From: an uncultured Flavobacteriales bacterium
GTDB taxonomy: Bacteria; Bacteroidota; Bacteroidia; Flavobacteriales_D; Parvicellaceae
Reading direction: 5' to 3'
NCBI GenBank assembly: GCA_943788755.1
Contig: CALSRM010000001.1
Coordinates: forward strand, 372,001-436,000
Length of the DNA stretch: 64,000 nt
The first letter of the stretch is position 1, and the number at the start of each line of letters is the position of its first letter. Below the pieces are notes generated by a model that worked only from the letters and a program-made list of their open reading frames with translations, had not been told where the DNA came from and did not search any database. Made by a program: the position numbers and the translations under genes. Positions 1 to 64,000 of the stretch are shown piece by piece.

Positions 1-146
1 GGCTGACGGGTCAGTTTCACGACCATGACAACGGAGAAGATACAGACATGTTCGCATTAGAGAACAACTATGTTTCTATTGTTCCAACGCAGTTTGACAT
101 GACTGCTCATCACGCAATTAGTCACTTAAATAAATGGGAATTATGA
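1..146 (+). CDS. surE: SurE 5'-nucleotidase (3' end only)
   Basis: Only the last 47 codons lie in the window, read from base 3 to the TGA at 144-146. The residues EDTDMFALENNYVSIVP and QFDMTAHHAI match the C-terminal tail of SurE, a metal-dependent nucleoside monophosphate phosphatase (surE = survival protein). The start and the catalytic DD motif are outside the window. The stop overlaps the start of the next small gene, and lpxB follows; surE next to lpxB is a familiar Bacteroidota arrangement, which supports the call. The fragment is short, so the call rests on the tail plus context. Confidence 0.8.
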   Translation, partial: LTGQFHDHDNGEDTDMFALENNYVSIVPTQFDMTAHHAISHLNKWEL

Positions 147-454
147 TGTTAACTGGATGGAAGAAAAAATATGATATTGTTTGGGTTGGTCTAATTTTAG
201 GTTTTATTTTGCCCCCATTAGGTTTCCTTTTGTCAAAGTATGTCAAAAGCCCTAATAGTAGTTATGAGAATTATTGGCAATTGTTTTTAGACTCTTCATT
301 AGAAATTAATAAAGAGATTCTAATTTTTAGTTTATTACCGAGCATGCTTGCATTTTACTTTTTATTCTTTTTGTTTAAAATGGATGTTGCTGCTAAAGGA
401 CTTGTGGGTGTTACACTTTTTGTAGCTGGACTTTCGTTCTTGTTTTTGTTTTAA
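143..454 (+). CDS. Small multi-spanning membrane protein between surE and lpxB
   Basis: About 103 residues, made up almost entirely of three or four hydrophobic segments (near residues 10-30, 55-80 and 82-103 of the mature frame) separated by short polar loops. I start at the ATG at 143, which overlaps the surE stop (ATGA), rather than the in-frame ATG at 134. No family recognised. Its position, translationally coupled to surE and 9 bp before lpxB, suggests it belongs to the same transcript and sits in the inner membrane; any role in the envelope is inference from context only. Confidence 0.65.
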   Translation: MMLTGWKKKYDIVWVGLILGFILPPLGFLLSKYVKSPNSSYENYWQLFLDSSLEINKEILIFSLLPSMLAFYFLFFLFKMDVAAKGLVGVTLFVAGLSFLFLF

Positions 455-463
455 CTATTTCCA

Positions 464-1609
464 TTGAGTAAATACTACATCATAGCAGGAGAGGCATCCG
501 GAGATTTACATGGAGCTAACTTAATTAAAGAAATTAAGAAGTTGGATTCGAATGCAACTTTCAGGTTTTGGGGTGGAGACCTAATGGAAGAGCAAGGTGT
601 AGAACTGGTTAAGCATTATAGAGACCTAGCTTTTATGGGGTTTTTAGAGGTGATTAGAAATATTCGAACTATACTGGGGAATTTGAAGTTTTGTAAAGAA
701 GATATTCTTGATTACAAGCCAGATGCAGTTATCTTTATTGATTATCCAGGTTTCAACCTTCGTATCGCAGAGTTTGTTCATACTAATAAAATCCCTACTT
801 TATATTATGTGTCACCGCAAGTTTGGGCCTGGAAACAATCAAGAGTAGAGAAAATAAAAAAGGTGGTAGATAAGATGTTTGTTATTTTGCCTTTTGAAAA
901 AGATTTTTACAAAAAATTCGACTATGATGTTTCGTTTGTGGGGCACCCATTAATTGATGCTATAGAGCAATTCAAAGAAAAGGCAATATCAAAACAGGCT
1001 TTTTGCGAAAAGTACGGATTGAATGAAAAGCCAATAATTGCGCTTCTTCCTGGAAGCAGGAGTCAGGAGATTGAAAAGAAATTGCCGATAATGTTATCTG
1101 TAGTTTTAAAATACGAAGAGTATCAATTTGTAATTGCCGGCGCCCCCTCAAGATCCAATGAGTATTATGCTCCATTTTTAGCAAAGGAAAATGTGCACGT
1201 AGTCGTAAACGATACGTATAATTTATTGAATACCTCTCATGCTGCTTTGGTCACTTCGGGAACTGCCACGCTCGAAACAGCGTTATTTAAAGTACCTCAG
1301 GTAGTTTGTTATAAATCGAGTGCTTTCTCCTATAGAATTGCAAAGTTATTAATTGGAAAAAGAATTAAATTCATTTCATTGGTAAATTTAATAGTTGGTA
1401 AAGAAATTGTTAAAGAACTTATCCAGAGTAAATTGACAGAAATTAACTTAAAGAAAGAATTAGGAGTTATCCTTTCCACAGAAGGACGAGAAAACATGGT
1501 AAAAGAGTACCAATTACTTGAGGATACGTGTGGAGGCACGGGAGCATCCTTCAATACTGCGAATGAAATGTTGAAAACTCTGGAAGAACTCAATAGAAGC
1601 AGACACTAA
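464..1609 (+). CDS. lpxB: Lipid-A-disaccharide synthase LpxB
   Basis: 381 residues, the normal length for LpxB (GT19), which joins UDP-2,3-diacylglucosamine and lipid X (2,3-diacylglucosamine 1-phosphate) into the lipid A disaccharide on the cytosolic face of the inner membrane. The N-terminus YYIIAGEASGDLHGANLI, the central LLPGSRSQEI and the C-terminal VTSGTATLETAL are family hallmarks. The start is TTG at 464 with no clear Shine-Dalgarno; it immediately precedes the conserved N-terminus and no ATG fits. It lies in the surE - small membrane protein - lpxB - SpoIID gene string with gaps of about 10 bp, so it is probably co-transcribed. Confidence 0.95.
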   Translation: MSKYYIIAGEASGDLHGANLIKEIKKLDSNATFRFWGGDLMEEQGVELVKHYRDLAFMGFLEVIRNIRTILGNLKFCKEDILDYKPDAVIFIDYPGFNLRIAEFVHTNKIPTLYYVSPQVWAWKQSRVEKIKKVVDKMFVILPFEKDFYKKFDYDVSFVGHPLIDAIEQFKEKAISKQAFCEKYGLNEKPIIALLPGSRSQEIEKKLPIMLSVVLKYEEYQFVIAGAPSRSNEYYAPFLAKENVHVVVNDTYNLLNTSHAALVTSGTATLETALFKVPQVVCYKSSAFSYRIAKLLIGKRIKFISLVNLIVGKEIVKELIQSKLTEINLKKELGVILSTEGRENMVKEYQLLEDTCGGTGASFNTANEMLKTLEELNRSRH

Positions 1610-1620
1610 AGGAGTTAATT

Positions 1621-2796
1621 TTGCTTGTTATGAAAAATATTGTAATAATATTATTATTTGTGTTTATTAGTCAGCCAATGTTTGCTGATAAGGAAATAAT
1701 GGATATTGGTGTTTTTAGAAATGTAAAAACATCACATATATTGTTTAACTATTTGGATGATAGTTATTCCTTTCATTCAGAATCAGGCACATTCTTTACT
1801 TTAAATAAAGGAGAATCCGTAAGGATACAGAACAAAAATGGTGAAATTCGAATTAAACAGGGCGACGTTGAAATTGGTACTTACAAGGAAGTATACATTA
1901 AAAGAAGTCATGAAGGTGGAGCTTTTAAAATTAAATGCCTGAGTCCTTCATCTAGAGAAAGAAAATATCAAGGAAATTTAAAAATATTAGCGGAAGGCAA
2001 GTACTTAAAAATTATTAATCAAGTTCCGCTAGATGAATACCTAGTAGGTGTTATAGAGTCTGAATCTGGGAACAATGAATCTAAAGAATATTACAAAGTC
2101 CAGGCTGTAATTAGCAGAACCTACGCTTTGAAGCATAAAAGTAAGTTTATGGATGAGGGTTTTATGCTAACAGATTTAACAAATTGTCAGGTCTATAAAG
2201 GGAAAATGTATAAAAATCAAAAAATAATTGATGCCGTCAAAGAGACAGAAAACTTCGTATTGGTTGATAGTGATATGAATTATATTACTGCTTCATATTA
2301 TTCAAATAGTGGTGGTCAAACTGTAAACAGTGAAGATGTGTGGACTAAGCCTCTTTCTTATTTAAGAAGTGTTAAAGATCCTTATTCATACGGTAAATCC
2401 AATTCTAATTGGACAAAAGTAATTAGTAAGGCTAAATGGATTTCTTATTTGGATAAGCAGCATAATTATCCAATTGAAAATAAAGAGGATATTGAGAAAG
2501 CGTTATCTTTTAAGCAAGACTCAAGAAGGAAATACTTTGTCGATTGGAAATATCATATACTGCTTACAGATATACGAAAAGATTGGAAATTAAAAAGCAC
2601 CTATTTTGATGTGAAAGTGAAAGGGGATGAGGTTTACTTGTCTGGAAAGGGATTTGGACATGGTGTTGGATTGTCTCAAGAAGGTGCAATGAACATGTGC
2701 GATTTAGGATATGGTTTTTTAGACGTTCTTTTGTTTTATTATACGCAAGCACATCTTATCGATCTAGAATTGATGGACTTCTATTTATCTTATTAA
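1621..2796 (+). CDS. SpoIID/LytB-domain cell wall protein
   Basis: About 391 residues with an N-terminal signal peptide (residues 1-22, ending near FA) and a SpoIID/LytB domain over roughly residues 140-375. Visible signatures are VPLDEYLVGVIESE, YYKVQAVISRTYA, YYSNSGGQT and GKGFGHGVGLSQEGA, all typical of SpoIID-type amidase enhancers or glycan-acting enzymes. The product should work in the periplasm on peptidoglycan. GGAG at 1611-1614 sits 6 nt before TTG 1621, one of the few good Shine-Dalgarno sites here; ATG 1630 is the alternative start. Last gene of the lpxB transcript, followed by a terminator. Confidence 0.85.
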   Translation: MLVMKNIVIILLFVFISQPMFADKEIMDIGVFRNVKTSHILFNYLDDSYSFHSESGTFFTLNKGESVRIQNKNGEIRIKQGDVEIGTYKEVYIKRSHEGGAFKIKCLSPSSRERKYQGNLKILAEGKYLKIINQVPLDEYLVGVIESESGNNESKEYYKVQAVISRTYALKHKSKFMDEGFMLTDLTNCQVYKGKMYKNQKIIDAVKETENFVLVDSDMNYITASYYSNSGGQTVNSEDVWTKPLSYLRSVKDPYSYGKSNSNWTKVISKAKWISYLDKQHNYPIENKEDIEKALSFKQDSRRKYFVDWKYHILLTDIRKDWKLKSTYFDVKVKGDEVYLSGKGFGHGVGLSQEGAMNMCDLGYGFLDVLLFYYTQAHLIDLELMDFYLSY

Positions 2797-2960
2797 CATT
2801 GGTGTTTTATGATTCTCATATAAATCAACAGCCGACAAGGTGTTTTTATCACGTTTTTCGATGTATCTGTAATAAAAAACGATAAACTATTTTTTTTAAC
2901 CGATTAAAGACTGTATGTTTGAAATGAATTGAGCTGGTTACTCAATTCTATCTGAGAAAA

Positions 2961-4041
2961 TTAGCTCTTAGGTTTTAGGTTTGGAAAGCTCAACATATGT
3001 TGAGCTTTCTTTTTTTTAACTACTTTTTGATATTTTCCTTTTTGTCCAGCATATAATATTTCCTCAAGTCTTGGAAGCTTTAGAAAGTCATTAGGGTTGT
3101 TTGGTCCAATTTTACTGATTAAATTCAACTTATTCATTTGGTCATTCGATAATGAGAAGTCCAAAACTTTTAGATTTTCTTCACATTGCTTTAGCGAACG
3201 AGCTCCGAAAATAGGAGAGGACTTTTTTACCATTTGCATTGCCCAACGAATAGCTATCTGAGAAGGTGTATGACCAATCTCTTTACTAAGCGCTTTAATT
3301 TCAGCGGACATAGCTAAGTTTCTTTCGCTTAAGCCTAGCAGATACTCCTTTTGTCATTCGCTTTGGATCACTGTTCTCTTCTATATATTTTCCTGAAAGC
3401 AATCCTGCAGCTAAGGGGCCAAACCCACAAAAAAGCATATCGTCATGCTCGCATAGTGGAATAATCTCTCTGTCTGCAGTCCTTTCAGTTAAACAATATT
3501 CAACTTGGTATGCTGCAAATTGATTCCATCCTCTTAATTCAGCCAAAGTATTACAACGGCTAGTAATATAAGCTGGTGTATCGGAAATACCAATAGATAA
3601 TATTTTCCCAGAAGCTAGTAAATACTCTAAATTTCTCATTAACTCTTCAGGAGCAACAAGAAAATCCCATGCGTGAACATAATATAGGTCAATATAGTCG
3701 GTTCCAAGCCTTTTTAAAGACCCCTCAACACTCTGCGTCATATTTTTACGACTATTACCCGAAACGTTAATTTTATTGGATTCTGTCAAGGAATATTTTG
3801 AAGCAATTACCAGGTTATCTCTTTCTGATTGCATAAACTCACCTAGATACTTTTCTGAAGTTCCTGTTGTATAGATGTTTGCAGTGTCAAAGAAATTTCC
3901 TCCAGCATTACAGAATGCATCAAAAACGCGTTGTGATTCTTCTTTGTCAGAACCAAAGTTCCAGTCTGTACCAAAAGTCATTGTGCCTAAACACAGTTCC
4001 GATACCTTGATACCTGTCTTACCTAATAATTTATAATCCAT
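2961..4041 (-). CDS. Aldo/keto reductase, interrupted by one frameshift
   Basis: Two overlapping frames (3301-4041 and 2961-3311) together give one aldo/keto reductase of about 355 residues, an NADPH-dependent carbonyl reductase with a TIM barrel. The tetrad residues are visible: D in FFDTANIYTTG (with its Y), K in IASKYS and H in YYVHAWD. The second part carries the usual C-terminal GHTPSQIAIRWAM and FGARSLKQCEENL. Removing a single base at about 3329-3332 restores SARLSERNLAMSAEI across the join. The far C-terminus (VVKKKKAQHML) is encoded by a homopolymer and the terminator palindrome, so the true stop may be slightly earlier. Confidence 0.8.
2985..3017 (+). terminator. Intrinsic terminator of the lpxB operon
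   Basis: A perfect 24-bp palindrome (2985-3008, arms beginning AAAGCTCAACAT) is followed at once by CTTTTTTTTT. The T tract is on the + strand only, so it serves the rightward operon. It lies inside the 3' end of the converging aldo/keto reductase reading frame. Confidence 0.75.
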
Positions 4042-4092
4042 AACTTTAATTTAAGAGGGTAAATATAATCTTAAGAAAAATAGAGATGAAAC

Positions 4093-4797
4093 TTATTTGG
4101 GTTTTTGCCAATTAAAGTTTTTAAATAGTTTGTCCCAGTCCGCAGGGAAACTACTTTTTAATACTAGTTGTTCTCCGCTATTCGGTTGTTTAATAGTTAG
4201 TTCACTCGCATGTAAAAACATGTTGTTCCAATTGAATTCATGTTGAAACATTCGATTATGAAATCGATCTCCATACTGATAATCCCCCACAATAGGGTGG
4301 CTTATTTTGTTTGCATGAATCCGAAGTTGGTGCATTCTACCAGTTTTTGGTGTAAATTTCACCAAGCTGTACCTCGACTTCTCGTAAGGATTCACAGGGA
4401 TGTCTAATTCTATTATTTCTAGTGTTTGGTATTCAGTCAGCGCCTCTTTGTACATTCCTGTTTCAGCATTTTTTGTAGGAGTATCAATAACTCCGCTTGG
4501 AGGACAATGACCTCGGACGACAGCGTAATAGTGTTTCTGAACCTTGTTGTTTTCAAATTGTTGCTGATAGTCTTTAACGAATTCTTTTTCCTTAGCTAAA
4601 AGTAAAATTCCAGATGTCTTTCTGTCTAGTCTATGGATTGGGTATAGGTCAAGTTCCGTTTGCTCCTTTAGCAAAGTAACTAAATCATCGTCAGTGATAT
4701 TTCGAGCAAAATAAGATGCGTAAACCAGAATGTTATTTGGTTTGTTTACTGCAATAATTGAATCGTTTTCGAATAGTATTTCTATGTCAATTTGCAC
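4093..4797 (-). CDS. truC: tRNA pseudouridine(65) synthase, TruC-like
   Basis: 234 residues, RluA-type pseudouridine synthase without an S4 domain. The catalytic motif HRLDRKTSG is present (D is the nucleophile), followed by TPKTGRMHQLRIH and LHASEL. The overall pattern ILFENDSIIAVNKP ... HPIVGDYQYGD follows TruC, which modifies U65 in tRNA, more closely than RluD or RluC; this assignment is by recall, not alignment. The start is GTG at 4797, the only start compatible with the conserved N-terminus. A perfect TAnnTTTG box ends 5 nt upstream, so the mRNA is likely leaderless. Confidence 0.78.
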   Translation of the reverse strand: MQIDIEILFENDSIIAVNKPNNILVYASYFARNITDDDLVTLLKEQTELDLYPIHRLDRKTSGILLLAKEKEFVKDYQQQFENNKVQKHYYAVVRGHCPPSGVIDTPTKNAETGMYKEALTEYQTLEIIELDIPVNPYEKSRYSLVKFTPKTGRMHQLRIHANKISHPIVGDYQYGDRFHNRMFQHEFNWNNMFLHASELTIKQPNSGEQLVLKSSFPADWDKLFKNFNWQKPK

Positions 4798-4802
4798 AAT
4801 GG

Positions 4803-4810
4803 CAAATCTA
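4803..4810 (-). promoter_or_regulatory. TAnnTTTG -7 box of truC, 5 nt before GTG
   Basis: Reading leftward the sequence is TAGATTTG, an exact match to the Bacteroidota sigma-A -7 consensus. Five bases separate it from the GTG start. No clear TTG -33 element is seen at 17-23 nt upstream. Confidence 0.5.
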
Positions 4811-4863
4811 CAATTAAGAATTAATTAAATGTGAACTAGTGAGGATAAGAAAGTTCATTTTTG

Positions 4864-4871
4864 TAAGTTTG
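4864..4871 (+). promoter_or_regulatory. TAnnTTTG -7 box of the 4896 lipoprotein gene
   Basis: TAAGTTTG, an exact consensus match, lies 24 nt before the ATG at 4896. No convincing -33 TTG is visible. Its position argues against the in-frame upstream start at 4839. Confidence 0.45.
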
Positions 4872-4895
4872 GAGCATAAACTAAAAAAAATCTGT

Positions 4896-5606
4896 ATGAA
4901 AACAACAAGTAAATTTTTAGCAATAGCCCTAGTAGGAGCGATTCTAATAGGCGGATGTAAGAAAAAAGGATGTACTGATCCATTAGCAACTAACTATAGC
5001 GCTGAAGCTAAAAAAGATGATGAGTCATGTTCTTACGTGCCCGTAATTGTGTTAAATGGTGATGCAAGTGTCACAGCTAATTTAAATTCTACTTACATAG
5101 ATGAAGGAGCTACAGCAACCAATGGTGATGGGTCTTCGGTAAATGTAACAGCAGATATAACAGCGGTTAACACTTCTTCAACAGGAGCTTATACTGTTAC
5201 TTATACAGCAACAAATGAGAATGGAACAGCAACAGCTACTAGAACAGTTACAGTTGTAATTGGACAAAGTGCCTGGACGTCAAGCACCTGGGAAATTTCA
5301 AGCGATTGCGGAGCAATAGCATTTCCATTGGCTACACCACCAACAATTTCTGCAGGAGGTTCTTCAGCATTAATTTTCGATAACTTTTTTACTTTACTTG
5401 GTGGAACAGCAAATGCAACAATAAATGGATCAACTATTACTTTTCCTAATCAAACTATCGGTATAACTCTTGGTGAGGTGATTTTCTCTGGTAATGGAAC
5501 AATGAATGCTTCCGGAACGGAATTTACGGTAAACTATTCGTATGAAAATACAACTCCTGGCATAGGAGGTTTAGGAACTTGTACAGCTGTTTATACCAAA
5601 CAATAA
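4896..5606 (+). CDS. Lipoprotein with Ig-like (DUF5011-type) domain
   Basis: 236 residues from ATG 4896. The N-terminus is a lipoprotein signal peptide with lipobox LIGGC. After it comes GCTDPLATNYSAEAKKDDESC, a short Cys-bounded motif common in secreted Bacteroidota proteins. Residues around 50-120 (YIDEGATATNGDGS, TGAYTVTYTATNENGTAT) form an immunoglobulin-like DUF5011 domain of the kind seen in surface proteins. The C-terminal half is a Gly/Thr-rich beta region of unknown family. It is probably anchored in the outer membrane. It has its own promoter and terminator, so it is monocistronic. No enzymatic motif is visible. Confidence 0.75.
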   Translation: MKTTSKFLAIALVGAILIGGCKKKGCTDPLATNYSAEAKKDDESCSYVPVIVLNGDASVTANLNSTYIDEGATATNGDGSSVNVTADITAVNTSSTGAYTVTYTATNENGTATATRTVTVVIGQSAWTSSTWEISSDCGAIAFPLATPPTISAGGSSALIFDNFFTLLGGTANATINGSTITFPNQTIGITLGEVIFSGNGTMNASGTEFTVNYSYENTTPGIGGLGTCTAVYTKQ

Positions 5607-5625
5607 TATCTTTATAGAGTAATTT

Positions 5626-5655
5626 AAAAGTGAGCTTTATGGCTCACTTTTTTTT
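5626..5655 (+). terminator. Intrinsic terminator after the DUF5011 lipoprotein
   Basis: Stem AAAAGTGAGC / GCTCACTTTT (about 10 bp, 6-nt loop) followed by a run of T residues, 20 nt after the stop at 5606. Confidence 0.8.
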
Positions 5656-5694
5656 GCCTGTGCGTTGCTTCTTTTTCTTTTATTTTTACATCGA

Positions 5695-5725
5695 TTGTAA
5701 CTATACAATAAAATTACTAACTTTA
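5695..5725 (+). promoter_or_regulatory. Candidate promoter of the LVIVD lipoprotein gene
   Basis: TTG at 5695-5697 and TAACTTTA at 5718-5725 are separated by 20 nt, the expected spacing. The -7 box deviates at its last base (A for G), so this is only a candidate. The ATG is 33 nt downstream. Confidence 0.35.
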
Positions 5726-5758
5726 GTGTTTTGCTATTAAATTAAAAATCATTAACTT

Positions 5759-7019
5759 ATGAAAAAGCTTCTTGTTCTTATCGTTTGCCTTCCAATTTTA
5801 TTAGCTAGTTGTACAAAAGACAATGCAACAATCTCACTAACCTTTAAGAAGGGAACAGCTGTATATGCTGATATTGAAGAAATTCGAACTGTAGAGCTTG
5901 TTTCGACTCCAAGAATGATTGAAAATGCAGGAAAGTTATTTATCGGTGAAAATTATATTCTAATTGGAGAAAATGGAAAAGGGATACATGTTTTAGATAA
6001 CACAGACCCAAGTAACCCGATAAATATAGGATTCTTACAGCTTCCATTTACGAAGGAATTCTTCGTGGATAACGATATGATTTATGCTGAATCTCAATAC
6101 GATTTTATAAAAATTGATTTATCTGACATCAACAATCCTGTAATGGTAGATAGAGTAGAGTATGCATTTGCAGAAGCTATCGAGAACGCGGATGGATTGG
6201 TTCTAGTAGGGTTTAGTTATGAAACTGTAACCCGCTCATTTAAAACAGACAGTGAAGAAGCGGAAGAGTTAAAAGATTCCTATTACTTGTATTACGATTA
6301 TAATAACAGCGTTATACCTGCTTCATCAGTGCCATCATCATTCGTTGGTTCGGAAAGAGGTGTAAAAGGAACGGTAAACAAAATAGCTGTTTATAGTAAT
6401 CATGTCTATGTGGTTAGTAATTCTAAGTTACATACTTTTCAGGATTCTCCTTCAGATATTATGCTAGTTGGAAGTACTGATATTGGTTGGGATAATGAAA
6501 CCATTTACTCAGAAGGAAATCATTTGTTTATTGGAACCCAATCTTCAATGATTATAATGGATGTTACTAATCCTTCAAGCCCATATGAAACTTCAACTTA
6601 CAACCATCCAAATTCTTGTGACCCTGTTTTACCAATTGGAAACATTGCTTATTTGACATTAAGAACTGCAGACTTTACCGGATGTAGTGGTGATGAAAAC
6701 ACATTGGAAGTTTTGGATATTTCAAATCTAAATAATCCAGAACAAATTACATCCATTCCAATGGCAAGTCCTTACGGAATGACAATGATAAATAACAAGT
6801 TATATGTAGGAGAAGGGAAATGGAATGTCAATATTTGATGCTGCCAATCCTGCAAATCCAATATTGATCAATTCCAACACATCTATTGTCGCTTATGATG
6901 TTATTGAGCATCCTTCTATTCCGAATCGTATTCTTACAACGAGTGATTTTGGCCTTTCTCAATACGAAGTGAATGCCACAACAATGGAGACAATATTCTT
7001 AAGCGAGATTGCTTATTAA
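5759..7019 (+). CDS. LVIVD-repeat lipoprotein, one frameshift near its 3' end
   Basis: Frames 5759-6838 and 6825-7019 form one protein of about 419 residues. It begins with a lipoprotein signal peptide (lipobox LLASC). The body repeats the pattern GKGIHVLDNTDPSNP, IKIDLSDINNPV, MIIMDVTNPSSP, LEVLDISNLNNPEQ, that is, LVIVD beta-propeller repeats of a likely surface-exposed outer-membrane protein. Dropping one G from GGG at about 6818-6821 gives GEGNGMSIFDAANPANP, a further repeat, so the break is almost certainly a single-base insertion in the sequence. Function unknown; it is followed 6 bp later by the barrel-like gene. Confidence 0.8.
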
Positions 7020-7025
7020 TTCTAT

Positions 7026-7822
7026 ATGCCTAAAATTCGCATAACATCAATAACCCCTTTCTTATTTCTGATTGGGTTGCTATTTTGTGCTCCAGTAATT
7101 TCGCATTCTCAGAATGATCAGCTTATTGAAAATGGAGCTGTTTTTAAGTTTAAAAGAAAATGGTATAAGCACAATATGGTTTATGGAACATTGTTGCAGA
7201 ATGATTACACTATTCAAAATATCGAAACTGTCTCAGGTGATACAGTTTCTTTCCCAATAGATTCTGCTCGAAAGTATTATTTACCTGAACAAATAAGGGT
7301 GTATAAAAATGGTCGTTATCATTATGCTAGCGGAAAGATCAAAAACTTTTCAATGGGTATTTCAAGAGATCATGTGAATTTGGATTTTGTGTATGGCTTT
7401 AGAATAAATAAACACTTTCGATATAGGAATAGGAACTGGTATAGATCACAATGCCTTCTACTTTCTACACAATAAATGATTTACATTTTGTAAATATAGT
7501 TGGGGCACCTTTATATATTCAAGGAAAATACAACCTGTATCGCAAGCGCAGACTATTTTATTTAAAGGCTAAGGTAGGTATGACGAATAATGCTGAAACG
7601 GCAAATATTATAAGTATTAATAACGGTGTAGTAATGGAGGGTGGAATAGGAATGCTGTTTCCTTCTAGACTGAGATCAAGGTTTTACTTTGAGTTCTCTC
7701 AATATACATCGCACGCTGCAGGTTTTGCTAATATCGTTTCTCCAGATATTCTCTCCGATGTCGAATTTGATGTTTGGTTTCACCGATTTTTATTTACAGT
7801 TGGAGTTGAATTTGGAAAATAA
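7026..7822 (+). CDS. Secreted beta-rich (probable outer-membrane barrel) protein, two frameshifts
   Basis: Two frames (7026-7475, 7451-7822) plus a third between them build one protein of about 264 residues. It has a signal peptide (residues 1-29, ending SHSQ). Dropping one base near 7412-7416 gives HFDIGIGTGIDHNAFYFLHN, and dropping another near 7480-7486 continues into NDLHFVNIVGAPLYIQGKYNLY. The alternating polar/aromatic strands and final VWFHRFLFTVGVEFGK ending in an aromatic and G-K are typical of small outer-membrane barrels. No family recognised. It is 6 bp after the LVIVD lipoprotein gene and is probably co-transcribed with it. Confidence 0.65.
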
Positions 7823-7826
7823 GGAA

Positions 7827-8499
7827 TTATTTCAAAATCAATCTTAAAGCTTCCTTTTGACTCAGATTAGAGAGACCTGGATGATCATTTACGAAGTTTA
7901 TTACCCATTGGGGATCAACTCTACTGTGCTGTCTTAAAGACCATCCTATGGCTTTGTTCAGGAAGAACTCTTTCGTTCCCATGCTTTGTTCAATGTATTG
8001 AGTAAGCAAAGCTGTGTTGACTTTATCTTTAAATTTTAATTGATGGATGATAGCGGTTCGTTGCAACCAAATATTCTCGTCCAAACTCCATTTATTTATA
8101 TGAGATTCAATCAAAGAAGGGAATCTTGATATAAGAGCTCCTACAGAATTTGTGGCTATTAAGTCTACAGTGTCCCACCAAGAATTATTTATGAGCATAT
8201 AATGGTACAAATCAATAGTAGTTTCGGGTACTTATTTTTGTATTTGACTATTAAGTCAATAGCTAAGTAATGAAATTCACGAAAGGGGAGGTCCCACAAT
8301 TCTTTTACTACAATTTCTATTTCTTCCAATGCAGGGTAACCATGTTTATCAATTATTTGCTTTTGAATTAATTTTCTTTCGGGTGTTTTAATACCCAACA
8401 ACTTAAATTTGTTTTTAAGGTAGGCGCCATGGCAGTCGATTGCTCCAAGTTATTATGCTTGCGAAATTCTCTTTCAGCGATTATGACGTAAGAATGCAT
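7827..8499 (-). CDS. AlkD-type DNA alkylation repair glycosylase, two frameshifts
   Basis: Three frames join into a protein of about 224 residues of the HEAT-like AlkD family, which excises alkylated bases such as 3-methyladenine and 7-methylguanine. Starting at ATG 8499 the frame reads MHSYVIIAEREFRKHNN then TAMA; adding one G near 8425-8428 yields AAYLKNKFKLLGIKTPERK, the family signature. Adding one base near 8215-8220 joins KYPKLL to DLYHYMLINNSWWDTVDLIA, which holds the conserved W and D of the active site. The N-terminal exon-like piece (8430-8499) has no long ORF and was found only by hand. It converges on the barrel gene with 4 bp between stops. Confidence 0.8.
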
Positions 8500-8605
8500 G
8501 AATGTGGTGGTTTGGTCTACAAAGTAAAACTTTTCTTCGAAAGCTTTTTTCTATTTCCCTCAAACCTTTATCGAAATAAATTTCGAACAAATTTTCAGAA
8601 AATAG

Positions 8606-8628
8606 AAAAGCCGCTAATCGCGGCTTTT
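8606..8628 (-). terminator. Terminator downstream of tRNA-Ser
   Basis: Perfect 9-bp stem AAAAGCCGC / GCGGCTTTT with a 5-nt loop, beginning a few bases beyond the 3' end of the leftward tRNA and followed in that direction by TTTTCTATTTT. Confidence 0.75.
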
Positions 8629-8634
8629 ACTTTG

Positions 8635-8722
8635 CAGAGGAGAAGGGATTCGAACCCCCGATACCCTTGTGGGGTATACACACTTTCCAAGCGTGCGCCT
8701 TAAGCCACTCGGCCACTCCTCT
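8635..8722 (-). tRNA. tRNA-Ser (anticodon GGA)
   Basis: An 88-nt class II tRNA on the minus strand. The acceptor arms AGAGGAG and CTCCTCT pair over 7 bp, discriminator G73 fits serine, the D arm reads GCC...GGC, the anticodon loop is CTTGGAAAG (anticodon GGA, codons UCC/UCU), there is a long variable arm ACCCCACAAGGGT, and the T loop is TTCGAAT. The CCA end is not encoded. It is followed by its own terminator. Confidence 0.95.
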
Positions 8723-8819
8723 AAAATTCAAATTCTCCTATTTGGAGACTGCAAATAAACCAAAAATTTATTAGAACTCCCCTAAAAAAACAAAAAGCAT
8801 ATTCTTGGATTGCTTTTTG

Positions 8820-8827
8820 TACTTTTG
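8820..8827 (+). promoter_or_regulatory. TAnnTTTG -7 box of the 8849 gene
   Basis: TACTTTTG matches the consensus exactly, 21 nt before ATG 8849. No good TTG is found at the usual distance upstream. Confidence 0.45.
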
Positions 8828-8848
8828 TAAACTTAAATTTAACGGCAT

Positions 8849-9318
8849 ATGAATAAATTTAATGCAATTGCTTTTTTACTATCTTTTCTTTTGAGTCAAG
8901 TATCTATTGCTCAAATAAACCAACCAGGGCAGAACAGTGTTTTGAATAGTACAATGAATACTCCTAACGGAGGCTACTCAGAAAGTGTTACTCCTTTAGA
9001 TTCACCTCCGCATAAAGGTGTGGTGAAGGAAGCTGGAAAATATTACATTGAAGTAGTCGTAAATTGGATGTTGAGTAGCAACAATACTGTTTTCTATTTA
9101 ATTAAAGGCCGATGGAAAACCTGTGGACAGAGAGAAAATAACTTGTACGGCAGTGGTTCAACGAACTGATGCAGATGATGAGCCTCAAACTGGTAAAACA
9201 TTATGGTTTGAATGCTTTTTCAACACATTTAAAAAGTGGTGAGGAGTACCATTTAAAAATTACTTTCAAAAAGAAAAAGAAAGAGTATTCAGCTGTTTTT
9301 CAAACATCTGGAAACTAG
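8849..9318 (+). CDS. Small secreted protein of unknown function, two frameshifts
   Basis: Only the first 107 codons form an open frame, ending at 9169, but coding-like sequence continues to the TAG at 9316-9318. Dropping one G near 9107-9110 gives IKADGKPVDREKITCTAVVQ, and dropping one base near 9204-9208 continues into NAFSTHLKSGEEYHLKITFKKKKK and ends at SGN. The rebuilt protein is about 155 residues with a signal peptide (ending SIAQ) and a compact beta-rich domain. No family recognised. It probably acts in the periplasm or outside the cell. It has its own promoter box at 8820. Confidence 0.6.
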
Positions 9319-9358
9319 ATTCAAGAAATAAAATGAAAAAGCTTAAGCGAAAATTTTA

Positions 9359-9766
9359 TTAAAGCTTAAGTTCTCTAGTTAATAGATCCTTCATCTCACC
9401 TTCTATAGGCAGTAATTTTTGCGTTCGTAAATCCATCATAACAAACGTGATATCTGCTTCAATTGATTTCCTTTCCGATCCTTTAATAAAAGCTTCTTGA
9501 TGAATCGTAAGACTTGTTTTTCCAATTTTAACTAATTCAGAATGTATCACTAAAGTGTCTCCAAGTACTGCCGAACCTTTAAAGTTGATATTGATATTAA
9601 CGATAATAAAACCCCAACCTTTTTCTTGAAAATATGCAGGTGGATAATCCTCGTAATGACGCCATCGAGCTTCTTCTAAAAGTTCTAGATACCTGGCGTT
9701 ATTAACATGTTGGTAAGCATCTAAATGATAGCCTCTTATTTTTATTTCCGTTGTACTCTTGCTCAT
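9359..9766 (-). CDS. Acyl-CoA thioesterase, hotdog fold (YbgC/FadM type)
   Basis: 135 residues from ATG 9766. RGYHLDAYQHVNNARYLELLEEAR is the hotdog thioesterase signature with the catalytic D in YHLDAYQHVNN. The enzyme hydrolyses acyl-CoA or acyl-thioesters in the cytosol; substrate length cannot be read from sequence. An upstream in-frame start at 9796 exists, but an exact TACATTTG promoter box falls at 9784-9791, inside that extension, so I prefer 9766. Monocistronic; the stop is 40 bp from the converging secreted gene at 8849-9318. Confidence 0.85.
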   Translation of the reverse strand: MSKSTTEIKIRGYHLDAYQHVNNARYLELLEEARWRHYEDYPPAYFQEKGWGFIIVNININFKGSAVLGDTLVIHSELVKIGKTSLTIHQEAFIKGSERKSIEADITFVMMDLRTQKLLPIEGEMKDLLTRELKL

Positions 9767-9783
9767 CCTTTTCTTTTGGTTGT

Positions 9784-9791
9784 CAAATGTA
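9784..9791 (-). promoter_or_regulatory. TAnnTTTG -7 box of the thioesterase gene
   Basis: TACATTTG read leftward, an exact match, 17 nt before ATG 9766. It decides the choice of start for the thioesterase. Confidence 0.45.
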
Positions 9792-9905
9792 TTCAAAATT
9801 TTAAGTAAAGAGGAAGGAGAAATTAGCTTACCTTTATATTCCTGTGCTTTAAGAGAAAAGAATGAAATTCAGTAATTTTTTTACTTTGATTATTAAATGG
9901 GTTTC

Positions 9906-9939
9906 TTGAACATTAATTTACTAGAATTTTATAGTTTTG
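9906..9939 (+). promoter_or_regulatory. Promoter of the 9995 glycosyltransferase gene
   Basis: TTG at 9906-9908 and TAGTTTTG at 9932-9939 with a 23-nt spacer, fitting the Bacteroidota -33/-7 pattern. The ATG is 55 nt downstream of the -7 box. Confidence 0.5.
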
Positions 9940-9994
9940 AAAAATTCTATAAAACAATTTAAATACATTTAACATTCTAAAGTACTTTCAGCAC

Positions 9995-11473
9995 ATGAAG
10001 AACAAATCTGTTTTTTTTTATTTAATTGTAAGCGCACTTTTTTTGGGAATGATAAGTCCAAACTGGCTTTCCGACGGTATGTTTATGGATGGTGTTTTAT
10101 ATGCTACTATCTCTAGAAATTTAGCGGAAAATTTAGGTAGTTTTTGGGACCTACATTTGACAGATACTCTTTCTCCTCATTTTCATGGACACCCCCCATT
10201 TGCATTTGGACTTCAGAGTTTATTCTTCAGGCTATTAGGAGATAATTTAATTACAGAAAGACTTTATTCATTTCTAACATTTCTAATTACAGCTATTATT
10301 ATTAGAGGAATTTGGAAACAACTAGTTGGCCAACAGCATTCTAATATGTCATGGCTTCCCATTTTATTATGGGTTTCAGTGCCGGTGGTGACATGGGCCG
10401 CTCCTAATAATATGCTTGAAAACACAATGATGGTTTTCACTAGCCTTAGCGTTTATTTTGCAATCAAGAGTGAAATTAATAATAGGTTTTTGCATTTGTT
10501 CTTAGCTGGGTTTTCATTATTTCTTGCTTTTTTAACGAAAGGGTTTGTTGGGTTATTTCCTATTTCTATTTTATTTTGGATCTTGATTTTTAAAAAAACA
10601 AATGTTCTTAAGTTTTTTAGTGGTTTAACTATACTTTTTTCCGCGATATTGATTCCTATTTTTTTTATGTATATTTTTGTTCCTGAAGGGATTGATAGTT
10701 TAAAAGCATATATTAATTTGCAGGTACTGGGGAGTATTGAGAATAGTGTTACTGTAGATAACCGCTGGTTTATTCTGACTAAACTTCTAAATGAGCTATT
10801 ACCAATTGGAATAATTGCAGTTGTCATATTTATTTCAACAAGAAAGATTAAAGTAGAAAGATTACCTGGAAAATGGGTTTTAATATTTTTGGCTTTAGGG
10901 CTCTCTGGGGTGCTACCAGTTATGATTAGTTTAAAACAAAGTGGGTTCTATATTTTAGGCACTTTTCCAATATTTAGTATTGCTTTTGGATTATTATTGG
11001 CGCCACGTCTAAATGTATTATTAATTAGGATTAGTCCAAATAATAAAATTCTTAAATACAGCAGTATTTGTTTATTTTCACTTAGTATTATACTAAACTT
11101 ACTAAACTTTAACAGGATAGGAAGAGATGAAGATAAAATTTCTGATGTCTATGCTATGATTGAAGAAATTCCAAAAAACACTGTCGTTTCTATTCAGCCA
11201 AATTTGAGAAAAGATTGGACATTGCATGCGAGTTTTGGAAGATATGCTAACATAAGTTTAGATAAGAAGACTCCAGCTGTAAATGAATATTTAATAAGTA
11301 ATGTTGATTCAGAAATTATTTTGAATCCGGATTATGAAAAGATTAACATAAAACTATCTCTATATAGATTATACAAAAAGACAGGTGATATCTCCTTGGA
11401 GAAAAAAACAATTGTCTCTGGTTTAGTTCCTGTTGAATCATCGCTTACGGTTGATGGAAGTAGTGAAAAATAA
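9995..11473 (+). CDS. GT-C membrane glycosyltransferase (ArnT/PMT-like)
   Basis: 492 residues with about ten or eleven transmembrane helices over residues 5-385 and a polar C-terminal tail. The first periplasmic loop holds SDGMFMDGVLYATISRNLAE, with an acidic residue where GT-C enzymes place the catalytic Asp, then HGHPPFAFGLQSLFFRLLGD, matching the GHPP-type motif of the ArnT/dolichyl-phosphate-mannose transferase (PMT_2) superfamily. Such enzymes move a sugar from a polyprenyl-phosphate donor to lipid A, glycan or protein at the outer face of the inner membrane. The acceptor is not predictable here. Monocistronic with its own promoter. Confidence 0.8.
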   Translation: MKNKSVFFYLIVSALFLGMISPNWLSDGMFMDGVLYATISRNLAENLGSFWDLHLTDTLSPHFHGHPPFAFGLQSLFFRLLGDNLITERLYSFLTFLITAIIIRGIWKQLVGQQHSNMSWLPILLWVSVPVVTWAAPNNMLENTMMVFTSLSVYFAIKSEINNRFLHLFLAGFSLFLAFLTKGFVGLFPISILFWILIFKKTNVLKFFSGLTILFSAILIPIFFMYIFVPEGIDSLKAYINLQVLGSIENSVTVDNRWFILTKLLNELLPIGIIAVVIFISTRKIKVERLPGKWVLIFLALGLSGVLPVMISLKQSGFYILGTFPIFSIAFGLLLAPRLNVLLIRISPNNKILKYSSICLFSLSIILNLLNFNRIGRDEDKISDVYAMIEEIPKNTVVSIQPNLRKDWTLHASFGRYANISLDKKTPAVNEYLISNVDSEIILNPDYEKINIKLSLYRLYKKTGDISLEKKTIVSGLVPVESSLTVDGSSEK

Positions 11474-11580
11474 AATCTTTGGCTGGTGCTTCGACCGGTA
11501 TCAATTGTTTTTCATCAAACTAATGGTTTTATGAAAGGGATAAATTTTTTTCACTCAATCAATGATATTTCTCTACAATA

Positions 11581-12765
11581 TTATTCTTGAAACACAATTG
11601 TAAATTTTGCTCCATTATCATTTTCGTACTTGATTTCCCCCTCAATTTGATCTGTTAACGCTTGAATAATTTCTGTGCCCAAAGAAACAGGTTGTTCGAG
11701 ACTGAAATTTTCTGGAAGCCCAATTCCATTATCTTGAAAGATTATCTCAATGGTTTGATTATTTTTTGTTAGCTGTACTTTTAATTGAGGATTTTCAATT
11801 CCTTTGAAAGCATGTTTTACTGAGTTCACAATCATTTCAGATATAATTAAACCAAGAGGAATTGCAATGTCCAATTTAAAAGCCACCTCATTTGAGGTAA
11901 CTTCACATTTTAGATTGGGATTTACCTTTTGCTGAGAACGCATAATCTCCATTAAGTAGGATTTAAAATCTACCCTATCAATTTTATCTCCTTGATAAAG
12001 TTTTTCATGAATCAAAGCAATAGCTTCTATTCTTCTTCTACTTTCATCTAGTACTTGAGAAACATCTTTGTTTTCTATAGCATTGCTTTGGAGTGAGAGT
12101 AAAGAAGTAATTATTTGTAGATTATTTTTTACTCGATGGTGAATTTCTTTTAAGAGTATTTGTTGATATTGATGTTGTGAAAAAATTTCTTTGTTTTGTT
12201 TTTCTAAGGCGTGATTTGCCACCACTAAAGCTTCATCTTTTTTATTTATAGTTGTGCTATAATATATCATCACTACAATTATAATTAATCCAGTACTCGT
12301 GATATTGATGAAATTGATGATAACTGCAATGTTTGAATCTATAGTATATAATGAATCCTCACCTTGGAAAAGGTACCAAAGCAAAACGAATAAGGTAATT
12401 ATAGAGCCGTTAAAAACGATGGTTGTCCAAATTTTCCAATTAGTTTTCAGTAAAAAGACTGTGGGTAATAAAAATAAAAAATAGAAACATCCGCTATCCC
12501 ATCCAATTAAGTATGTATGAATGGAAACCTCAATAGCCACTACATAGCCCCCTAGTAAAAAGGAGTTTTTAGCATTTATTTTGTTTTCTTTTAGAAGCCA
12601 AAAACAAATTAGAAATACAAAAAGCCCAGCAATTGAGGGAATAATAGCTATAAATTCTCCGATATAAATAAAAATACCAGATATATATAAATTTGTAATC
12701 ATTCCCGTCAAAAGGGCGGGGATCATCGCTGATTTATATCTGTCATGAGTTAGGGGCTCTGTCAT
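11581..12765 (-). CDS. Membrane sensor histidine kinase (HisKA_2 type)
   Basis: 394 residues. The first 170 hold six hydrophobic helices (residues about 13-168) with almost no extracytoplasmic domain. A short linker helix (180-205) leads to LLKEIHHRVKNNLQIITSLLSLQ at about 203-226, the HisKA_2 phosphoacceptor box with the His at 209, and then a HATPase domain with NSVKHAFKG (N box), DNGIGLP (G1) and GAKFTI. It should autophosphorylate and pass phosphate to a response regulator, but none is encoded nearby, so it is an orphan kinase. The input is unknown; the membrane domain itself may sense it. Confidence 0.88.
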   Translation of the reverse strand: MTEPLTHDRYKSAMIPALLTGMITNLYISGIFIYIGEFIAIIPSIAGLFVFLICFWLLKENKINAKNSFLLGGYVVAIEVSIHTYLIGWDSGCFYFLFLLPTVFLLKTNWKIWTTIVFNGSIITLFVLLWYLFQGEDSLYTIDSNIAVIINFINITSTGLIIIVVMIYYSTTINKKDEALVVANHALEKQNKEIFSQHQYQQILLKEIHHRVKNNLQIITSLLSLQSNAIENKDVSQVLDESRRRIEAIALIHEKLYQGDKIDRVDFKSYLMEIMRSQQKVNPNLKCEVTSNEVAFKLDIAIPLGLIISEMIVNSVKHAFKGIENPQLKVQLTKNNQTIEIIFQDNGIGLPENFSLEQPVSLGTEIIQALTDQIEGEIKYENDNGAKFTIVFQE

Positions 12766-12887
12766 TTATAATACTAAGTTACAATAAATTTATTGTGTTT
12801 TGTTGTTTATCGTTATTATTGAAATCAATAATGCGCCTTAGCAATTAAAACAGTAATTTTATTGTTTCATGTTTAAAGTAAATATTT

Positions 12888-13469
12888 ATGCTAGGATTAA
12901 AATTAGAAACAAATCCGCGATGGGTTAATATCGTAGAATCTAACATTGAAGAAATCTTGACGGACCACGCTTGGTGTGAGCAAAAAGCTGCTACCAATGC
13001 AATCACCATAATTTCTTTAAATTCCGATAAAGAAGACCTCGTTACAGGTTTGTTAGCTTTAGCGCAAGAAGAACTTTCTCATTTTAAAATGGTACACGAA
13101 ATCATTAAAGAAAGAGGATTGAAATTGGGTCGTGAACGGAAAGACAGCTATGTCAATGAGTTATTTAAATTCAAAATGAAAGGAGGAAATCGTCAGCAAA
13201 GTTTAATTGATCGGCTTTTGATTTCCGCTATGATTGAGGCAAGAAGTTGCGAACGGTTTAAAACACTTTCTGAAAATATAAAAGATGAAAAACTCGCTAA
13301 ATTTTACCATGATTTAATGGTTAGTGAAGCGGGTCATTACACACTTTTTTTAGGTTTTGCGCGCAAGTATGGAGAGGGTATAGATGTGGACAAACAGTGG
13401 AAATCCTTAATAGAATTTGAAGGGGGAATCATCAAAAAGTATGGAATAAAAGAAACCATACATGGGTAA
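12888..13469 (+). CDS. miaE: tRNA-(ms2io6A)-hydroxylase MiaE
   Basis: 193 residues, the normal length for MiaE, a ferritin-like diiron monooxygenase that hydroxylates the isopentenyl group of ms2i6A37 in tRNAs. Four helices carry the iron ligands: E in AWCEQKAATN, E and H in AQEELSHFKMVHE, E in AMIEARSCERF, and E and H in VSEAGHYTLF. The N-terminus MLGLKLETNPRWVNIVE is typical. Start ATG 12888. No partner genes (miaA, miaB) are in this window; the gene stands alone between a divergent histidine kinase and a convergent macroglobulin gene. Confidence 0.93.
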   Translation: MLGLKLETNPRWVNIVESNIEEILTDHAWCEQKAATNAITIISLNSDKEDLVTGLLALAQEELSHFKMVHEIIKERGLKLGRERKDSYVNELFKFKMKGGNRQQSLIDRLLISAMIEARSCERFKTLSENIKDEKLAKFYHDLMVSEAGHYTLFLGFARKYGEGIDVDKQWKSLIEFEGGIIKKYGIKETIHG

Positions 13470-13596
13470 AATAAAAGGCTACCTCTTTCCGATAGCATTC
13501 GGAATACAAGACAACCTTTTTACCTAAAACACTCGTTTTAAATTACTCTCCAATTATTACTCCGTTATCTTTGGCATTGTGAGATAGGGAAGAGGG

Positions 13597-16500
13597 TTAT
13601 TTCTCAATTTTAACTCTAATTCCTTCGCTGTGTGATGTAAATTCAGGAGCATACATACATTGAATAGTCGTAATTCCATTTGAGAAGTCTCCATAGTGTG
13701 ATACTCTTAAGTCGTATTCGAATACATATGTTCCTTTTCGCACCATATCCATAAAGAAATTGGTAGAAGCGTCTTTAGTGCTTTCGTAATAACCTAATCC
13801 ATCTTGGTATCTATATCTAGAAATTACATTAACAGGTTCAAAACTTGAAGCACGCATGTCTTTCATATGTAAATATTCCAAATCTCTATCTGTACGTAAT
13901 TCAACACGAACACGAACTTTATCTCCAGGTTTTAACTTCGTGCTCTCCGTTATTGGGGTCATTACTGGCCCCGAATCTGTGTTCTTGACCAAGAATAGTT
14001 TCTTGTCCAATTTTAAAGGTGTTTCATGCGGAGTAATTTTATCCAAATCTTCAAAATACTGCCAGTACATGGCCCCCCAACTTACTCCTTTTGTTTTTCT
14101 AGTGACGGAGACATTCCCCATTTCAGGTTTAATGTCGCCACCGCTCCATGAGGTCTTAAAGTAGCCTGTTCCAGCTTCAACTTTTGCACCCAAAGCTATT
14201 GGATCAATTAATTTTCCGGCAACTTTTATTTCAACCATTTCATCATTGGTAAGTAATTCTGTTCCCTTCAATAAGAGAGCATAACAGGCTTCAGCAGTTG
14301 CTTTTGTTGTTTTCCAATCTGTTGTTTGTTTCTGTTTAAGTAACCAAACTTTCATGTCCTCAACAGCGTTTTCATCATTATTTACCTCATCAAAAGCTTC
14401 AATTAATAATGCTTGTGTTTCTATTGGAGCTTGATACCAATAGTAACCACCAATGTTATCTTTCCAATACATCCCTAATTCTTCGTGTAAGATTGACCGT
14501 TCTTTGATAGAAGCCAGTATTTGTTGTGGTAATTTTTCAATGCCAAATCGGTGTGCCTCTAAAGCAATCATTCCTTCGGTATAAATACTAAATTTCATCC
14601 AGTATTTTTTTGCTTGCTCTTGGTAATAAGCAACAGCTTCTTTTAATTTACTATTTATTGGGAGGTCTTTAAAATAACTTCTTGCATACAAATATTGAAT
14701 TTGTAATTGTCCAATATGTTGCTCATTCATGAAGTTAGGAGAGTGTTTCTTAGTCCATTCATAATCCTCAACAAGCCTAGCGTCTAAATACCCAACACCC
14801 TTTTTAACCATTTTCCATACCTCTGCATTTTCTCGAACATTTTTAACTCCTAGATTGTCCAAATGCCCCATTCCTGTAATAATGTGTTGAGTAATGTAAC
14901 GACTCTCTGGCATTCCTGGAAACCATGGCCATCCGCCATTCGATACTTGGGCTTTCTGTAATTTGCGCATGGCTTTTGTAAGCTCATTGTCCATTTTGTT
15001 TAGGTCGAACAATAATGCAACTCTTTTCTTGCGTTCCCCTTCATCTTGAGCGTTTAATACCCAAGGGGTTTCTTGCAGTAGCAATGACTTTAACTCTTGA
15101 TTTTTTTCGAGATTGGACATAAATGCTTCAGGGCTTTGTTGTTTCCAATTGTCAAATACCGCTTTTATTTTTGGGCTTGAATTAACAATACTACTTGCCA
15201 ATGAATTAGAATAGTAACGTGTAAATGTTTGTTCTGCACACTCATAAGGATACTCCATCATATAGGGCATTGCTTGTATGGCATACCATGCTGGATTAGA
15301 AGTGTACTCTAATGTTAGTTTATGGTGTTTTAAAGTTGAGGAGCTGGAGTTAATCAATTTAGTGAACTTAAAATCTTTTGTTCCAATCCCTTTACTTGGC
15401 AATGGCATTGATTCCGTAACCAGCATTCTGTTTGTTAAAATAGGAAGTGCCATTTCTTCTCCATCCGTGAAGTTTTCTGCTTTGGCAACAACTCTGTAAG
15501 TAACTGCTCCAACTCCTTCTGGGATAACAATATCCCATGCTAATCTAGCACTTTGTCCTTTTTTGGTAGTAAAGGGTATAATCGCTTTGTCGTTTTTAAA
15601 TAATGCATCAATCGGCTTCATTGTTATTGCATTAAATAATAGTAATTGCGCATTCCCTGATAAATCTTTTTCGGCAAGGTTAGACACTTTAGCTGTAAAA
15701 GTCATTTTATCTCCTTGTCGCATAAATCGAGGGGAATTTGGCATTACCATCAGTTTTTTCTGAGTAAACACCTCTTCTGTAAGGTATCCCACTTTTAAGT
15801 CTTTGGTATGGGCCATTGCCATAAACTTCCACTTAGTCAATGCTTCGGGAGTAGTGAATTTTATAATTATTTCTCCCGCTTCATTTGTTTCTAGCTGTGG
15901 TAAAAAGAATGCTGTTTCATTCAGGTTGGTTCTGGCTTTTATGTTTCCTAAACCATTTTGGTTTCTAGTGCTTGTTTCCCGTTTATAAGTTTTTACATCT
16001 TCATCTTTGCTTAATTTTTCATGGTTTTTATCCACTACAGTTGGCAAATGATTGGCGTTCATGCTAATACCATTCATGATAGCGCCGCCTGCTTCATCTT
16101 CCATTTCCTCAACCGCAACTTCGGCGTCAGCATAGTCTATTACCATGTCGTCTTCTCTTGCAGTCGCACCTGATAAGTTTTTATACCTATAACCATAATA
16201 GTTTACGGAATAACCAAACCAATTTAGTTTGTCATAATTTCTAAAATATATTTGAGAATGTTCATTCCAATGATGGTTCCATAATTGAGATTTTTTTGCA
16301 GAGAAACTGTTATTTGTCCAGTGTTTGTTAGAGTAATAAGAATTGTAGATGTTCATATAGAAAGCATTGGAAGCAAAAGCGTCTAAAGAGGCATCATACA
16401 TGGTAGCTAGCATTTCAGCAGCAACTTTTTCTCCTTTAGGTCCTTTTATTTTCAACTTCCATTCTTCTTTTTGTCCTGGAAGTAATTTGTTCCTAAAAGT

Positions 16501-19500
16501 TTCAAATTCAATATCCAAAGTTTTATTTAAATATGGAACCGTTATCGTTTCACTTCTGGTAAATACTCTCCCATGTTTCACTAAACTAAAGTGAATGGTA
16601 AAGTTCCCTCTGTGTTTTTCAAGTACAGGAATTGTTATCTTCTTTTGTTCTTGGGATAAATTAAACCATTCTTTCTGTATGATTTTACCTTTGTGTTCTA
16701 TTTCATACAATACCTGTAGGTTTTCATCGCCTGTCGCTATTAAAAAAACCGCATTTTCGCCAGGTTCAACATAGTTTTTTACTGCAGTAAACCACCATAT
16801 TTCGTTAGTTGGGTTTTTAGTAGAATTGTTGTCGTAAAGAGTAAAGTATTGGATGTCTTTAACTTCTTCTCCAAAAGCATCAATACCAGATGCTTCTAAA
16901 ACATACCTGCCAGATGTCCAGCTTTTCATTCCGTTAAATGTTGCAGAGTCACTTGTTTCAGTGTTAAACGGAATGTTTAATACTTCTTTTCCTTTTTTGA
17001 ATGTGGTTACATCGTTTTCCTTCCCATATAAATCGTTAGGGAATAATTGGTAATATTCCTTCTTTGTGAATTCTTGATTGTCAGGACGACCCCAAAGTGA
17101 TGTTCTGAAAATCTTAGATGGTTCTTCTAATTTGTGAACGATAATTTTCCCACTTGCTTTAATTTTCTCTCCATTTAGGTTGGTAGTGTTTACTTTAAAT
17201 TTGTTTTGTGATTTTCTATCAAATTGATTTGTAATTCCAATCGATAGGTTCATTGCATTATAACCAATTATTACCCATTGAGAGTTACTGTGCGTCTCTC
17301 CATTAATGTCCGTTACATCTGCGTGGATTGTATAGCTGTATGTTGGGTAATATTTCTTTTCAATGGATTTATCTTCATCTGCATTAAAAGAAATAATAAA
17401 CTCTCCATTTTCATCAGTTTTAGTAATTCCATTAGTTATTTCGATTTCCTGAGAGCTAGGGGAGTATCCCCATCTGTGGCGAGTCCAGTATGGGAATGTA
17501 GCAGAACGGGTAACTCTATATTGTACTTCAGCACCATCAATGTTGGAGCCTGCGTAAGCTTTGGCAGTTCCTATTAAATTAATCTCTTGCCCAATTTTGT
17601 AAACTCCTTCAATCGGTTCAAAGTTAACTTCGAATTTTGGCCTCTTGTATTCTTCAACTCTAAAATATTTACTTCCGTGTGCATCTCTAATGTGCATCTG
17701 TCCATTCAACATTCCTACAGGCGCTGTAAACGAACCACTAAAGGTTCCATATTCATTTGTAGTTAATTTTAAATCTTCTATTTTTTGGTAATTAACATCC
17801 ATAAATTCTACGGTAGAAGATTCCTCTTTTACAAGTGTATGTTTATCGTCGTCATGGTGAATTTTTATTCCTTTAAAGTAAACAGTTTGTCCGGGTCTAT
17901 AAATTGCTCGATCAGTAAATAAATGCGTAGTAGTATGAGCTCTTGGACTTCTGTCGTATGATTTGTATTGATACAATTGACTAGTTGTATTGTATCTGTC
18001 ATCTTTATGCGTTACATCCAAGTATAAATACCTGTGTTTTTCAGCGCTTTCAATCTTTAAACGTCCGTTTTCGTTTGCAGTATAGCTTTCTTCTTTATTA
18101 ATGTCATATTTACGAGTAGAACGGTTATATTTTCGAGTATATAGTTGTACTTTGGCTCCTTTCATAGATGCACCTGTTTTTCTATCCAAAACAGTAACAT
18201 CAAGAGTTTCGTCTTCATTTTTTCGGTAGATATAGCTTAAGTTACTACTCCAAAAAGATGCGTAGGCAATTGCATTGTTCTTAATTGTAAAGTTTTTGTT
18301 TGGCGAGGCAAGAATAACATATTGTCCGTTTGGAAGTCCTTCAAGTTTTAATTCGGTTGAATGTAATTGAAAATCTCCGAAATTTTTTATTTGTTTACTC
18401 CATGATCTTACTGTTTCTTTTTGAAGAAAGGAGTTAATTAATTCCTTGCCGTACTTGTTCTCTGTTAAAAAGTAATTCCAATCAACTTTGATAATTCTAA
18501 AATATAGTGAGTCAATATTTTTGGTAGATAAAGAAAATTTTCCAGTGGTGTTTGGCTGGTAAACTGGCTCCATAGAAAAAGAAATCCTTTTGTTTTGAAT
18601 TTTCTTCAGTAGGCTTTTGCATAGCCTTGATCCATAGGAATTAGGGTTTTTAATGATAACAGCAGAACATCTTTCATATGCTTTCTTTTTCTCCCATTGA
18701 TTTTCTTTTGTTTTAGCGTTGTATTTATTTCCTTTTTCATTCAGGTAGTCCGCTATAAAAAATTGAATTTCATCATTGGATTCTGATTCGCTATACTTTT
18801 CTGAAAGTTTGTTTAATGCTGAAAAGTATAACTCTTCTTTATTTGTTTCGATAGAGTTGGCTCTAGCAAATTTCAAACGCCTTAATTCCAAATCAATTAA
18901 TGCAGTTGGTTTTTCATCAGTTAAATGAAATTTGGTTAACTCTTGTAAGATTCTAACTTCGTATAATTCGTTGGATAGCGAGTCATTTGAATCCGTTGAA
19001 AACATTGAAAACACTTCGGCTGAACCAAAATATTTCTTTCCATCTAATTTAAATTGATCGGCAGGTCGAGTTAAGTTTCTTTCTGGATTTTGAAAAAAGT
19101 CTAAAGCCCTATGTGCTAAAAAATCATAAAGACTGGGCCGTTGTTCATTATCATCAATATATGTGGTAAGCATTTGATCAAAGTCTTTGATATCAGCATG
19201 TTGTAAACTATCTTTATTCGAAATAGCTAAAGCATGATGTTTGTAGACTTTATCTATTAAAGTGGTTAAGTCCCAAGTGCGCACATCTTCGCTGTCGAAA
19301 TTGATAGTTTGCGTTCTATTGATAAATTTCCAACGATTAATTTGATAATATCCCCAATAGGTTTCTGCAGTAACTGAGTGAATGATTTGTTTTAAAGGGA
19401 ATGTCGATTCTTCAGAAACCTTATTCAACTCATTCAGCGCTACTATATAGTCATCTTCCGTCATATAAGAGTTGTATTTCATTTTATGTATAACTGCCTT

Positions 19501-19770
19501 GACCACTTGGGGTGAATTTTTAGCGACACTGGCAGAATCAAAAATGACACAAACAGTATTTAATGCAGATTTATAAAGCCCAATATTTTGCAATGAATCA
19601 ACTTCATTCCACATGTTTTCAAAGTTACTTTCAAAATCATAAGAAAGCTTCTCCATTTCTGGAACAATAGGCTCAGGTACCTTTGCTGTATTCTTATCGC
19701 AGGAGTTAGAAGTTAACAATATTATGACAAATGATAAAAGGATAAAGTTTAGTAAGGTTTTTAGAATCAT
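13597..19770 (-). CDS. Giant thioester alpha-2-macroglobulin lipoprotein
   Basis: 2057 residues. The N-terminus is a lipoprotein signal (lipobox TSNSC). Residues about 540-640 look like a carboxypeptidase-regulatory-type beta domain, followed by the MG2 motif DRAIYRPGQTVYFKG near 618-635. The A2M core segment LETNEAGEIIIKFTTPEALTKW lies near 1290-1315. The thioester motif YECAEQ is intact, with Cys 1511 and Gln 1514, followed by an alpha/alpha TED region and a C-terminal macroglobulin domain. Bacterial A2Ms trap proteases that cleave their bait region and bind them covalently in the periplasm. There is no pbpC partner here, which sets it apart from the enterobacterial pair. Monocistronic. Confidence 0.92.
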   Translation of the reverse strand: MILKTLLNFILLSFVIILLTSNSCDKNTAKVPEPIVPEMEKLSYDFESNFENMWNEVDSLQNIGLYKSALNTVCVIFDSASVAKNSPQVVKAVIHKMKYNSYMTEDDYIVALNELNKVSEESTFPLKQIIHSVTAETYWGYYQINRWKFINRTQTINFDSEDVRTWDLTTLIDKVYKHHALAISNKDSLQHADIKDFDQMLTTYIDDNEQRPSLYDFLAHRALDFFQNPERNLTRPADQFKLDGKKYFGSAEVFSMFSTDSNDSLSNELYEVRILQELTKFHLTDEKPTALIDLELRRLKFARANSIETNKEELYFSALNKLSEKYSESESNDEIQFFIADYLNEKGNKYNAKTKENQWEKKKAYERCSAVIIKNPNSYGSRLCKSLLKKIQNKRISFSMEPVYQPNTTGKFSLSTKNIDSLYFRIIKVDWNYFLTENKYGKELINSFLQKETVRSWSKQIKNFGDFQLHSTELKLEGLPNGQYVILASPNKNFTIKNNAIAYASFWSSNLSYIYRKNEDETLDVTVLDRKTGASMKGAKVQLYTRKYNRSTRKYDINKEESYTANENGRLKIESAEKHRYLYLDVTHKDDRYNTTSQLYQYKSYDRSPRAHTTTHLFTDRAIYRPGQTVYFKGIKIHHDDDKHTLVKEESSTVEFMDVNYQKIEDLKLTTNEYGTFSGSFTAPVGMLNGQMHIRDAHGSKYFRVEEYKRPKFEVNFEPIEGVYKIGQEINLIGTAKAYAGSNIDGAEVQYRVTRSATFPYWTRHRWGYSPSSQEIEITNGITKTDENGEFIISFNADEDKSIEKKYYPTYSYTIHADVTDINGETHSNSQWVIIGYNAMNLSIGITNQFDRKSQNKFKVNTTNLNGEKIKASGKIIVHKLEEPSKIFRTSLWGRPDNQEFTKKEYYQLFPNDLYGKENDVTTFKKGKEVLNIPFNTETSDSATFNGMKSWTSGRYVLEASGIDAFGEEVKDIQYFTLYDNNSTKNPTNEIWWFTAVKNYVEPGENAVFLIATGDENLQVLYEIEHKGKIIQKEWFNLSQEQKKITIPVLEKHRGNFTIHFSLVKHGRVFTRSETITVPYLNKTLDIEFETFRNKLLPGQKEEWKLKIKGPKGEKVAAEMLATMYDASLDAFASNAFYMNIYNSYYSNKHWTNNSFSAKKSQLWNHHWNEHSQIYFRNYDKLNWFGYSVNYYGYRYKNLSGATAREDDMVIDYADAEVAVEEMEDEAGGAIMNGISMNANHLPTVVDKNHEKLSKDEDVKTYKRETSTRNQNGLGNIKARTNLNETAFFLPQLETNEAGEIIIKFTTPEALTKWKFMAMAHTKDLKVGYLTEEVFTQKKLMVMPNSPRFMRQGDKMTFTAKVSNLAEKDLSGNAQLLLFNAITMKPIDALFKNDKAIIPFTTKKGQSARLAWDIVIPEGVGAVTYRVVAKAENFTDGEEMALPILTNRMLVTESMPLPSKGIGTKDFKFTKLINSSSSTLKHHKLTLEYTSNPAWYAIQAMPYMMEYPYECAEQTFTRYYSNSLASSIVNSSPKIKAVFDNWKQQSPEAFMSNLEKNQELKSLLLQETPWVLNAQDEGERKKRVALLFDLNKMDNELTKAMRKLQKAQVSNGGWPWFPGMPESRYITQHIITGMGHLDNLGVKNVRENAEVWKMVKKGVGYLDARLVEDYEWTKKHSPNFMNEQHIGQLQIQYLYARSYFKDLPINSKLKEAVAYYQEQAKKYWMKFSIYTEGMIALEAHRFGIEKLPQQILASIKERSILHEELGMYWKDNIGGYYWYQAPIETQALLIEAFDEVNNDENAVEDMKVWLLKQKQTTDWKTTKATAEACYALLLKGTELLTNDEMVEIKVAGKLIDPIALGAKVEAGTGYFKTSWSGGDIKPEMGNVSVTRKTKGVSWGAMYWQYFEDLDKITPHETPLKLDKKLFLVKNTDSGPVMTPITESTKLKPGDKVRVRVELRTDRDLEYLHMKDMRASSFEPVNVISRYRYQDGLGYYESTKDASTNFFMDMVRKGTYVFEYDLRVSHYGDFSNGITTIQCMYAPEFTSHSEGIRVKIEK

Positions 19771-19941
19771 AGGAATCTATTTTTTTTAAAATTACAATTT
19801 AATCAGTTATGATTACACATAAGATCTTTATAAGTTCATTGGAAAATTAAATTTATTTAGAAGCATATTGTATTGTTTCAAAGGTTAGAATTTAATGAGG
19901 ATATTTAACATAATTTATACCTGCTTATTTTGATATATTTT

Positions 19942-19949
19942 TATCTTTG
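19942..19949 (+). promoter_or_regulatory. TAnnTTTG -7 box of guaB
   Basis: TATCTTTG, exact consensus, 42 nt before ATG 19992. It lies across the extended in-frame start at 19947 and therefore supports 19992 as the real start. Confidence 0.5.
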
Positions 19950-19991
19950 TACGAATTTATTTTTGGAATCATAATTTGTAAATTCAAGTCA

Positions 19992-21464
19992 ATGCCACAA
20001 ACTACAGCAAAATTTATCGGAGAAGGACTAACATACGATGATGTATTGTTAGTTCCGGCTTATTCTGAAGTACTGCCACACGAAGTTAAGCTAACTACTC
20101 AATTTACACGAGGAATTCAACTAAATGTGCCGATCGTTTCTGCTGCAATGGATACAGTAACGGAAAGTGCTTTGGCAATATCTATTGCTCAACAAGGAGG
20201 TATAGGTGTAGTTCATAAAAACATGAGCATCGATGCACAGGCTGGTGAAGTGCGAAAAGTAAAACGTTCAGAGAGTGGTATGATTCTGGATCCTGTAACT
20301 GTTTCTAAGGATAAAAAGGTGAAAGATGTTTTAGAATTAATGGCAGAAAACAAAATTGGCGGAATTCCTGTAGTAGATGCCAACAATGTTTTGGTAGGTA
20401 TTGTTACAAATAGAGATTTGCGATTTGAAAAAGAAATGTCCAAATCAATTGAACTAGTAATGACAACCGAAAATATTATTACTGCAAAGGGTAAGGTTGA
20501 ATTAAGTGTAGCCGAAAAAATATTACAAGAATATAAAATTGAAAAGCTTCCTGTTGTTGACGAAGATGATAAATTAATTGGTCTTATAACTTTTAGAGAT
20601 ATTATAAAAGTTAAAGAGCATCCTAATTCTTGTAAAGATGAACATGGTAGATTAAGAGTAGCAGCAGCCGTTGGAGTTACAGAAGATGTTTTAGAAAGGG
20701 TCGAAGCTTTAGTCAATTCAGGTGTAGATGCAATAATCATTGATACTGCTCATGGGCACTCTAGGGGTGTGGTTGAAGTATTAAAGAAAGTCAAAGCTGC
20801 ATTTTCAGATTTACAAGTTGTTGTAGGGAACATTGCTACAGGTGAGGCTGCTCTGGCATTAGTAGAAGCTGGAGCGGATGCAGTTAAAGTAGGAATTGGA
20901 CCAGGTTCTATCTGTACTACAAGAGTTATCGCTGGTGTAGGTGTTCCACAATTAACTGCGATTATGAATGTTGCAGAAGCGTTAAAAGGAACAGGAGTGC
21001 CAATTATTGCAGACGGAGGTATTCGTTTTACAGGAGATTTGGTTAAAGCAATTGCAGGTGGAGCGGATACAATTATGATGGGCTCAATGTTTGCTGGAAC
21101 CGAAGAATCACCGGGAGAAACAATAATTTACCAAGGAAGGAAGTTTAAGGCTTACCGAGGAATGGGGTCCTTAGAAGCAATGCAAAAAGGTTCGAAAGAT
21201 AGATACTTCCAGTCCGATGAAGCGGATGTGAAGAAATTAGTGCCTGAAGGTATTTCTGGAAGGGTTCCCTTTAAAGGGAAGTTAGAAGAAATTATGCACC
21301 AGTTGATAGGTGGTATTAGAGCAGGGATGGGGTACTGCGGTGCTGCAAATACAACTGGTTTAAAAGAAGCAAAATTTGTAAAAATTACAAGTTCAGGGAT
21401 TGCTGAAAGTCATCCACATGATGTGGCGATTACTAGAGAGGCTCCTAATTATAACATTAAATAA
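19992..21464 (+). CDS. guaB: Inosine-5'-monophosphate dehydrogenase
   Basis: 490 residues from ATG 19992, the normal length. It oxidises IMP to XMP with NAD+, the committed step to [20 protein letters not shown] opens the TIM barrel; two CBS domains occupy about residues 95-205 ([24 protein letters not shown] and [20 protein letters not shown]); the catalytic loop [10 protein letters not shown] carries the active-site Cys; [10 protein letters not shown] and [13 protein letters not shown] bind phosphate. Three periplasmic PPIase genes follow closely, so guaB may lead that transcript, an arrangement I recall from other Bacteroidota. Confidence 0.96.
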
Positions 21465-21476
21465 ATTAATTTGAAC

Positions 21477-23438
21477 ATGAGAAATATATTATTCATAGTT
21501 TGTGGAATTGGATTTGCATTTACAACTTACGGACAAGAAAAAGGACCTGTTTTAATGACAGTCAATAATGTTCCTGTTTATAAGTCTGAATTTGAACAGA
21601 TTTATTGGAAGAATAAAAAGGAAACCGTTGCCACCAAAGAAGATTTAGATGAATACATGGAGTTGTTTACCAAATTCAAATTAAAGGTAACAGAAGCTGA
21701 AGAATTAGGAATGGATACGTTAGCTTCATTCACTAAAGAGTTGGATGGTTATAAAGTTCAGTTAGAAAACCCTTATTTAGTTGATAAAAAGGTGAATGAG
21801 AAATTGATTACTGAAGCTTATGATAGAATTAATACTGAAATTAGAGCCAGTCATATACTAATAAAAATGGATGGCACAGCAACTCCTGAGGATACTTTAA
21901 AAGCATATAAAAGAATTAAAAATATTCGAGATAAAATTGTAAGAGGTGACTTAACTTTTTCAGAAGCTGCGAAAAGAATGTCTGAAGACGAATCTGCTAG
22001 ACAAAACTACGGAGATTTAGGTTATTTTACTGCTTTCAGGATGGTTTATTCTTTTGAATCAGCCGCATTCAATACACCTGTTGGTGAAATTTCTCAACCA
22101 TTTCGGTCCCGTTTTGGTTACCACATTGTAAATACCGTTGATAGTCGACCTGGAAGGGGTTCGGTTAAGATTTCTCATTTAATGCTGAGTATAAAGAAAG
22201 ATATGTCGGAACTGGACAAGGAGAACTTAGAAAAGAAAATATATGAATTATATGAAAAATTGGGTAAAGGGGAATCGTTTGTTAAATTGGCGATAGACTT
22301 TTCTGAAGATCGTCAGTCCAAATTAAAAATGGGAGAGGAAGCTTGGTTAAAGCCGGGAGAGGCTTTTCTGGAGTTTGATTCTGTTGCTTTCTCTTTAAAA
22401 AATAATGGAGACTATTCAACTCCATTAAAAACAAAAGTAGGATGGCATATCATTAAAAGAGCTGATTATAAGGCGGTTGGAGATCTTGAAAGCATGCGTC
22501 ACGAATTAAAGAATAAAATTCAAAGAGATGTGAGAGCTCAAATACCTAAAGAAAAATTTGTTGCAAAATTGAAAAATGAATATGCATATATTGAAGTAAC
22601 TAAAAACAAGGAAGCTTTATATAAAGCAGTAGATAATTCAATCTTTAAAGGAAAGTGGAACACAGAGTCTGCGAGTAAATTAACTGGAGAATTATTTTCT
22701 TTTGCCGATAAAAGTTATTCGCAGCAAGATTTTGTAAGTTATATTGCTTCTACGCAAAAGCCATCTAAAAGTAAGGATGTTATCAAATTTATTGACAATA
22801 AGTATTCCAAATATGTTTCTAATATGTTAATTGCCTATGAAAGAACCCAGCTTTCAAAAAAATATCCAGAATTTAGAGATTTATTGAAAGAGTACAGAGA
22901 TGGAATTTTGTTGTTTGGAATTACAGATGAAAAGGTTTGGAGTAAAGGTGTTAAGGACTCTACTGGATTAAAAGCGTACTATGAATTACATAAAAATCAA
23001 TATATGTGGGCGGATAGAGTTGATGCCAAAATTTTCACGTCTTCAGATAAGAAGACTATCAACACAGCCTATAAATTGGTTAAAAAGGGTAAGATTGGAC
23101 ATGACTCAATTGTTAACTATTTAAACAAGAAATCTCAATTAAACATTAAGTTTGAGAGTGGTCGTTTTGTTGAAAGCGAAAAAGAGGTGATAAAAGAATT
23201 TTCATGGGTTATGGGCTTAAATAAGCCGCAATTAATTGATGAAGTTGAAGGAAAATATTGCTTTGTTATAATTGAAGATAAATTACCGAGTCAAGTAAAA
23301 GAATTGAAAGAAGCAAAAGGATTAATTACGGCTGCTTATCAAGATTACCTAGAGAAAACTTGGTTGGATGAATTACGCCAGAAATATCCAGTAACGATTA
23401 ATAAAGAAATACTACACTCTATTACCAATCAACAGTAA
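21477..23438 (+). CDS. Periplasmic peptidyl-prolyl isomerase with two PpiC domains
   Basis: 653 residues from ATG 21477 (a TTG at 21471 is in frame but weaker). Signal peptide ends near TYGQ. Two parvulin (PpiC) domains are visible: IRASHILIKMDG ... YGDLGYFTAFRMVYSFE ... FRSRFGYHIVNTVD (about 120-225) and VKISHLMLSIK ... MGEEAWLKPGEAF ... KTKVGWHIIKR (about 230-335). The C-terminal half is a SurA/PpiD-like chaperone region without enzyme motif. It should assist folding of outer-membrane proteins in the periplasm. It follows guaB by 12 bp and precedes two relatives in the same transcript. Confidence 0.88.
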   Translation: MRNILFIVCGIGFAFTTYGQEKGPVLMTVNNVPVYKSEFEQIYWKNKKETVATKEDLDEYMELFTKFKLKVTEAEELGMDTLASFTKELDGYKVQLENPYLVDKKVNEKLITEAYDRINTEIRASHILIKMDGTATPEDTLKAYKRIKNIRDKIVRGDLTFSEAAKRMSEDESARQNYGDLGYFTAFRMVYSFESAAFNTPVGEISQPFRSRFGYHIVNTVDSRPGRGSVKISHLMLSIKKDMSELDKENLEKKIYELYEKLGKGESFVKLAIDFSEDRQSKLKMGEEAWLKPGEAFLEFDSVAFSLKNNGDYSTPLKTKVGWHIIKRADYKAVGDLESMRHELKNKIQRDVRAQIPKEKFVAKLKNEYAYIEVTKNKEALYKAVDNSIFKGKWNTESASKLTGELFSFADKSYSQQDFVSYIASTQKPSKSKDVIKFIDNKYSKYVSNMLIAYERTQLSKKYPEFRDLLKEYRDGILLFGITDEKVWSKGVKDSTGLKAYYELHKNQYMWADRVDAKIFTSSDKKTINTAYKLVKKGKIGHDSIVNYLNKKSQLNIKFESGRFVESEKEVIKEFSWVMGLNKPQLIDEVEGKYCFVIIEDKLPSQVKELKEAKGLITAAYQDYLEKTWLDELRQKYPVTINKEILHSITNQQ

Positions 23439-23466
23439 CTAGGAAGGAGTTACTGTTTAATTGCAA

Positions 23467-24321
23467 ATGAAGAAACATTTTTATACAGGTTTAATATTAT
23501 TAGTGATAACAATATTTGATTCTTGCGATACGGAAGAAGTTGTACAAGAAAAAGTCAAAGCGGCGAGTGTAGGAAGTATTCATTTGTATCAGGAAGAATT
23601 AATTAAAGATATTCCTAGTGGCTTAAGTAAAGAAGATAGTTTGCTATTTATTGACAACCTAGTGGCTAATTGGATTGAAGATCAGATCGTTTTACAAAAA
23701 GCAGAAGAGGTTTTGCCTCAGGCAGCTAAAGATGTAAAAGATAGGTTAGATAATTATCGAAAATCATTAATCATTTATGCTTACGAACAGCAATTTATAA
23801 AGGAAAGATTAGACACCTCAGTTTCAACAAGTGAGGTTGAAAAATATTATGCAGCGCATACGGATGATTTTATGTTGAAAGATTATATTGTAAAAGTACT
23901 TTACTTGAAAATCTCGAAAAGTACTCCTGATATAGATAAGCCTCAGCTTTATTTCCGATTGGAGCAAGAAAACGACATAAATGAAATGAGGTATTACGCT
24001 GATTTATACGCGGTTAATTTTCATTATGACCCTGACCAATGGTTGTTTTTTGAAGATGTACTAAAAGTAATTCCGTTGGAAGAAGTTAACACTGAATCTT
24101 TTTTGAGGAAGAAGAAGAAAATCATGTTTGAAGATGAAAATTTTATCTACTTTATTAATGTTATAGATTTTACATTGAAGGATGCGATTTCTCCTCTGAG
24201 CTTTGAGAAAGAAAAAATAAAAACAATATTATTGAATTTTAGAACAATTGATTTAAGGAATAAATTGAGAGAGGACTTATACAATGATGCAATAAAAGCG
24301 CAGCAGGTGCAAACTTATTAA
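23467..24321 (+). CDS. SurA-like chaperone lipoprotein without PPIase domain
   Basis: About 284 residues from ATG 23467 (TTG 23461 is 11 nt after a GGAG and also possible). Lipobox IFDSC marks a lipoprotein. LVANWIEDQIVLQKAEEVLP and VSTSEVEKYYAAHTDDFML resemble the helical chaperone part of SurA/PrsA proteins, but no parvulin signature (GDLG, FGYHI) is present. It is probably a non-catalytic holdase that works beside its two neighbours; that role is inferred from context and fold pattern. Confidence 0.7.
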   Translation: MKKHFYTGLILLVITIFDSCDTEEVVQEKVKAASVGSIHLYQEELIKDIPSGLSKEDSLLFIDNLVANWIEDQIVLQKAEEVLPQAAKDVKDRLDNYRKSLIIYAYEQQFIKERLDTSVSTSEVEKYYAAHTDDFMLKDYIVKVLYLKISKSTPDIDKPQLYFRLEQENDINEMRYYADLYAVNFHYDPDQWLFFEDVLKVIPLEEVNTESFLRKKKKIMFEDENFIYFINVIDFTLKDAISPLSFEKEKIKTILLNFRTIDLRNKLREDLYNDAIKAQQVQTY

Positions 24322-24378
24322 TTGCTTGAGATAATAATAAGACAATAAGAATAGTTACTGATTAGTAATGAACAATAT

Positions 24379-25719
24379 ATGAGAAAAATTATAGTAATAA
24401 CGTTATTTACTTTCACCACTTCTGGTTTGAAAGCGCAGCAAATTATTGACAAAGTGGTTGCTGTTGTTGGGGATAAAGCGATATTAAAATCCGAAATAGA
24501 ATCACAAAAATTACAGGCTACTCAGCAAGGAGTTAAAGTAGATGATAATACTGGGTGTTTAATTATGGAAGAAATAATGTTTCAAAGTTTGTTGCTGCAT
24601 CAAGCTGAAATAGATAGTATTGAGGTTACGGAGGAAATGGTAACGGCCGAATTGGAGCAACGCATCCAATATTTTGCCAGTCAGATGCCGGGTGGAGTAG
24701 ATGATTTAGAAAAGTTTTACGATAAAAGTATTGAAGAGATTAAGGAGGAATTTTTTACGCAAATTGAAGATCGGATGAAATCACAACAAATGCAGGAAGA
24801 AATAACGGCAGAAGTATCTGTTTCTCCTAAAGATGTTAGGTCTTTTTTTAATTCATTTCCTAATGACAGTATACCTTTGATAAATAGTAAAATAGCGGTG
24901 GCGCAAATCACAATTGAGCCTGAAGTAACTGCTGGGGAGAAGCTTTCAATTAAGAACAAATTGACTACTATTCGTGAGCAAATAATTAATGGGGAACTGA
25001 CTTTTGCAGTTGCCGCAGAATATAAGTCTGAAGATCCAGGTTCAAAGAAAAACCAAGGTGATTTTGGATGGGTAACCAGAGGTGACTTTGTTCCTGAATT
25101 TGATGCGGTTGCATTTAGAATTCCTATAGGTGAGGTCTCGCAAGTGTTTGAATCTCCTTTCGGTTATCACATTTTAGTAATTAATGAGCGAAGAGGCGAA
25201 CAATATTCTGGAGCACATATTTTGTTGCAATTTAAAGTAAGTGATACGCAGATGAGTAAATCAAAAAATACATTGAACCAAATTGTGAACGATATAAATA
25301 ATGGAGATATAACATGGGAACAGGCGGTGGTAAAATATTCTGATGATGCTAATAGTAAAGGTAGTAGAGGTTTAATCTATAATCAATCTACAGGTTCCAT
25401 TTACTGGGATATGAAAGAAATAGATCCGCAATTGTTTAAAGGAATAGATGATTTAAAAGAAGGTGAAATTTCTGTTCCAATTTATTATGAGACGATGAAT
25501 GGTAATGCATACAGAATTGTTAAGTTAATGAAACGTACAGAACCACATAAAGCAAATTTGAGTGATGATTATCAAATGATTCAAAACTTTGCATTAAGTA
25601 AGAAAAAAGCGAAAGAAACAGAGAGTTGGGTAAACAGAAAATTAAATGACATTTATATTAGAATAGACACTGATTATCAGCAATGTGGGTTTAATTATAG
25701 TTGGATTCAAAAGCAATAA
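24379..25719 (+). CDS. SurA-type periplasmic chaperone/PPIase
   Basis: 446 residues with signal peptide (ending LKAQ). The mature N-terminus IIDKVVAVVGDKAILKSEIE is the SurA_N signature, followed by helical chaperone segments and a first parvulin domain with KIAVAQITIEP ... NQGDFGWVTRGDFVPEFD ... ESPFGYHILVINERRG (about 170-270). A second, degraded parvulin copy follows (SGAHILLQFKV ... SRGLIYN). SurA escorts unfolded outer-membrane proteins to the BAM complex. Third gene in the guaB-linked folding cluster; the start ATG 24379 fits the signal peptide. Confidence 0.88.
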   Translation: MRKIIVITLFTFTTSGLKAQQIIDKVVAVVGDKAILKSEIESQKLQATQQGVKVDDNTGCLIMEEIMFQSLLLHQAEIDSIEVTEEMVTAELEQRIQYFASQMPGGVDDLEKFYDKSIEEIKEEFFTQIEDRMKSQQMQEEITAEVSVSPKDVRSFFNSFPNDSIPLINSKIAVAQITIEPEVTAGEKLSIKNKLTTIREQIINGELTFAVAAEYKSEDPGSKKNQGDFGWVTRGDFVPEFDAVAFRIPIGEVSQVFESPFGYHILVINERRGEQYSGAHILLQFKVSDTQMSKSKNTLNQIVNDINNGDITWEQAVVKYSDDANSKGSRGLIYNQSTGSIYWDMKEIDPQLFKGIDDLKEGEISVPIYYETMNGNAYRIVKLMKRTEPHKANLSDDYQMIQNFALSKKKAKETESWVNRKLNDIYIRIDTDYQQCGFNYSWIQKQ

Positions 25720-25783
25720 ATTAAGCTTGAATTAGCATAGTTTTCTATAGTACTAAAAAGGTAGTTTGATTAACCTGATCCAA

Positions 25784-26035
25784 ATGTCAATTAATAAATT
25801 CGTATTTACTGTAATTTTATTGACAGCATTTGCTAGTTGTTCGACAACTAAACCTATTGTTACTGATTGTAATTGTGATTTAAAACCTGATAAAGGAAAT
25901 TGTAGGGCTGTGATTACAAAGTACTATTTCGATAAAGAAGATGGTGAGTGCAAAGAATTTATCTGGGGAGGGTGCCATGGAGCAGTTCCATTTGAAACGC
26001 TTGAAGAGTGCAAGGTATGTGAATGCAATAAGTAA
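25784..26035 (+). CDS. Kunitz/BPTI-domain lipoprotein
   Basis: 83 residues from ATG 25784. A lipoprotein signal (lipobox FASC) is followed by one Kunitz-type domain. Cys spacing from the first domain Cys is C-x8-C-x15-C-x7-C-x11-C, close to the BPTI pattern C-x8-C-x15-C-x7-C-x12-C-x3-C, with a CKVCEC end that offers the sixth Cys. GNCRAVITKYYFD places Arg at the P1 position, which would favour trypsin-like targets, and FIWGGC and FETLEEC match the core. Likely a surface serine-protease inhibitor. Its stop is 21 bp from the stop of a converging subtilisin gene. Confidence 0.82.
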   Translation: MSINKFVFTVILLTAFASCSTTKPIVTDCNCDLKPDKGNCRAVITKYYFDKEDGECKEFIWGGCHGAVPFETLEECKVCECNK

Positions 26036-26056
26036 GTATAGCGTAATTCGGATTAA

Positions 26057-28420
26057 TTACTCTATGCCTATTCTGTAACTTTTTAAAAGGAATCCATTTC
26101 CAGTTAAATTCAATAAATAAATACCTTTAGCAAAACCTTCTGAATTAAGTTCAATTTTCGTTTCATTTGAAATTATTTCAATGGATTTGGATTTCAGGAC
26201 TTGCCCAATTGTATTTGTAAGTTCCACAGTGTATGTGCCTTCATTAATATTCGATAAGTGCAATTGAATTTTTCCATTACTTGGGTTTGGATATACTTTA
26301 CCGGTGAATTTATTTGAGAAAGACTCATTGATATCAACATTTCCTCCAACGGTGTATGTTGTTAAGGTGCTACATCCGTTTGCATCAGAAAGCGTTAATG
26401 TATAATCACCTTGAAATAAACCATCATTGATTGCTGTTGTTGCTCCATTGTCCCAATCATAAGAATAAGGAGGAGTTCCTCCATAGGGAATAACTGTTAT
26501 AACACCATTAGATGGGGTTGCTGTATTTCCATTGATTCCGTAAGAACTGCTTAGCTGATTTGGCTCAGTTATAGTTATTGTGGCTGTCTCTAAACAATTG
26601 GCTATATCTTCCACAGTTACTGTATATACACCCGCTCCTAATCCACTAGCTGTAGCTGTAGTTTGGTTTTCTCCATCATCCCAAGAATAGGAGAATGTTG
26701 GTGTTCCTCCAACAACTATAGCTGTTATTGAAGCATTTGTTTCTCCATTACAAGATATTTGAGCGCCTTCAGTAATAGATACAGTCGGTTGATTACTATT
26801 TAAAACAGTTATAACAGATGAATTTGTATTTCCTGCAGAATCTGTAACAATTACTGAATAATTGCCTGCAATTAAGCCTGTCGCAGTTTGTGTAGTCTGG
26901 GCTGCCATATCATCCCATAAGTATGAAGTTACAGGACCTTGATTTCCGGTTACATTAACCGTAGCTGAACCATCACTGTTTGCACAAGTAGCATTAACAG
27001 CAGAAGTGCTTAGAACAATAGGTGTACAGATGTAGTCTGCAACTGCGCGGACAGATTTATATAGGTTTAATCTTCCTCCAGTTACACATTCATTTGCTAA
27101 ACCTGCAACTGGGTCGACGTTATCGTACATCATTTGAATAATTACTAAAGCCATGCTATCTGGATACGCTTTATACGCTGTAATAAAATCATCACAACCA
27201 GCCGAAATCATTAAAGCAATTGTTCCTGCTACATGCGGTGTAGCCATTGATGTTCCTGAAATACTGCTGTAGCTATTGTTCGGATATGTCGATAGAATAT
27301 TCTCACCGGGAGCAGCCAAGTCAATTTGTGTTAATCCGTAACCAGCGAAACCTCTATCATCATTAGTACCTGTGTTAGTGACACTTATCAGCCAGTCACT
27401 TGGGCATGCCGTTGGTACATCGCCAACCGCGTCAATATTGACATTGTTATTGGCAGTAGCTCCGCAACTTATTATCCCATAATTCCCTAAAGTATCATAA
27501 AATCCACACCAAATTGGATAGTTTGCCGGATTGGCATTATCCACACCAAATGAAGCATTAGTTGAGACAACAAATGCTCCAGAGGCTCCATTCGTTTGAT
27601 CGTACAATACACGATTATCCAATGCATATCCATAAGCAGCTATTACTGTAGACTCATTTCCTGAAGAACCTTGAATAGCCATTACTTGAGCATTCCAATT
27701 TACTCCTGTTACGCCTATACCGTTATCTCCTTTAGCAGCTACTGTTCCAGCAACATGAGTCCCATGAGAATCGCTGGTCATTCCTCCATTGTTATTATAA
27801 GCGTTCCAACCATTTACATCATCAATGTAGCCATTGTTGTCATCGTCTATTCCATTTCCTGCAGTTTCTCCAGAATTTGTCCAGTAATTAATATCCTCGT
27901 GATTTACATCAAATCCACCATCAATAACAGCTACAACAAGTTGATCACCTTGAACTGTAGTGCCCGTAGTTGTTAGGTCCCAAGCTTTTTGAGCAGAAAT
28001 ACCAACAGCATTGTTAGCACCAGTTGTATCTGTATTAAAAAATGCCCATTGTTGATTTACTTGTGGGTCATTTGGTAATGTATTTCGGAGTTCTACATCG
28101 GTATGATTGAATTGAGCTACAGATATTCCATCCGAATAGGTAACAAGTTTCAATGCATCTTTATCAATAACATTACTCTGATTAAATCGCAATAGCCATA
28201 TATTAATGGAATTAGCTAAAACATGATCAACGGTTAATTCCAATAATGGATTATTAGCATTTATTTCTTCTATTATTAGAGAGATGTCTTGCTTATGCTC
28301 TAATTGAACGATTAATTCTCCCGGAAAAATATTTTTCTCATTTTGTCCAAAATAAATTTGTGACGTAGTTAATAAAAAAATAAAAGTTCCAATTTTAATG
28401 AGCGTTTTAGAATGGTTCAT
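26057..28420 (-). CDS. Secreted subtilisin-like protease with SprB repeats and T9SS sorting domain
   Basis: About 787 residues from ATG 28420 (signal peptide ending IYFGQ). The S8 triad is intact: D in VAVIDGGFD (about 163), H in DSHGTHVAG (about 217), S in GTSMATPHVAG (about 389). Residues about 480-710 hold three SprB-like repeats (YLWDDMAAQTTQTATGL, YSWDDGENQTTATASGL, YDWDNGATTAINDGL). The C-terminus VYPNPSNGKIQLHL ... GFAKGIYLLNL is a type A T9SS sorting domain, so the product passes the outer membrane through the T9SS. The in-frame extension to 28504 lacks a signal peptide and is rejected. Confidence 0.93.
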   Translation of the reverse strand: MNHSKTLIKIGTFIFLLTTSQIYFGQNEKNIFPGELIVQLEHKQDISLIIEEINANNPLLELTVDHVLANSINIWLLRFNQSNVIDKDALKLVTYSDGISVAQFNHTDVELRNTLPNDPQVNQQWAFFNTDTTGANNAVGISAQKAWDLTTTGTTVQGDQLVVAVIDGGFDVNHEDINYWTNSGETAGNGIDDDNNGYIDDVNGWNAYNNNGGMTSDSHGTHVAGTVAAKGDNGIGVTGVNWNAQVMAIQGSSGNESTVIAAYGYALDNRVLYDQTNGASGAFVVSTNASFGVDNANPANYPIWCGFYDTLGNYGIISCGATANNNVNIDAVGDVPTACPSDWLISVTNTGTNDDRGFAGYGLTQIDLAAPGENILSTYPNNSYSSISGTSMATPHVAGTIALMISAGCDDFITAYKAYPDSMALVIIQMMYDNVDPVAGLANECVTGGRLNLYKSVRAVADYICTPIVLSTSAVNATCANSDGSATVNVTGNQGPVTSYLWDDMAAQTTQTATGLIAGNYSVIVTDSAGNTNSSVITVLNSNQPTVSITEGAQISCNGETNASITAIVVGGTPTFSYSWDDGENQTTATASGLGAGVYTVTVEDIANCLETATITITEPNQLSSSYGINGNTATPSNGVITVIPYGGTPPYSYDWDNGATTAINDGLFQGDYTLTLSDANGCSTLTTYTVGGNVDINESFSNKFTGKVYPNPSNGKIQLHLSNINEGTYTVELTNTIGQVLKSKSIEIISNETKIELNSEGFAKGIYLLNLTGNGFLLKSYRIGIE

Positions 28421-28442
28421 GATTTGTTTTTTTTCGGTATCA

Positions 28443-28450
28443 CGAAGATA
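28443..28450 (-). promoter_or_regulatory. TAnnTTCG variant -7 box of the subtilisin gene
   Basis: TATCTTCG read leftward, one base from the TAnnTTTG consensus, 22 nt before ATG 28420. Similar TAnnTTCG boxes precede lpdA, fbaB and rpsO. Confidence 0.35.
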
Positions 28451-28525
28451 AACTATTCGATTTAATATATATAGTTTAAATGTTAAGTGGTAAATTATAA
28501 ACAAAACCAGTTCTTTGTAAATTTT

Positions 28526-28533
28526 TATATTTG
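28526..28533 (+). promoter_or_regulatory. TAnnTTTG -7 box of the GNAT gene, 5 nt before ATG
   Basis: TATATTTG, exact consensus, ends 5 nt before ATG 28539, so transcription should begin at or beside the start codon. Confidence 0.5.
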
Positions 28534-28538
28534 TTTCT

Positions 28539-28997
28539 ATGATATTTTATCTAAACAATAACGACGTTCCTGTCGCGGAAAAATTATTTTCAATTTGGCA
28601 GGAATCATATATTATCGAAGCGAAGCTTCTTAAGGTAAATGGTTTTCCCCCGTTAAATAGAACAATGCAAGATTTTTTAAATTCTTCTACCCATTTTTAT
28701 GGTTTTTTAAAAAACGATGTCTATAATGCTGTAATTGAAATAAGAGATAATAATGGTACCTTACATATTCAAAGTTTGGTAGTACAGCCAAGTCAATTTA
28801 GAAAAGGCTTAGCCAGTAAAATGATTGCTTTTGTATTGAGTGAGAATATGGAGTGCAACTTTACTGTAGAAACCGGTTGTGATAATTTACCAGCGATAAA
28901 CTTATATTTGAAGTTTGGATTTGTTGAAGCGGAACAGTACGAAACAGATCATGGCGTTCGTAAAACTTGTCTTTTATTAAAAAGAACAGGGAATTAA
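28539..28997 (+). CDS. GNAT-family N-acetyltransferase
   Basis: 152 residues. The acetyl-CoA binding core is visible as [22 protein letters not shown] (motif A, with RKGLAS standing for Q/R-x-x-G-x-G/A) and [21 protein letters not shown] (motif B). The substrate is unknown; such enzymes acetylate small molecules, antibiotics or protein N-termini in the cytosol. Start ATG 28539 directly follows a consensus promoter box. The stop codons of this gene and the opposing SUI1 gene overlap in the palindrome TTAA at 28994-28997. Confidence 0.85.
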
Positions 28998-29317
28998 CCA
29001 CCTTTTCTTTTTATCGAATACCCATCAGCTTCCAAAAGCTTTATAACCTTATCTCGATTATCACCTTGGATTAATATTTCTCCATTCTTAGAACTGCCAC
29101 CTACACCACATTTAGACTTTAGCTTTTTACCTAAATCATTTAAATCCTCTTCAGTGCCAACAAAACCCTCTATAAGGGTAACACCATTTCCTTTTCGTTG
29201 CTTTCTGTCTAGAGAAACATATAGCTTTTGCTGATTAGGAGCAAGAGTTACTTCTTCTTCATTTTCCAAGTCATTGTTAGATGAGAAAATTTCTATGCGT
29301 TTTTTCTTTTTTGCCAT
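28994..29317 (-). CDS. SUI1/eIF1-like translation factor (YciH family)
   Basis: 107 residues. A lysine-rich N-terminus ([13 protein letters not shown]) leads to a SUI1 fold with [51 protein letters not shown], split here as [23 protein letters not shown] and [12 protein letters not shown]. Bacterial YciH-type proteins bind the 30S subunit and can affect initiation fidelity. Length and motif order are normal. It is transcribed leftward; the region just upstream holds a decayed small ORF, so its promoter is not evident. Confidence 0.9.
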
Positions 29318-29319
29318 TT

Positions 29320-29478
29320 TTAATAATTCAGTATTCTGATTTTGTCAATTTCCTTTTTTGTAGCCAATTCCGGTTCTGCCTTAATAAGTTTTTCAAACTT
29401 AAGAAAGGATTATGCTTTAAATGTCTTATTAATACCATCTGCCCAATGAATATTGACAGTGTAATTAGTACCAATCAC
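29320..29478 (-). pseudogene. Decayed small ORF upstream of SUI1, DUF2442-like
   Basis: One continuous minus-strand frame starting at GTG 29478 reads VIGTNYTVNIHWADGINKTFKA, stop (TAA at 29410-29412), then [29 protein letters not shown], stop at 29320-29322. Both halves look like protein and the join resembles DUF2442 (strand, W-x-DG turn, basic linker, KF-x-x-L helix), a small domain often found beside toxin-like genes. A single TAA codon interrupts it and the usual C-terminal half is missing. I read it as a remnant or as a gene broken by one substitution. The family assignment is by eye only. Confidence 0.35.
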
Positions 29479-29552
29479 ATTGGTAAAATTACTTTATGTC
29501 TAGTCCTAAAATACTTAGACAGACCAATGGTATAGGCTAACATTAACTGAAC

Positions 29553-30806
29553 TCAACTCTTACTTGATAGCCCATCTATCTCTAATTTTTGGTACAGTAA
29601 CTTTATGTAATAGAATAAAACCAAAGGGTATATGAATGCCCAAATACTTATAGCAGGTAGAGTTAGTCTATCTCCTTGCCAAAAACTAATTCCAGTGCTA
29701 ATAATCAAGTATGCCCCTAATAAATATGTAAACAATAGAAAAATGAAGGTGGGATAATCCTTCTTTATTAATAGAATTATAAGTAACAGAAAAACAAGGA
29801 CAATGAATACATAATGAACTTTGAGCGTTTTTATATTGTAGGTTTTCATAAAGACAGCAAGTTGATTATTTTCATATCCTTTTGGATATAAAAGGAACCT
29901 TGACTTACCTGTAATATTGTCTATAATGTTTTTTTTGAATAAGCTGAAATATAGAGGCATATGATCAACTATGTAATTAGTTTGGTCTTCACTTGAAAAC
30001 CTTTTTACTTTTATTTTTGCCTTACTATAATCAATAGACTCTATCTCCTGTATTCCTTTCGCAACAAAATAATTGGAAAACACCAATGAACTAATCAATG
30101 ATATTTTGGTTTGATCATACTTAATCTTAATTATACTATATTGAATAAATAAAGGTAGAAGAATTAAAAGTAGTTTAAAAAAACTCTTGGGACGTTTCCA
30201 GTATTTTTCAAAGTAAAACAAGGGAAATACAATAAAAAGTAAACCGAATAAAGGAATCAAGAATACTGGTTTTAAAATAGTTAATAGCACAAGGAAAAAT
30301 AAGGATGAATGAAAAAAGCTAACTTCTCTAAAATTGTTTATTTTTCTACTGAGAAAAAATAGCATAGTAGATAGTAAAAATACAGTTGTTACTTCTGTTA
30401 AAGCATGAAGTGTTAGAGCTATTAATGACAGATTGGACATAATAATTATAGCTCCGAGAAAGGAAAACACATAGCTTCTCGTTAATTTTTTAATTCCTAG
30501 AAATGTAAAATTGATAGTTAAAATAAAAAATAGAACCTGCATCATCCAGATTCCATAGGCTCCTCCAATATTTGTAGTAATCATTAAAATCAAAGGGTAT
30601 AGTATAGGCCTGATTGACACACTTTCACTGTCGATACCATTAGCTATCCAATTTGCTACATCCATATATGTTAGGGCATCTGGAGTTGAAAATACTATTT
30701 CATGGGAAACATTTTGATTGAGATTAGAAAACACGACAAAGTAAACTGCCACAGCAAGTCCATTTAGTATATATAAGTAGAAGTGTGGTTTTGTAAATTT
30801 GATCAT
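29553..30806 (-). CDS. Multi-spanning GT-C-like glycosyltransferase
   Basis: About 417 residues from ATG 30806 (a TTG at 30860 extends it but adds no conserved sequence). About ten hydrophobic segments. The first loop holds TPDALTYMDVANWIANG, then SIRPILYPLIL, which fits the D...Y and R-x-P-x-YP pattern of polyprenyl-phosphate-dependent GT-C enzymes; near the end GISFWQGDRLTLPAISIW matches the R-(L/F)-x-x-P loop of the same group. It probably transfers a sugar at the periplasmic face of the inner membrane. Substrate unknown; no sugar-pathway genes flank it. Moderately sure of the superfamily only. Confidence 0.6.
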   Translation of the reverse strand: MIKFTKPHFYLYILNGLAVAVYFVVFSNLNQNVSHEIVFSTPDALTYMDVANWIANGIDSESVSIRPILYPLILMITTNIGGAYGIWMMQVLFFILTINFTFLGIKKLTRSYVFSFLGAIIIMSNLSLIALTLHALTEVTTVFLLSTMLFFLSRKINNFREVSFFHSSLFFLVLLTILKPVFLIPLFGLLFIVFPLFYFEKYWKRPKSFFKLLLILLPLFIQYSIIKIKYDQTKISLISSLVFSNYFVAKGIQEIESIDYSKAKIKVKRFSSEDQTNYIVDHMPLYFSLFKKNIIDNITGKSRFLLYPKGYENNQLAVFMKTYNIKTLKVHYVFIVLVFLLLIILLIKKDYPTFIFLLFTYLLGAYLIISTGISFWQGDRLTLPAISIWAFIYPLVLFYYIKLLYQKLEIDGLSSKS

Positions 30807-31007
30807 ATTGTGTGGATCATTCCTGAAGGGTGGGGAGTATAAAATAGTTGGTAGATTCAACTAACTAATGCAAGTTTTGTTTGTTTAAGTTAAACATAGT
30901 AAAAAATATTTTTTCATAGGTGTTAAAGTTAATTTTTTTCATGGAATAATTGAAACACATGCAAATTCAAATGCGCGGTAGCCATTTTAAAACAAGAAAC
31001 AAGAGGG

Positions 31008-33293
31008 TTACCTTTCAAACAGTTCTACTAATTTTTTAAGAGAATTTTGACTATCCTTACTGTTAAAAGCAGCAATAATTTTCTTTTTATCAAATTCTGT
31101 TAGATGAAAACTCATTGATATCTCTTGATCTTCATCTTGATTTAAGTAAAATGAAACTACATCCATTTTTCCAGGAAACCACTCTAGAGTATTCTTGAGT
31201 AATTGGTCATTGTTGTAATCATGTGTTTTAAGAATGTTTCCATAAACAGAAGCGAAGGGTGATGAAAGACGCCTCATCATTGATCCATTCTCTATATTTT
31301 CGACTTCAAAGTATTTTTGCTTATCTCTTATTTCTACTATTATAATTCCACCGGTATTCTCTGTAATCCAATCTTTAAATACGCGAATAAACTCTAAACT
31401 TGTTTTTAATCCATAGTTGTCACGTAATCCAGCATCCATCAAATCAATTGATGGGTCAGTAGGCAAAGAGACCATTGGTAGTACATAGGGAAATGTGGCA
31501 TTCATTCGAATAGCTGTTGTAAAGTCTAAATTCTTGGCATTATTATTTTTTAATAGTTTAGAATATTCAATGTTCTCTAATGAGCTATAAGTTGAAGTTC
31601 CAAAAGTAGTGTCGTTGTAGGTTAAATAACTTATAGGCTGGGGGGAAATAAGCATTCTTCTCCCATCGTTCGTTATGGATGGAGAGAATATTATCATAGG
31701 TATTTGTGCCTCTTTTTCAGGAAGGTAATACTCGAATAACTTTTTATTTTTTAAAATACCTAAATTTTCAATCAACTTTTGTTCAAAAAAGTAACCTCTA
31801 TCTTTTGAGTAAGTATAGGGGCCACTATATACCTTTTGGGAACGAATAAAAAAGTCAGTTGTCGCTATACTAAAAGCCATAGGGTTTAATAAATCTTTAC
31901 AAATATTGTCTAAGTATTGCGGGTTGGATAAATTAATAGACTTATCTGTCAGACTTTGTAAATACAACTCTCTTAGATAAGAAGCACCAATCATTCCTCC
32001 AGAAGCACCTGTTATAAGTTGCGTTTGCTTGAGTAATTTACCATTTGTAATACTGTCAAGTTTTGTTATAACCGACATGGTCCATAACCCTGCACGTAAA
32101 CCACCTCCACTAATATTAAAAATCACCATTTTCGGTTTTTTATCCGAATGAGCCATGTTTTTCTTCTTCCAGTTTTCCAATATTTGGATTGTGTGGGTAA
32201 AGGATTCATCGTAATTATTTTTGTTTGCTGATAGTTTTCTCAAACTATCATAAGAATAGGATACTTTTGCTTGATAATCAATTCCGTATGCATAGTTGGT
32301 GAAATTCAACATATCGTATTTTTTCGAAGCATAATTAAATACTATCAATCCTATAATCACTAACGTTAATGTCCACCCTTTAAACCAAGAATACAAAGCA
32401 CTAAAGAGTAATAGGAATATGGTAAATATTAAAAATATACTTGCCCCAGCTGGAATGATAACCCAGTCGATCTCTCTAAATAATCCCAAGATGATAAAAG
32501 AAACAATTAGTACAATCTCAAAAAACGAAGCATTAATATGATTTTGTTTAAAAACCTTTTTCAGCAGTTCCTTATCATAATGGTCACTTCTACGTGCCAT
32601 TTTAATTTTGGTCAAATTTCCCATATAGGTATCTACGCGCCATTTTTGTTTTATTCCTATACGTTGGTACCACTTAATTTTTTTGATTAGGGTGGCTTCT
32701 TTTCCGGAAGCTAATAGTTTTTCGAAATAAGAAGCATCTTTACCACTAATTTCATGTACATTTTTATTGAACCTTACAAAATATAGGGTAGAGATAATAA
32801 GGAATAGGAGTATTCCAAGCCCTAAGCCAAAAAGATTCCACAGTGCCATTTTATAGGACATTAGTTCTTCATCTACTTGAAATGCATAAGATTTAAAGAA
32901 AAGTGTAATTACAAAAATGAAAGGAATTATATGATTGTTATAGCAGAACTTAATAAAGGGCCTTGAAAGTGTAGCTAGGAATTGAAATTCTGAAGCATAT
33001 ATTATGTAGCTATAAATATTAAAAGCCATAATAAATCCTCCAATTGAGAAGCCGAGAATAGCAAAAGACAAAAAGTTGACCGCGCCCAAATATTCTGGTG
33101 CGAGAAATAGGTAGAGGATCCCATAGCTTTTTCCAATTGCACCAGTCATGAATAAATACAATATTAACCAAAAGAATAAGAGTAATTGGTTTCTTTTAAT
33201 GTGCAAGAAAACGAGTTGGAAAGGAAAAAAATAAAATACTCTACCAGCAATACCTTTTTTAGGAGTTGGTGTATGTTTGGGAGAATCGCTCAT
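31008..33293 (-). CDS. Patatin-like phospholipase with multi-TM N-terminal domain
   Basis: About 761 residues from ATG 33293. Residues 1-340 contain about seven transmembrane helices plus a cytosolic loop rich in basic residues. From about 380 a patatin domain begins: NISGGGLRAG (oxyanion loop, about 390), TGASGGMIG (nucleophile Ser in G-x-S-x-G, about 428) and MDAGLRDNYG (catalytic Asp, about 618). It should be a membrane-bound serine lipase acting on phospholipids or lysolipids. It ends a leftward operon with two 4-TM proteins and an M61 peptidase. The fusion of a multi-helix membrane domain to patatin is unusual compared with stand-alone patatins. Confidence 0.82.
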   Translation of the reverse strand: MSDSPKHTPTPKKGIAGRVFYFFPFQLVFLHIKRNQLLLFFWLILYLFMTGAIGKSYGILYLFLAPEYLGAVNFLSFAILGFSIGGFIMAFNIYSYIIYASEFQFLATLSRPFIKFCYNNHIIPFIFVITLFFKSYAFQVDEELMSYKMALWNLFGLGLGILLFLIISTLYFVRFNKNVHEISGKDASYFEKLLASGKEATLIKKIKWYQRIGIKQKWRVDTYMGNLTKIKMARRSDHYDKELLKKVFKQNHINASFFEIVLIVSFIILGLFREIDWVIIPAGASIFLIFTIFLLLFSALYSWFKGWTLTLVIIGLIVFNYASKKYDMLNFTNYAYGIDYQAKVSYSYDSLRKLSANKNNYDESFTHTIQILENWKKKNMAHSDKKPKMVIFNISGGGLRAGLWTMSVITKLDSITNGKLLKQTQLITGASGGMIGASYLRELYLQSLTDKSINLSNPQYLDNICKDLLNPMAFSIATTDFFIRSQKVYSGPYTYSKDRGYFFEQKLIENLGILKNKKLFEYYLPEKEAQIPMIIFSPSITNDGRRMLISPQPISYLTYNDTTFGTSTYSSLENIEYSKLLKNNNAKNLDFTTAIRMNATFPYVLPMVSLPTDPSIDLMDAGLRDNYGLKTSLEFIRVFKDWITENTGGIIIVEIRDKQKYFEVENIENGSMMRRLSSPFASVYGNILKTHDYNNDQLLKNTLEWFPGKMDVVSFYLNQDEDQEISMSFHLTEFDKKKIIAAFNSKDSQNSLKKLVELFER

Positions 33294-33398
33294 TTTTAAT
33301 ATTACGGTAAAATTTGAAAAAAGATTTGTTTTTAAGGTTAAAATATAATCAAAAATTTCATAAAAGGAATTTAATTGGCGTTTAATCAAAATAAAGTT

Positions 33399-33956
33399 TT
33401 ATACTTCATGTGTCTCTTCTTTCTTTTTAATAAGGTTTAAAGATTTCCAATTGACAGTAAACAACCCAATCGAAATGATGGAGAATAAGAAAATTACAAG
33501 TTCAATTTTATTGAATTTTTCCGATAAATTTTCCCACCAGTTCCATGTCATTAATAGGTGTAAAAATGGCAGAATAAAAGTAGGTATTGAAAATATATAG
33601 AAGCCGATTTTTTTCAAGCGCCACATCAATACTACACCGATAAAAGCCAATGCATGCAAACAAGTATAAATAAAAAAGTATTTTGCGCCAATTTCTTCAA
33701 ATGCTGCATCATGAATAGCAGATGTCCTTATTAATAGCCCGACAGCCCCATAGTAAATAATCATCAATAAACTCCAACTAAGGAAAAACCAACAAAGTGT
33801 ACGAAGAAAAATAGGAGGTTTGTTTTTTCCAAGAATTATACGTTTGAGTAAGCGCAGGTTTCTAGCCACAATACTAATCGGTTCTGCTGTTTTTTCAGCT
33901 GCAATTTTTTCTTTTTCAATTCTTATAGGTTCGATTTTCTTTTCCTCCTTTATCAT
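33399..33956 (-). CDS. 4-TM membrane protein (second of a pair)
   Basis: 185 residues: a charged N-terminal tail of about 45 residues, then four transmembrane helices. The segment VVLMWRLKKIGFYIFSIPTF resembles VSMMFIRLKLGFVIYAIFQA in the preceding gene product, which suggests distant paralogy. No enzyme motif. Its start overlaps the previous stop by 4 nt (ATGA at 33953-33956), so the two are translationally coupled; the patatin gene follows after 105 bp. Function unknown, inner membrane. Confidence 0.7.
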   Translation of the reverse strand: MIKEEKKIEPIRIEKEKIAAEKTAEPISIVARNLRLLKRIILGKNKPPIFLRTLCWFFLSWSLLMIIYYGAVGLLIRTSAIHDAAFEEIGAKYFFIYTCLHALAFIGVVLMWRLKKIGFYIFSIPTFILPFLHLLMTWNWWENLSEKFNKIELVIFLFSIISIGLFTVNWKSLNLIKKKEETHEV

Positions 33957-34465
33957 CTTATTAAATGCCTTTTTTGGGTTAGAAAAAGAGCAATATAAAC
34001 TAAAGTGATTGCAATACTTGCATTTCCAATAATTAGTCCTCCAGCAGTTCCGAACATTACAAAAGGAATTGTAGCATAGGCAGCCTGAAAAATTGCATAG
34101 ATGACAAAGCCTAGTTTTAAGCGAATAAACATCATTGAGACACCAAGTAATGCTAATACGTCAAGAATGGATCTATAAATATACATGATGGAAATCCGCA
34201 TAGATAAGTCTTCATTTATAGTTTTTCCATCCGCCTCATGGATGTTGATTCCTTTATCTTGTAAAAGATCAAATTTTGTTTCCAATAATTCCCAAGTTGT
34301 TTGATTAGGTGAATCTATTACTTCTTGAATAGAGCCATAGGTCAGATAAAATGAAGTGTCCTGGGCCATAGCCAATGCGAAGCCAATAAAACTCATGATA
34401 CAAAGAATTTTAAGACTCTTTGGTGTAACTAATTTTTCTGTTATTTCGGTTTTTTGATTAGCCAA
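33953..34465 (-). CDS. 4-TM membrane protein (first of a pair)
   Basis: 170 residues with helices near 18-38, 92-112, 115-140 and 142-165 and a polar periplasmic loop between helix 1 and 2. The start directly abuts the stop of the M61 peptidase gene (34466), so it is probably coupled to it. Shares the RLK-x-G-F-x-I-Y turn with its downstream neighbour. No known family recognised; this paired arrangement of small 4-TM proteins is seen in other Bacteroidota to my knowledge but has no assigned role. Confidence 0.7.
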   Translation of the reverse strand: MANQKTEITEKLVTPKSLKILCIMSFIGFALAMAQDTSFYLTYGSIQEVIDSPNQTTWELLETKFDLLQDKGINIHEADGKTINEDLSMRISIMYIYRSILDVLALLGVSMMFIRLKLGFVIYAIFQAAYATIPFVMFGTAGGLIIGNASIAITLVYIALFLTQKRHLIR

Positions 34466-36130
34466 CTACTTACTTGTATGATATACTTTAAACTTACTAA
34501 ACCCTTTTCCATTGTTGGGTAGTAAATCTATTTTTTTTAACTTTTTTTCTCTTTCAAAAGACAAGCTTATCGAATCTTCTTGAAAATAAATCAACCATTC
34601 AGAAAAATCATTGTTGATACGAATTCCATTGATAGAATGAATACAGTCACTAACAACGATTCCTGATTTTTCCGCAGTAGAGTCTTCTAGTACATGAGAT
34701 ACCTCAAAAGAACCGTTTTTCCAAGTGCCCTTTAATCCGAAGTTTTCATATTCTTTAGTAGAAGGTTTGGCTTCAAATTTCCATCCTTCATAGCTTAGTG
34801 CTTCAATAATAAATGGAGTGTAATCTCCTGTCCCATAGACTAGGTTAGTGAAAATATCTAAGAAGGATTCTCCTGATATTTGTTCCAATAAATTGCGATA
34901 ATCATTTTCTGTATAGCCTTGTTTCGGTTTGGTTAGGCTATACATTTGTTGCATTACATTGTGTAAAGAAGCGCTATTTTTCGTGGCTTTTCGAATGCGC
35001 ATATCACAAATATAAGCGACTAAAGCTCCTTCTGTATAAATAGATGTTTTTCTACCAGGAATACCTTGGACATAGCCATCTATCCAAGTGTCCCAAGAAG
35101 AGTTAGCAACACTCATGTGTTTTCGACCATCGTTGTGAAAATGCCGGGTCAAGTAAGTCTCAAATTCTTTAAAATATTGGCTTTCTTCGAATACGCCGCA
35201 TTCGTAAAGTACTCGATCTCCCATATAACTGGTAACTCCCTCGGCAACATATCCCATATGAGAATAATTCTCTTTTGTGAAATCGTAAGGAAGCATTTCT
35301 TTTGGTCTAATTGCTTTAATATTCCATGTGTGGTAAAGCTCGTGAGAACTCACGCCTAAAAAATCCACATAAGAGGTGCCAAACAGTTTGTGACTAGGTC
35401 CTAATTGAATTACCGTGCTTTTTTGATGCTCAACACCATGATAGCTTCGATAGGAGGTTATCTGATTTAAAAAGTGGTATTCCTTCACAGGGAAACCATT
35501 GAAAATTTCTATTTGATAATCTGTAAATTTTTGAAAGTCTGTAATTAGCTTATTCCAATTAGGCTTGCATTCTCCTTGAAACCAAACATGAAACGTAATT
35601 CCTTTAGATTTGTAACTGCTGTGTTGCAAAGAATTAGAAGCTATAAAAGGAGTGTCAGCCAATTCTTGATAGTCTGAGACTTTAAAAAGATTATTTCCTA
35701 AAGGGTCCATGGATGAAGCTACTTTGTAATCGTCAGGTATGGCTAGTTGAATTTCACAAGGTTCGTTTTCTTTTCCTAAAACATATACACAACAATTAAC
35801 AGGGTTTACATATAGTTGGTTCTCATCTAGCCACGTTGCGCCTGCGTTTAATTCTGAACCATAATAATCATATTGTATACGAATAGAGGTAGCACTTTTG
35901 CATTCGACTTCCCAAGAGTCTTTGCTTAACTTAGGCGCACATAAACGATTTCCTTCTTGGTCAAATACAACAAAGTCTTTTACATTTTTTGCAAAGTTTG
36001 CTAACTCATAACGCCCTGGCCTCCATGCAGGAAGTTGAATCGTTAATTCATCTAGATTAGATACCGTGCATTCTAAGTTAATGGATATAAAATGATTGGC
36101 TGGGTTTTTTGCAGAGAATGTATATTTCAT
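34466..36130 (-). CDS. M61 family aminopeptidase with PDZ domain
   Basis: 554 residues. The central zinc site SSHELYHTWNIKAIRPKEM (about residues 260-280) is the M61 HExxH motif and its conserved tail, with E in VAEGVTSYMGD as the third ligand about 28 residues on. The C-terminus carries a PDZ domain (SHVLEDSTAEKSGIVVSDCIHSINGI, quoted in part as VLEDSTAEKSGI and DCIHSINGI). M61 enzymes are glycyl aminopeptidases. No signal peptide is visible, so it may be cytosolic, unlike most M61 members. First gene of an operon with two 4-TM proteins and a membrane patatin. Confidence 0.9.
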   Translation of the reverse strand: MKYTFSAKNPANHFISINLECTVSNLDELTIQLPAWRPGRYELANFAKNVKDFVVFDQEGNRLCAPKLSKDSWEVECKSATSIRIQYDYYGSELNAGATWLDENQLYVNPVNCCVYVLGKENEPCEIQLAIPDDYKVASSMDPLGNNLFKVSDYQELADTPFIASNSLQHSSYKSKGITFHVWFQGECKPNWNKLITDFQKFTDYQIEIFNGFPVKEYHFLNQITSYRSYHGVEHQKSTVIQLGPSHKLFGTSYVDFLGVSSHELYHTWNIKAIRPKEMLPYDFTKENYSHMGYVAEGVTSYMGDRVLYECGVFEESQYFKEFETYLTRHFHNDGRKHMSVANSSWDTWIDGYVQGIPGRKTSIYTEGALVAYICDMRIRKATKNSASLHNVMQQMYSLTKPKQGYTENDYRNLLEQISGESFLDIFTNLVYGTGDYTPFIIEALSYEGWKFEAKPSTKEYENFGLKGTWKNGSFEVSHVLEDSTAEKSGIVVSDCIHSINGIRINNDFSEWLIYFQEDSISLSFEREKKLKKIDLLPNNGKGFSKFKVYHTSK

Positions 36131-36149
36131 TTAAAAAATGGTGTTTGCT

Positions 36150-36157
36150 CAAAGTTA
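36150..36157 (-). promoter_or_regulatory. TAnnTTTG -7 box of the M61 operon
   Basis: TAACTTTG read leftward, exact consensus, 19 nt before ATG 36130. It would drive the M61 / 4-TM / 4-TM / patatin transcript. Confidence 0.45.
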
Positions 36158-36205
36158 ATATTTTTGAAAGATTCCTTGAAAGGAAAACCTACAAAATACG
36201 ATTAA

Positions 36206-36322
36206 ATGACTCTGCAGACTGAAAGAACTACAATTATCCCTCTAATAGAATCAGATATTCCAGAAATATTATTAGATGTATTAGTTAATTATTTACTAAA
36301 TTCGTCGTCTCAAAATAGATAA
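36206..36322 (+). pseudogene. N-terminal remnant of a GNAT acetyltransferase gene
   Basis: ATG 36206 opens 38 codons ending at TAA 36320-36322. The first 24 residues, MTLQTERTTIIPLIESDIPE and ILLD, match the start of RimJ/RimL-type GNAT proteins (T-E-R-x-x-x-x-P-L-x-x-x-D). After that the frame becomes leader DNA of lpdA and no acetyl-CoA motif follows. It is best read as the 5' stump of a deleted acetyltransferase gene now lying in the lpdA upstream region. Confidence 0.5.
36297..36304 (+). promoter_or_regulatory. TAnnTTCG variant -7 box of lpdA
   Basis: TAAATTCG, one base off the consensus, 21 nt before ATG 36326; it lies inside the GNAT remnant. Confidence 0.3.
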
Positions 36323-36325
36323 GAT

Positions 36326-37714
36326 ATGAATTACGATTTAATAGTAGTGGGAAGTGGACCTGGAGGATATGTGACTGCAATTAGAGCTTCGCAATTAGGT
36401 TTGAAGACAGCAGTAATTGAAAAAGAATCAATAGGTGGTATTTGTTTAAACTGGGGTTGTATCCCAACAAAAGCACTATTGAAAAGTGCGAATGTATTTG
36501 AATACATTAACCATGCTGCTGATTACGGGATTTCTGTAAAAGAAGGAAAAGCTGATTTTGATGCAATTGTTAAAAGAAGCAGAGGAGTCGCTGACAAAAT
36601 GAGTGGAGGTGTCCAATTCTTAATGAAGAAGAACAAGATTGATGTTCTTATGGGTACTGGTAAAGTAAAGGTTGGTAAGAAAGTTGACGTTACGGATGAT
36701 AAAGGAAAAACGACTGAGTATTCAGCTAAAAACATCGTTTTAGCAACGGGTGCTCGTTCTCGTCATTTACCAAATTTACCGCAAGATGGTATAAATATAA
36801 TTGGATATAGAGATGCAATGGTACTACCAAAAATGCCAAAGAAAATGGTGGTAGTTGGTTCTGGAGCGATTGGAGTTGAGTTTGCTTATTTCTACCAAAC
36901 AATGGGTTGTGAAGTAACTGTAGTAGAGTACATGCCAAATATTGTTCCTGTAGAAGATGCGGAAGTATCTAAGCAATTAGAGCGCTCTTTTAAAAAGCAA
37001 GGAATTAAAATAATGACGAATTCTTCTGTGGAAAGTGTAGATACAGCAGGAAAAGGATGTAAAGTAAAGGTTAAAACGAAAAAAGGAGAAGAAATTCTTG
37101 AATGTGATGTTGTTTTAAGTGCTGTTGGTATTGAAGCGAATATTGAAAACATAGGATTAGAGGAAGTTGGAATTGTAACTGATAAGGGTAAGGTTTTGGT
37201 AAATGATTTTTACGAAACGAATATTCCTGGTTATTATGCAATTGGAGATATTATTCCTGGTCCAGCATTAGCCCACGTTGCTTCTGCAGAAGGAATTACT
37301 TGCGTTGAAAAAATTGTAGGAGAGAATCCCGATATAATTGATTACGGTAATATCCCGGGGTGTACTTACTGTTCTCCAGAGGTTGCTTCTGTTGGTATGA
37401 CGGAAGCTGCTGCTAAAGAAGCAGGACATGAATTAAAGATTGGTAAATTTCCATTTTCAGCTTCAGGAAAAGCAAGTGCTGCTGGAATGAACGATGGTTT
37501 TATTAAATTAATTTTTGATGCTAAATACGGAGAGTTGTTGGGAGCTCACATGATTGGAGGTAACGTTACCGAAATGATTGCAGAGATTGTTGCTATTCGT
37601 AAATTAGAAACTACAGGACACGAATTAATTAAAACAATTCATCCACACCCTACAATGAGTGAAGCTATAATGGAAGCTGCAGCAGCTGCATATGGTGAAG
37701 TGATTCATATGTAG
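36326..37714 (+). CDS. lpdA: Dihydrolipoyl dehydrogenase
   Basis: 462 residues, normal for the E3 component of 2-oxoacid dehydrogenase complexes and the glycine cleavage system. FAD-binding VVGSGPGGYVTAIRASQLG opens the protein; GGICLNWGCIPTKAL holds the redox-active disulfide; VVVGSGAIGVEFAYFYQTMG binds NAD+; YYAIGDIIPGPALAHVASAEG is the second FAD motif; the C-terminal HPHPTMSEA supplies the catalytic His-Glu pair. The E2/E1 genes are not in this window. Monocistronic, with a strong terminator after it. Confidence 0.95.
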   Translation: MNYDLIVVGSGPGGYVTAIRASQLGLKTAVIEKESIGGICLNWGCIPTKALLKSANVFEYINHAADYGISVKEGKADFDAIVKRSRGVADKMSGGVQFLMKKNKIDVLMGTGKVKVGKKVDVTDDKGKTTEYSAKNIVLATGARSRHLPNLPQDGINIIGYRDAMVLPKMPKKMVVVGSGAIGVEFAYFYQTMGCEVTVVEYMPNIVPVEDAEVSKQLERSFKKQGIKIMTNSSVESVDTAGKGCKVKVKTKKGEEILECDVVLSAVGIEANIENIGLEEVGIVTDKGKVLVNDFYETNIPGYYAIGDIIPGPALAHVASAEGITCVEKIVGENPDIIDYGNIPGCTYCSPEVASVGMTEAAAKEAGHELKIGKFPFSASGKASAAGMNDGFIKLIFDAKYGELLGAHMIGGNVTEMIAEIVAIRKLETTGHELIKTIHPHPTMSEAIMEAAAAAYGEVIHM

Positions 37715-37734
37715 ATTTAATTAGGTAGAGAATT

Positions 37735-37764
37735 AAAAAAGCCACTTAGTAAGTGGCTTTTTTT
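37735..37764 (+). terminator. Bidirectional terminator after lpdA
   Basis: Stem AAAAAAGCCACTT / AAGTGGCTTTTTTT around a 3-nt loop. Long A and T tracts on both flanks let it serve lpdA (+) and the converging DUF6340 gene (-). Confidence 0.85.
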
Positions 37765-37773
37765 GTAAGTAGA

Positions 37774-38733
37774 CTATTCTCTTTTTAATTGATCCTCTAT
37801 TAACGGCATTTCACTTTTTCTGTTTTGTAGAATAGCTTTGTAAGAAGTGGCTTTCTTGTTTCCCGCTGCTTCTGAAACATCAATCCATTCAAGTGCTTTA
37901 TCAAAATCCTCTTTTATTTCATATGCTAAAGCCAGGTTATATGCTGCTTTACCTTCGTTTTTTTGATTTGTTTGAGATTCAGTTTCTACTTCCCAATAAT
38001 AAATTGCTTGGTCCCAATTTCTTAGCTTTACACTTTTTTTAGCGGCTTTTATTTCGTGTGAACCTTTTGTATAGTAATATCTTGCTTCTCTTGTAAAATT
38101 AGGTACGATTCTGTTAAAATACAATTCCGCACCATAAGCTCCGGCTTTGGATATAGCGCGATATCCAGAGGGAACTAGAACCGAAAGGCTAAAGTTATTC
38201 GCCCCGGAGTGCACAATATATTCATCTATAATTTTTCGTTCATCTGGATAGTAAACTCGCCATAATGTTTTTACTTCTGCAGAGTTTGTTGAATTATAAC
38301 TGTCTGAATCAAAAAGCTCCAAAGCAATTAAACCATCGGCTCCATATTCTGCGCAAATAGAGTCAACAATATCAGATTTGATCGGTGTATCACCAGAGAT
38401 ATCTTTTAATCCTAAATTAATAATGTCATTATGAATTAAATCCATTCGATCCGATTCTCTAACGAGTTTTTGCATATTTTTTATAGCACTTTTAGATCCG
38501 TATTTATCACCTAATATAGGTTCTCCAGTCATCAAGCCTTCTAAAGCATTGAAAACCTGATTTCCCTTGCCTTTTTCAACTTTGGTTTTATTAATTACAA
38601 GCACAGAATCCAAATCTGCAGGTAGTGATATTTGAGCAGCATGACGAACATTCAGATAAGTGGTACCCATGCATGATTGAAATATCACTAGCGTAAATAG
38701 CGCTATACCGACAGAATGAAATTGCTTTTTCAT
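37774..38733 (-). CDS. DUF6340 family lipoprotein
   Basis: About 319 residues from ATG 38733 (four extra in-frame codons precede it but overlap the upstream gene). Lipobox VIFQSC. The N-terminal half RHAAQISLPADLDSVLVINKT and CAEYGADGLIALELFDSDS is the pattern I associate with DUF6340, a Bacteroidota lipoprotein family of unknown role. The C-terminal third contains TPR-like helices (NWDQAIYYWEVETES, GKAAYNLALAYEI, DFDKALEWIDVSEAAGN). It likely sits in the periplasm or outer membrane. It starts 1 bp after the stop of the MATE gene and is probably co-transcribed. Confidence 0.7.
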   Translation of the reverse strand: MKKQFHSVGIALFTLVIFQSCMGTTYLNVRHAAQISLPADLDSVLVINKTKVEKGKGNQVFNALEGLMTGEPILGDKYGSKSAIKNMQKLVRESDRMDLIHNDIINLGLKDISGDTPIKSDIVDSICAEYGADGLIALELFDSDSYNSTNSAEVKTLWRVYYPDERKIIDEYIVHSGANNFSLSVLVPSGYRAISKAGAYGAELYFNRIVPNFTREARYYYTKGSHEIKAAKKSVKLRNWDQAIYYWEVETESQTNQKNEGKAAYNLALAYEIKEDFDKALEWIDVSEAAGNKKATSYKAILQNRKSEMPLIEDQLKRE

Positions 38734-38734
38734 A

Positions 38735-40062
38735 TTATTTGTCATTTACAAGTTTAGAAAATTTAACTACAAGACTTATTGCTCTCCACAACATCCAAGC
38801 CACAAATGCAATCCATATGGAAAATAAGTCAAGCTGCAGATAGTCTATTAATAATAAGACAGGGATGAAAATAATAAATGTTCCAACTAACAATATGTTT
38901 CGTAAAAACTTTGCTTCACCTAGACCTTTAAAAACTCCGTCAAAACTATAGGCTATTGAATTGATTGGAATTGCCAGAATAACTAGCCAATAGAAACGAT
39001 TGAAAATTTGCTGAACTTCTGGATCGGAATTGAAAATTTGAGCCATAAAAGGGTAGGAGATGAAATAAACAATGGATAAGCCAAAGGCTATTCTAAGGTT
39101 AATAAACATTAATTTCCAACCTAATCGATTTAGGTTTTTATTATCCTTTGCTCCTAGAAACTTTCCCGCTAAAGCGTTTCCTGCATTTGAGTATCCATCT
39201 ATAAAGAATGAGGTAAATAACCAAATGTTTATTCCAATTGTATATGCCGCTAGTTCTTTTGCACCATATCCACTTGCATATCTAAGCGCTAATATAAAAG
39301 TGATATTTAAAGCCAATGATCGCGCTAACATATTCATTGCAATCCAAAACATATTTGAAAATTCAGGATTTAACGGAAAGCTCAATTTTAAATTAAAAGG
39401 TGTTTTATTTAATAAATAAACGATACATAATATTGCCATCATTAGTTGTGCAATAACGCTAGCAATTGCTGCTCCTTCCACACCGTAAGCGGGCACTAAG
39501 CCTTCTATTCCGTTTACTAGAATTAAATCCATTACAATATTTGCTATTCCTCCAATAAAGCTTATTACCATTGCCCATGAAGTATTTTGATACCCTCTAA
39601 ACACCCCAAATACTCCTGCAATAAAAAGAGAAAGTGGCAACCCCATTGCTCTAATATTGTAATAACTAGCTGAAAAATCTTTGATTCTTTGGTTGTCTTC
39701 TTGGAATAAAAAGCACTTATATCACGTAATAAAACGAAGTCAAAAACCAAAATAAACCACCTAATAGTAGAGCTGAAAGCAAGCGACTGTGGAATAAGTG
39801 ATTTGATTTCATTTAACTTACCCATTCCCAGGTATTTGCTAATAATTGCAGAAACAGCAGTTCGAACTTGAGCTAACCCCCAAACAAGCGTCATTATTAA
39901 TCCAACAGCTAGCCCAACACCTCCTTGTGCTTGAGTTGCGTGTTCGGGCATTTGTCCAATAATAGCAGTATCAGCTAATCCAATAAGTGGTTCAGTAATA
40001 TTGTATAAAATAGCAGGAATTGCTAATTTATTAATCTGTTTCGTGTCTAGCTCAAATGACAT
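38735..40062 (-). CDS. MATE-family efflux transporter, two frameshifts
   Basis: Frames 39565-40062 and 38735-39646 join through a third into about 442 residues with twelve transmembrane segments. MATE hallmarks include NKLAIPAILYNITEPLIGLADTA at the N-terminus and, in the second half, TSFFIDGYSNAGNALAGKF. Dropping one base near 39777-39784 and another near 39715-39722 gives LSALLLGGLFWFLTSFYYVI then CFLFQEDNQRIKDFSASYYN and RAMGLPLSLFIAG without a gap. The intact reading would be a Na+- or H+-coupled multidrug exporter (DinF-like). As given the gene is broken; sequence error is the likeliest cause. Confidence 0.82.
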
Positions 40063-40101
40063 TTGGTTGGAAAAATACTCAGCTTAATTTGATAATATTC
40101 G

Positions 40102-40974
40102 TTAAAGCATAAAGTTTCTTGTAATCGTAAACCCTAAACGAAATTCTCCTGTATTAATATTCGACTTGGTGTTGGGAATAAACTGCGTTTCACCAAAACC
40201 TCGTGAATTTGTAAAGTTGATGTGAAAGTCATGCCCGTAAGTAATAAATTCAATTCCTAAGGCAATTGCGCTTCTGAAATCTGTCCTCAAATCGGGAGAA
40301 TCAAAGTTGTAATAGTATTCGCCTATGATCGCTATTTTTTTTGCGATTTTTATGGAAACTGCAGAGCCGATGGAAAACAACCCATTTTGATCTAGGAAAT
40401 GAACATAGTTTCTGTGTGTATAACTTGGAAGTATGGCTAATGCGACTTTATCACCAAATTTACGTGTAATAATTATTTGTGAAGCATAGGAGAAGCGATG
40501 AGATAGGGAAGGAAAAGAGGTAACTGAAGTAGAATCGGTAGATTTTTTCATGTAGGTGAATGCTGTTGTTCCCAATATAGCAAGGCTAATTGGCACTTTA
40601 TTGTCTTTTGTCTGATGAAGGATTCTATATTTAAAAAAACCATCTACCAGTGAATTAATTGGGCCTTGTCCTTTTGACCTTCCTAAGCCAATTAGTAAAT
40701 CATCTGAAACACCATATTCAAAAGCAAATCTGATATCAGCGGCATTGTCAATTCCAAATAATGTAAAAGCTCCACCATTTATATCTCCAAACCTGTGAGA
40801 AATTCTAAAATCTAATGTCTTTTTTTCAATGCACTCAGTCGAATGTGAATTTATTATTCTTGTTGAACCAAAAGTTCTGCTAATTGGTTTGCTTTTTTTT
40901 TCAGATTCAGAATTTTCTTGTGAAGTTCCTGTCAGCAGCAAAAGTATTAGAAAGATAGTTAAACCGTATTTCAT
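40102..40974 (-). CDS. DUF5777 family beta-barrel protein
   Basis: About 290 residues from ATG 40974 with signal peptide (ending GTSQ). SRTFGSTRIINSHSTECIEKKTLDFRISHRFGDI is the typical opening of DUF5777 proteins (quoted in part: RIINSHSTE, LDFRISHRFGDI), followed by alternating strands such as NAADIRFAFEYGVSDDLLIGLG and the terminal GEFRLGFTITRNFML ending in hydrophobic residues like an outer-membrane barrel. Role unknown. An in-frame TTG at 41001 is possible but gives a worse signal peptide. It precedes the MATE gene by 39 bp. Confidence 0.75.
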   Translation of the reverse strand: MKYGLTIFLILLLLTGTSQENSESEKKSKPISRTFGSTRIINSHSTECIEKKTLDFRISHRFGDINGGAFTLFGIDNAADIRFAFEYGVSDDLLIGLGRSKGQGPINSLVDGFFKYRILHQTKDNKVPISLAILGTTAFTYMKKSTDSTSVTSFPSLSHRFSYASQIIITRKFGDKVALAILPSYTHRNYVHFLDQNGLFSIGSAVSIKIAKKIAIIGEYYYNFDSPDLRTDFRSAIALGIEFITYGHDFHINFTNSRGFGETQFIPNTKSNINTGEFRLGFTITRNFML

Positions 40975-41038
40975 CGAGGTTCGGATTTTAATGTTTTTCA
41001 AAACGTAAAGATATTAATTATAAACACTATAAAATAAA

Positions 41039-41065
41039 AAAGGAGTCAGTAAACCGAACTCCTTT
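41039..41065 (-). terminator. Terminator for leftward transcription from the sigma-factor genes
   Basis: Stem AAAGGAGT / ACTCCTTT (8 bp) followed, reading leftward, by TTTTTATTTTAT. It would stop transcripts that come from the ECF sigma / small membrane protein genes across the orphan sorting domain. Confidence 0.55.
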
Positions 41066-41150
41066 ATCTTGAGTAGCTAACGTCTAAGGCGTAATTAATT
41101 AATTCAATATTTTTTTTTATATTAGTAGTATTAATTAAAACAAATCATAG

Positions 41151-41393
41151 GAAAAATATACTAACGATATTATCCCTAATCCTTCAAGTAAATTAATTAC
41201 AATAACATTAAATGAAAAACCGGATAATTCATGGTCAATTAGAATTGCAGATTTAGCAGGTAAGTTACTGTCTCATTCTCTAGAAAACGGAGCTAGTTCA
41301 AATAAGAATTTCTCTAACTTTGATTCTGGAATTTATTTGATTGAGATTAATATTAATGGAATGATAAGAACAGAAAAAGTTATAATCCAATAA
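41151..41393 (+). pseudogene. Orphan T9SS type A C-terminal sorting domain
   Basis: An 80-codon frame with no start codon, bounded upstream by TAG at 41148-41150 and ending at TAA 41391-41393. It reads NDIIPNPSSKLITITL, then WSIRIADLAGKLLSHSL, then NFDSGIYLIEININGM and ends EKVIIQ. This is a complete type A T9SS sorting domain (PNP motif, central strands, G-I-Y-L-I). No passenger protein precedes it; the upstream DNA is AT-rich and non-coding. It is the tail of a deleted or truncated secreted protein gene. Confidence 0.7.
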
Positions 41394-41423
41394 GAGTTTT
41401 CAAATAAATGGTATAACGAGAGG

Positions 41424-41690
41424 TTATTCCCCTTTTTTATTCAATTCAATCTTGTTTTTTTCGGCTTCAATGGCCTTTTCTTCCTTAATACTTTCAGAAA
41501 CAACATATGCAACTACTGCAATTAATATTAGCAGCATAAAGAGCTTTTTGTTCTTATAAAGAGGTTGTTTAGGTCGCTTAGTTATTTCATTGTATTGCAT
41601 ACGAATTTTATCGAAGTCTTTGAATTTATCGCTGACTGCATGCGGTGGAAGCTTGCGCTCTTTGTCTCTATTTATTTTGTACTTCCTCAT
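41424..41690 (-). CDS. Small single-pass membrane protein paired with ECF sigma factor
   Basis: 88 residues: a basic N-terminal half of about 48 residues, one transmembrane helix (KLFMLLILIAVVAYVV, about 49-65) and a charged C-terminal tail (KEEKAIEAEKNKIELNKK). Starts 3 bp after the sigma gene stop, so it is in the same transcript. Its layout (cytosolic N-terminus, one helix, short tail) would suit a minimal anti-sigma or membrane tether, but it lacks a recognisable zinc-binding anti-sigma domain; that role is inference from adjacency. Confidence 0.65.
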   Translation of the reverse strand: MRKYKINRDKERKLPPHAVSDKFKDFDKIRMQYNEITKRPKQPLYKNKKLFMLLILIAVVAYVVSESIKEEKAIEAEKNKIELNKKGE

Positions 41691-41693
41691 TCG

Positions 41694-42251
41694 TTAGTTG
41701 GTCTTCAATATTGTTTTTAATTTTTCAATTACTCTGTAAACTCTTATTTTAGCATTCCCTTCTGAAATACCTTTAATTTCTCCTATCCTTTTAAAAGACA
41801 TTTTCTCAAAATATCTTAATTCTATTAATTCGGTAAGTTCCAAAGGTAAATTATTCAGGGCGGCAATTAGCATTTCCTGACGGTCTACATCAATGCCTTC
41901 TTTCATTTCAGTCATTAATTCAATAACGTCAGACTCCATTATTTCTACCTCATTTGTTTTTTTTGACTTCCTGAAATACATATTGGTTTCATTCGATGCA
42001 ATTCTATAAAGCCAAGAGGAAAGCGGGAAGCCTTGAAATTTAAACTTCTTAATGTTTAGTAAGGCTTTAAGAAAAACGGTAGAAGTAATGTCACCAGCAA
42101 TATCTTCATTTTTAACTTTTTTAAAAATGAAAAGAAAAATTTGCCTATGATATTTATCATACAAAGGAGCAAACCGAGCAGGGTTATTTTGCGCAGCTAC
42201 TATAAGTTTTTGCTCAATTGTTAATTCCCGACTCTGTTTACTTCCTTGCAA
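41694..42251 (-). CDS. ECF-type RNA polymerase sigma factor
   Basis: 185 residues if the start is TTG 42251. Region 2 is FAPLYDKYHRQIFLFIFKKV with DITSTVFLKAL and SSWLYRIASNETNMYFRK; region 4 is ALNNLPLELTELIELRYFEK and SFKRIGEIKGISEGNAKIRVYR, the helix-turn-helix for -35 binding. An ATG at 42332 is also in frame, but an exact TACCTTTG promoter box at 42282-42289 lies inside that extension, and the added residues (rich in hydrophobics) do not look like a sigma N-terminus, so I prefer TTG 42251. Target genes are unknown. Confidence 0.85.
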   Translation of the reverse strand: MQGSKQSRELTIEQKLIVAAQNNPARFAPLYDKYHRQIFLFIFKKVKNEDIAGDITSTVFLKALLNIKKFKFQGFPLSSWLYRIASNETNMYFRKSKKTNEVEIMESDVIELMTEMKEGIDVDRQEMLIAALNNLPLELTELIELRYFEKMSFKRIGEIKGISEGNAKIRVYRVIEKLKTILKTN

Positions 42252-42281
42252 CTGAAATTGTATTAATTCAAAAAGGTAATG

Positions 42282-42289
42282 CAAAGGTA
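42282..42289 (-). promoter_or_regulatory. TAnnTTTG -7 box of the ECF sigma gene
   Basis: TACCTTTG read leftward, exact consensus, 30 nt before TTG 42251 and within the longer open frame. Confidence 0.4.
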
Positions 42290-42332
42290 TGAAAACAGTA
42301 CAGATTGTTTTTTTTTGTTCTATGGTTCGCAT

Positions 42333-42658
42333 GTCAAAACCATTATTAGGACGTGTTTTTTTTCTTGTGTTGAATGAATTTTATTCCGAACATAATTTAA
42401 CGCCGTCAAGATAAAAACTTCAATCCATGTTATAAGTAGAAGAATAAAATGAAATCAAACGCATTTTTTGTTTCTAATATTGAAGGGAAGGTTAAAGATC
42501 TATTCGGTCAAATTTGCAATTCTAGGTAGTTTGATATAGTATTAGGGAAATAATATAAAACATCCTGATTCTAATCCTGGTGATTTTAAAGGCAAGTAAA
42601 GGAAGGTGCATTATGTGCTAAAAATTGTTTTTGAATAGTAAGACAAGTAAATTCTCGT
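42333..42658. other. AT-rich divergent intergenic region, no gene seen
   Basis: Between the divergent ECF sigma and menG genes. The only open frame is a 26-codon ATG frame at 42449-42529 with no recognisable content and no promoter box. Nothing else is supported apart from the menG promoter at its right edge. Confidence 0.5.
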
Positions 42659-42666
42659 TACCTTTG
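42659..42666 (+). promoter_or_regulatory. TAnnTTTG -7 box of menG, 5 nt before ATG
   Basis: TACCTTTG, exact consensus, ends 5 nt before ATG 42672. A TTTTTG lies about 25 nt upstream, slightly far for a -33 element. Implies a leaderless or nearly leaderless menG-porT transcript. Confidence 0.5.
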
Positions 42667-42671
42667 TACAC

Positions 42672-43406
42672 ATGTCAAAAAATAAAATAGTTACTCCCTT
42701 TAAGGATTCAGATAGCTCCAAAAAAGAACAAGTTGCTGAAATGTTTGATAATATTTCGCATAGGTATGATTTTTTGAATCATTTTTTATCTTTTGGTATT
42801 GATAAAATATGGAGAAAGAAGGCAATTAAAATAATTGGAAGATACAATCCTAAATTAATTTTGGATATAGCCACTGGTACAGGGGATTTTGCAATAGAAG
42901 CCTTGAGGTTAAATCCTGAAAAAGTTATTGGAGTTGATATATCTAATGGGATGCTCGACAAAGGCAGAGAGAAAATGATAAAAAAGGGTTTCGAAGATAA
43001 AATAACACTTCGAAATGGAGATTCAGAAAATCTCCCCTTCGATGATAACTCTTTTGACGCCATTACCGTTGGGTTCGGAGTTAGAAACTTTGAGAATCTA
43101 GAAAAAGGACTTGCAGAAATGTATAGAGTTTTAAATGTTGGAGGAGTTTCCGCTGTTCTAGAGTTTTCAAAGCCGAAAAATTTTCCGATAAAACAATCTT
43201 ACATGATATATTCAAAGTACATTATGCCTAAGGTGGGAAAAACTATTTCTAAAGATGCTTCGGCCTATGCCTATCTTCCTGAATCTATTGATGCTTTTCC
43301 TGAGGGTAAAGAGTTTTTAAGTATCTATGAGTCTGTTGGATTTACAAATGTTTCTAAGGTAAAAGTTTCGGGAGGAATAGCTACAATCTATATCGGTGAA
43401 AAATAA
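42672..43406 (+). CDS. menG: Demethylmenaquinone methyltransferase MenG/UbiE
   Basis: 244 residues, normal length. SAM-dependent C-methyltransferase that makes menaquinone from demethylmenaquinone. [24 protein letters not shown] is the UbiE N-terminal signature; [16 protein letters not shown] is SAM motif [25 protein letters not shown] is the classic UbiE block (quoted in two parts: [24 protein letters not shown]). Bacteroidota use menaquinone, so menG is the better symbol than ubiE. First gene of the menG-porT-oxidoreductase string. Confidence 0.95.
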
Positions 43407-43454
43407 AATCAAAAAGCCAACGTTGATAAGCAATTATATTTTTTTAACTGGTTA

Positions 43455-44168
43455 ATGCAAAAGCTAATTGTCATATGTTTATTATTTGTAATAGTTGGAA
43501 AAAGCTATGCGCAACAAATGGAAAACTTGTATGATTTTGACGAAAACAGAATGCATTTTGGTTTTGTGCTCGGTTATAATAAGGCGGATTTCTATTTGGA
43601 TAAAAATACAGCATATGGTACTTCGATAGATACTTTAATGGTACTGGAGGTAGAACCAAAGCCCGGTTTTAATCTTGGTATTGTTTCTTCCTTGAACCTT
43701 ACTCCTAATTTAAAGATACGACTTGTACCTTCTTTGTCATTTCAAGAAAGAGTTATAGAATATACTTATTTCAAACAACCAGATTCTTCGGAGTTTTGGA
43801 AAAAGGAAGTTCAGCCAGTTTTTTTAGATTTTCCTCTATTGCTTAAGTTTAGAACAAACAGAATCAATAATTTTGCTGCATATATAATTGGTGGTGGAAG
43901 ATTGGGTTTTGATATGTCTAGCAGTGAAGGTGTTAAGAATTCTTCGGCCTCGTTAGAGGACCAAATAGTAAAGACATCTAGAGCGGATTATGGATTGGAA
44001 ATAGGTGGGGGTATTGACCTTTTTCTGGAGTATTTTAAATTTGGAGTTGAGTTAAAATTAGGAATGGGATTAAAGAATATGCTCATTCAGGAAAATTTAA
44101 AATTTTCAAGTCCTATTGAGAGCTTGCGCTCAAAAGTTTGGACTTTGTCATTTACCTTTGAAGGATAA
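43455..44168 (+). CDS. porT: Type IX secretion protein PorT/SprT
   Basis: 237 residues with signal peptide (ending SYAQ) and an eight-strand-like outer-membrane barrel: FGFVLGYNKADF, LNLTPNLKIRLVPSLSFQER, VFLDFPLLLKFRTNRINNF, GGGIDLFLEYFKFGVELKLG, and a terminal VWTLSFTFEG. PorT is required for T9SS protein export and gliding. The identification rests on barrel pattern plus position directly after menG, the arrangement found in Flavobacterium and Porphyromonas relatives. Its stop overlaps the next start by one base (TAATG at 44166-44170). Confidence 0.85.
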   Translation: MQKLIVICLLFVIVGKSYAQQMENLYDFDENRMHFGFVLGYNKADFYLDKNTAYGTSIDTLMVLEVEPKPGFNLGIVSSLNLTPNLKIRLVPSLSFQERVIEYTYFKQPDSSEFWKKEVQPVFLDFPLLLKFRTNRINNFAAYIIGGGRLGFDMSSSEGVKNSSASLEDQIVKTSRADYGLEIGGGIDLFLEYFKFGVELKLGMGLKNMLIQENLKFSSPIESLRSKVWTLSFTFEG

Positions 44169-45732
44169 TGAAAAAGGAAATTCAGATATCTCTTCTTCCC
44201 GAACAAGTCTTTTTGGAAGAGGAGTTACTTAAGTCAGTTTCATTATTTTTAAAACTTGAAAAAGAAAGGATTAATCATATTGAAATAATAAAGCGCTCCA
44301 TAGATGCACGCAGAACCCCTATTAACTATCAGTTGAAAGCTCATGTATATGTCGATGAAGATTTTACGGAAGTAGAAAATACTTTCAACTATCAAAATGT
44401 AGAAAATTCAAGCGATTTTGTTGTAATTATTGGTAGTGGTCCTGCCGGTCTTTTTGCGGCCTTGCAGGCATTAGAGTTTGGTGTCAAGCCAATTATTTTT
44501 GAGAGAGGAAAGGATGTAAGAACGCGCAGAAAAGATCTTGCAATACTTAATAAAGAAGGTGTGGTAAATCCAGAATCTAACTATTGTTTCGGTGAAGGTG
44601 GAGCAGGGACGTATTCTGATGGTAAATTATATACACGATCTAAAAAAAGGGGCAATGTAAAAAGAGTTTTGGAAGCGCTTGTTTATCATGGAGCTGATAA
44701 AAATATTTTAGTTGATGCTCACCCGCATATTGGAACAAATAAATTACCTCAGTTAATAGCTAGTATTAGAGAACAGATTATTTCTTGTGGAGGAGAAATA
44801 CATTTTGATTCTAAAATGACGGATATTGCAATTGAGAGCGGAAAGTAAAAGGAATAGTAATTAACGATAATCTAAATGTTTCCTGTGAGAAATTAATTTT
44901 AGCTACTGGACATTCTGCGAGAGATATTTATTTCTTATTGGATAAGAAAGGCATAAAACAGGAATATAAGTCTTTTGCAATGGGTGTGAGAGTTGAGCAT
45001 TCTCAAATTTTAATCGATAAGTTACAATACAAATGCAATGGTGTTAGGGGAGAATATTTGCCGCCAGCTTCTTACAGTTTAGTAGAACAAACTGAGGATA
45101 GAGGAGTTTATTCTTTTTGCATGTGCCCTGGTGGTGTAATTGCTCCTTGTGCTACTTCTGAAGGTGAGGTAGTCACTAACGGATGGTCGCCCAGTAAACG
45201 GAATAATCCATTTTCTAATTCAGGAATTGTCACAGAGGTTCGATGGGATGATATTTCAGAATTTCATAGTTATGGACCCTTGGCTGGAGTGTATTTTCAA
45301 AAAAGTGTGGAAGAGAAATGCTGGGAAATCGCGGGTCAAGGGCAAAAAGTTCCCGCGCAAAGAATGATTGATTTTGTTGAAGGAGTTAAATCAGAAGACT
45401 TACCGAAAACTTCCTACTATCCGGGAATTACGTCTGTACAGCTTTCGGATGTATTACCGAAATTTATTACAAAAGCATTAAAAGAGGGTTTTAAAGCTTT
45501 TAAATCAAAAATGAAGGGGTATTATACAAATGAAGCCGTATTGCACGCGGTTGAGTCTAGAACTTCTTCTCCGGTTCGCATTCCTAGAGATAAAGAGTCG
45601 TTTGAACATGTTGAAGTGAAGGGATTGTATCCAATAGGAGAAGGAGCCGGTTATGCAGGAGGAATAGTTTCAGCAGCAATTGATGGACAAAGGTGTATTG
45701 AAGTTATTGTAAATGGAAAGGCATTAGATTAA
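44168..45732 (+). CDS. COG2509-type FAD-dependent oxidoreductase, one frameshift
   Basis: Frames 44168-44848 and 44938-45732 give about 521 residues. An N-terminal domain of about 85 residues (DARRTPINYQLKAHVYV) precedes FAD-binding FVVIIGSGPAGLFAALQALEFG and GVVNPESNYCFGEGGAGTYSDGKL, typical of COG2509 uncharacterised dehydrogenases. Adding one base near 44842-44846 gives GKVKGIVINDNLNVSCEKLI, LATGHSARDIYFLLDKKG and runs into the second frame, which ends with the FAD motif LYPIGEGAGYAGGIVSAAIDG. Substrate unknown. Coupled to porT by start-stop overlap. Confidence 0.85.
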
Positions 45733-45780
45733 ATTTGCTATCCCTTCTCAAGTCTTAATGATTATTCTAAAAATTAAACT

Positions 45781-46174
45781 ATGAAAAAAAGTATAAAATT
45801 ATTGTCAATCGCTCTATTAATTGGAGGCCTGTTTTCATTTGAGGTTGATTATAGAACCTAATAATTTAGTTGAAAACAAGCAAGCTTTTAAGTGGGAGAA
45901 ATTAGGTTCGAGAAAAGTAAATATGGGGGCCGATCATGACGAAATTCTATTTACCGCATATGAAGGTTTGTTTACGAAAATAAAATTTAAGGTTTTGGAT
46001 GCTCCTATATTGTTGCGAAATGTAAAAATTGTATTTGGTAATGGAGAGTCTAGGAATTTTAAAGTAAATAAGAAATTTACTGCAGGAATGGAATCTAGGG
46101 TTGTTGACTTACCCGGAAATACAAGAATAATTAAAAAGATTGTTATGAATTATACAGCTGTTGCCAATCATTAA
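45781..46174 (+). CDS. Secreted DUF2541-like protein, one frameshift
   Basis: ATG 45781 opens a signal peptide (MKKSIKLLSIALLIGGLFSF) that hits a stop at 45867-45869; the frame shifted by one base continues as IIEPNNLVENKQAFKWEKLG to 46174. Dropping one G near 45841-45844 joins them as FSFELIIEPNN. The mature domain (WEKLGSRKVNMGADHDEILF, IKFKVLDAPILLRNVKIVFGNG, SRVVDLPGNTRIIKKIVMNY) resembles DUF2541, a small periplasmic beta domain of unknown role. Length after repair is about 130 residues. Confidence 0.65.
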
Positions 46175-46308
46175 AGGTAAGGCTACTTTTGTTGTTTGGG
46201 GCGGGCATTAAGAAATCTTTATTTTACAAATGTTTTTAGACTTAAACATCAAAATATAAGTCCATGCCGAAAGGGATTATAAGTAATGATTGAACATTAT
46301 TTTCATTA

Positions 46309-47025
46309 TTAAATGGAATTTTGTTTAAAATATTCAGAACAGTAAATTGCAGCTGATACACCGAGGTTAAGTGATTCTGTGTTTTCGCCCCCGGGAATAG
46401 TTGTTTTATTAGTTATTAATGGAACAAGCTCAGCAGAAATTCCGTGAGATTCGCTTCCTAAGAGCAAAATACTAGGATCATTAAATGATGTGTCAAATAT
46501 TGAGTCCCCTTCAAGTAGAGCTCCATAAATAGGGAGTTTGGATTCTTCCAAATAATTTTTTAAATCCGTATAGAAAACATTTGTTTTAAAAATTGATCCC
46601 ATAGAAGCCATAATAACTTTAGGGTTGAATTTGTCAACGCTGTTATTGGAGCAGATTACCTGATAGATCCCAAACCAATTTGCAGTTCTAATAATGGTTC
46701 CTAAGTTTCCAGGGTCATTCACGCCGTCGATCACAAGACTTGTTATACTGGTATTAATAGGCGCTTGTTTTGGAATTTTAACTAAGGCTATTACTTTATT
46801 TGGAGTAGAAAGAGAACTGATTCTTCCTAATTCTTTTTCTGATATTATATGGTGTTCCCATTCACTTGTCCAATTGTTTGTTGCGTAAATGTCTAGGATT
46901 TGAAAACTGGATTGAAGTAGTTCTTCTACATTTTTTTCTCCCTCAACGACAAAAAGTCCTTCTTCAATTCTATTCTTTTTCCTTTTTAATGAATTGATTA
47001 GCTTTATTTCTCTGTTATTAATCAC
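46309..47025 (-). CDS. TrmH-family (SpoU) RNA methyltransferase
   Basis: 238 residues. N-terminal substrate-binding part (LKRKKNRIEEGLFVVEGEKNVEELL) and a SPOUT domain with DGVNDPGNLGTIIRTANWFG (motif 1), ILLLGSESHGIS (motif 2) and ESLNLGVSAAIYCSEYF (motif 3). These are 2'-O-ribose methyltransferases of rRNA or tRNA acting as dimers with a knotted SAM site; the exact target cannot be read. Start GTG 47025. Divergent from tamL, with 63 bp between starts, an arrangement I recall from other Bacteroidota. Confidence 0.88.
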   Translation of the reverse strand: MINNREIKLINSLKRKKNRIEEGLFVVEGEKNVEELLQSSFQILDIYATNNWTSEWEHHIISEKELGRISSLSTPNKVIALVKIPKQAPINTSITSLVIDGVNDPGNLGTIIRTANWFGIYQVICSNNSVDKFNPKVIMASMGSIFKTNVFYTDLKNYLEESKLPIYGALLEGDSIFDTSFNDPSILLLGSESHGISAELVPLITNKTTIPGGENTESLNLGVSAAIYCSEYFKQNSI

Positions 47026-47055
47026 CTAATTTCTATTTTTGTGCAAATTAGTAAA

Positions 47056-47083
47056 TTGCATTTAAATCCGTAACATATATTTG
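47056..47083 (+). promoter_or_regulatory. Full promoter of tamL, -7 box 5 nt before TTG start
   Basis: TTG at 47056-47058 and TATATTTG at 47076-47083 with a 17-nt spacer: both elements present at consensus spacing. Only 5 nt separate the -7 box from the TTG start at 47089, so the transcript should be leaderless. Confidence 0.6.
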
Positions 47084-47088
47084 CATTC

Positions 47089-49626
47089 TTGAAAAGCTTT
47101 TCTACTAAATATTTCATTTTATCAATTGTTCTTTTGGATGTATTCTCTTGCAGCCCGACAAAATATGTTCTTGAAGATGAATATTTATTGGATAGCAACA
47201 AGATTTTATTTGAAGAAGACTCTATAGGAGGTAAGAATCATGGTCGACAAATTTCAGTTGATGAATTATATCCGATTTTAAAGCAAAAACCAAACAGAAA
47301 AATAGGGTTTGGATTGGCAAGACTTCATTTGAGGATTTATAGCCTATCGAATGAAGAGAGAATTCAAAAAAGGAAACTGGTAAATAAAAACAAGGCGGAT
47401 GCAAAGAATTTAAAAATTGACCAAAAGAATATAAAAAGACGCGCAAAAGATAAACTTCCTAAACAGTACAAGGTTGTTAAAACAACTTTTGGGGAAGGGC
47501 TTAGGAATTCTGGAGAAGCACCTGTTATACTCGACTCGTTAAAGATACACAAATCAATAAAACAACTTAATAATCAATTAATTAATGAAGGTTATTTCAA
47601 TAGTGAAATTGATTACATGGTGTCATTTGGGAAACATCAAAAAGCTGAGGTAGTCTATATTGTTTCAGAAGGAAAACCTTATACGATTAAGGAAATTAAA
47701 AATCAAATTAATGATTCGGTACTGTTAAGCTACATAAATCGTATCTCTCAGGATTCATATTTGAAAGTTGGAGAGAATTTCAATACGGATAAGATGGATC
47801 ATGAACGAACGCGTTTAACAAAATATTTACTAGATAATGGATATCATTTCTTCAATAAGGAGTTTATTTATTTTAGAATAGATAGTACTCTTGGTTCAAG
47901 ACAGGTAAATGTTGTTTTAGGCATTCAGAATTATAAAATAAAGGATATAATGACTGATTCTATTGTTGAGGTAAAACATAAGCAATATGAAATCAAGGAA
48001 GTTATTGTGGTGGTTGATTATGATTCTAAAGATGCCATTGGTTCTGTTTTACAAAGTTATCAAAAAGAGACTTTTGAAGAGATTGATTTTTACCACAAGA
48101 AAAAATTAAGGTACCATTTAAAAATGCTTCATGATGGTGTATTAATAAAAGAAGGGGAGCTTTATAATAAAACGACTATAGAAGCTACCTATAGAAAATT
48201 TTCGGGATTGGGAATTTTTAAATCTGTTTCCATTCAGTTTGACACATTAAATGATGGACTTCAGGCTAGAATTGTTTTGGAGCCTATAAAAGCGCAGACG
48301 TTTAACGTTTCCTCAGATGGGCTTCATAATAACGGATTGTATGGTATTGAAGGGAGTATGACGTATGCGCATAAGAACGTCTTCGGTGGTGCAGAAAGAT
48401 TACAAATAAGCTTTTCTGGAGGTTTAGAAGCACAAAAGTTGTTAATCGATGATGAATCGGATGATAATTTATTATCTAATGCAAATTTTAATACCATTGA
48501 GTTTGGACCCCGGATATCACTTGTTTTTCCTCGTTTTTTATTTCTAAATAAATACTTCACAAATAAAGCAAATGCTAAAACGGAGTTAACGACTTCCTAT
48601 AATTATCAGAAGAGGCCTGATTTTACCCGAGGGGTTCAAGACATTTCCATGACATGGGTGTGGCATGAGAAAGCTCCTATTACATATAAGTTTACGCCTA
48701 TTTCTTTGAGTGCTATAAGTATTACTAAGGAGCAGGCTTTTCAAGATAAAATCGATGCCATTAATGATGGGTTTCTTGCTGCTAGTTATGATAATCACAT
48801 AATTGCTGGAGGAAGATTGTCGTTTGAATACAATGGGCAGCAATTAAAAAAGAGGAGAAATGTATTTTATACAAGCACTACTATTGAAGGAGCAGGCAAT
48901 GTTTTAAGAGGTGTTTATAAATATTCCAACCAGGTAATTGATACAACAACAAATAGCTATAGTTTATTTGGAATAAGATTTGCTCAATTTGTCAAAATTA
49001 ACTTAGATACCCGTTATTACAGGCTTTTATCTAAAAAAACAAAAGTAGTTTATCGAGTAGCTGCTGGAATAGGATTGCCTTTGAGTAATCTTTCGGAGGC
49101 ATTGCCTTTTCAAAAAAGTTTCTTCTCCGGTGGGGCAAATGGCATGAGAGCTTGGAAAGCTCGAACCCTAGGTCCGGGTGCCTTTTATGATTCTACTGGA
49201 AGTTTCGATAAAATTGGTGATATTCAGTTAGAAAGTAATATTGAGTTCCGGTTTCCTTTAATTAGTTGGGTTGAAGGTGCTTTATTTGTTGATGCAGGTA
49301 ATATTTGGCTGATTAATAGAGACTCTCTGCGAACAGATGCTCACTTTGAAGCTGATAGGTTTATTAGTGAAATTGCAATTGGAACGGGTATTGGTTTAAG
49401 AATGGATCTTGATTTTTTTGTGATTCGATTTGATCTTTCAATGCCTTTTAGAAATCCATCTTTACCTGCCTCTCAAAGATGGTTATTTCAGGGAGGGTTG
49501 AAAGAAGGGAGCAGTTATTTCGAATCTGTTTACGATACAGAGATCGAGCAGTATGTTGATGTGGAGATTGATAGGGGGCAGTTTTTTAAATTACAATTTA
49601 ACTTGGGAATAGGTTATCCTTTCTAA
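47089..49626 (+). CDS. TamL: BamA/TamA-type outer-membrane assembly lipoprotein
   Basis: 845 residues. Starts with a lipoprotein signal (lipobox VFSC), which is the mark of TamL, the Bacteroidota lipidated TamA homologue. POTRA-like segments cover about 130-430 (KSIKQLNNQLINEGYFNSEI, RYHLKMLHDGVLIKEGELYN, TIEATYRKFSGLGIFKSVSI). The C-terminal half is an Omp85 barrel with SFFSGGANGMRAWKARTLGPG (the L6 RGF-like loop, here R-A-W) and ends RGQFFKLQFNLGIGYPF with the terminal Phe. It inserts proteins into the outer membrane. The TTG start is required for the signal peptide. The tamB gene does not follow. Confidence 0.88.
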   Translation: MKSFSTKYFILSIVLLDVFSCSPTKYVLEDEYLLDSNKILFEEDSIGGKNHGRQISVDELYPILKQKPNRKIGFGLARLHLRIYSLSNEERIQKRKLVNKNKADAKNLKIDQKNIKRRAKDKLPKQYKVVKTTFGEGLRNSGEAPVILDSLKIHKSIKQLNNQLINEGYFNSEIDYMVSFGKHQKAEVVYIVSEGKPYTIKEIKNQINDSVLLSYINRISQDSYLKVGENFNTDKMDHERTRLTKYLLDNGYHFFNKEFIYFRIDSTLGSRQVNVVLGIQNYKIKDIMTDSIVEVKHKQYEIKEVIVVVDYDSKDAIGSVLQSYQKETFEEIDFYHKKKLRYHLKMLHDGVLIKEGELYNKTTIEATYRKFSGLGIFKSVSIQFDTLNDGLQARIVLEPIKAQTFNVSSDGLHNNGLYGIEGSMTYAHKNVFGGAERLQISFSGGLEAQKLLIDDESDDNLLSNANFNTIEFGPRISLVFPRFLFLNKYFTNKANAKTELTTSYNYQKRPDFTRGVQDISMTWVWHEKAPITYKFTPISLSAISITKEQAFQDKIDAINDGFLAASYDNHIIAGGRLSFEYNGQQLKKRRNVFYTSTTIEGAGNVLRGVYKYSNQVIDTTTNSYSLFGIRFAQFVKINLDTRYYRLLSKKTKVVYRVAAGIGLPLSNLSEALPFQKSFFSGGANGMRAWKARTLGPGAFYDSTGSFDKIGDIQLESNIEFRFPLISWVEGALFVDAGNIWLINRDSLRTDAHFEADRFISEIAIGTGIGLRMDLDFFVIRFDLSMPFRNPSLPASQRWLFQGGLKEGSSYFESVYDTEIEQYVDVEIDRGQFFKLQFNLGIGYPF

Positions 49627-49663
49627 ATATTGTCGAAAAAGAAATAACTTCAGAGATTATTCT

Positions 49664-49671
49664 TAGATTCG
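49664..49671 (+). promoter_or_regulatory. TAnnTTCG variant -7 box of fbaB
   Basis: TAGATTCG, one base off consensus, followed by CAG, 42 nt before ATG 49714. Confidence 0.3.
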
Positions 49672-49713
49672 CAGTCTTAAAATTAGCTAAATACAATAAT
49701 AAAAATAAATATA

Positions 49714-50773
49714 ATGTCTAAAACGATTGATATACTAGGGACTAGTGCAGACGGATTGTTAAATCATGAATGTAAAACGATAAGCAAAGACTTATTGCAT
49801 TTACCGGGTAATGATTTTATTGATAGGTGCTTTGTGCAAACGAATAGAAATCCACAGGTATTAAGAGAATTTACAAGCGCTATATGGTACGGGTAGATTG
49901 GCAAATACAGGATATGTTTCTATCTTGCCAGTTGATCAAGGTATAGAGCACTCTGCAGGTGCATCATTTGCGCCAAACCCAATTTATTTTGATAGTGAAA
50001 AGATTGTTGAATTAGCCTATGAAGGAGGGTGTAACGCTGTGGCATCAACTTTTGGAGTTTTAGCTTCCGTTAGCAGAAAGTACGCGCACAAAATACCTTT
50101 TATAGTTAAGTTAAATCATAATGAGATGTTAACGCATCCTGGTACGTTTGAGCAGATTATGTTTGGAAGTGTTGATGAAGCATGGAACTTAGGCGCTGCA
50201 GCTGTAGGTGCAACAATTTACTTTGGATCTGAAGATAGCAATCGTCAAATTATTGAAGTTGCTGAAGCTTTCGAAAGAGCACATGAATTGGGCATGGCTA
50301 CAGTTTTATGGTGTTACCTTAGAAATAGCGATTTTAAAAAGGATGGAGTTGATTATCATGTCGCTACCGATATTACAGCTCAGGCAAATCATTTAGGAGT
50401 AACTATTCAGGCAGATATTATCAAACAGAAATTACCGGAAAATAATGGAGGTTACACAAATATTAATTTTGGAAAAACACATCCTAAGGTTTATTCTGAA
50501 TTGACAACTGACCATATGATTGATCTATGTCGTTACCAAGTGGCAAACTGCTACATGGGAAGAAACGGATTGATTAATTCTGGTGGCGCATCTACTGGTG
50601 ATGGAAAATCTGATTTGGAACAGGCTGTAATGACTGCTGTAGTAAATAAGAGAGCGGGAGGGCATGGTTTGATATCTGGAAGAAAAGCTTTTCAAAAAGA
50701 TATGAAAGATGGAATTAGTTTGCTGAATTCAATCCAAGATGTTTATTTGGATGAAAGTATAACAATAGCTTAA
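49714..50773 (+). CDS. fbaB: Class I fructose-bisphosphate aldolase (FbaB/DhnA type), one frameshift
   Basis: Frames 49714-49896 and 49898-50773 make one protein of about 352 residues that cleaves fructose 1,6-bisphosphate through a Schiff base. Dropping one base near 49868-49875 gives [20 protein letters not shown] and [18 protein letters not shown], the family core. Other motifs: [44 protein letters not shown] (likely the Schiff-base Lys) and the phosphate loop NSGGAS. A glycolytic enzyme would hardly be lost without replacement, so the break is probably a sequence error. Precedes accD by 70 bp. Confidence 0.88.
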
Positions 50774-50843
50774 TAATGTTTAATTATAGACATGGCTCAA
50801 AGTCTTTTGGCTTTGCGTCTATTGTCCTCAGAATTTAAAAGAT

Positions 50844-51688
50844 ATGGCTTGGTTTAAGAGAAAACAAAAAGGTGTTGTTACGGCAACAAAAGATAAGAAA
50901 GAAACTCCTGACGGATTTTGGGTAAAAACTCCTGGAGGGTGATGTGATTGAAACCAAAGAGTTGCATGCTAATCAGTTTGTGACCCCTAAAGAGGGCTTT
51001 CATACTCGAATTGGTTCTAAGGAGTATTTTGAAATCATTTTTGATGATAATAAGTACAAAGAGTTAGATGCTAACCTTGAGTCTGGTGATCCATTGATGT
51101 TTGAGGATACTAAAAAATATACTGATAGAATTGCTGCAACCCAGAAGAAAAGTGGCTTGAAGGATGCTGTTGCATCTGCTTATGGTAAATCATCTGGAAA
51201 TGATTTGGTTGTGGCTTGTATGGATTTTGCATTTATTGGTGGTTCAATGGGTTCTGTAGTAGGGAGAGAAGATAGCTAGGGCAATAGAATATGCAATAAA
51301 AAAGGATTGTCCTTTTATGATGATTTCAAAATCTGGTGGGGCTAGAATGATGGAAGCTGGCTTCTCGTTGATGCAAATGGCAAAAACTTCTGCTCGTTTA
51401 ACCCAGTTGGCTGATGCAAAACAGCCATATATTTCTTACATAACAGATCCTACAACAGGTGGAATTACAGCATCTTTTGCCATGTTAGGTGATATAAACA
51501 TTGCTGAACCGGGAGCTTTAATAGCTTTTGCTGGACCTAGAGTTGTTAAAGAGACTATTGGAAAAGATTTGCCCGAAGGTTTTCAGACTTCAGAGTTTTT
51601 ATTGGAACACGGATTCTTAGATTTTATTGTAGATAGACGCGAAATGAAGGAAAGACTTGCGCTTGCTATAAAATTGTTTAAGAATTAG
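50844..51688 (+). CDS. accD: Acetyl-CoA carboxylase carboxyltransferase subunit beta, two frameshifts
   Basis: Starts at ATG 50844 ([20 protein letters not shown]) and ends at 51688. Dropping one G from GGG at 50937-50939 gives [17 protein letters not shown], and one G from GGG at 51262-51264 gives [20 protein letters not shown]; the result is an uninterrupted protein of about 281 residues. [62 protein letters not shown] and [15 protein letters not shown] are AccD signatures. With AccA it transfers CO2 from biotin to acetyl-CoA, the first step of fatty acid synthesis. The N-terminal zinc-ribbon cysteines of E. coli AccD are absent. Confidence 0.92.
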
Positions 51689-51710
51689 TGATAATTAGAA
51701 AATAAAAAAT

Positions 51711-51718
51711 TATCTTCG
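51711..51718 (+). promoter_or_regulatory. TAnnTTCG variant -7 box of rpsO
   Basis: TATCTTCG, one base off consensus, 47 nt before ATG 51766. Confidence 0.3.
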
Positions 51719-51765
51719 CAGCCGAATTAACAAAATCACATAACAATTACTAAAAGTATTGCAAG

Positions 51766-52035
51766 ATGTATTTAACAGAAGAAAAGAAAAAAGAGGTTTT
51801 TAAAAAACACAACAAAAATGAGAAAGACACGGGTACTGCTGAAGGGCAAATCGCTTTATTCTCATTAAGAATTGCTCACTTAACTGAGCATTTGAAAAAA
51901 AATAAAAAAGATTTTAATACACAAAGAGCTTTGGTTCTTTTGGTTGGTAAAAGAAGGAATCACCTTGATTACCTCAAGAAAAAGGATATTACTCGTTACA
52001 GAGCTATTGTTAAGGAATTAGCATTAAGAAGATAA
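51766..52035 (+). CDS. rpsO: 30S ribosomal protein S15
   Basis: 89 residues, exactly the usual size. DTGTAEGQIALFSLRIAHLTEHL and KKDFNTQRALVLLVGKRRNHLDYLKKKDITRYRAIV are diagnostic (quoted in part: TGTAEGQIALFSLRI, GKRRNHLDYLKKKD). S15 binds the central domain of 16S rRNA early in 30S assembly. pnp follows, as in most bacteria, but here a terminator and a structured leader lie between them. Confidence 0.96.
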   Translation: MYLTEEKKKEVFKKHNKNEKDTGTAEGQIALFSLRIAHLTEHLKKNKKDFNTQRALVLLVGKRRNHLDYLKKKDITRYRAIVKELALRR

Positions 52036-52076
52036 TGAGTTATAATCGACTAAGAGAAGTTGGTTAATAGTATTGG

Positions 52077-52113
52077 AGGGACTGTTGCGTAATTGTAATA
52101 GTCCCTTCTTTGT
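52077..52113 (+). terminator. Terminator or attenuator between rpsO and pnp
   Basis: Stem AGGGACT (52077-52083) / AGTCCCT (52100-52106) with a 16-nt loop, followed by TCTTTGTT. The T tract is imperfect, so read-through is likely. Confidence 0.55.
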
Positions 52114-52159
52114 TAAAAATGGACAAAACAATAACATAATTTAGTGTTTTGTCTATTAA

Positions 52160-52226
52160 TTTAGAAGCGGAGCTTCTAAAGTCTATTTTAAATATAAACC
52201 CTCAGTTTTGGAAGATGAAAGCTGAG
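52160..52226 (+). promoter_or_regulatory. Two-hairpin 5' leader of pnp
   Basis: Two strong stem-loops lie in the 80 nt before the pnp ATG. The first has a perfect 9-bp stem (52160-52168 with 52172-52180) and loop GGA. The second has a 9-bp stem with one G-U pair (52201-52209 with 52218-52226) and an 8-nt loop GGAAGATG; its base is 14 nt before ATG 52241. The E. coli pnp leader is also a double-strand structure used for autoregulation through RNase III and PNPase. A similar role here is inference. Confidence 0.5.
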
Positions 52227-52240
52227 ATAAAAACAGAAAA

Positions 52241-54379
52241 ATGAATATCGTAAACAAAAAAATTGATTTGGGTGATGGAAAAGTAATTCACATCGAAACA
52301 GGTAAATTAGCTAAACAAGCTGATGGAGCTGTTGTTGTAAGATTAGATGACACAATGTTGCTTGCAACAATTGTATCGAGTAAGGATGCTAGAGAAGGAG
52401 TAGATTTCCTTCCTTTAACAGTAGATTATAGAGAGAAATTTGCTTCTACAGGTAAGTTTCCAGGAGGCTTCTTAAAAAGAGAAACACGTCCAAGTGATGA
52501 TGAAATTTTAACAATGCGTTTAGTTGATAGAGCACTTAGACCATTGTTTCCAGATGATTACCATGCGGGTACGCAGGTTATGGTACAATTAATGTCTTCT
52601 GATAAAAAGAATATACCAGATGCTTTAGTTTGCCTTGCTGCATCAGCTGCAATAGCTGTTTCCGATATTCCATTTAATGGACCAGTATCGGAAGTGAGAG
52701 TATCAAAAAAAGATGGGAAATATACAATAAACCCAACTTTCGAAGAGTTAGAAGGTTCGGAATTAGACATGATGATTGCCGGAACTATGGATAGTGTTGT
52801 AATGGTAGAAGGTGAAATGCTTGAGGTTTCTGAAGCTGATATGTTAGAAGCAATTAAAGAAGCTCACAAAGCAATAAAAGTTCACTGTCAAGTGCAGATG
52901 GAGTTAGCTTCTGAAGTTCCTTCTTCAAAGGTAAAAAGAGAATATAGTCACGAAAACCATAATGATGAATTGAGAGCTAAGATTAAGGATATGGCTTACC
53001 AAAAGTATTATGATATTACTGCACAAGGTTTGTCTGATCGTCACGAACGTAATAGACAATATTCAGAAGTTAAAGATGCTGTTAAAGCTGAGTTAAGTGC
53101 TGAAGAATTGGGTGAAGAACAAATGGGAGCTTACATCAAAGGAGCTATGAAAGCTGCAATTCGTCAAGTTGTTTTAGATTCTTCAAACAGAATGGATGGT
53201 CGTACAATGGATGAGATAAGACCTATTTGGAGTGAAGTAGGATATTTGCCAGGTTGTCACGGTTCTGCATTGTTTCAAAGAGGTGAAACGCAATCGCTTA
53301 CAACGCTCACTTTAGGTAGTAGTGCAGATGTTCAAAGAAAGGATGGTGCATTAACTCAAGGAGAAGACACATTCTTATTACATTATAACTTCCCTCCATT
53401 TTCAACAGGAGAAGAGAGACCAATTAGAGGAATTAGTCGTAGAGAAGTTGGTCATGGTAATTTAGCATACAGAGCATTAAAGCCAATGTTACCAGATGCG
53501 GTTGATAATCCGTATACAATAAGATTAGTTTCTGAGATATTAGAATCTAACGGTTCTTCATCAATGGCAACTGTTTGTGCAGGAACATTAGCACTATTAG
53601 ATGGTGGTATTAAAATGAAGAAACCAGTTTCTGGTATTGCAATGGGATTGATTTCTGATGGTAAAAGTTACAAAGTGCTTTCAGATATTCTTGGAGACGA
53701 AGATCACTTAGGTGATATGGATTTCAAAGTAACCGGTACAGCTGATGGAATCACAGCTTGTCAAATGGATATTAAAATTGATGGATTGGATTACTCAATG
53801 TTAGAAGATGCATTGAATCAAGCGAAAGCTGGTCGATTACATATCTTAGGTAAGATAATGGAAACAATGTCTGCTCCTCGTGAAGATTATAGAGCACACG
53901 TTCCAAGAATTCGAAAAATTGAAGTTCCTAGTGACGCAATTGGTGGAATTATCGGAAAAGGTGGTGAAACAATTCAAGCGATGCAAGCGGATACAAATAC
54001 CAAAATTTCAATCGGAGACGAAGATGAAAATGGTATGGCATTGATTGAAATCTTCTCTGAAGATGCAGAAGGAATGGAAGAAGCGTTAAAAAGAATTAAT
54101 TCTATTGCTTTTCCTCCAGTTGCTGAAGTGGGGCAGACTTACTCCGGAAAAGTGAAGAATATTGTTGCTTTTGGAGCATTTGTAGAAATTCTTCCAGGTC
54201 AGGATGCTTTGTTACATGTTTCTGAAATAGCTTGGGAAAGAGTTGAAAAGCCAGAAGATTACCTTAAACAAGGTCAAGAAATTGAAGTTAAAGTTATTGG
54301 TAAAGATCCAAGAAATGGAAAATTGAAAATTTCTAGAAAAGCATTATTACCTAAACCAGAGGTTAAACCTCAGGATTAA
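52241..54379 (+). CDS. pnp: Polyribonucleotide nucleotidyltransferase (PNPase)
   Basis: 712 residues, the usual length. Two RNase PH domains (first: [22 protein letters not shown]; second: [21 protein letters not shown] and [17 protein letters not shown]), joined by the helical linker, then a KH domain ([18 protein letters not shown], about 560-620) and an S1 domain ([26 protein letters not shown], about 625-700). It degrades RNA 3' to 5' using phosphate. The start ATG 52241 follows a structured leader. The rpsO-pnp-rpoD order is conserved in the phylum. Confidence 0.97.
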
Positions 54380-54399
54380 TTATAGAAATATATATAAAC

Positions 54400-54437
54400 G
54401 AAACCACCTTTCTTAGGAGAGGTGGTTTCTTTTTTTC
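54400..54437 (+). terminator. Terminator after pnp
   Basis: Stem GAAACCACCT / AGGTGGTTTC around a 10-nt loop (54400-54429), followed by a run of T residues. Confidence 0.85.
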
Positions 54438-54631
54438 TATCTAGCTCGGCATTATTCATCCCAAAAATGGATTCTTTACACGATTGTCATATTGTTTCGA
54501 CGATTTACTGATAAATAAAGCTAACTTTTTGAAACTTATGTAAATAATGTTTCGTTAGGAGTTCTGTGCTCAATTTGTGTTATTAACCAAACAATACTTT
54601 TTGAAGCTTTAAGTAAAAACAAAATTAAAAC

Positions 54632-55498
54632 ATGAGACAACTAAAAATAACCAAACAGGTCACAAATCGTGAAACCGCATCTTTAGATAAGTATCTTCAG
54701 GAAATAGGTAGAGTAGATTTGATTACTGCTCAAGAAGAGGTTGAACTAGCACAAAGAATTAAAGCTGGTGATGAAGTGGCTTTAGAGAAGCTTGTCAAAG
54801 CAAACTTAAGGTTTGTTGTTTCTGTTTCTAAACAATACCAGAACCAGGGATTAACACTTCCTGATTTAATTAATGAAGGGAACCTGGGGTTGATAAAGGC
54901 TGCGCAACGTTTTGATGAAACAAGAGGGTTTAAATTTATATCTTATGCTGTATGGTGGATTCGTCAATCAATATTACAAGCACTAGCAGAGCAATCTAGA
55001 ATAGTACGTCTTCCTTTAAATAAGATTGGTTCGATTAATAAGATAAACAAAGCCTTTTCTGCTTTGGAGCAAACATATGGTAGACCTCCAACGGTTCAAG
55101 AAATAGCTGAAGAATTAGAGATTACTGAAAATGAAGTGAAACAATCAATGGAGAATGCAGGGAGACACTTGTCTATGGATGCACCGTTGAAAGATGAAGA
55201 TGGAAGTAGTAATATGTATGAAGTAATGGAATCAAACTCTAATCCAAAACCCGATAGAGAACTGATGAATGAGTCATTGCGTAAAGAAATCGAAAGATCT
55301 TTAACCACTCTAACGGTTAGAGAGGCCGATGTTGTTCGTTTATATTTTGGATTGAGCGGAGCACATCCAATGACGCTTGAAGAAATCGGAGAACGTTTTG
55401 ATCTAACAAGAGAAAGAGTTCGTCAGATTAAAGAAAAAGCGATTAGAAGATTAAAGCATACTTCTCGAAGTAAAATGCTAAAAACATACTTGGGTTAA
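54632..55498 (+). CDS. rpoD: Primary sigma factor RpoD/SigA
   Basis: 288 residues. [26 protein letters not shown] starts directly at region 1.2; region 1.1 is absent, as in other Bacteroidota primary sigmas. Region 2 is [20 protein letters not shown] and [20 protein letters not shown] (quoted singly), region 3 [18 protein letters not shown], region 4 [30 protein letters not shown]. This factor recognises the TAnnTTTG -7 element found before many genes in this window. A 250-bp region with the pnp terminator precedes it; no exact TAnnTTTG box is seen there. Confidence 0.97.
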
Positions 55499-55518
55499 CA
55501 ATCTGTTAATTACTCGTT

Positions 55519-55561
55519 AAAAAAGCCTCATTCCGATAGCTATCGGAATGAGGCTTTTTTT
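55519..55561 (+). terminator. Strong palindromic terminator after rpoD
   Basis: A 42-bp perfect palindrome: arms begin AAAAAAGCCTCATTCCGATAG and mirror exactly, ending in seven T residues, 20 nt after the rpoD stop. The first codons of a false longer rpe frame (from 55548) fall inside it. Confidence 0.9.
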
Positions 55562-55586
55562 GTTTCTTTGTGCAAAGAATAAAACT

Positions 55587-56237
55587 ATGGCTCATTTAAT
55601 ATCTCCATCACTATTAGCATCAGACTTTGCTAACTTACAATCAGAATGTGAAATGCTTAATAAAAGTGATGCTGATTGGTATCATTTAGATGTTATGGAT
55701 GGAGTATTTGTTCCTAACATATCTTTTGGGATGCCTGTTATTGCAGCGATAAATAAGCATACTTTAAAGCCATTAGATGTTCATTTAATGATTGAGAACC
55801 CTGATAGCTACATTAAAGATTTTAAAGCAGCAGGAGCGAATATCTTGACGGTACACTATGAAGCTTGTACCCATTTGCATAAAACATTACAGGCAATAAA
55901 GGAGGAGGGAATGAAAGCGGGAGTTGCATTAAACCCGCATACTCCAGTTGAATTATTAGAAGGTATTATTCATGAGATTGACTTGGTGCTTATAATGTCT
56001 GTTAATCCTGGCTTTGGTGGTCAGAAGTTTATTGAATCTACCTACGAAAAGGTTCGAAAGGTGAAAGCTCTAATTACTAAAAATGGAGCTGAAACGAAAA
56101 TTGAAATTGATGGAGGAGTAAATTCAGCTAATGCTAAAAAATTGATTGAAGCCGGAGCAGATGTTTTAGTTGCTGGAAGTTTTGTATTCAAATCGGATAA
56201 TCCTTTACAAACCATTGCAGACTTAAAAAAACTATAA
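55587..56237 (+). CDS. rpe: Ribulose-phosphate 3-epimerase
   Basis: 216 residues from ATG 55587; the in-frame start at 55548 lies inside the rpoD terminator and is rejected. SPSLLASDFANLQSE, WYHLDVMDGVFVPNISFG (metal-binding His and Asp), LDVHLMIENPDSYI, MSVNPGFGGQKFIEST and KIEIDGGVNSANAKKL are all Rpe motifs of the TIM-barrel enzyme that interconverts ribulose 5-phosphate and xylulose 5-phosphate in the pentose phosphate pathway. Lies downstream of rpoD, as in many relatives, but with a terminator between them. Confidence 0.96.
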   Translation: MAHLISPSLLASDFANLQSECEMLNKSDADWYHLDVMDGVFVPNISFGMPVIAAINKHTLKPLDVHLMIENPDSYIKDFKAAGANILTVHYEACTHLHKTLQAIKEEGMKAGVALNPHTPVELLEGIIHEIDLVLIMSVNPGFGGQKFIESTYEKVRKVKALITKNGAETKIEIDGGVNSANAKKLIEAGADVLVAGSFVFKSDNPLQTIADLKKL

Positions 56238-56245
56238 ATGTTTTT

Positions 56246-56890
56246 CTAAAGCAAATTAAGTTTAAAATCAGAAAGAGATTTTAATTTCATTGTTGAAATA
56301 GAATGCCAAGACGCATTGACGTCTTTTTTTTCGGGTATTACGACCACTTTCATTCTAGCGGCTAGAGCCGCAATCATTCCATGTTTTGAATCTTCAAAAA
56401 CAATACATTCCTCAGGCTTAACTCTTAATTTCTGTGCTGTAGAGATAAAAACCTGTGGATGCGGTTTTCCATACGTTTCAAATTCAGCAGAATGGATAAC
56501 AGCAAAGTACTTTGCTATTTCAAGTTTTTGAACCACGTTTCCAATAATTTTCATGGAAGAGGATGAAGCAATAGCCAGAGGAATCTTTTTGCTGTGAAGT
56601 AACTTTAACGTTTCATAAACACCGGTCATAGCTTCTCCTTTGTCAAGTATTAAATGAACGAGCTCGTCTACAATTTGGTTGGCAACTTCATCAATTGACG
56701 GCGAAATCCATTTAAATTGATTATGCCAAAACAAGACTACTTCGTCAATTCGCATTCCCATTGTCTCACGACACATTTTGTCATTGAATTCTAGCCCAAT
56801 TGAATTAAATACTTTTATTTCGGCCTCTCTCCATAGTGGTTCCGAATCAATCAGAAGACCATCCATATCAAAAATTACAGCTTTTACCAT
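56246..56890 (-). CDS. HAD hydrolase, HxpB/YniC-like sugar phosphatase
   Basis: 214 residues. Motif I AVIFDMDGLLIDSEPLW with the D-x-D nucleophile and the cap signature DSEP; motif II ASSSS; motif III K in YGKPHPQVF; motif IV CIVFEDSKHGMIAALAA. This is the beta-phosphoglucomutase-like subgroup; the pattern RETMGMRIDEVV and WHNQF is close to hexitol phosphatase HxpB (YniC), which dephosphorylates 2-deoxyglucose 6-phosphate and sugar alcohols. Exact substrate uncertain. Converges on rpe with 8 bp between stops. Confidence 0.85.
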   Translation of the reverse strand: MVKAVIFDMDGLLIDSEPLWREAEIKVFNSIGLEFNDKMCRETMGMRIDEVVLFWHNQFKWISPSIDEVANQIVDELVHLILDKGEAMTGVYETLKLLHSKKIPLAIASSSSMKIIGNVVQKLEIAKYFAVIHSAEFETYGKPHPQVFISTAQKLRVKPEECIVFEDSKHGMIAALAARMKVVVIPEKKDVNASWHSISTMKLKSLSDFKLNLL

Positions 56891-56956
56891 TGGAAGTTTT
56901 GGTCGTATAGAAAACTTTTTTTAAAAGATATTTGTTTTATACGATGCAGTCATATT

Positions 56957-59900
56957 TTAGTTTACTATTATTTTATCAGTAGCAAGTAAATCACCATTTT
57001 TTATACTTAGTAAATAAATTCCTGGTTCTAATTTGGCGTTAAAACTGATGTGTTTCACTTGGTGTGTTACTTCGCCTTTAAATATTTCACGGTAAACTAT
57101 TTTTCCGTACATATCCAATAGTGTTATTTCACTATGTTTATTATCATTGTAATCAGGATTAATTATATCTACAAATATCCCAAATCCATTGTTTGGGTTA
57201 GGATAAGTCTTTAGAACAATTGGATCAGCATCTGCCTGATTAGCTGGTTGTTTCTGACTTATCATTTCTTGGTAATCTGAGTTTATCATGATAGCTGCAC
57301 CAGGTGTGCTAATTTGACAAGTGGGCCCGTAATTACCCCAAACTCCATTAAATTTTAACCGAACTTTCACATCATAGGTTGCAGATAAATCAGTTATTCC
57401 AGCCCATGATAATGAGTTTACATAATTCACTCTTGTTTTAGTATATTGCTGGCTAGTAATCGAATTTGTATATAAGAATTGGTATTCTTCAGCGCCAATA
57501 ATCTGGTTCGCATAGATGTATTGGCTGAAAGATGAGACTGTCGCTCCACAATCAATTGACCTTACTTGTGTTGTAGGTATTGTTACAGGGGTGGATACCT
57601 GACAGGTGGCACCATAGTTACCCCATATTCCATCCATCATAATTCTAATTTGCACATCGTATGTAGCCCCAATCTCTAAAGCGTTTCCCCAATATAAAGA
57701 ATTAACATAATTAGGTCTGATTTTGGTAAACTGTTGACTCGTTGCGGTGTTTGTATATAAAAACTGATAAGATTGAGCACCTAATACCGGAATAGCAAAA
57801 AGATATTGGTTGAATTTAGAGACAGTTATTCCGCAATCTAATGCACGTAACTGGGTGGTAGGAATGGAAGATGGAGCGGATACCTGACATACGGCACCAT
57901 AGTTACCCCATGTTCCTCCCATTTTAATTCTAATTTGCACGTCATATATAGCTCCTGGCTCTGTAGCGTTGGCCCAGTATAATGAATTGACATAATTAGG
58001 TCTGATTTTAGAGAACTGCTGATTAGTTACAGTATTTGTATATAAAAACTGATAAGATTGAGCATCTGGTACTGGATTAGCAAAAAGATATTGGTTAAAA
58101 TTAGAGACAGTTATTCCGCAATCTAATGCACGTAATTGGGTGGTAGGAATAGAATTAGGAGAGGATATCTGACAAGTTGCTCCATAAGAGCTCCATACAC
58201 CAGCAACTTTCACTCTAACTTTAACATCGTAAATTGCGCCTATTTCATTTGCATTTGCCCAATATAATGAGTTTATATAATTAGGTCTTTCTTTAGTAAA
58301 TTGTTGACTTGTGGCTATGTTGGTGTAAACGAATTCATATGCTTCTGCACCAGAAACAATGTCGGCATAAATATATTGTTGAAATGAAGATACAGTTATC
58401 CCACAATCAATAGTTCGAACCTGGGTGGTTTGGCAATCTGAAACAGTCATATAACTAGTTTTAGTCTCAACATCACTTCCGCTGGAATTTGTAGCGGTCA
58501 ATGCAACTGTATAAGTCCCTCCAGCAGCATAACTATATGTTGGATTTTGAGAAGTAGAGGTATTCCCATCACCAAAATCCCATGACCATGAAGTTGGAGT
58601 GTTGGTAGAAGCATCAGTAAAAGATACAGAAGCTGTAGCACATAAAGTTGTAACATCTGCAGTAAAATCTGCTACTGGTATAGATCCGATAGCAGGCTTT
58701 ATATATATCGAGTAGTCTTCTGCTTGTCCATGAATGGGATGATCACATAAACTAGATAATAAAGGGACTCCATATCTGTCATCAACGTCAATTAGCGCTC
58801 TGCATCGAATATAGTCATCATAAGGGATCGATGTTGGGTAAGTTATTGTAAATGAGACTGTGGTCCCTTCCGCAATATCTTGTGAGGTATGCTGAATTTC
58901 ATTTTCATCATTAAAATCTCCATCATCATTCCAATCAATACCTACTTTAAGCTGTTGAAAATTGACCGAATAAACATCTAAATTTAACGTGTTGGGTATA
59001 GTAGCATCGATTTCAAAAAAACTATTGCATTGATCTGAATAATCTATATAACCGCCATCAATACCAGAAGATCCAGAAGATATATTTATTTCGTTTAATT
59101 CTGTTTTTAATATACCTGACACATTACCAGTATTTTGAGTAATTGGTGTGCAGTTAGGAGATAAGGGAGCAGTAAATCCAATGACAGGAGGGTCTATACC
59201 TCTAGATGTTAGAAGGCTCGATCTTGTTACTTCTAGAGCTGCTCTCATTCTTGCTTTTTGATCACTAGAGAATTTAATTTGGCATTGATCAGAAGAGTAA
59301 GACATAATATTTGAAACTGCGTCGGCAAGGTCTCCTCCATCACATGTCAAACCCATACTTCCGCAATCTCCATCACCTCTTTTGTGAGCTGGAGTATCAG
59401 CGCATTCATCACCGTCAGTTGAAGGTGTTGTGTTGTCTGGACATTGATTTCCATTATCGTCGCCTTCAAAGGTATGTTTTACATTTAACGCATGACCTAA
59501 TTCATGATTTGTTGTTACGTTGTATTTTGTAAAGCTTTTTAAGTTATATCCTAAAGTTAGAGTAGGGTCGTATCCAAAAGAATTAAATAGAATTACAGCT
59601 CCATCTTTAGAAGATGGGGCACCTGGGTAGTACGCATACCCTTGAGTACCAGAATAACCGTTTTGATCGTTGTTATCAATTTCTGAAACTATCCAGATAT
59701 TATAGTATAAACTATTAGACCATTTACTCAAGGCTTTTATAACAGTTTCATTAGCATCCGTAATTCCGTTGGCAGCGTAATCGGATGTTTCAGAAGCATC
59801 AACTCTTATTATTCCATCGGTAGCATTACAGTTAGGATCACTTTGAGCTAATTGGAATTGAATCTCTAAATCTGTTACGTAGCTTCCCGCTCCACTATAA

Positions 59901-60262
59901 CAATCATTCAAATTATTGATAGCACTATTTATTTGCGCGTCACTAATGTTAGTTCCGGTGCCTTCAGCCTCCCCTAAATGAATGATGTGAACCACAACGG
60001 GAACAGTCACTATTCCATTCAATATTTTATTTTGATTACCAAGGACAGATTTCATCTTCCTATTGTTGGCTTGGTATCTTTCATTGTAATCAGGATCATT
60101 AATCATCAGTGCAGCATGACGTTGATCTGTTTTACATGATTCCATATTTGGGTATTTAGCTTTTAAAAGATCTAAAGAATTAAGAACTCTATGGTTTTGT
60201 TGACCAAAAATGAAAGACTGGGAGAAAATAAGGAATAAAGTAACTAGTTTAAGAAAGTTCAT
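56957..60262 (-). CDS. Secreted M43 metalloprotease with GEVED, PKD, four 95-residue repeats and T9SS domain
   Basis: About 1101 residues from ATG 60262 (signal peptide ending FIFGQ; the 16 extra in-frame codons upstream are not signal-like). The M43B (cytophagalysin) zinc site TNHELGHALNVKHTFEGDD lies at about 250 and the Met-turn SNIMSYSS at about 316. A GEVED domain follows (QLKVGIDWNDDGDFNDENE), then a PKD domain (PTSWSWDFGDGNTSTSQNP). Four tandem 95-residue repeats precede the C-terminal sorting domain (TYPNPNNGFGIFVDI ... LEPGIYLLSIKNGD). Exported through the T9SS. Cleaves proteins outside the cell; the repeats probably bind a surface or substrate. Confidence 0.93.
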   Translation of the reverse strand: MNFLKLVTLFLIFSQSFIFGQQNHRVLNSLDLLKAKYPNMESCKTDQRHAALMINDPDYNERYQANNRKMKSVLGNQNKILNGIVTVPVVVHIIHLGEAEGTGTNISDAQINSAINNLNDCYSGAGSYVTDLEIQFQLAQSDPNCNATDGIIRVDASETSDYAANGITDANETVIKALSKWSNSLYYNIWIVSEIDNNDQNGYSGTQGYAYYPGAPSSKDGAVILFNSFGYDPTLTLGYNLKSFTKYNVTTNHELGHALNVKHTFEGDDNGNQCPDNTTPSTDGDECADTPAHKRGDGDCGSMGLTCDGGDLADAVSNIMSYSSDQCQIKFSSDQKARMRAALEVTRSSLLTSRGIDPPVIGFTAPLSPNCTPITQNTGNVSGILKTELNEINISSGSSGIDGGYIDYSDQCNSFFEIDATIPNTLNLDVYSVNFQQLKVGIDWNDDGDFNDENEIQHTSQDIAEGTTVSFTITYPTSIPYDDYIRCRALIDVDDRYGVPLLSSLCDHPIHGQAEDYSIYIKPAIGSIPVADFTADVTTLCATASVSFTDASTNTPTSWSWDFGDGNTSTSQNPTYSYAAGGTYTVALTATNSSGSDVETKTSYMTVSDCQTTQVRTIDCGITVSSFQQYIYADIVSGAEAYEFVYTNIATSQQFTKERPNYINSLYWANANEIGAIYDVKVRVKVAGVWSSYGATCQISSPNSIPTTQLRALDCGITVSNFNQYLFANPVPDAQSYQFLYTNTVTNQQFSKIRPNYVNSLYWANATEPGAIYDVQIRIKMGGTWGNYGAVCQVSAPSSIPTTQLRALDCGITVSKFNQYLFAIPVLGAQSYQFLYTNTATSQQFTKIRPNYVNSLYWGNALEIGATYDVQIRIMMDGIWGNYGATCQVSTPVTIPTTQVRSIDCGATVSSFSQYIYANQIIGAEEYQFLYTNSITSQQYTKTRVNYVNSLSWAGITDLSATYDVKVRLKFNGVWGNYGPTCQISTPGAAIMINSDYQEMISQKQPANQADADPIVLKTYPNPNNGFGIFVDIINPDYNDNKHSEITLLDMYGKIVYREIFKGEVTHQVKHISFNAKLEPGIYLLSIKNGDLLATDKIIVN
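57290..58429 (-). repeat. Four tandem 285-bp coding repeats in the M43 protease gene
   Basis: Units start at 58429, 58144, 57859 and 57574 (reading leftward), exactly 285 bp apart. Each encodes 95 residues with the skeleton TTQ-[VL]-R-x-[LI]-DCG, F-x-QY, YTN, QQ, NY-[VI]-NSL, YDV, W-x-x-YG and CQ-[VI]-S-x-P. The two central units are nearly identical in protein and DNA, a sign of recent duplication. Confidence 0.9.
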
Positions 60263-60328
60263 AAAACAAAGTTTTTTATGATTTTGATAAATACATCTAT
60301 GTTGATTCAACCATTAATCATGGTCATT

Positions 60329-60336
60329 CAAAGATA
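60329..60336 (-). promoter_or_regulatory. TAnnTTTG -7 box of the M43 protease gene
   Basis: TATCTTTG read leftward, exact consensus, 66 nt before ATG 60262. Confidence 0.4.
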
Positions 60337-60481
60337 GTAAATATATTGTGAACGATATTGTTTAATAAGTAAAGTTAATCTAGGGAGTAAGAAAGTAAAT
60401 TGTTAACTTAATAAAAATATATAAATGATGAAATTTCTTGTGTAGATGTTATTCAGTCCTATTGTTTTTTATTATGAAACT

Positions 60482-60519
60482 AAAAAACCACTATTCGAAA
60501 CTTCAAATAGCGGTTTTTC
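60482..60519 (-). terminator. Terminator after pruA
   Basis: Stem AAAAACC-x-CTATT / AATAG-x-GGTTTTT with one mismatch, 23 nt after the pruA stop in its direction of transcription, followed by TTAGTTT. Confidence 0.75.
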
Positions 60520-60541
60520 AAAAGAATAAATCAGCTTTTAA

Positions 60542-62170
60542 TTATCCTAAGAATGGATATTTATAGTCCATAGGTGGAACAAAAGTTTCCTTTATTGTTC
60601 TTGGAGATACCCAACGAACTAAATTCAAGTATGATCCAGCTTTATCATTGGTTCCAGATCCACGAGCACCACCAAATGGTTGCTGTCCTACAACGGCTCC
60701 GGTTGGTTTGTCGTTTATGTAAAAGTTACCAGCGGCATTTTCCAATTTCTTCATGCCACTAACAATAGCGTATCTATCCTGGGAGAAAATAGCACCTGTT
60801 AAAGCATAGTCAGAAGTTTTGTCTAAAATATCTAAGGTTTCATCCCATTTGTTTTCATCGTAAACGTAAATAGTCATTACCGGGCCAAAAATCTCTTCGC
60901 ACATTGTTTTGAAAGAAGAATCGGTAGTTACTATAACAGTAGGTTCGATAAAATATCCTTTTGATTTGTCATAATTTCCACCACAGATAATTGTAGCATC
61001 ATCTCTTTCTTTCGTGTAATCAATAAATGAAGCAATTTTATCGAACGATTGCTCACTAATTACTGCGTTTACAAAGTTGCCGAAGTCTTCTGGGCTTCCC
61101 ATTTTAAAGGAATCTACTTGTTCTTTTACAACCTCCAAAATCTCAGCCGAAATATTAGAAGGAATATATGCTCTTGACGCAGCAGAACATTTTTGCCCTT
61201 GAAATTCAAAGGCTCCACGACTAATTGCAGTAGCAACTTGAGCAGGAATAGAAGATTTGTGTGCAATTATAAAATCTTTCCCACCTGTTTCTCCAACTAC
61301 TCTTGGGTAAGATTTGTAAATATCTATGTTAGCACCAATGGTTTTCCATAAGCTTTTAAATACCCCTGTAGATCCAGTAAAGTGTAAGCCTGCAAATTCT
61401 GGGTGATTGAAAACAACTTCGCCAGAGTCAGCACCGCCAACATATACCATGTTGATAACACCGTCAGGAACACCTGCAGCTTTAAATATTTTCATTAAAA
61501 CATGAGCAGAATAAATTTGAGTAGCAGCCGGTTTCCATACTACAACGTTGCCCATCATAGCAGGAGCAGCACAAAGATTAGCAGCAATTGAGGTAAAGTT
61601 GAATGGTGTAATAGCAAATACAAAACCTTCTAAAGGACGGTATTCTAATCTATTCCACATTCCAGGGTTAGACTCTGGTTGGTCTTCATATACTTGTTGC
61701 ATAAAAGCAACGTTAAATCTAAAGAAGTCAATTAATTCGCATGCGGCATCAATTTCTGCTTGCATTGCGTTTTTAGATTGGGCCAGCATAGTTGCAGCAT
61801 TCAGTTCATCTCTAAAAGGCCCTTCTAGTAAATCAGCGGCTTTTAAAAATATAGAGGCTCTATGTTCCCAAGGCATATTCGCCCATTCTGACTTAGCTGC
61901 TAAAGCAGCATCAATTGCTTTAGCAACGTGCTCTTTAGTTCCAAAATTATAACTGCCTAAGTTATGAGTGTGGTCATGTGGAGGAGACATTTTTCTTTTG
62001 TCGTTTGTTGTTACCTCTTCACTACCAATATACATAGGAACCTCAATTGGCTCTTGATTGTACATTTCTTTGTATTTGGCTAATAAACTATCTTTTTCTT
62101 CCGAACCAGGGGCATATCCTTTTACAGGTTCGTTAGCAGGATATGGTGCAGTATATACTCCGTTTGACAT
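60542..62170 (-). CDS. pruA: 1-pyrroline-5-carboxylate dehydrogenase
   Basis: 542 residues, the usual length of the single-function P5C dehydrogenase. It oxidises glutamate-gamma-semialdehyde to glutamate with NAD+, the second step of proline breakdown. ITPFNFTSIAANLCAAPAMMGN forms the NAD+ site, VGETGGKDFI holds the catalytic Glu, QGQKCSAASRAY the catalytic Cys, and QPFGGARGSGTNDKAG closes the active site. The proline dehydrogenase gene is not in this window. Own terminator; promoter not recognised. Confidence 0.95.
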   Translation of the reverse strand: MSNGVYTAPYPANEPVKGYAPGSEEKDSLLAKYKEMYNQEPIEVPMYIGSEEVTTNDKRKMSPPHDHTHNLGSYNFGTKEHVAKAIDAALAAKSEWANMPWEHRASIFLKAADLLEGPFRDELNAATMLAQSKNAMQAEIDAACELIDFFRFNVAFMQQVYEDQPESNPGMWNRLEYRPLEGFVFAITPFNFTSIAANLCAAPAMMGNVVVWKPAATQIYSAHVLMKIFKAAGVPDGVINMVYVGGADSGEVVFNHPEFAGLHFTGSTGVFKSLWKTIGANIDIYKSYPRVVGETGGKDFIIAHKSSIPAQVATAISRGAFEFQGQKCSAASRAYIPSNISAEILEVVKEQVDSFKMGSPEDFGNFVNAVISEQSFDKIASFIDYTKERDDATIICGGNYDKSKGYFIEPTVIVTTDSSFKTMCEEIFGPVMTIYVYDENKWDETLDILDKTSDYALTGAIFSQDRYAIVSGMKKLENAAGNFYINDKPTGAVVGQQPFGGARGSGTNDKAGSYLNLVRWVSPRTIKETFVPPMDYKYPFLG

Positions 62171-62324
62171 ATGTTGAGTTTTAATTTTTAAATTCTTAAC
62201 GCGAAATTAAAATAACCTAGAAGATAGAGGCTAATAATAGCTGTTAAATATTAACAAATGAAGAATTAAACTTAAAATGGTTAACAAAATCAATTAATTA
62301 AAGCTAGAATAGATTGCATTCTAG

Positions 62325-62332
62325 TATTTTTG
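62325..62332 (+). promoter_or_regulatory. TAnnTTTG -7 box of valS
   Basis: TATTTTTG, exact match to the consensus, 28 nt before ATG 62361. No -33 TTG at the usual distance. Confidence 0.4.
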
Positions 62333-62360
62333 CAATCGGAATACTACAACAATACTGATA

Positions 62361-64000
62361 ATGATGGAAATACCTAAAATATACGAAGCAGGAAGAGCAG
62401 AACAGAAATGGTACAAATACTGGGTTGATAATGGATATTTTAAATCAACCCCAGATGATAGAGAGCCTTATACTGTTGTTATTCCACCTCCAAATGTAAC
62501 AGGTGTGTTGCACATGGGACACATGTTGAACAATACTATTCAAGACATATTAGTGAGAAGAGCTCGTATGTTAGGTAAAAATGCTTGCTGGGTTGCAGGA
62601 ACAGATCATGCTTCTATTGCAACTGAAGCAAAGGTAGTAGCTAAATTAAAATCCGAGGGAATTCAAAAAACAGACTTAAAGAGAGATGAGTTTTTGCAGC
62701 ATGCTTGGGATTGGACAGAAAAACATGGTGGGATAATTCTAGAACAATTAAAAAAATTAGGAGCTTCTTGCGATTGGGATCGTACCCGATTTACAATGGA
62801 TAAGGATTATTACGATAGTGTAATAAAAGTATTTTGTAATCTTCATGAAGAAGGGTATATCTACCGTGGTGTTAGAATGGTAAATTGGGATCCTTCAGCT
62901 CAAACTGCATTGAGTGATGAAGAAGTAAATTACAAAGAGGTAAACTCAAAGTTGTATTACGTTCGTTATAAAATAGAAGGAACAGATGACGAGTGGTTAT
63001 CAATCGCTACAACGCGTCCTGAAACAATCTTAGGAGATACTGCAATTTGCATTAATCCAAATGATGAGAGATATTCACATTTAAAAGGAAAAAACGCAGT
63101 TGTTCCATTAGTTGGAAGGCAAGTGCCTATTATTTTTGATGAGTACGTTGACCCAGAATTTGGAACGGGTTGTCTGAAAATTACTCCTGCACATGATCCA
63201 AATGATTATGAATTAGGAAGTACGTATGATTTAGAGTCAATAGACATCTTAAATGATGATGGGACAATTAATGAGGATGTTGGGTTTTATGCTAACCAAG
63301 ATAGGTTTGAAGTTCGTAAGCAAATCGCTATTGACCTAGAGAACCAAGGTTATTTGGTTAAAACAGAAGATCATATTAATAAAATAGGATTTTCGGAAAG
63401 AACAAATGCCGTAATTGAACCTAAACTGTCTATGCAGTGGTTTTGCGCCATGGAAGACTTAGCTAAACCAGCTTTGGACAATGTAATGAACGATACTATT
63501 CAATTTCACCCAGAGAAGTTTAAAAATTCTTATCGCCACTGGATGGAAAACATTAAGGATTGGTGTATTTCTCGTCAATTATGGTGGGGACATCAAATTC
63601 CTGCATATTTCTATGGAAGAAAGAAAGATGATTTTGTTGTTGCAGAAACAATTGAAGAGGCTTTGGTTAAAGCAAGAGAGAAAACAGGAAATATTGATTT
63701 AAAACAAGGAGACTTGCGTCAAGATGATGATGTGATGGATACTTGGTTTTCTTCTTGGTTATGGCCAATATCAGTATTTAATGGGTTTAAAGAAGGTAAT
63801 GACAACAAGGACTTAGATTATTATTATCCAACCAATGATTTAGTTACAGCTCCAGAGATTATGTTCTTTTGGGTGGCAAGAATGATTATTTCAGGTTATA
63901 AATACAAAGGAGATCTTCCTTTTAAAAATGTTTATTTCACGGGTATTGTTAGGGATAAGTTAGGGCGCAAAATGTCAAAGTCCCTTGGTAATAGTCCAGA
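62361..64000 (+). CDS. valS: Valyl-tRNA synthetase (5' part, runs off the window)
   Basis: ATG 62361 (or 62364) opens a frame that stays open to the window end, 546 codons. [20 protein letters not shown] is the ValRS N-terminus. [19 protein letters not shown] contains the HIGH-type ATP site (HMGH). [16 protein letters not shown] is the class I core, and [14 protein letters not shown] (here [15 protein letters not shown]) begins the editing domain. The KMSKS motif ([12 protein letters not shown]) lies at the very end of the window. The tRNA-binding half and C-terminal coiled coil are beyond it. Confidence 0.95.

Follow-up and report, generated by a model that had tools for sequence, protein, structure and literature searches.

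Leaderless mRNAs are described in several Bacteroidota. In the extracts of the published studies drawn on here, they account for 5.5% of the mRNAs of 890 coding sequences in F. psychrophilum (PMC9723704), 5′ untranslated regions shorter than 10 nt amount to ~3.7% in B. thetaiotaomicron (PMC7366714), and leaders exceed 10 nt in 87% of those F. johnsoniae transcripts for which there is a probable promoter (PMC6847099), so that ~13% of the leaders in this species are 10 nt or shorter. The same portion of the F. johnsoniae study gives 4 or 5 nt from the −7 box to the transcription start at probable promoters, a box consensus of TAHHTTTG with G virtually absent from the third position, and a −33 motif that is much less evident (PMC6847099). 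Bacteroidia ribosomes, according to the available part of another report, hide the 3′ tail of the 16S rRNA, and Shine–Dalgarno sequences are not recognised (PMC9976891). For mycobacteria, the accessible passages state that ATG as well as GTG can be used at the 5′ end, and that in M. smegmatis TTG did not work as a leaderless start (PMC4633059).

We analyzed 64,000 nt of the genome of an uncultured Flavobacteriales bacterium (the window; G000:C1:372001–436000 of a 3.17-Mb genome in five contigs), in which the original prediction had singled out four genes with a consensus −7 box exactly 5 nt before the start codon. Box, 5-nt spacer and start codon are present at all four. The menG gene (demethylmenaquinone methyltransferase; 42672..43406, plus strand) starts with ATG at 42672, preceded by the spacer TACAC and the box TACCTTTG (42659..42666), the sole exact box within 350 nt upstream. 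A GNAT-family acetyltransferase gene (28539..28997, plus strand) has its ATG at 28539 behind the spacer TTTCT and the box TATATTTG (28526..28533), with a further exact box 178 nt upstream. The gene of a TruC-like pseudouridine synthase (4093..4797, minus strand) starts with GTG at 4797, following the box TAGATTTG (4803..4810), the sole exact box within 350 nt, and the spacer CCATT. Finally, the lipoprotein gene tamL (47089..49626, plus strand) starts with TTG at 47089, preceded by a proximal box TATATTTG (47076..47083) with the spacer CATTC and by a distal box TATTTTTG (47034..47041) 47 nt before the start. A TTG at 47056..47058, 17 nt before the proximal box, is a possible −33 element, as had been noticed; by eye, tamL is the only one of the four genes with a TTG at this spacing. 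All four boxes match TAnnTTTG, but the term "consensus" calls for a qualification: the truC box has G at its third position and falls outside TAHHTTTG, the consensus in the F. johnsoniae extracts (PMC6847099), which the other three match.

In family profile searches, the products of menG (MenG/UbiE, TIGR01934) and tamL (NF052279) matched above cut-off. The best NCBIfam match of truC was TruC, under the cut-off (214.1 versus 328 bits), and the GNAT gene was assigned via Acetyltransf_1, both being family-level assignments. Among the best 80 of 516 matches to the menG protein, the nearest named record is a Flavobacteriales MAG with 93% identity. The starts had been described as fixed by protein signatures. 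The GTG of truC is the sole candidate from the preceding in-frame stop to about residue 22; in tamL, translation from the next in-frame start, residue 16, would put 5 residues ahead of the lipobox cysteine (residue 21, by eye). Two more boxes lie close to an ATG on the plus strand of the window: TAATTTTG (1616..1623), a near-leaderless candidate 6 nt before ATG 1630, and TACCTTTG inside the end of porT (44153..44160), 7 nt before ATG 44168, which is possibly a coding coincidence. The porT/sprT gene of the type IX secretion system (NF052311; window 43455–44168) follows menG, and the menG proximal promoter may head a menG–porT transcript.

With good confidence, we take the four genes to be leaderless or near-leaderless through a promoter close to the start, an arrangement that appears real and mostly ordinary. 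The −7 box of the housekeeping sigma factor (σABfr type) would be close enough to the start codon for transcription to begin at the codon or one or two bases from it, and we infer that the ribosome would take up the 5′-terminal start codon directly, without Shine–Dalgarno pairing. The four genes would thereby belong to a general minority class with the box 4–7 nt (mode 4) before the start. The box, the spacing peak described below and the conservation of menG and mtaB are observed here; the transcription start is placed by analogy with the 4–5 nt from box to start in the available F. johnsoniae account, by which the transcript would begin at the A of ATG after a 4-nt spacer, and at this A or one base before it after a 5-nt spacer (PMC6847099). 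The range of 4–11 nt from box to transcription start assumed originally is wider than this account gives (PMC6847099).

As a bare string, the arrangement is not rare. TANNTTTG followed by five nucleotides and DTG occurs 7 times in the window, compared with 4.82 ± 2.21 in shuffles, and 23 of 100 shuffles reach 7; four of the seven matches are the four gene starts. With a 4-nt spacer there are 5 matches versus 4.7 expected, none of them at the four genes. Another in-frame match with a 5-nt spacer lies inside a lipoprotein-like gene (19627–19620, ATG 19614, minus strand) and is taken to be an internal coincidence. As the window count is at chance level, pattern frequency alone was dropped as evidence; the informative test is where the box lies relative to gene starts. 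Across the genome, TANNTTTG-N5-ATG occurs 110 times versus 69 for the reversed pattern. Eight of the N5-ATG places shown belong to one tandem repeat outside the window, on the minus strand of G000:C3:528585-530259, where identical matches lie exactly 237 bp apart and every unit has a box-like sequence.

We counted exact boxes by distance from starts called with a simple hexamer scheme, which ignores upstream sequence in choosing a start; the finder missed the starts of GNAT and tamL, two of the four window genes, so that the counts are approximate. In the sample of the own genome (the window and 40 further stretches of 20 kb each, 864 kb in all with 654 called starts), a box lies 0–3 nt before the start in one gene and 4, 5, 6 and 7 nt before it in 11, 7, 4 and 3 genes, respectively; 11 genes in all have it at 8–12 nt, and 86 fall into a broad peak at 13–35 nt. 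Given a background of 1.08 per distance per 654 starts, the 25 boxes at 4–7 nt compare with 4.3 expected (P 8e-12), or about 3 per 100 called genes for exact boxes in this sample. Without the window, 21 remain versus 4.2 expected at 603 starts (P 4e-9). Four further samples of ~400 kb each, from the genomes G028 and G021, Taishania pollutisoli and a Roseivirga, together have 32 such boxes versus 5.4 expected at 1224 starts (14, 6, 8 and 4 versus 1.4, 1.8, 1.5 and 0.7, respectively), and each is significant alone (P 2e-10, 0.011, 2e-4 and 0.006). Leaderless boxes make up 15–27% of the box excess in the five samples. With the mode at 4 nt and a spread over 4–7 nt, "exactly 5 nt" was abandoned as a special value, and the four genes first noticed are a draw from the 4–7 nt class.

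The reading frame gives a second view of this class. Start codons 4–7 nt behind a box are in frame with the gene in 37 cases and out of frame in 4 in the own genome, versus 17 and 21 at flanking spacings (0–2 and 9–12 nt). A null of 1:2 was dropped for the higher in-frame share at flanking spacings; these are the proper comparison, since the neighborhood of a gene start is rich in in-frame codons in any case. Pooled over five genomes, in-frame and out-of-frame counts at 4–5 nt versus flanks are 43/2 versus 21/13 for ATG (Fisher 2.5e-4), 10/1 versus 8/7 for GTG (Fisher p 0.08) and 5/3 versus 8/27 for TTG (p 0.04; 4/3 and p 0.18 without the window). The frame test supports a leaderless class and does not tell GTG and TTG apart.

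Counts blind to gene calls but matched for codon phase rise modestly. In the five samples, N4-ATG is 1.59 times its expectation (47 versus 29.6, p 0.0018), with 1.9 times in the own genome and 1.36 times in the other four (p 0.09); N4-GTG reaches 1.42 times (p 0.09), N4-TTG 0.71 times and N5-ATG 1.23 times (p 0.1). An even draw of 120 genomes of the order from a larger group contains TAHHTTTG-N4-ATG 9298 times versus 3242 reversed controls, and the pattern exceeds the control in 118, the reversed pattern being a rough null only and lenient for ATG (23 versus 29.6 by matched spacing in the five samples). By the same control, N4-GTG stands at 2457 versus 2266 (p 0.018) and N4-TTG at 4122 versus 4519. 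The N4-ATG excess per genome is 24 in the family of the window (16 genomes) versus 54–71 in families f8, f9 and f10. Together with the 15–27% share in the five samples, this gives no support to a particular wealth of leaderless genes in the family of the window. Within f9, G103 has 61 matches and no controls and G125 has 50 and 1.

The layout of menG recurs in much of the family, and we regard this gene as very probably leaderless or near-leaderless. Among 30 family loci, one truncated (L174) and three without a hit (L178–L180) were left out, and 26 remain, the own locus included; two weak matches with internal stops, L175 (box at 3 nt) and L176 (no box), were kept. In 19 of the 26 (18 ATG, one GTG), an exact box precedes the start by 3–6 nt, and this layout spans seven genera (g1, g2, g3, g4, g6, g7 and g8); the other seven (three in g9, two in g6 and one each in g5 and g7) lack an exact box within 80 nt. 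A wider scan covered the best 80 of 516 matches, of which 79 were usable (L096 is truncated) and 76 were compared after setting apart L071, L144 and L146, which share their upstream sequence with, or are nearly identical to, the family loci L153, L166 and L164. These 76 were not recognized as family members. One (L117) has a box 6 nt before ATG, 13 have one 13–22 nt before a start, and in 62 an exact box is absent within 40 nt; L116 has a TTG upstream of its likely ATG, and the box 5 nt ahead of that TTG was not counted.

Two variations of the menG layout stood out. In genus g6 (L168, L170, L171, L172, L175 and L177), only 3 nt separate the box from ATG, which is closer than the 4–5 nt given in the F. 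johnsoniae extracts would allow for an intact ATG (PMC6847099). In relatives from Belliella, Aquiflexum and Roseivirga (L089, L091, L100, L112, L121, L125 and similar loci), a conserved TAATATTGCA or TATTATTGCA stands before menG in place of the expected TAnnTTTG and may be a variant box, TAnnATTG.

Orthologs of the other genes were fewer. The GNAT gene has the 5-nt spacing also in L212, the one full-length relative found, and its leaderless or near-leaderless state is likely. For truC, where matches below 38% identity were left out, the GTG of the same-genus genomes G002 and G003 has its box at 22 and 33 nt, and G031 of another genus has N5-ATG; here we lean only slightly toward a leaderless or near-leaderless start. 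By these comparisons, the layout is kept within the genus in GNAT and tamL and not in truC. We also followed mtaB, which lies outside the window and was picked from the spacing list (29 loci, L356 giving no hit). Four loci of the window's genus have N4-GTG and G027 has N5-GTG; an exact box lies 4–8 nt before ATG in 9 of 29 and at 15–24 nt in 6, a variant TAnnTTCG box occurs in 6 (two at 7–8 nt, four at 25–39 nt), and 3 have none. The orthologs in a sister genus have ATG with the box 20–22 nt upstream, and judged by box position, leader and no leader interchange among orthologs. The leaderless list of the own sample contains several genes for tRNA modification, folate, molybdopterin and menaquinone (MnmE, MtaB, FolP, MoaA and MenD; L043, L044, L035, L068 and L067), which may point to a functional enrichment for tRNA modification and menaquinone, and MenD has N4-ATG also in Taishania (L287). 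The names MnmE, MtaB, MoaA, FolP, MenD and TrmD in this list were given by eye from the protein sequence and are presumptive.

The most serious alternative concerns tamL, for which a working proximal promoter is an even call. Just short of that, we would credit the distal box as the working promoter, with a leader of ~43 nt (taking 4 nt from box to start) and a TTG that cannot serve at the 5′ end, as in the M. smegmatis result in the available text (PMC4633059). The distal box recurs in the three genus loci, and five tamL loci of other genera have a TTG candidate with a box 20–29 nt upstream. The proximal arrangement is kept as well: TTG with the 5-nt spacing is found in all three same-genus loci (own included), TATATTTGCATTCTTGAAAAG is identical in the three, and the possible −33 TTG has the same spacing in them by eye. 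Moreover, in g6, five of six loci with a visible start have N4-GTG, and the box of the sixth is 11 nt from an ATG; one g2 locus has N7 before ATG, and elsewhere boxes are 19–29 nt off or absent. The in-frame excess of pooled TTG at 4–5 nt also speaks against the distal box, at the significance given above with and without the window.

For the set as a whole, the four arrangements could be chance in AT-rich DNA, the genes being read from other promoters or as leadered members of operons. The chance-level count in the window, the lack of significance for N5 in gene-blind counts, the internal in-frame match and the unconserved truC layout fit this view, as does the selection of the arrangement from the window after the fact. 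We consider it improbable in light of the menG conservation, the persistence of the spacing peak outside the window and the expectation of ~0.08 at one spacing among 51 called window genes versus 4 seen, two of the 4 being at starts that the gene finder did not choose. The leaderless reading originally proposed is partly supported: the aggregate peak and the menG conservation favor it, and it is weakened for truC, where the layout is not kept in the genus, and for tamL by its second box. That the proximal boxes are used but translation begins at a later in-frame codon behind a short leader is very unlikely: of the five g6 tamL loci with box-N4-GTG, three do have an ATG 12 nt after the GTG, and some predicted starts have alternatives, but truC and tamL leave little room for a later start, and mtaB starts align near the first residue across the family.

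We compared start codons between near-box and leadered starts, a comparison made after the data were seen. Pooled predicted starts comprise 36 ATG, 6 GTG and no TTG with the box at 4–5 nt (n=42), and 182 ATG, 5 GTG and 14 TTG with it at 13–31 nt (n=201). The GTG share differs (6/42 versus 5/201; Fisher p 0.0045, or 0.015 without the window), as it does in the own genome alone (p 0.010; 0.038 without the window), but in the four other genomes alone it is 2/24 versus 3/121 (p 0.19); for TTG, 0/42 versus 14/201 gives p 0.14. GTG may thus be favored at near-box starts. A tentative extension, which we hold to be doubtful, is an RTG rule in Shine–Dalgarno-blind bacteria, with GTG favored and TTG avoided at leaderless starts and with menG and mtaB keeping or regaining the layout family-wide; one base would then be both the initiating purine of RNA polymerase and the first base of the start codon. 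This reading is weakened because the flanking-spacing control fails to separate GTG from TTG. The GTG and TTG starts had been called striking; the GTG of truC is not odd, because GTG works at the 5′ end in mycobacteria in the passages available (PMC4633059), and for TTG the counts are too few for a verdict.

Leaderless genes of Bacteroidia show what initiation needs without pairing or a leader, and mtaB, with a predicted leaderless GTG start in the window's genus versus ATG and leadered orthologs in a sister genus, offers a natural test pair. For annotators, they are a warning that promoter position can fix a start. A search of open-licence full-text literature found no Bacteroidota leaderless starts split by codon, and in the portions of those texts that were available, neither family-wide conservation of the layout nor a possible RTG tendency was met.

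TA-led leaderless genes were reportedly described by Zheng et al. in 2011. In the available part of the study of such genes (PMC3160421), a −10-type box lies ~12 nt before the start codon, and the leaderless state is likewise deduced from box position, with the E. coli Pribnow box as the reference; Bacteroidetes are among the clades with many "atypical" genes there, so the group is not resolved. The mycobacterial RTG initiation described in the accessible text of PMC4633059 resembles the present case in having ATG and GTG at the 5′ end, but belongs to another phylum and promoter and was tested by reporters and ribosome profiling. Closest are the leaderless mRNAs of F. psychrophilum, F. johnsoniae and B. 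thetaiotaomicron, which, as far as the extracts of those studies go, share the same −7 box and the same minority class; their starts were mapped or predicted from RNA-seq, whereas here box position, frame and conservation are used. Leaderless Bacteroidota mRNAs with this box are already published, at 3.7–13% depending on definition in the excerpted sources, and the four genes are new members.
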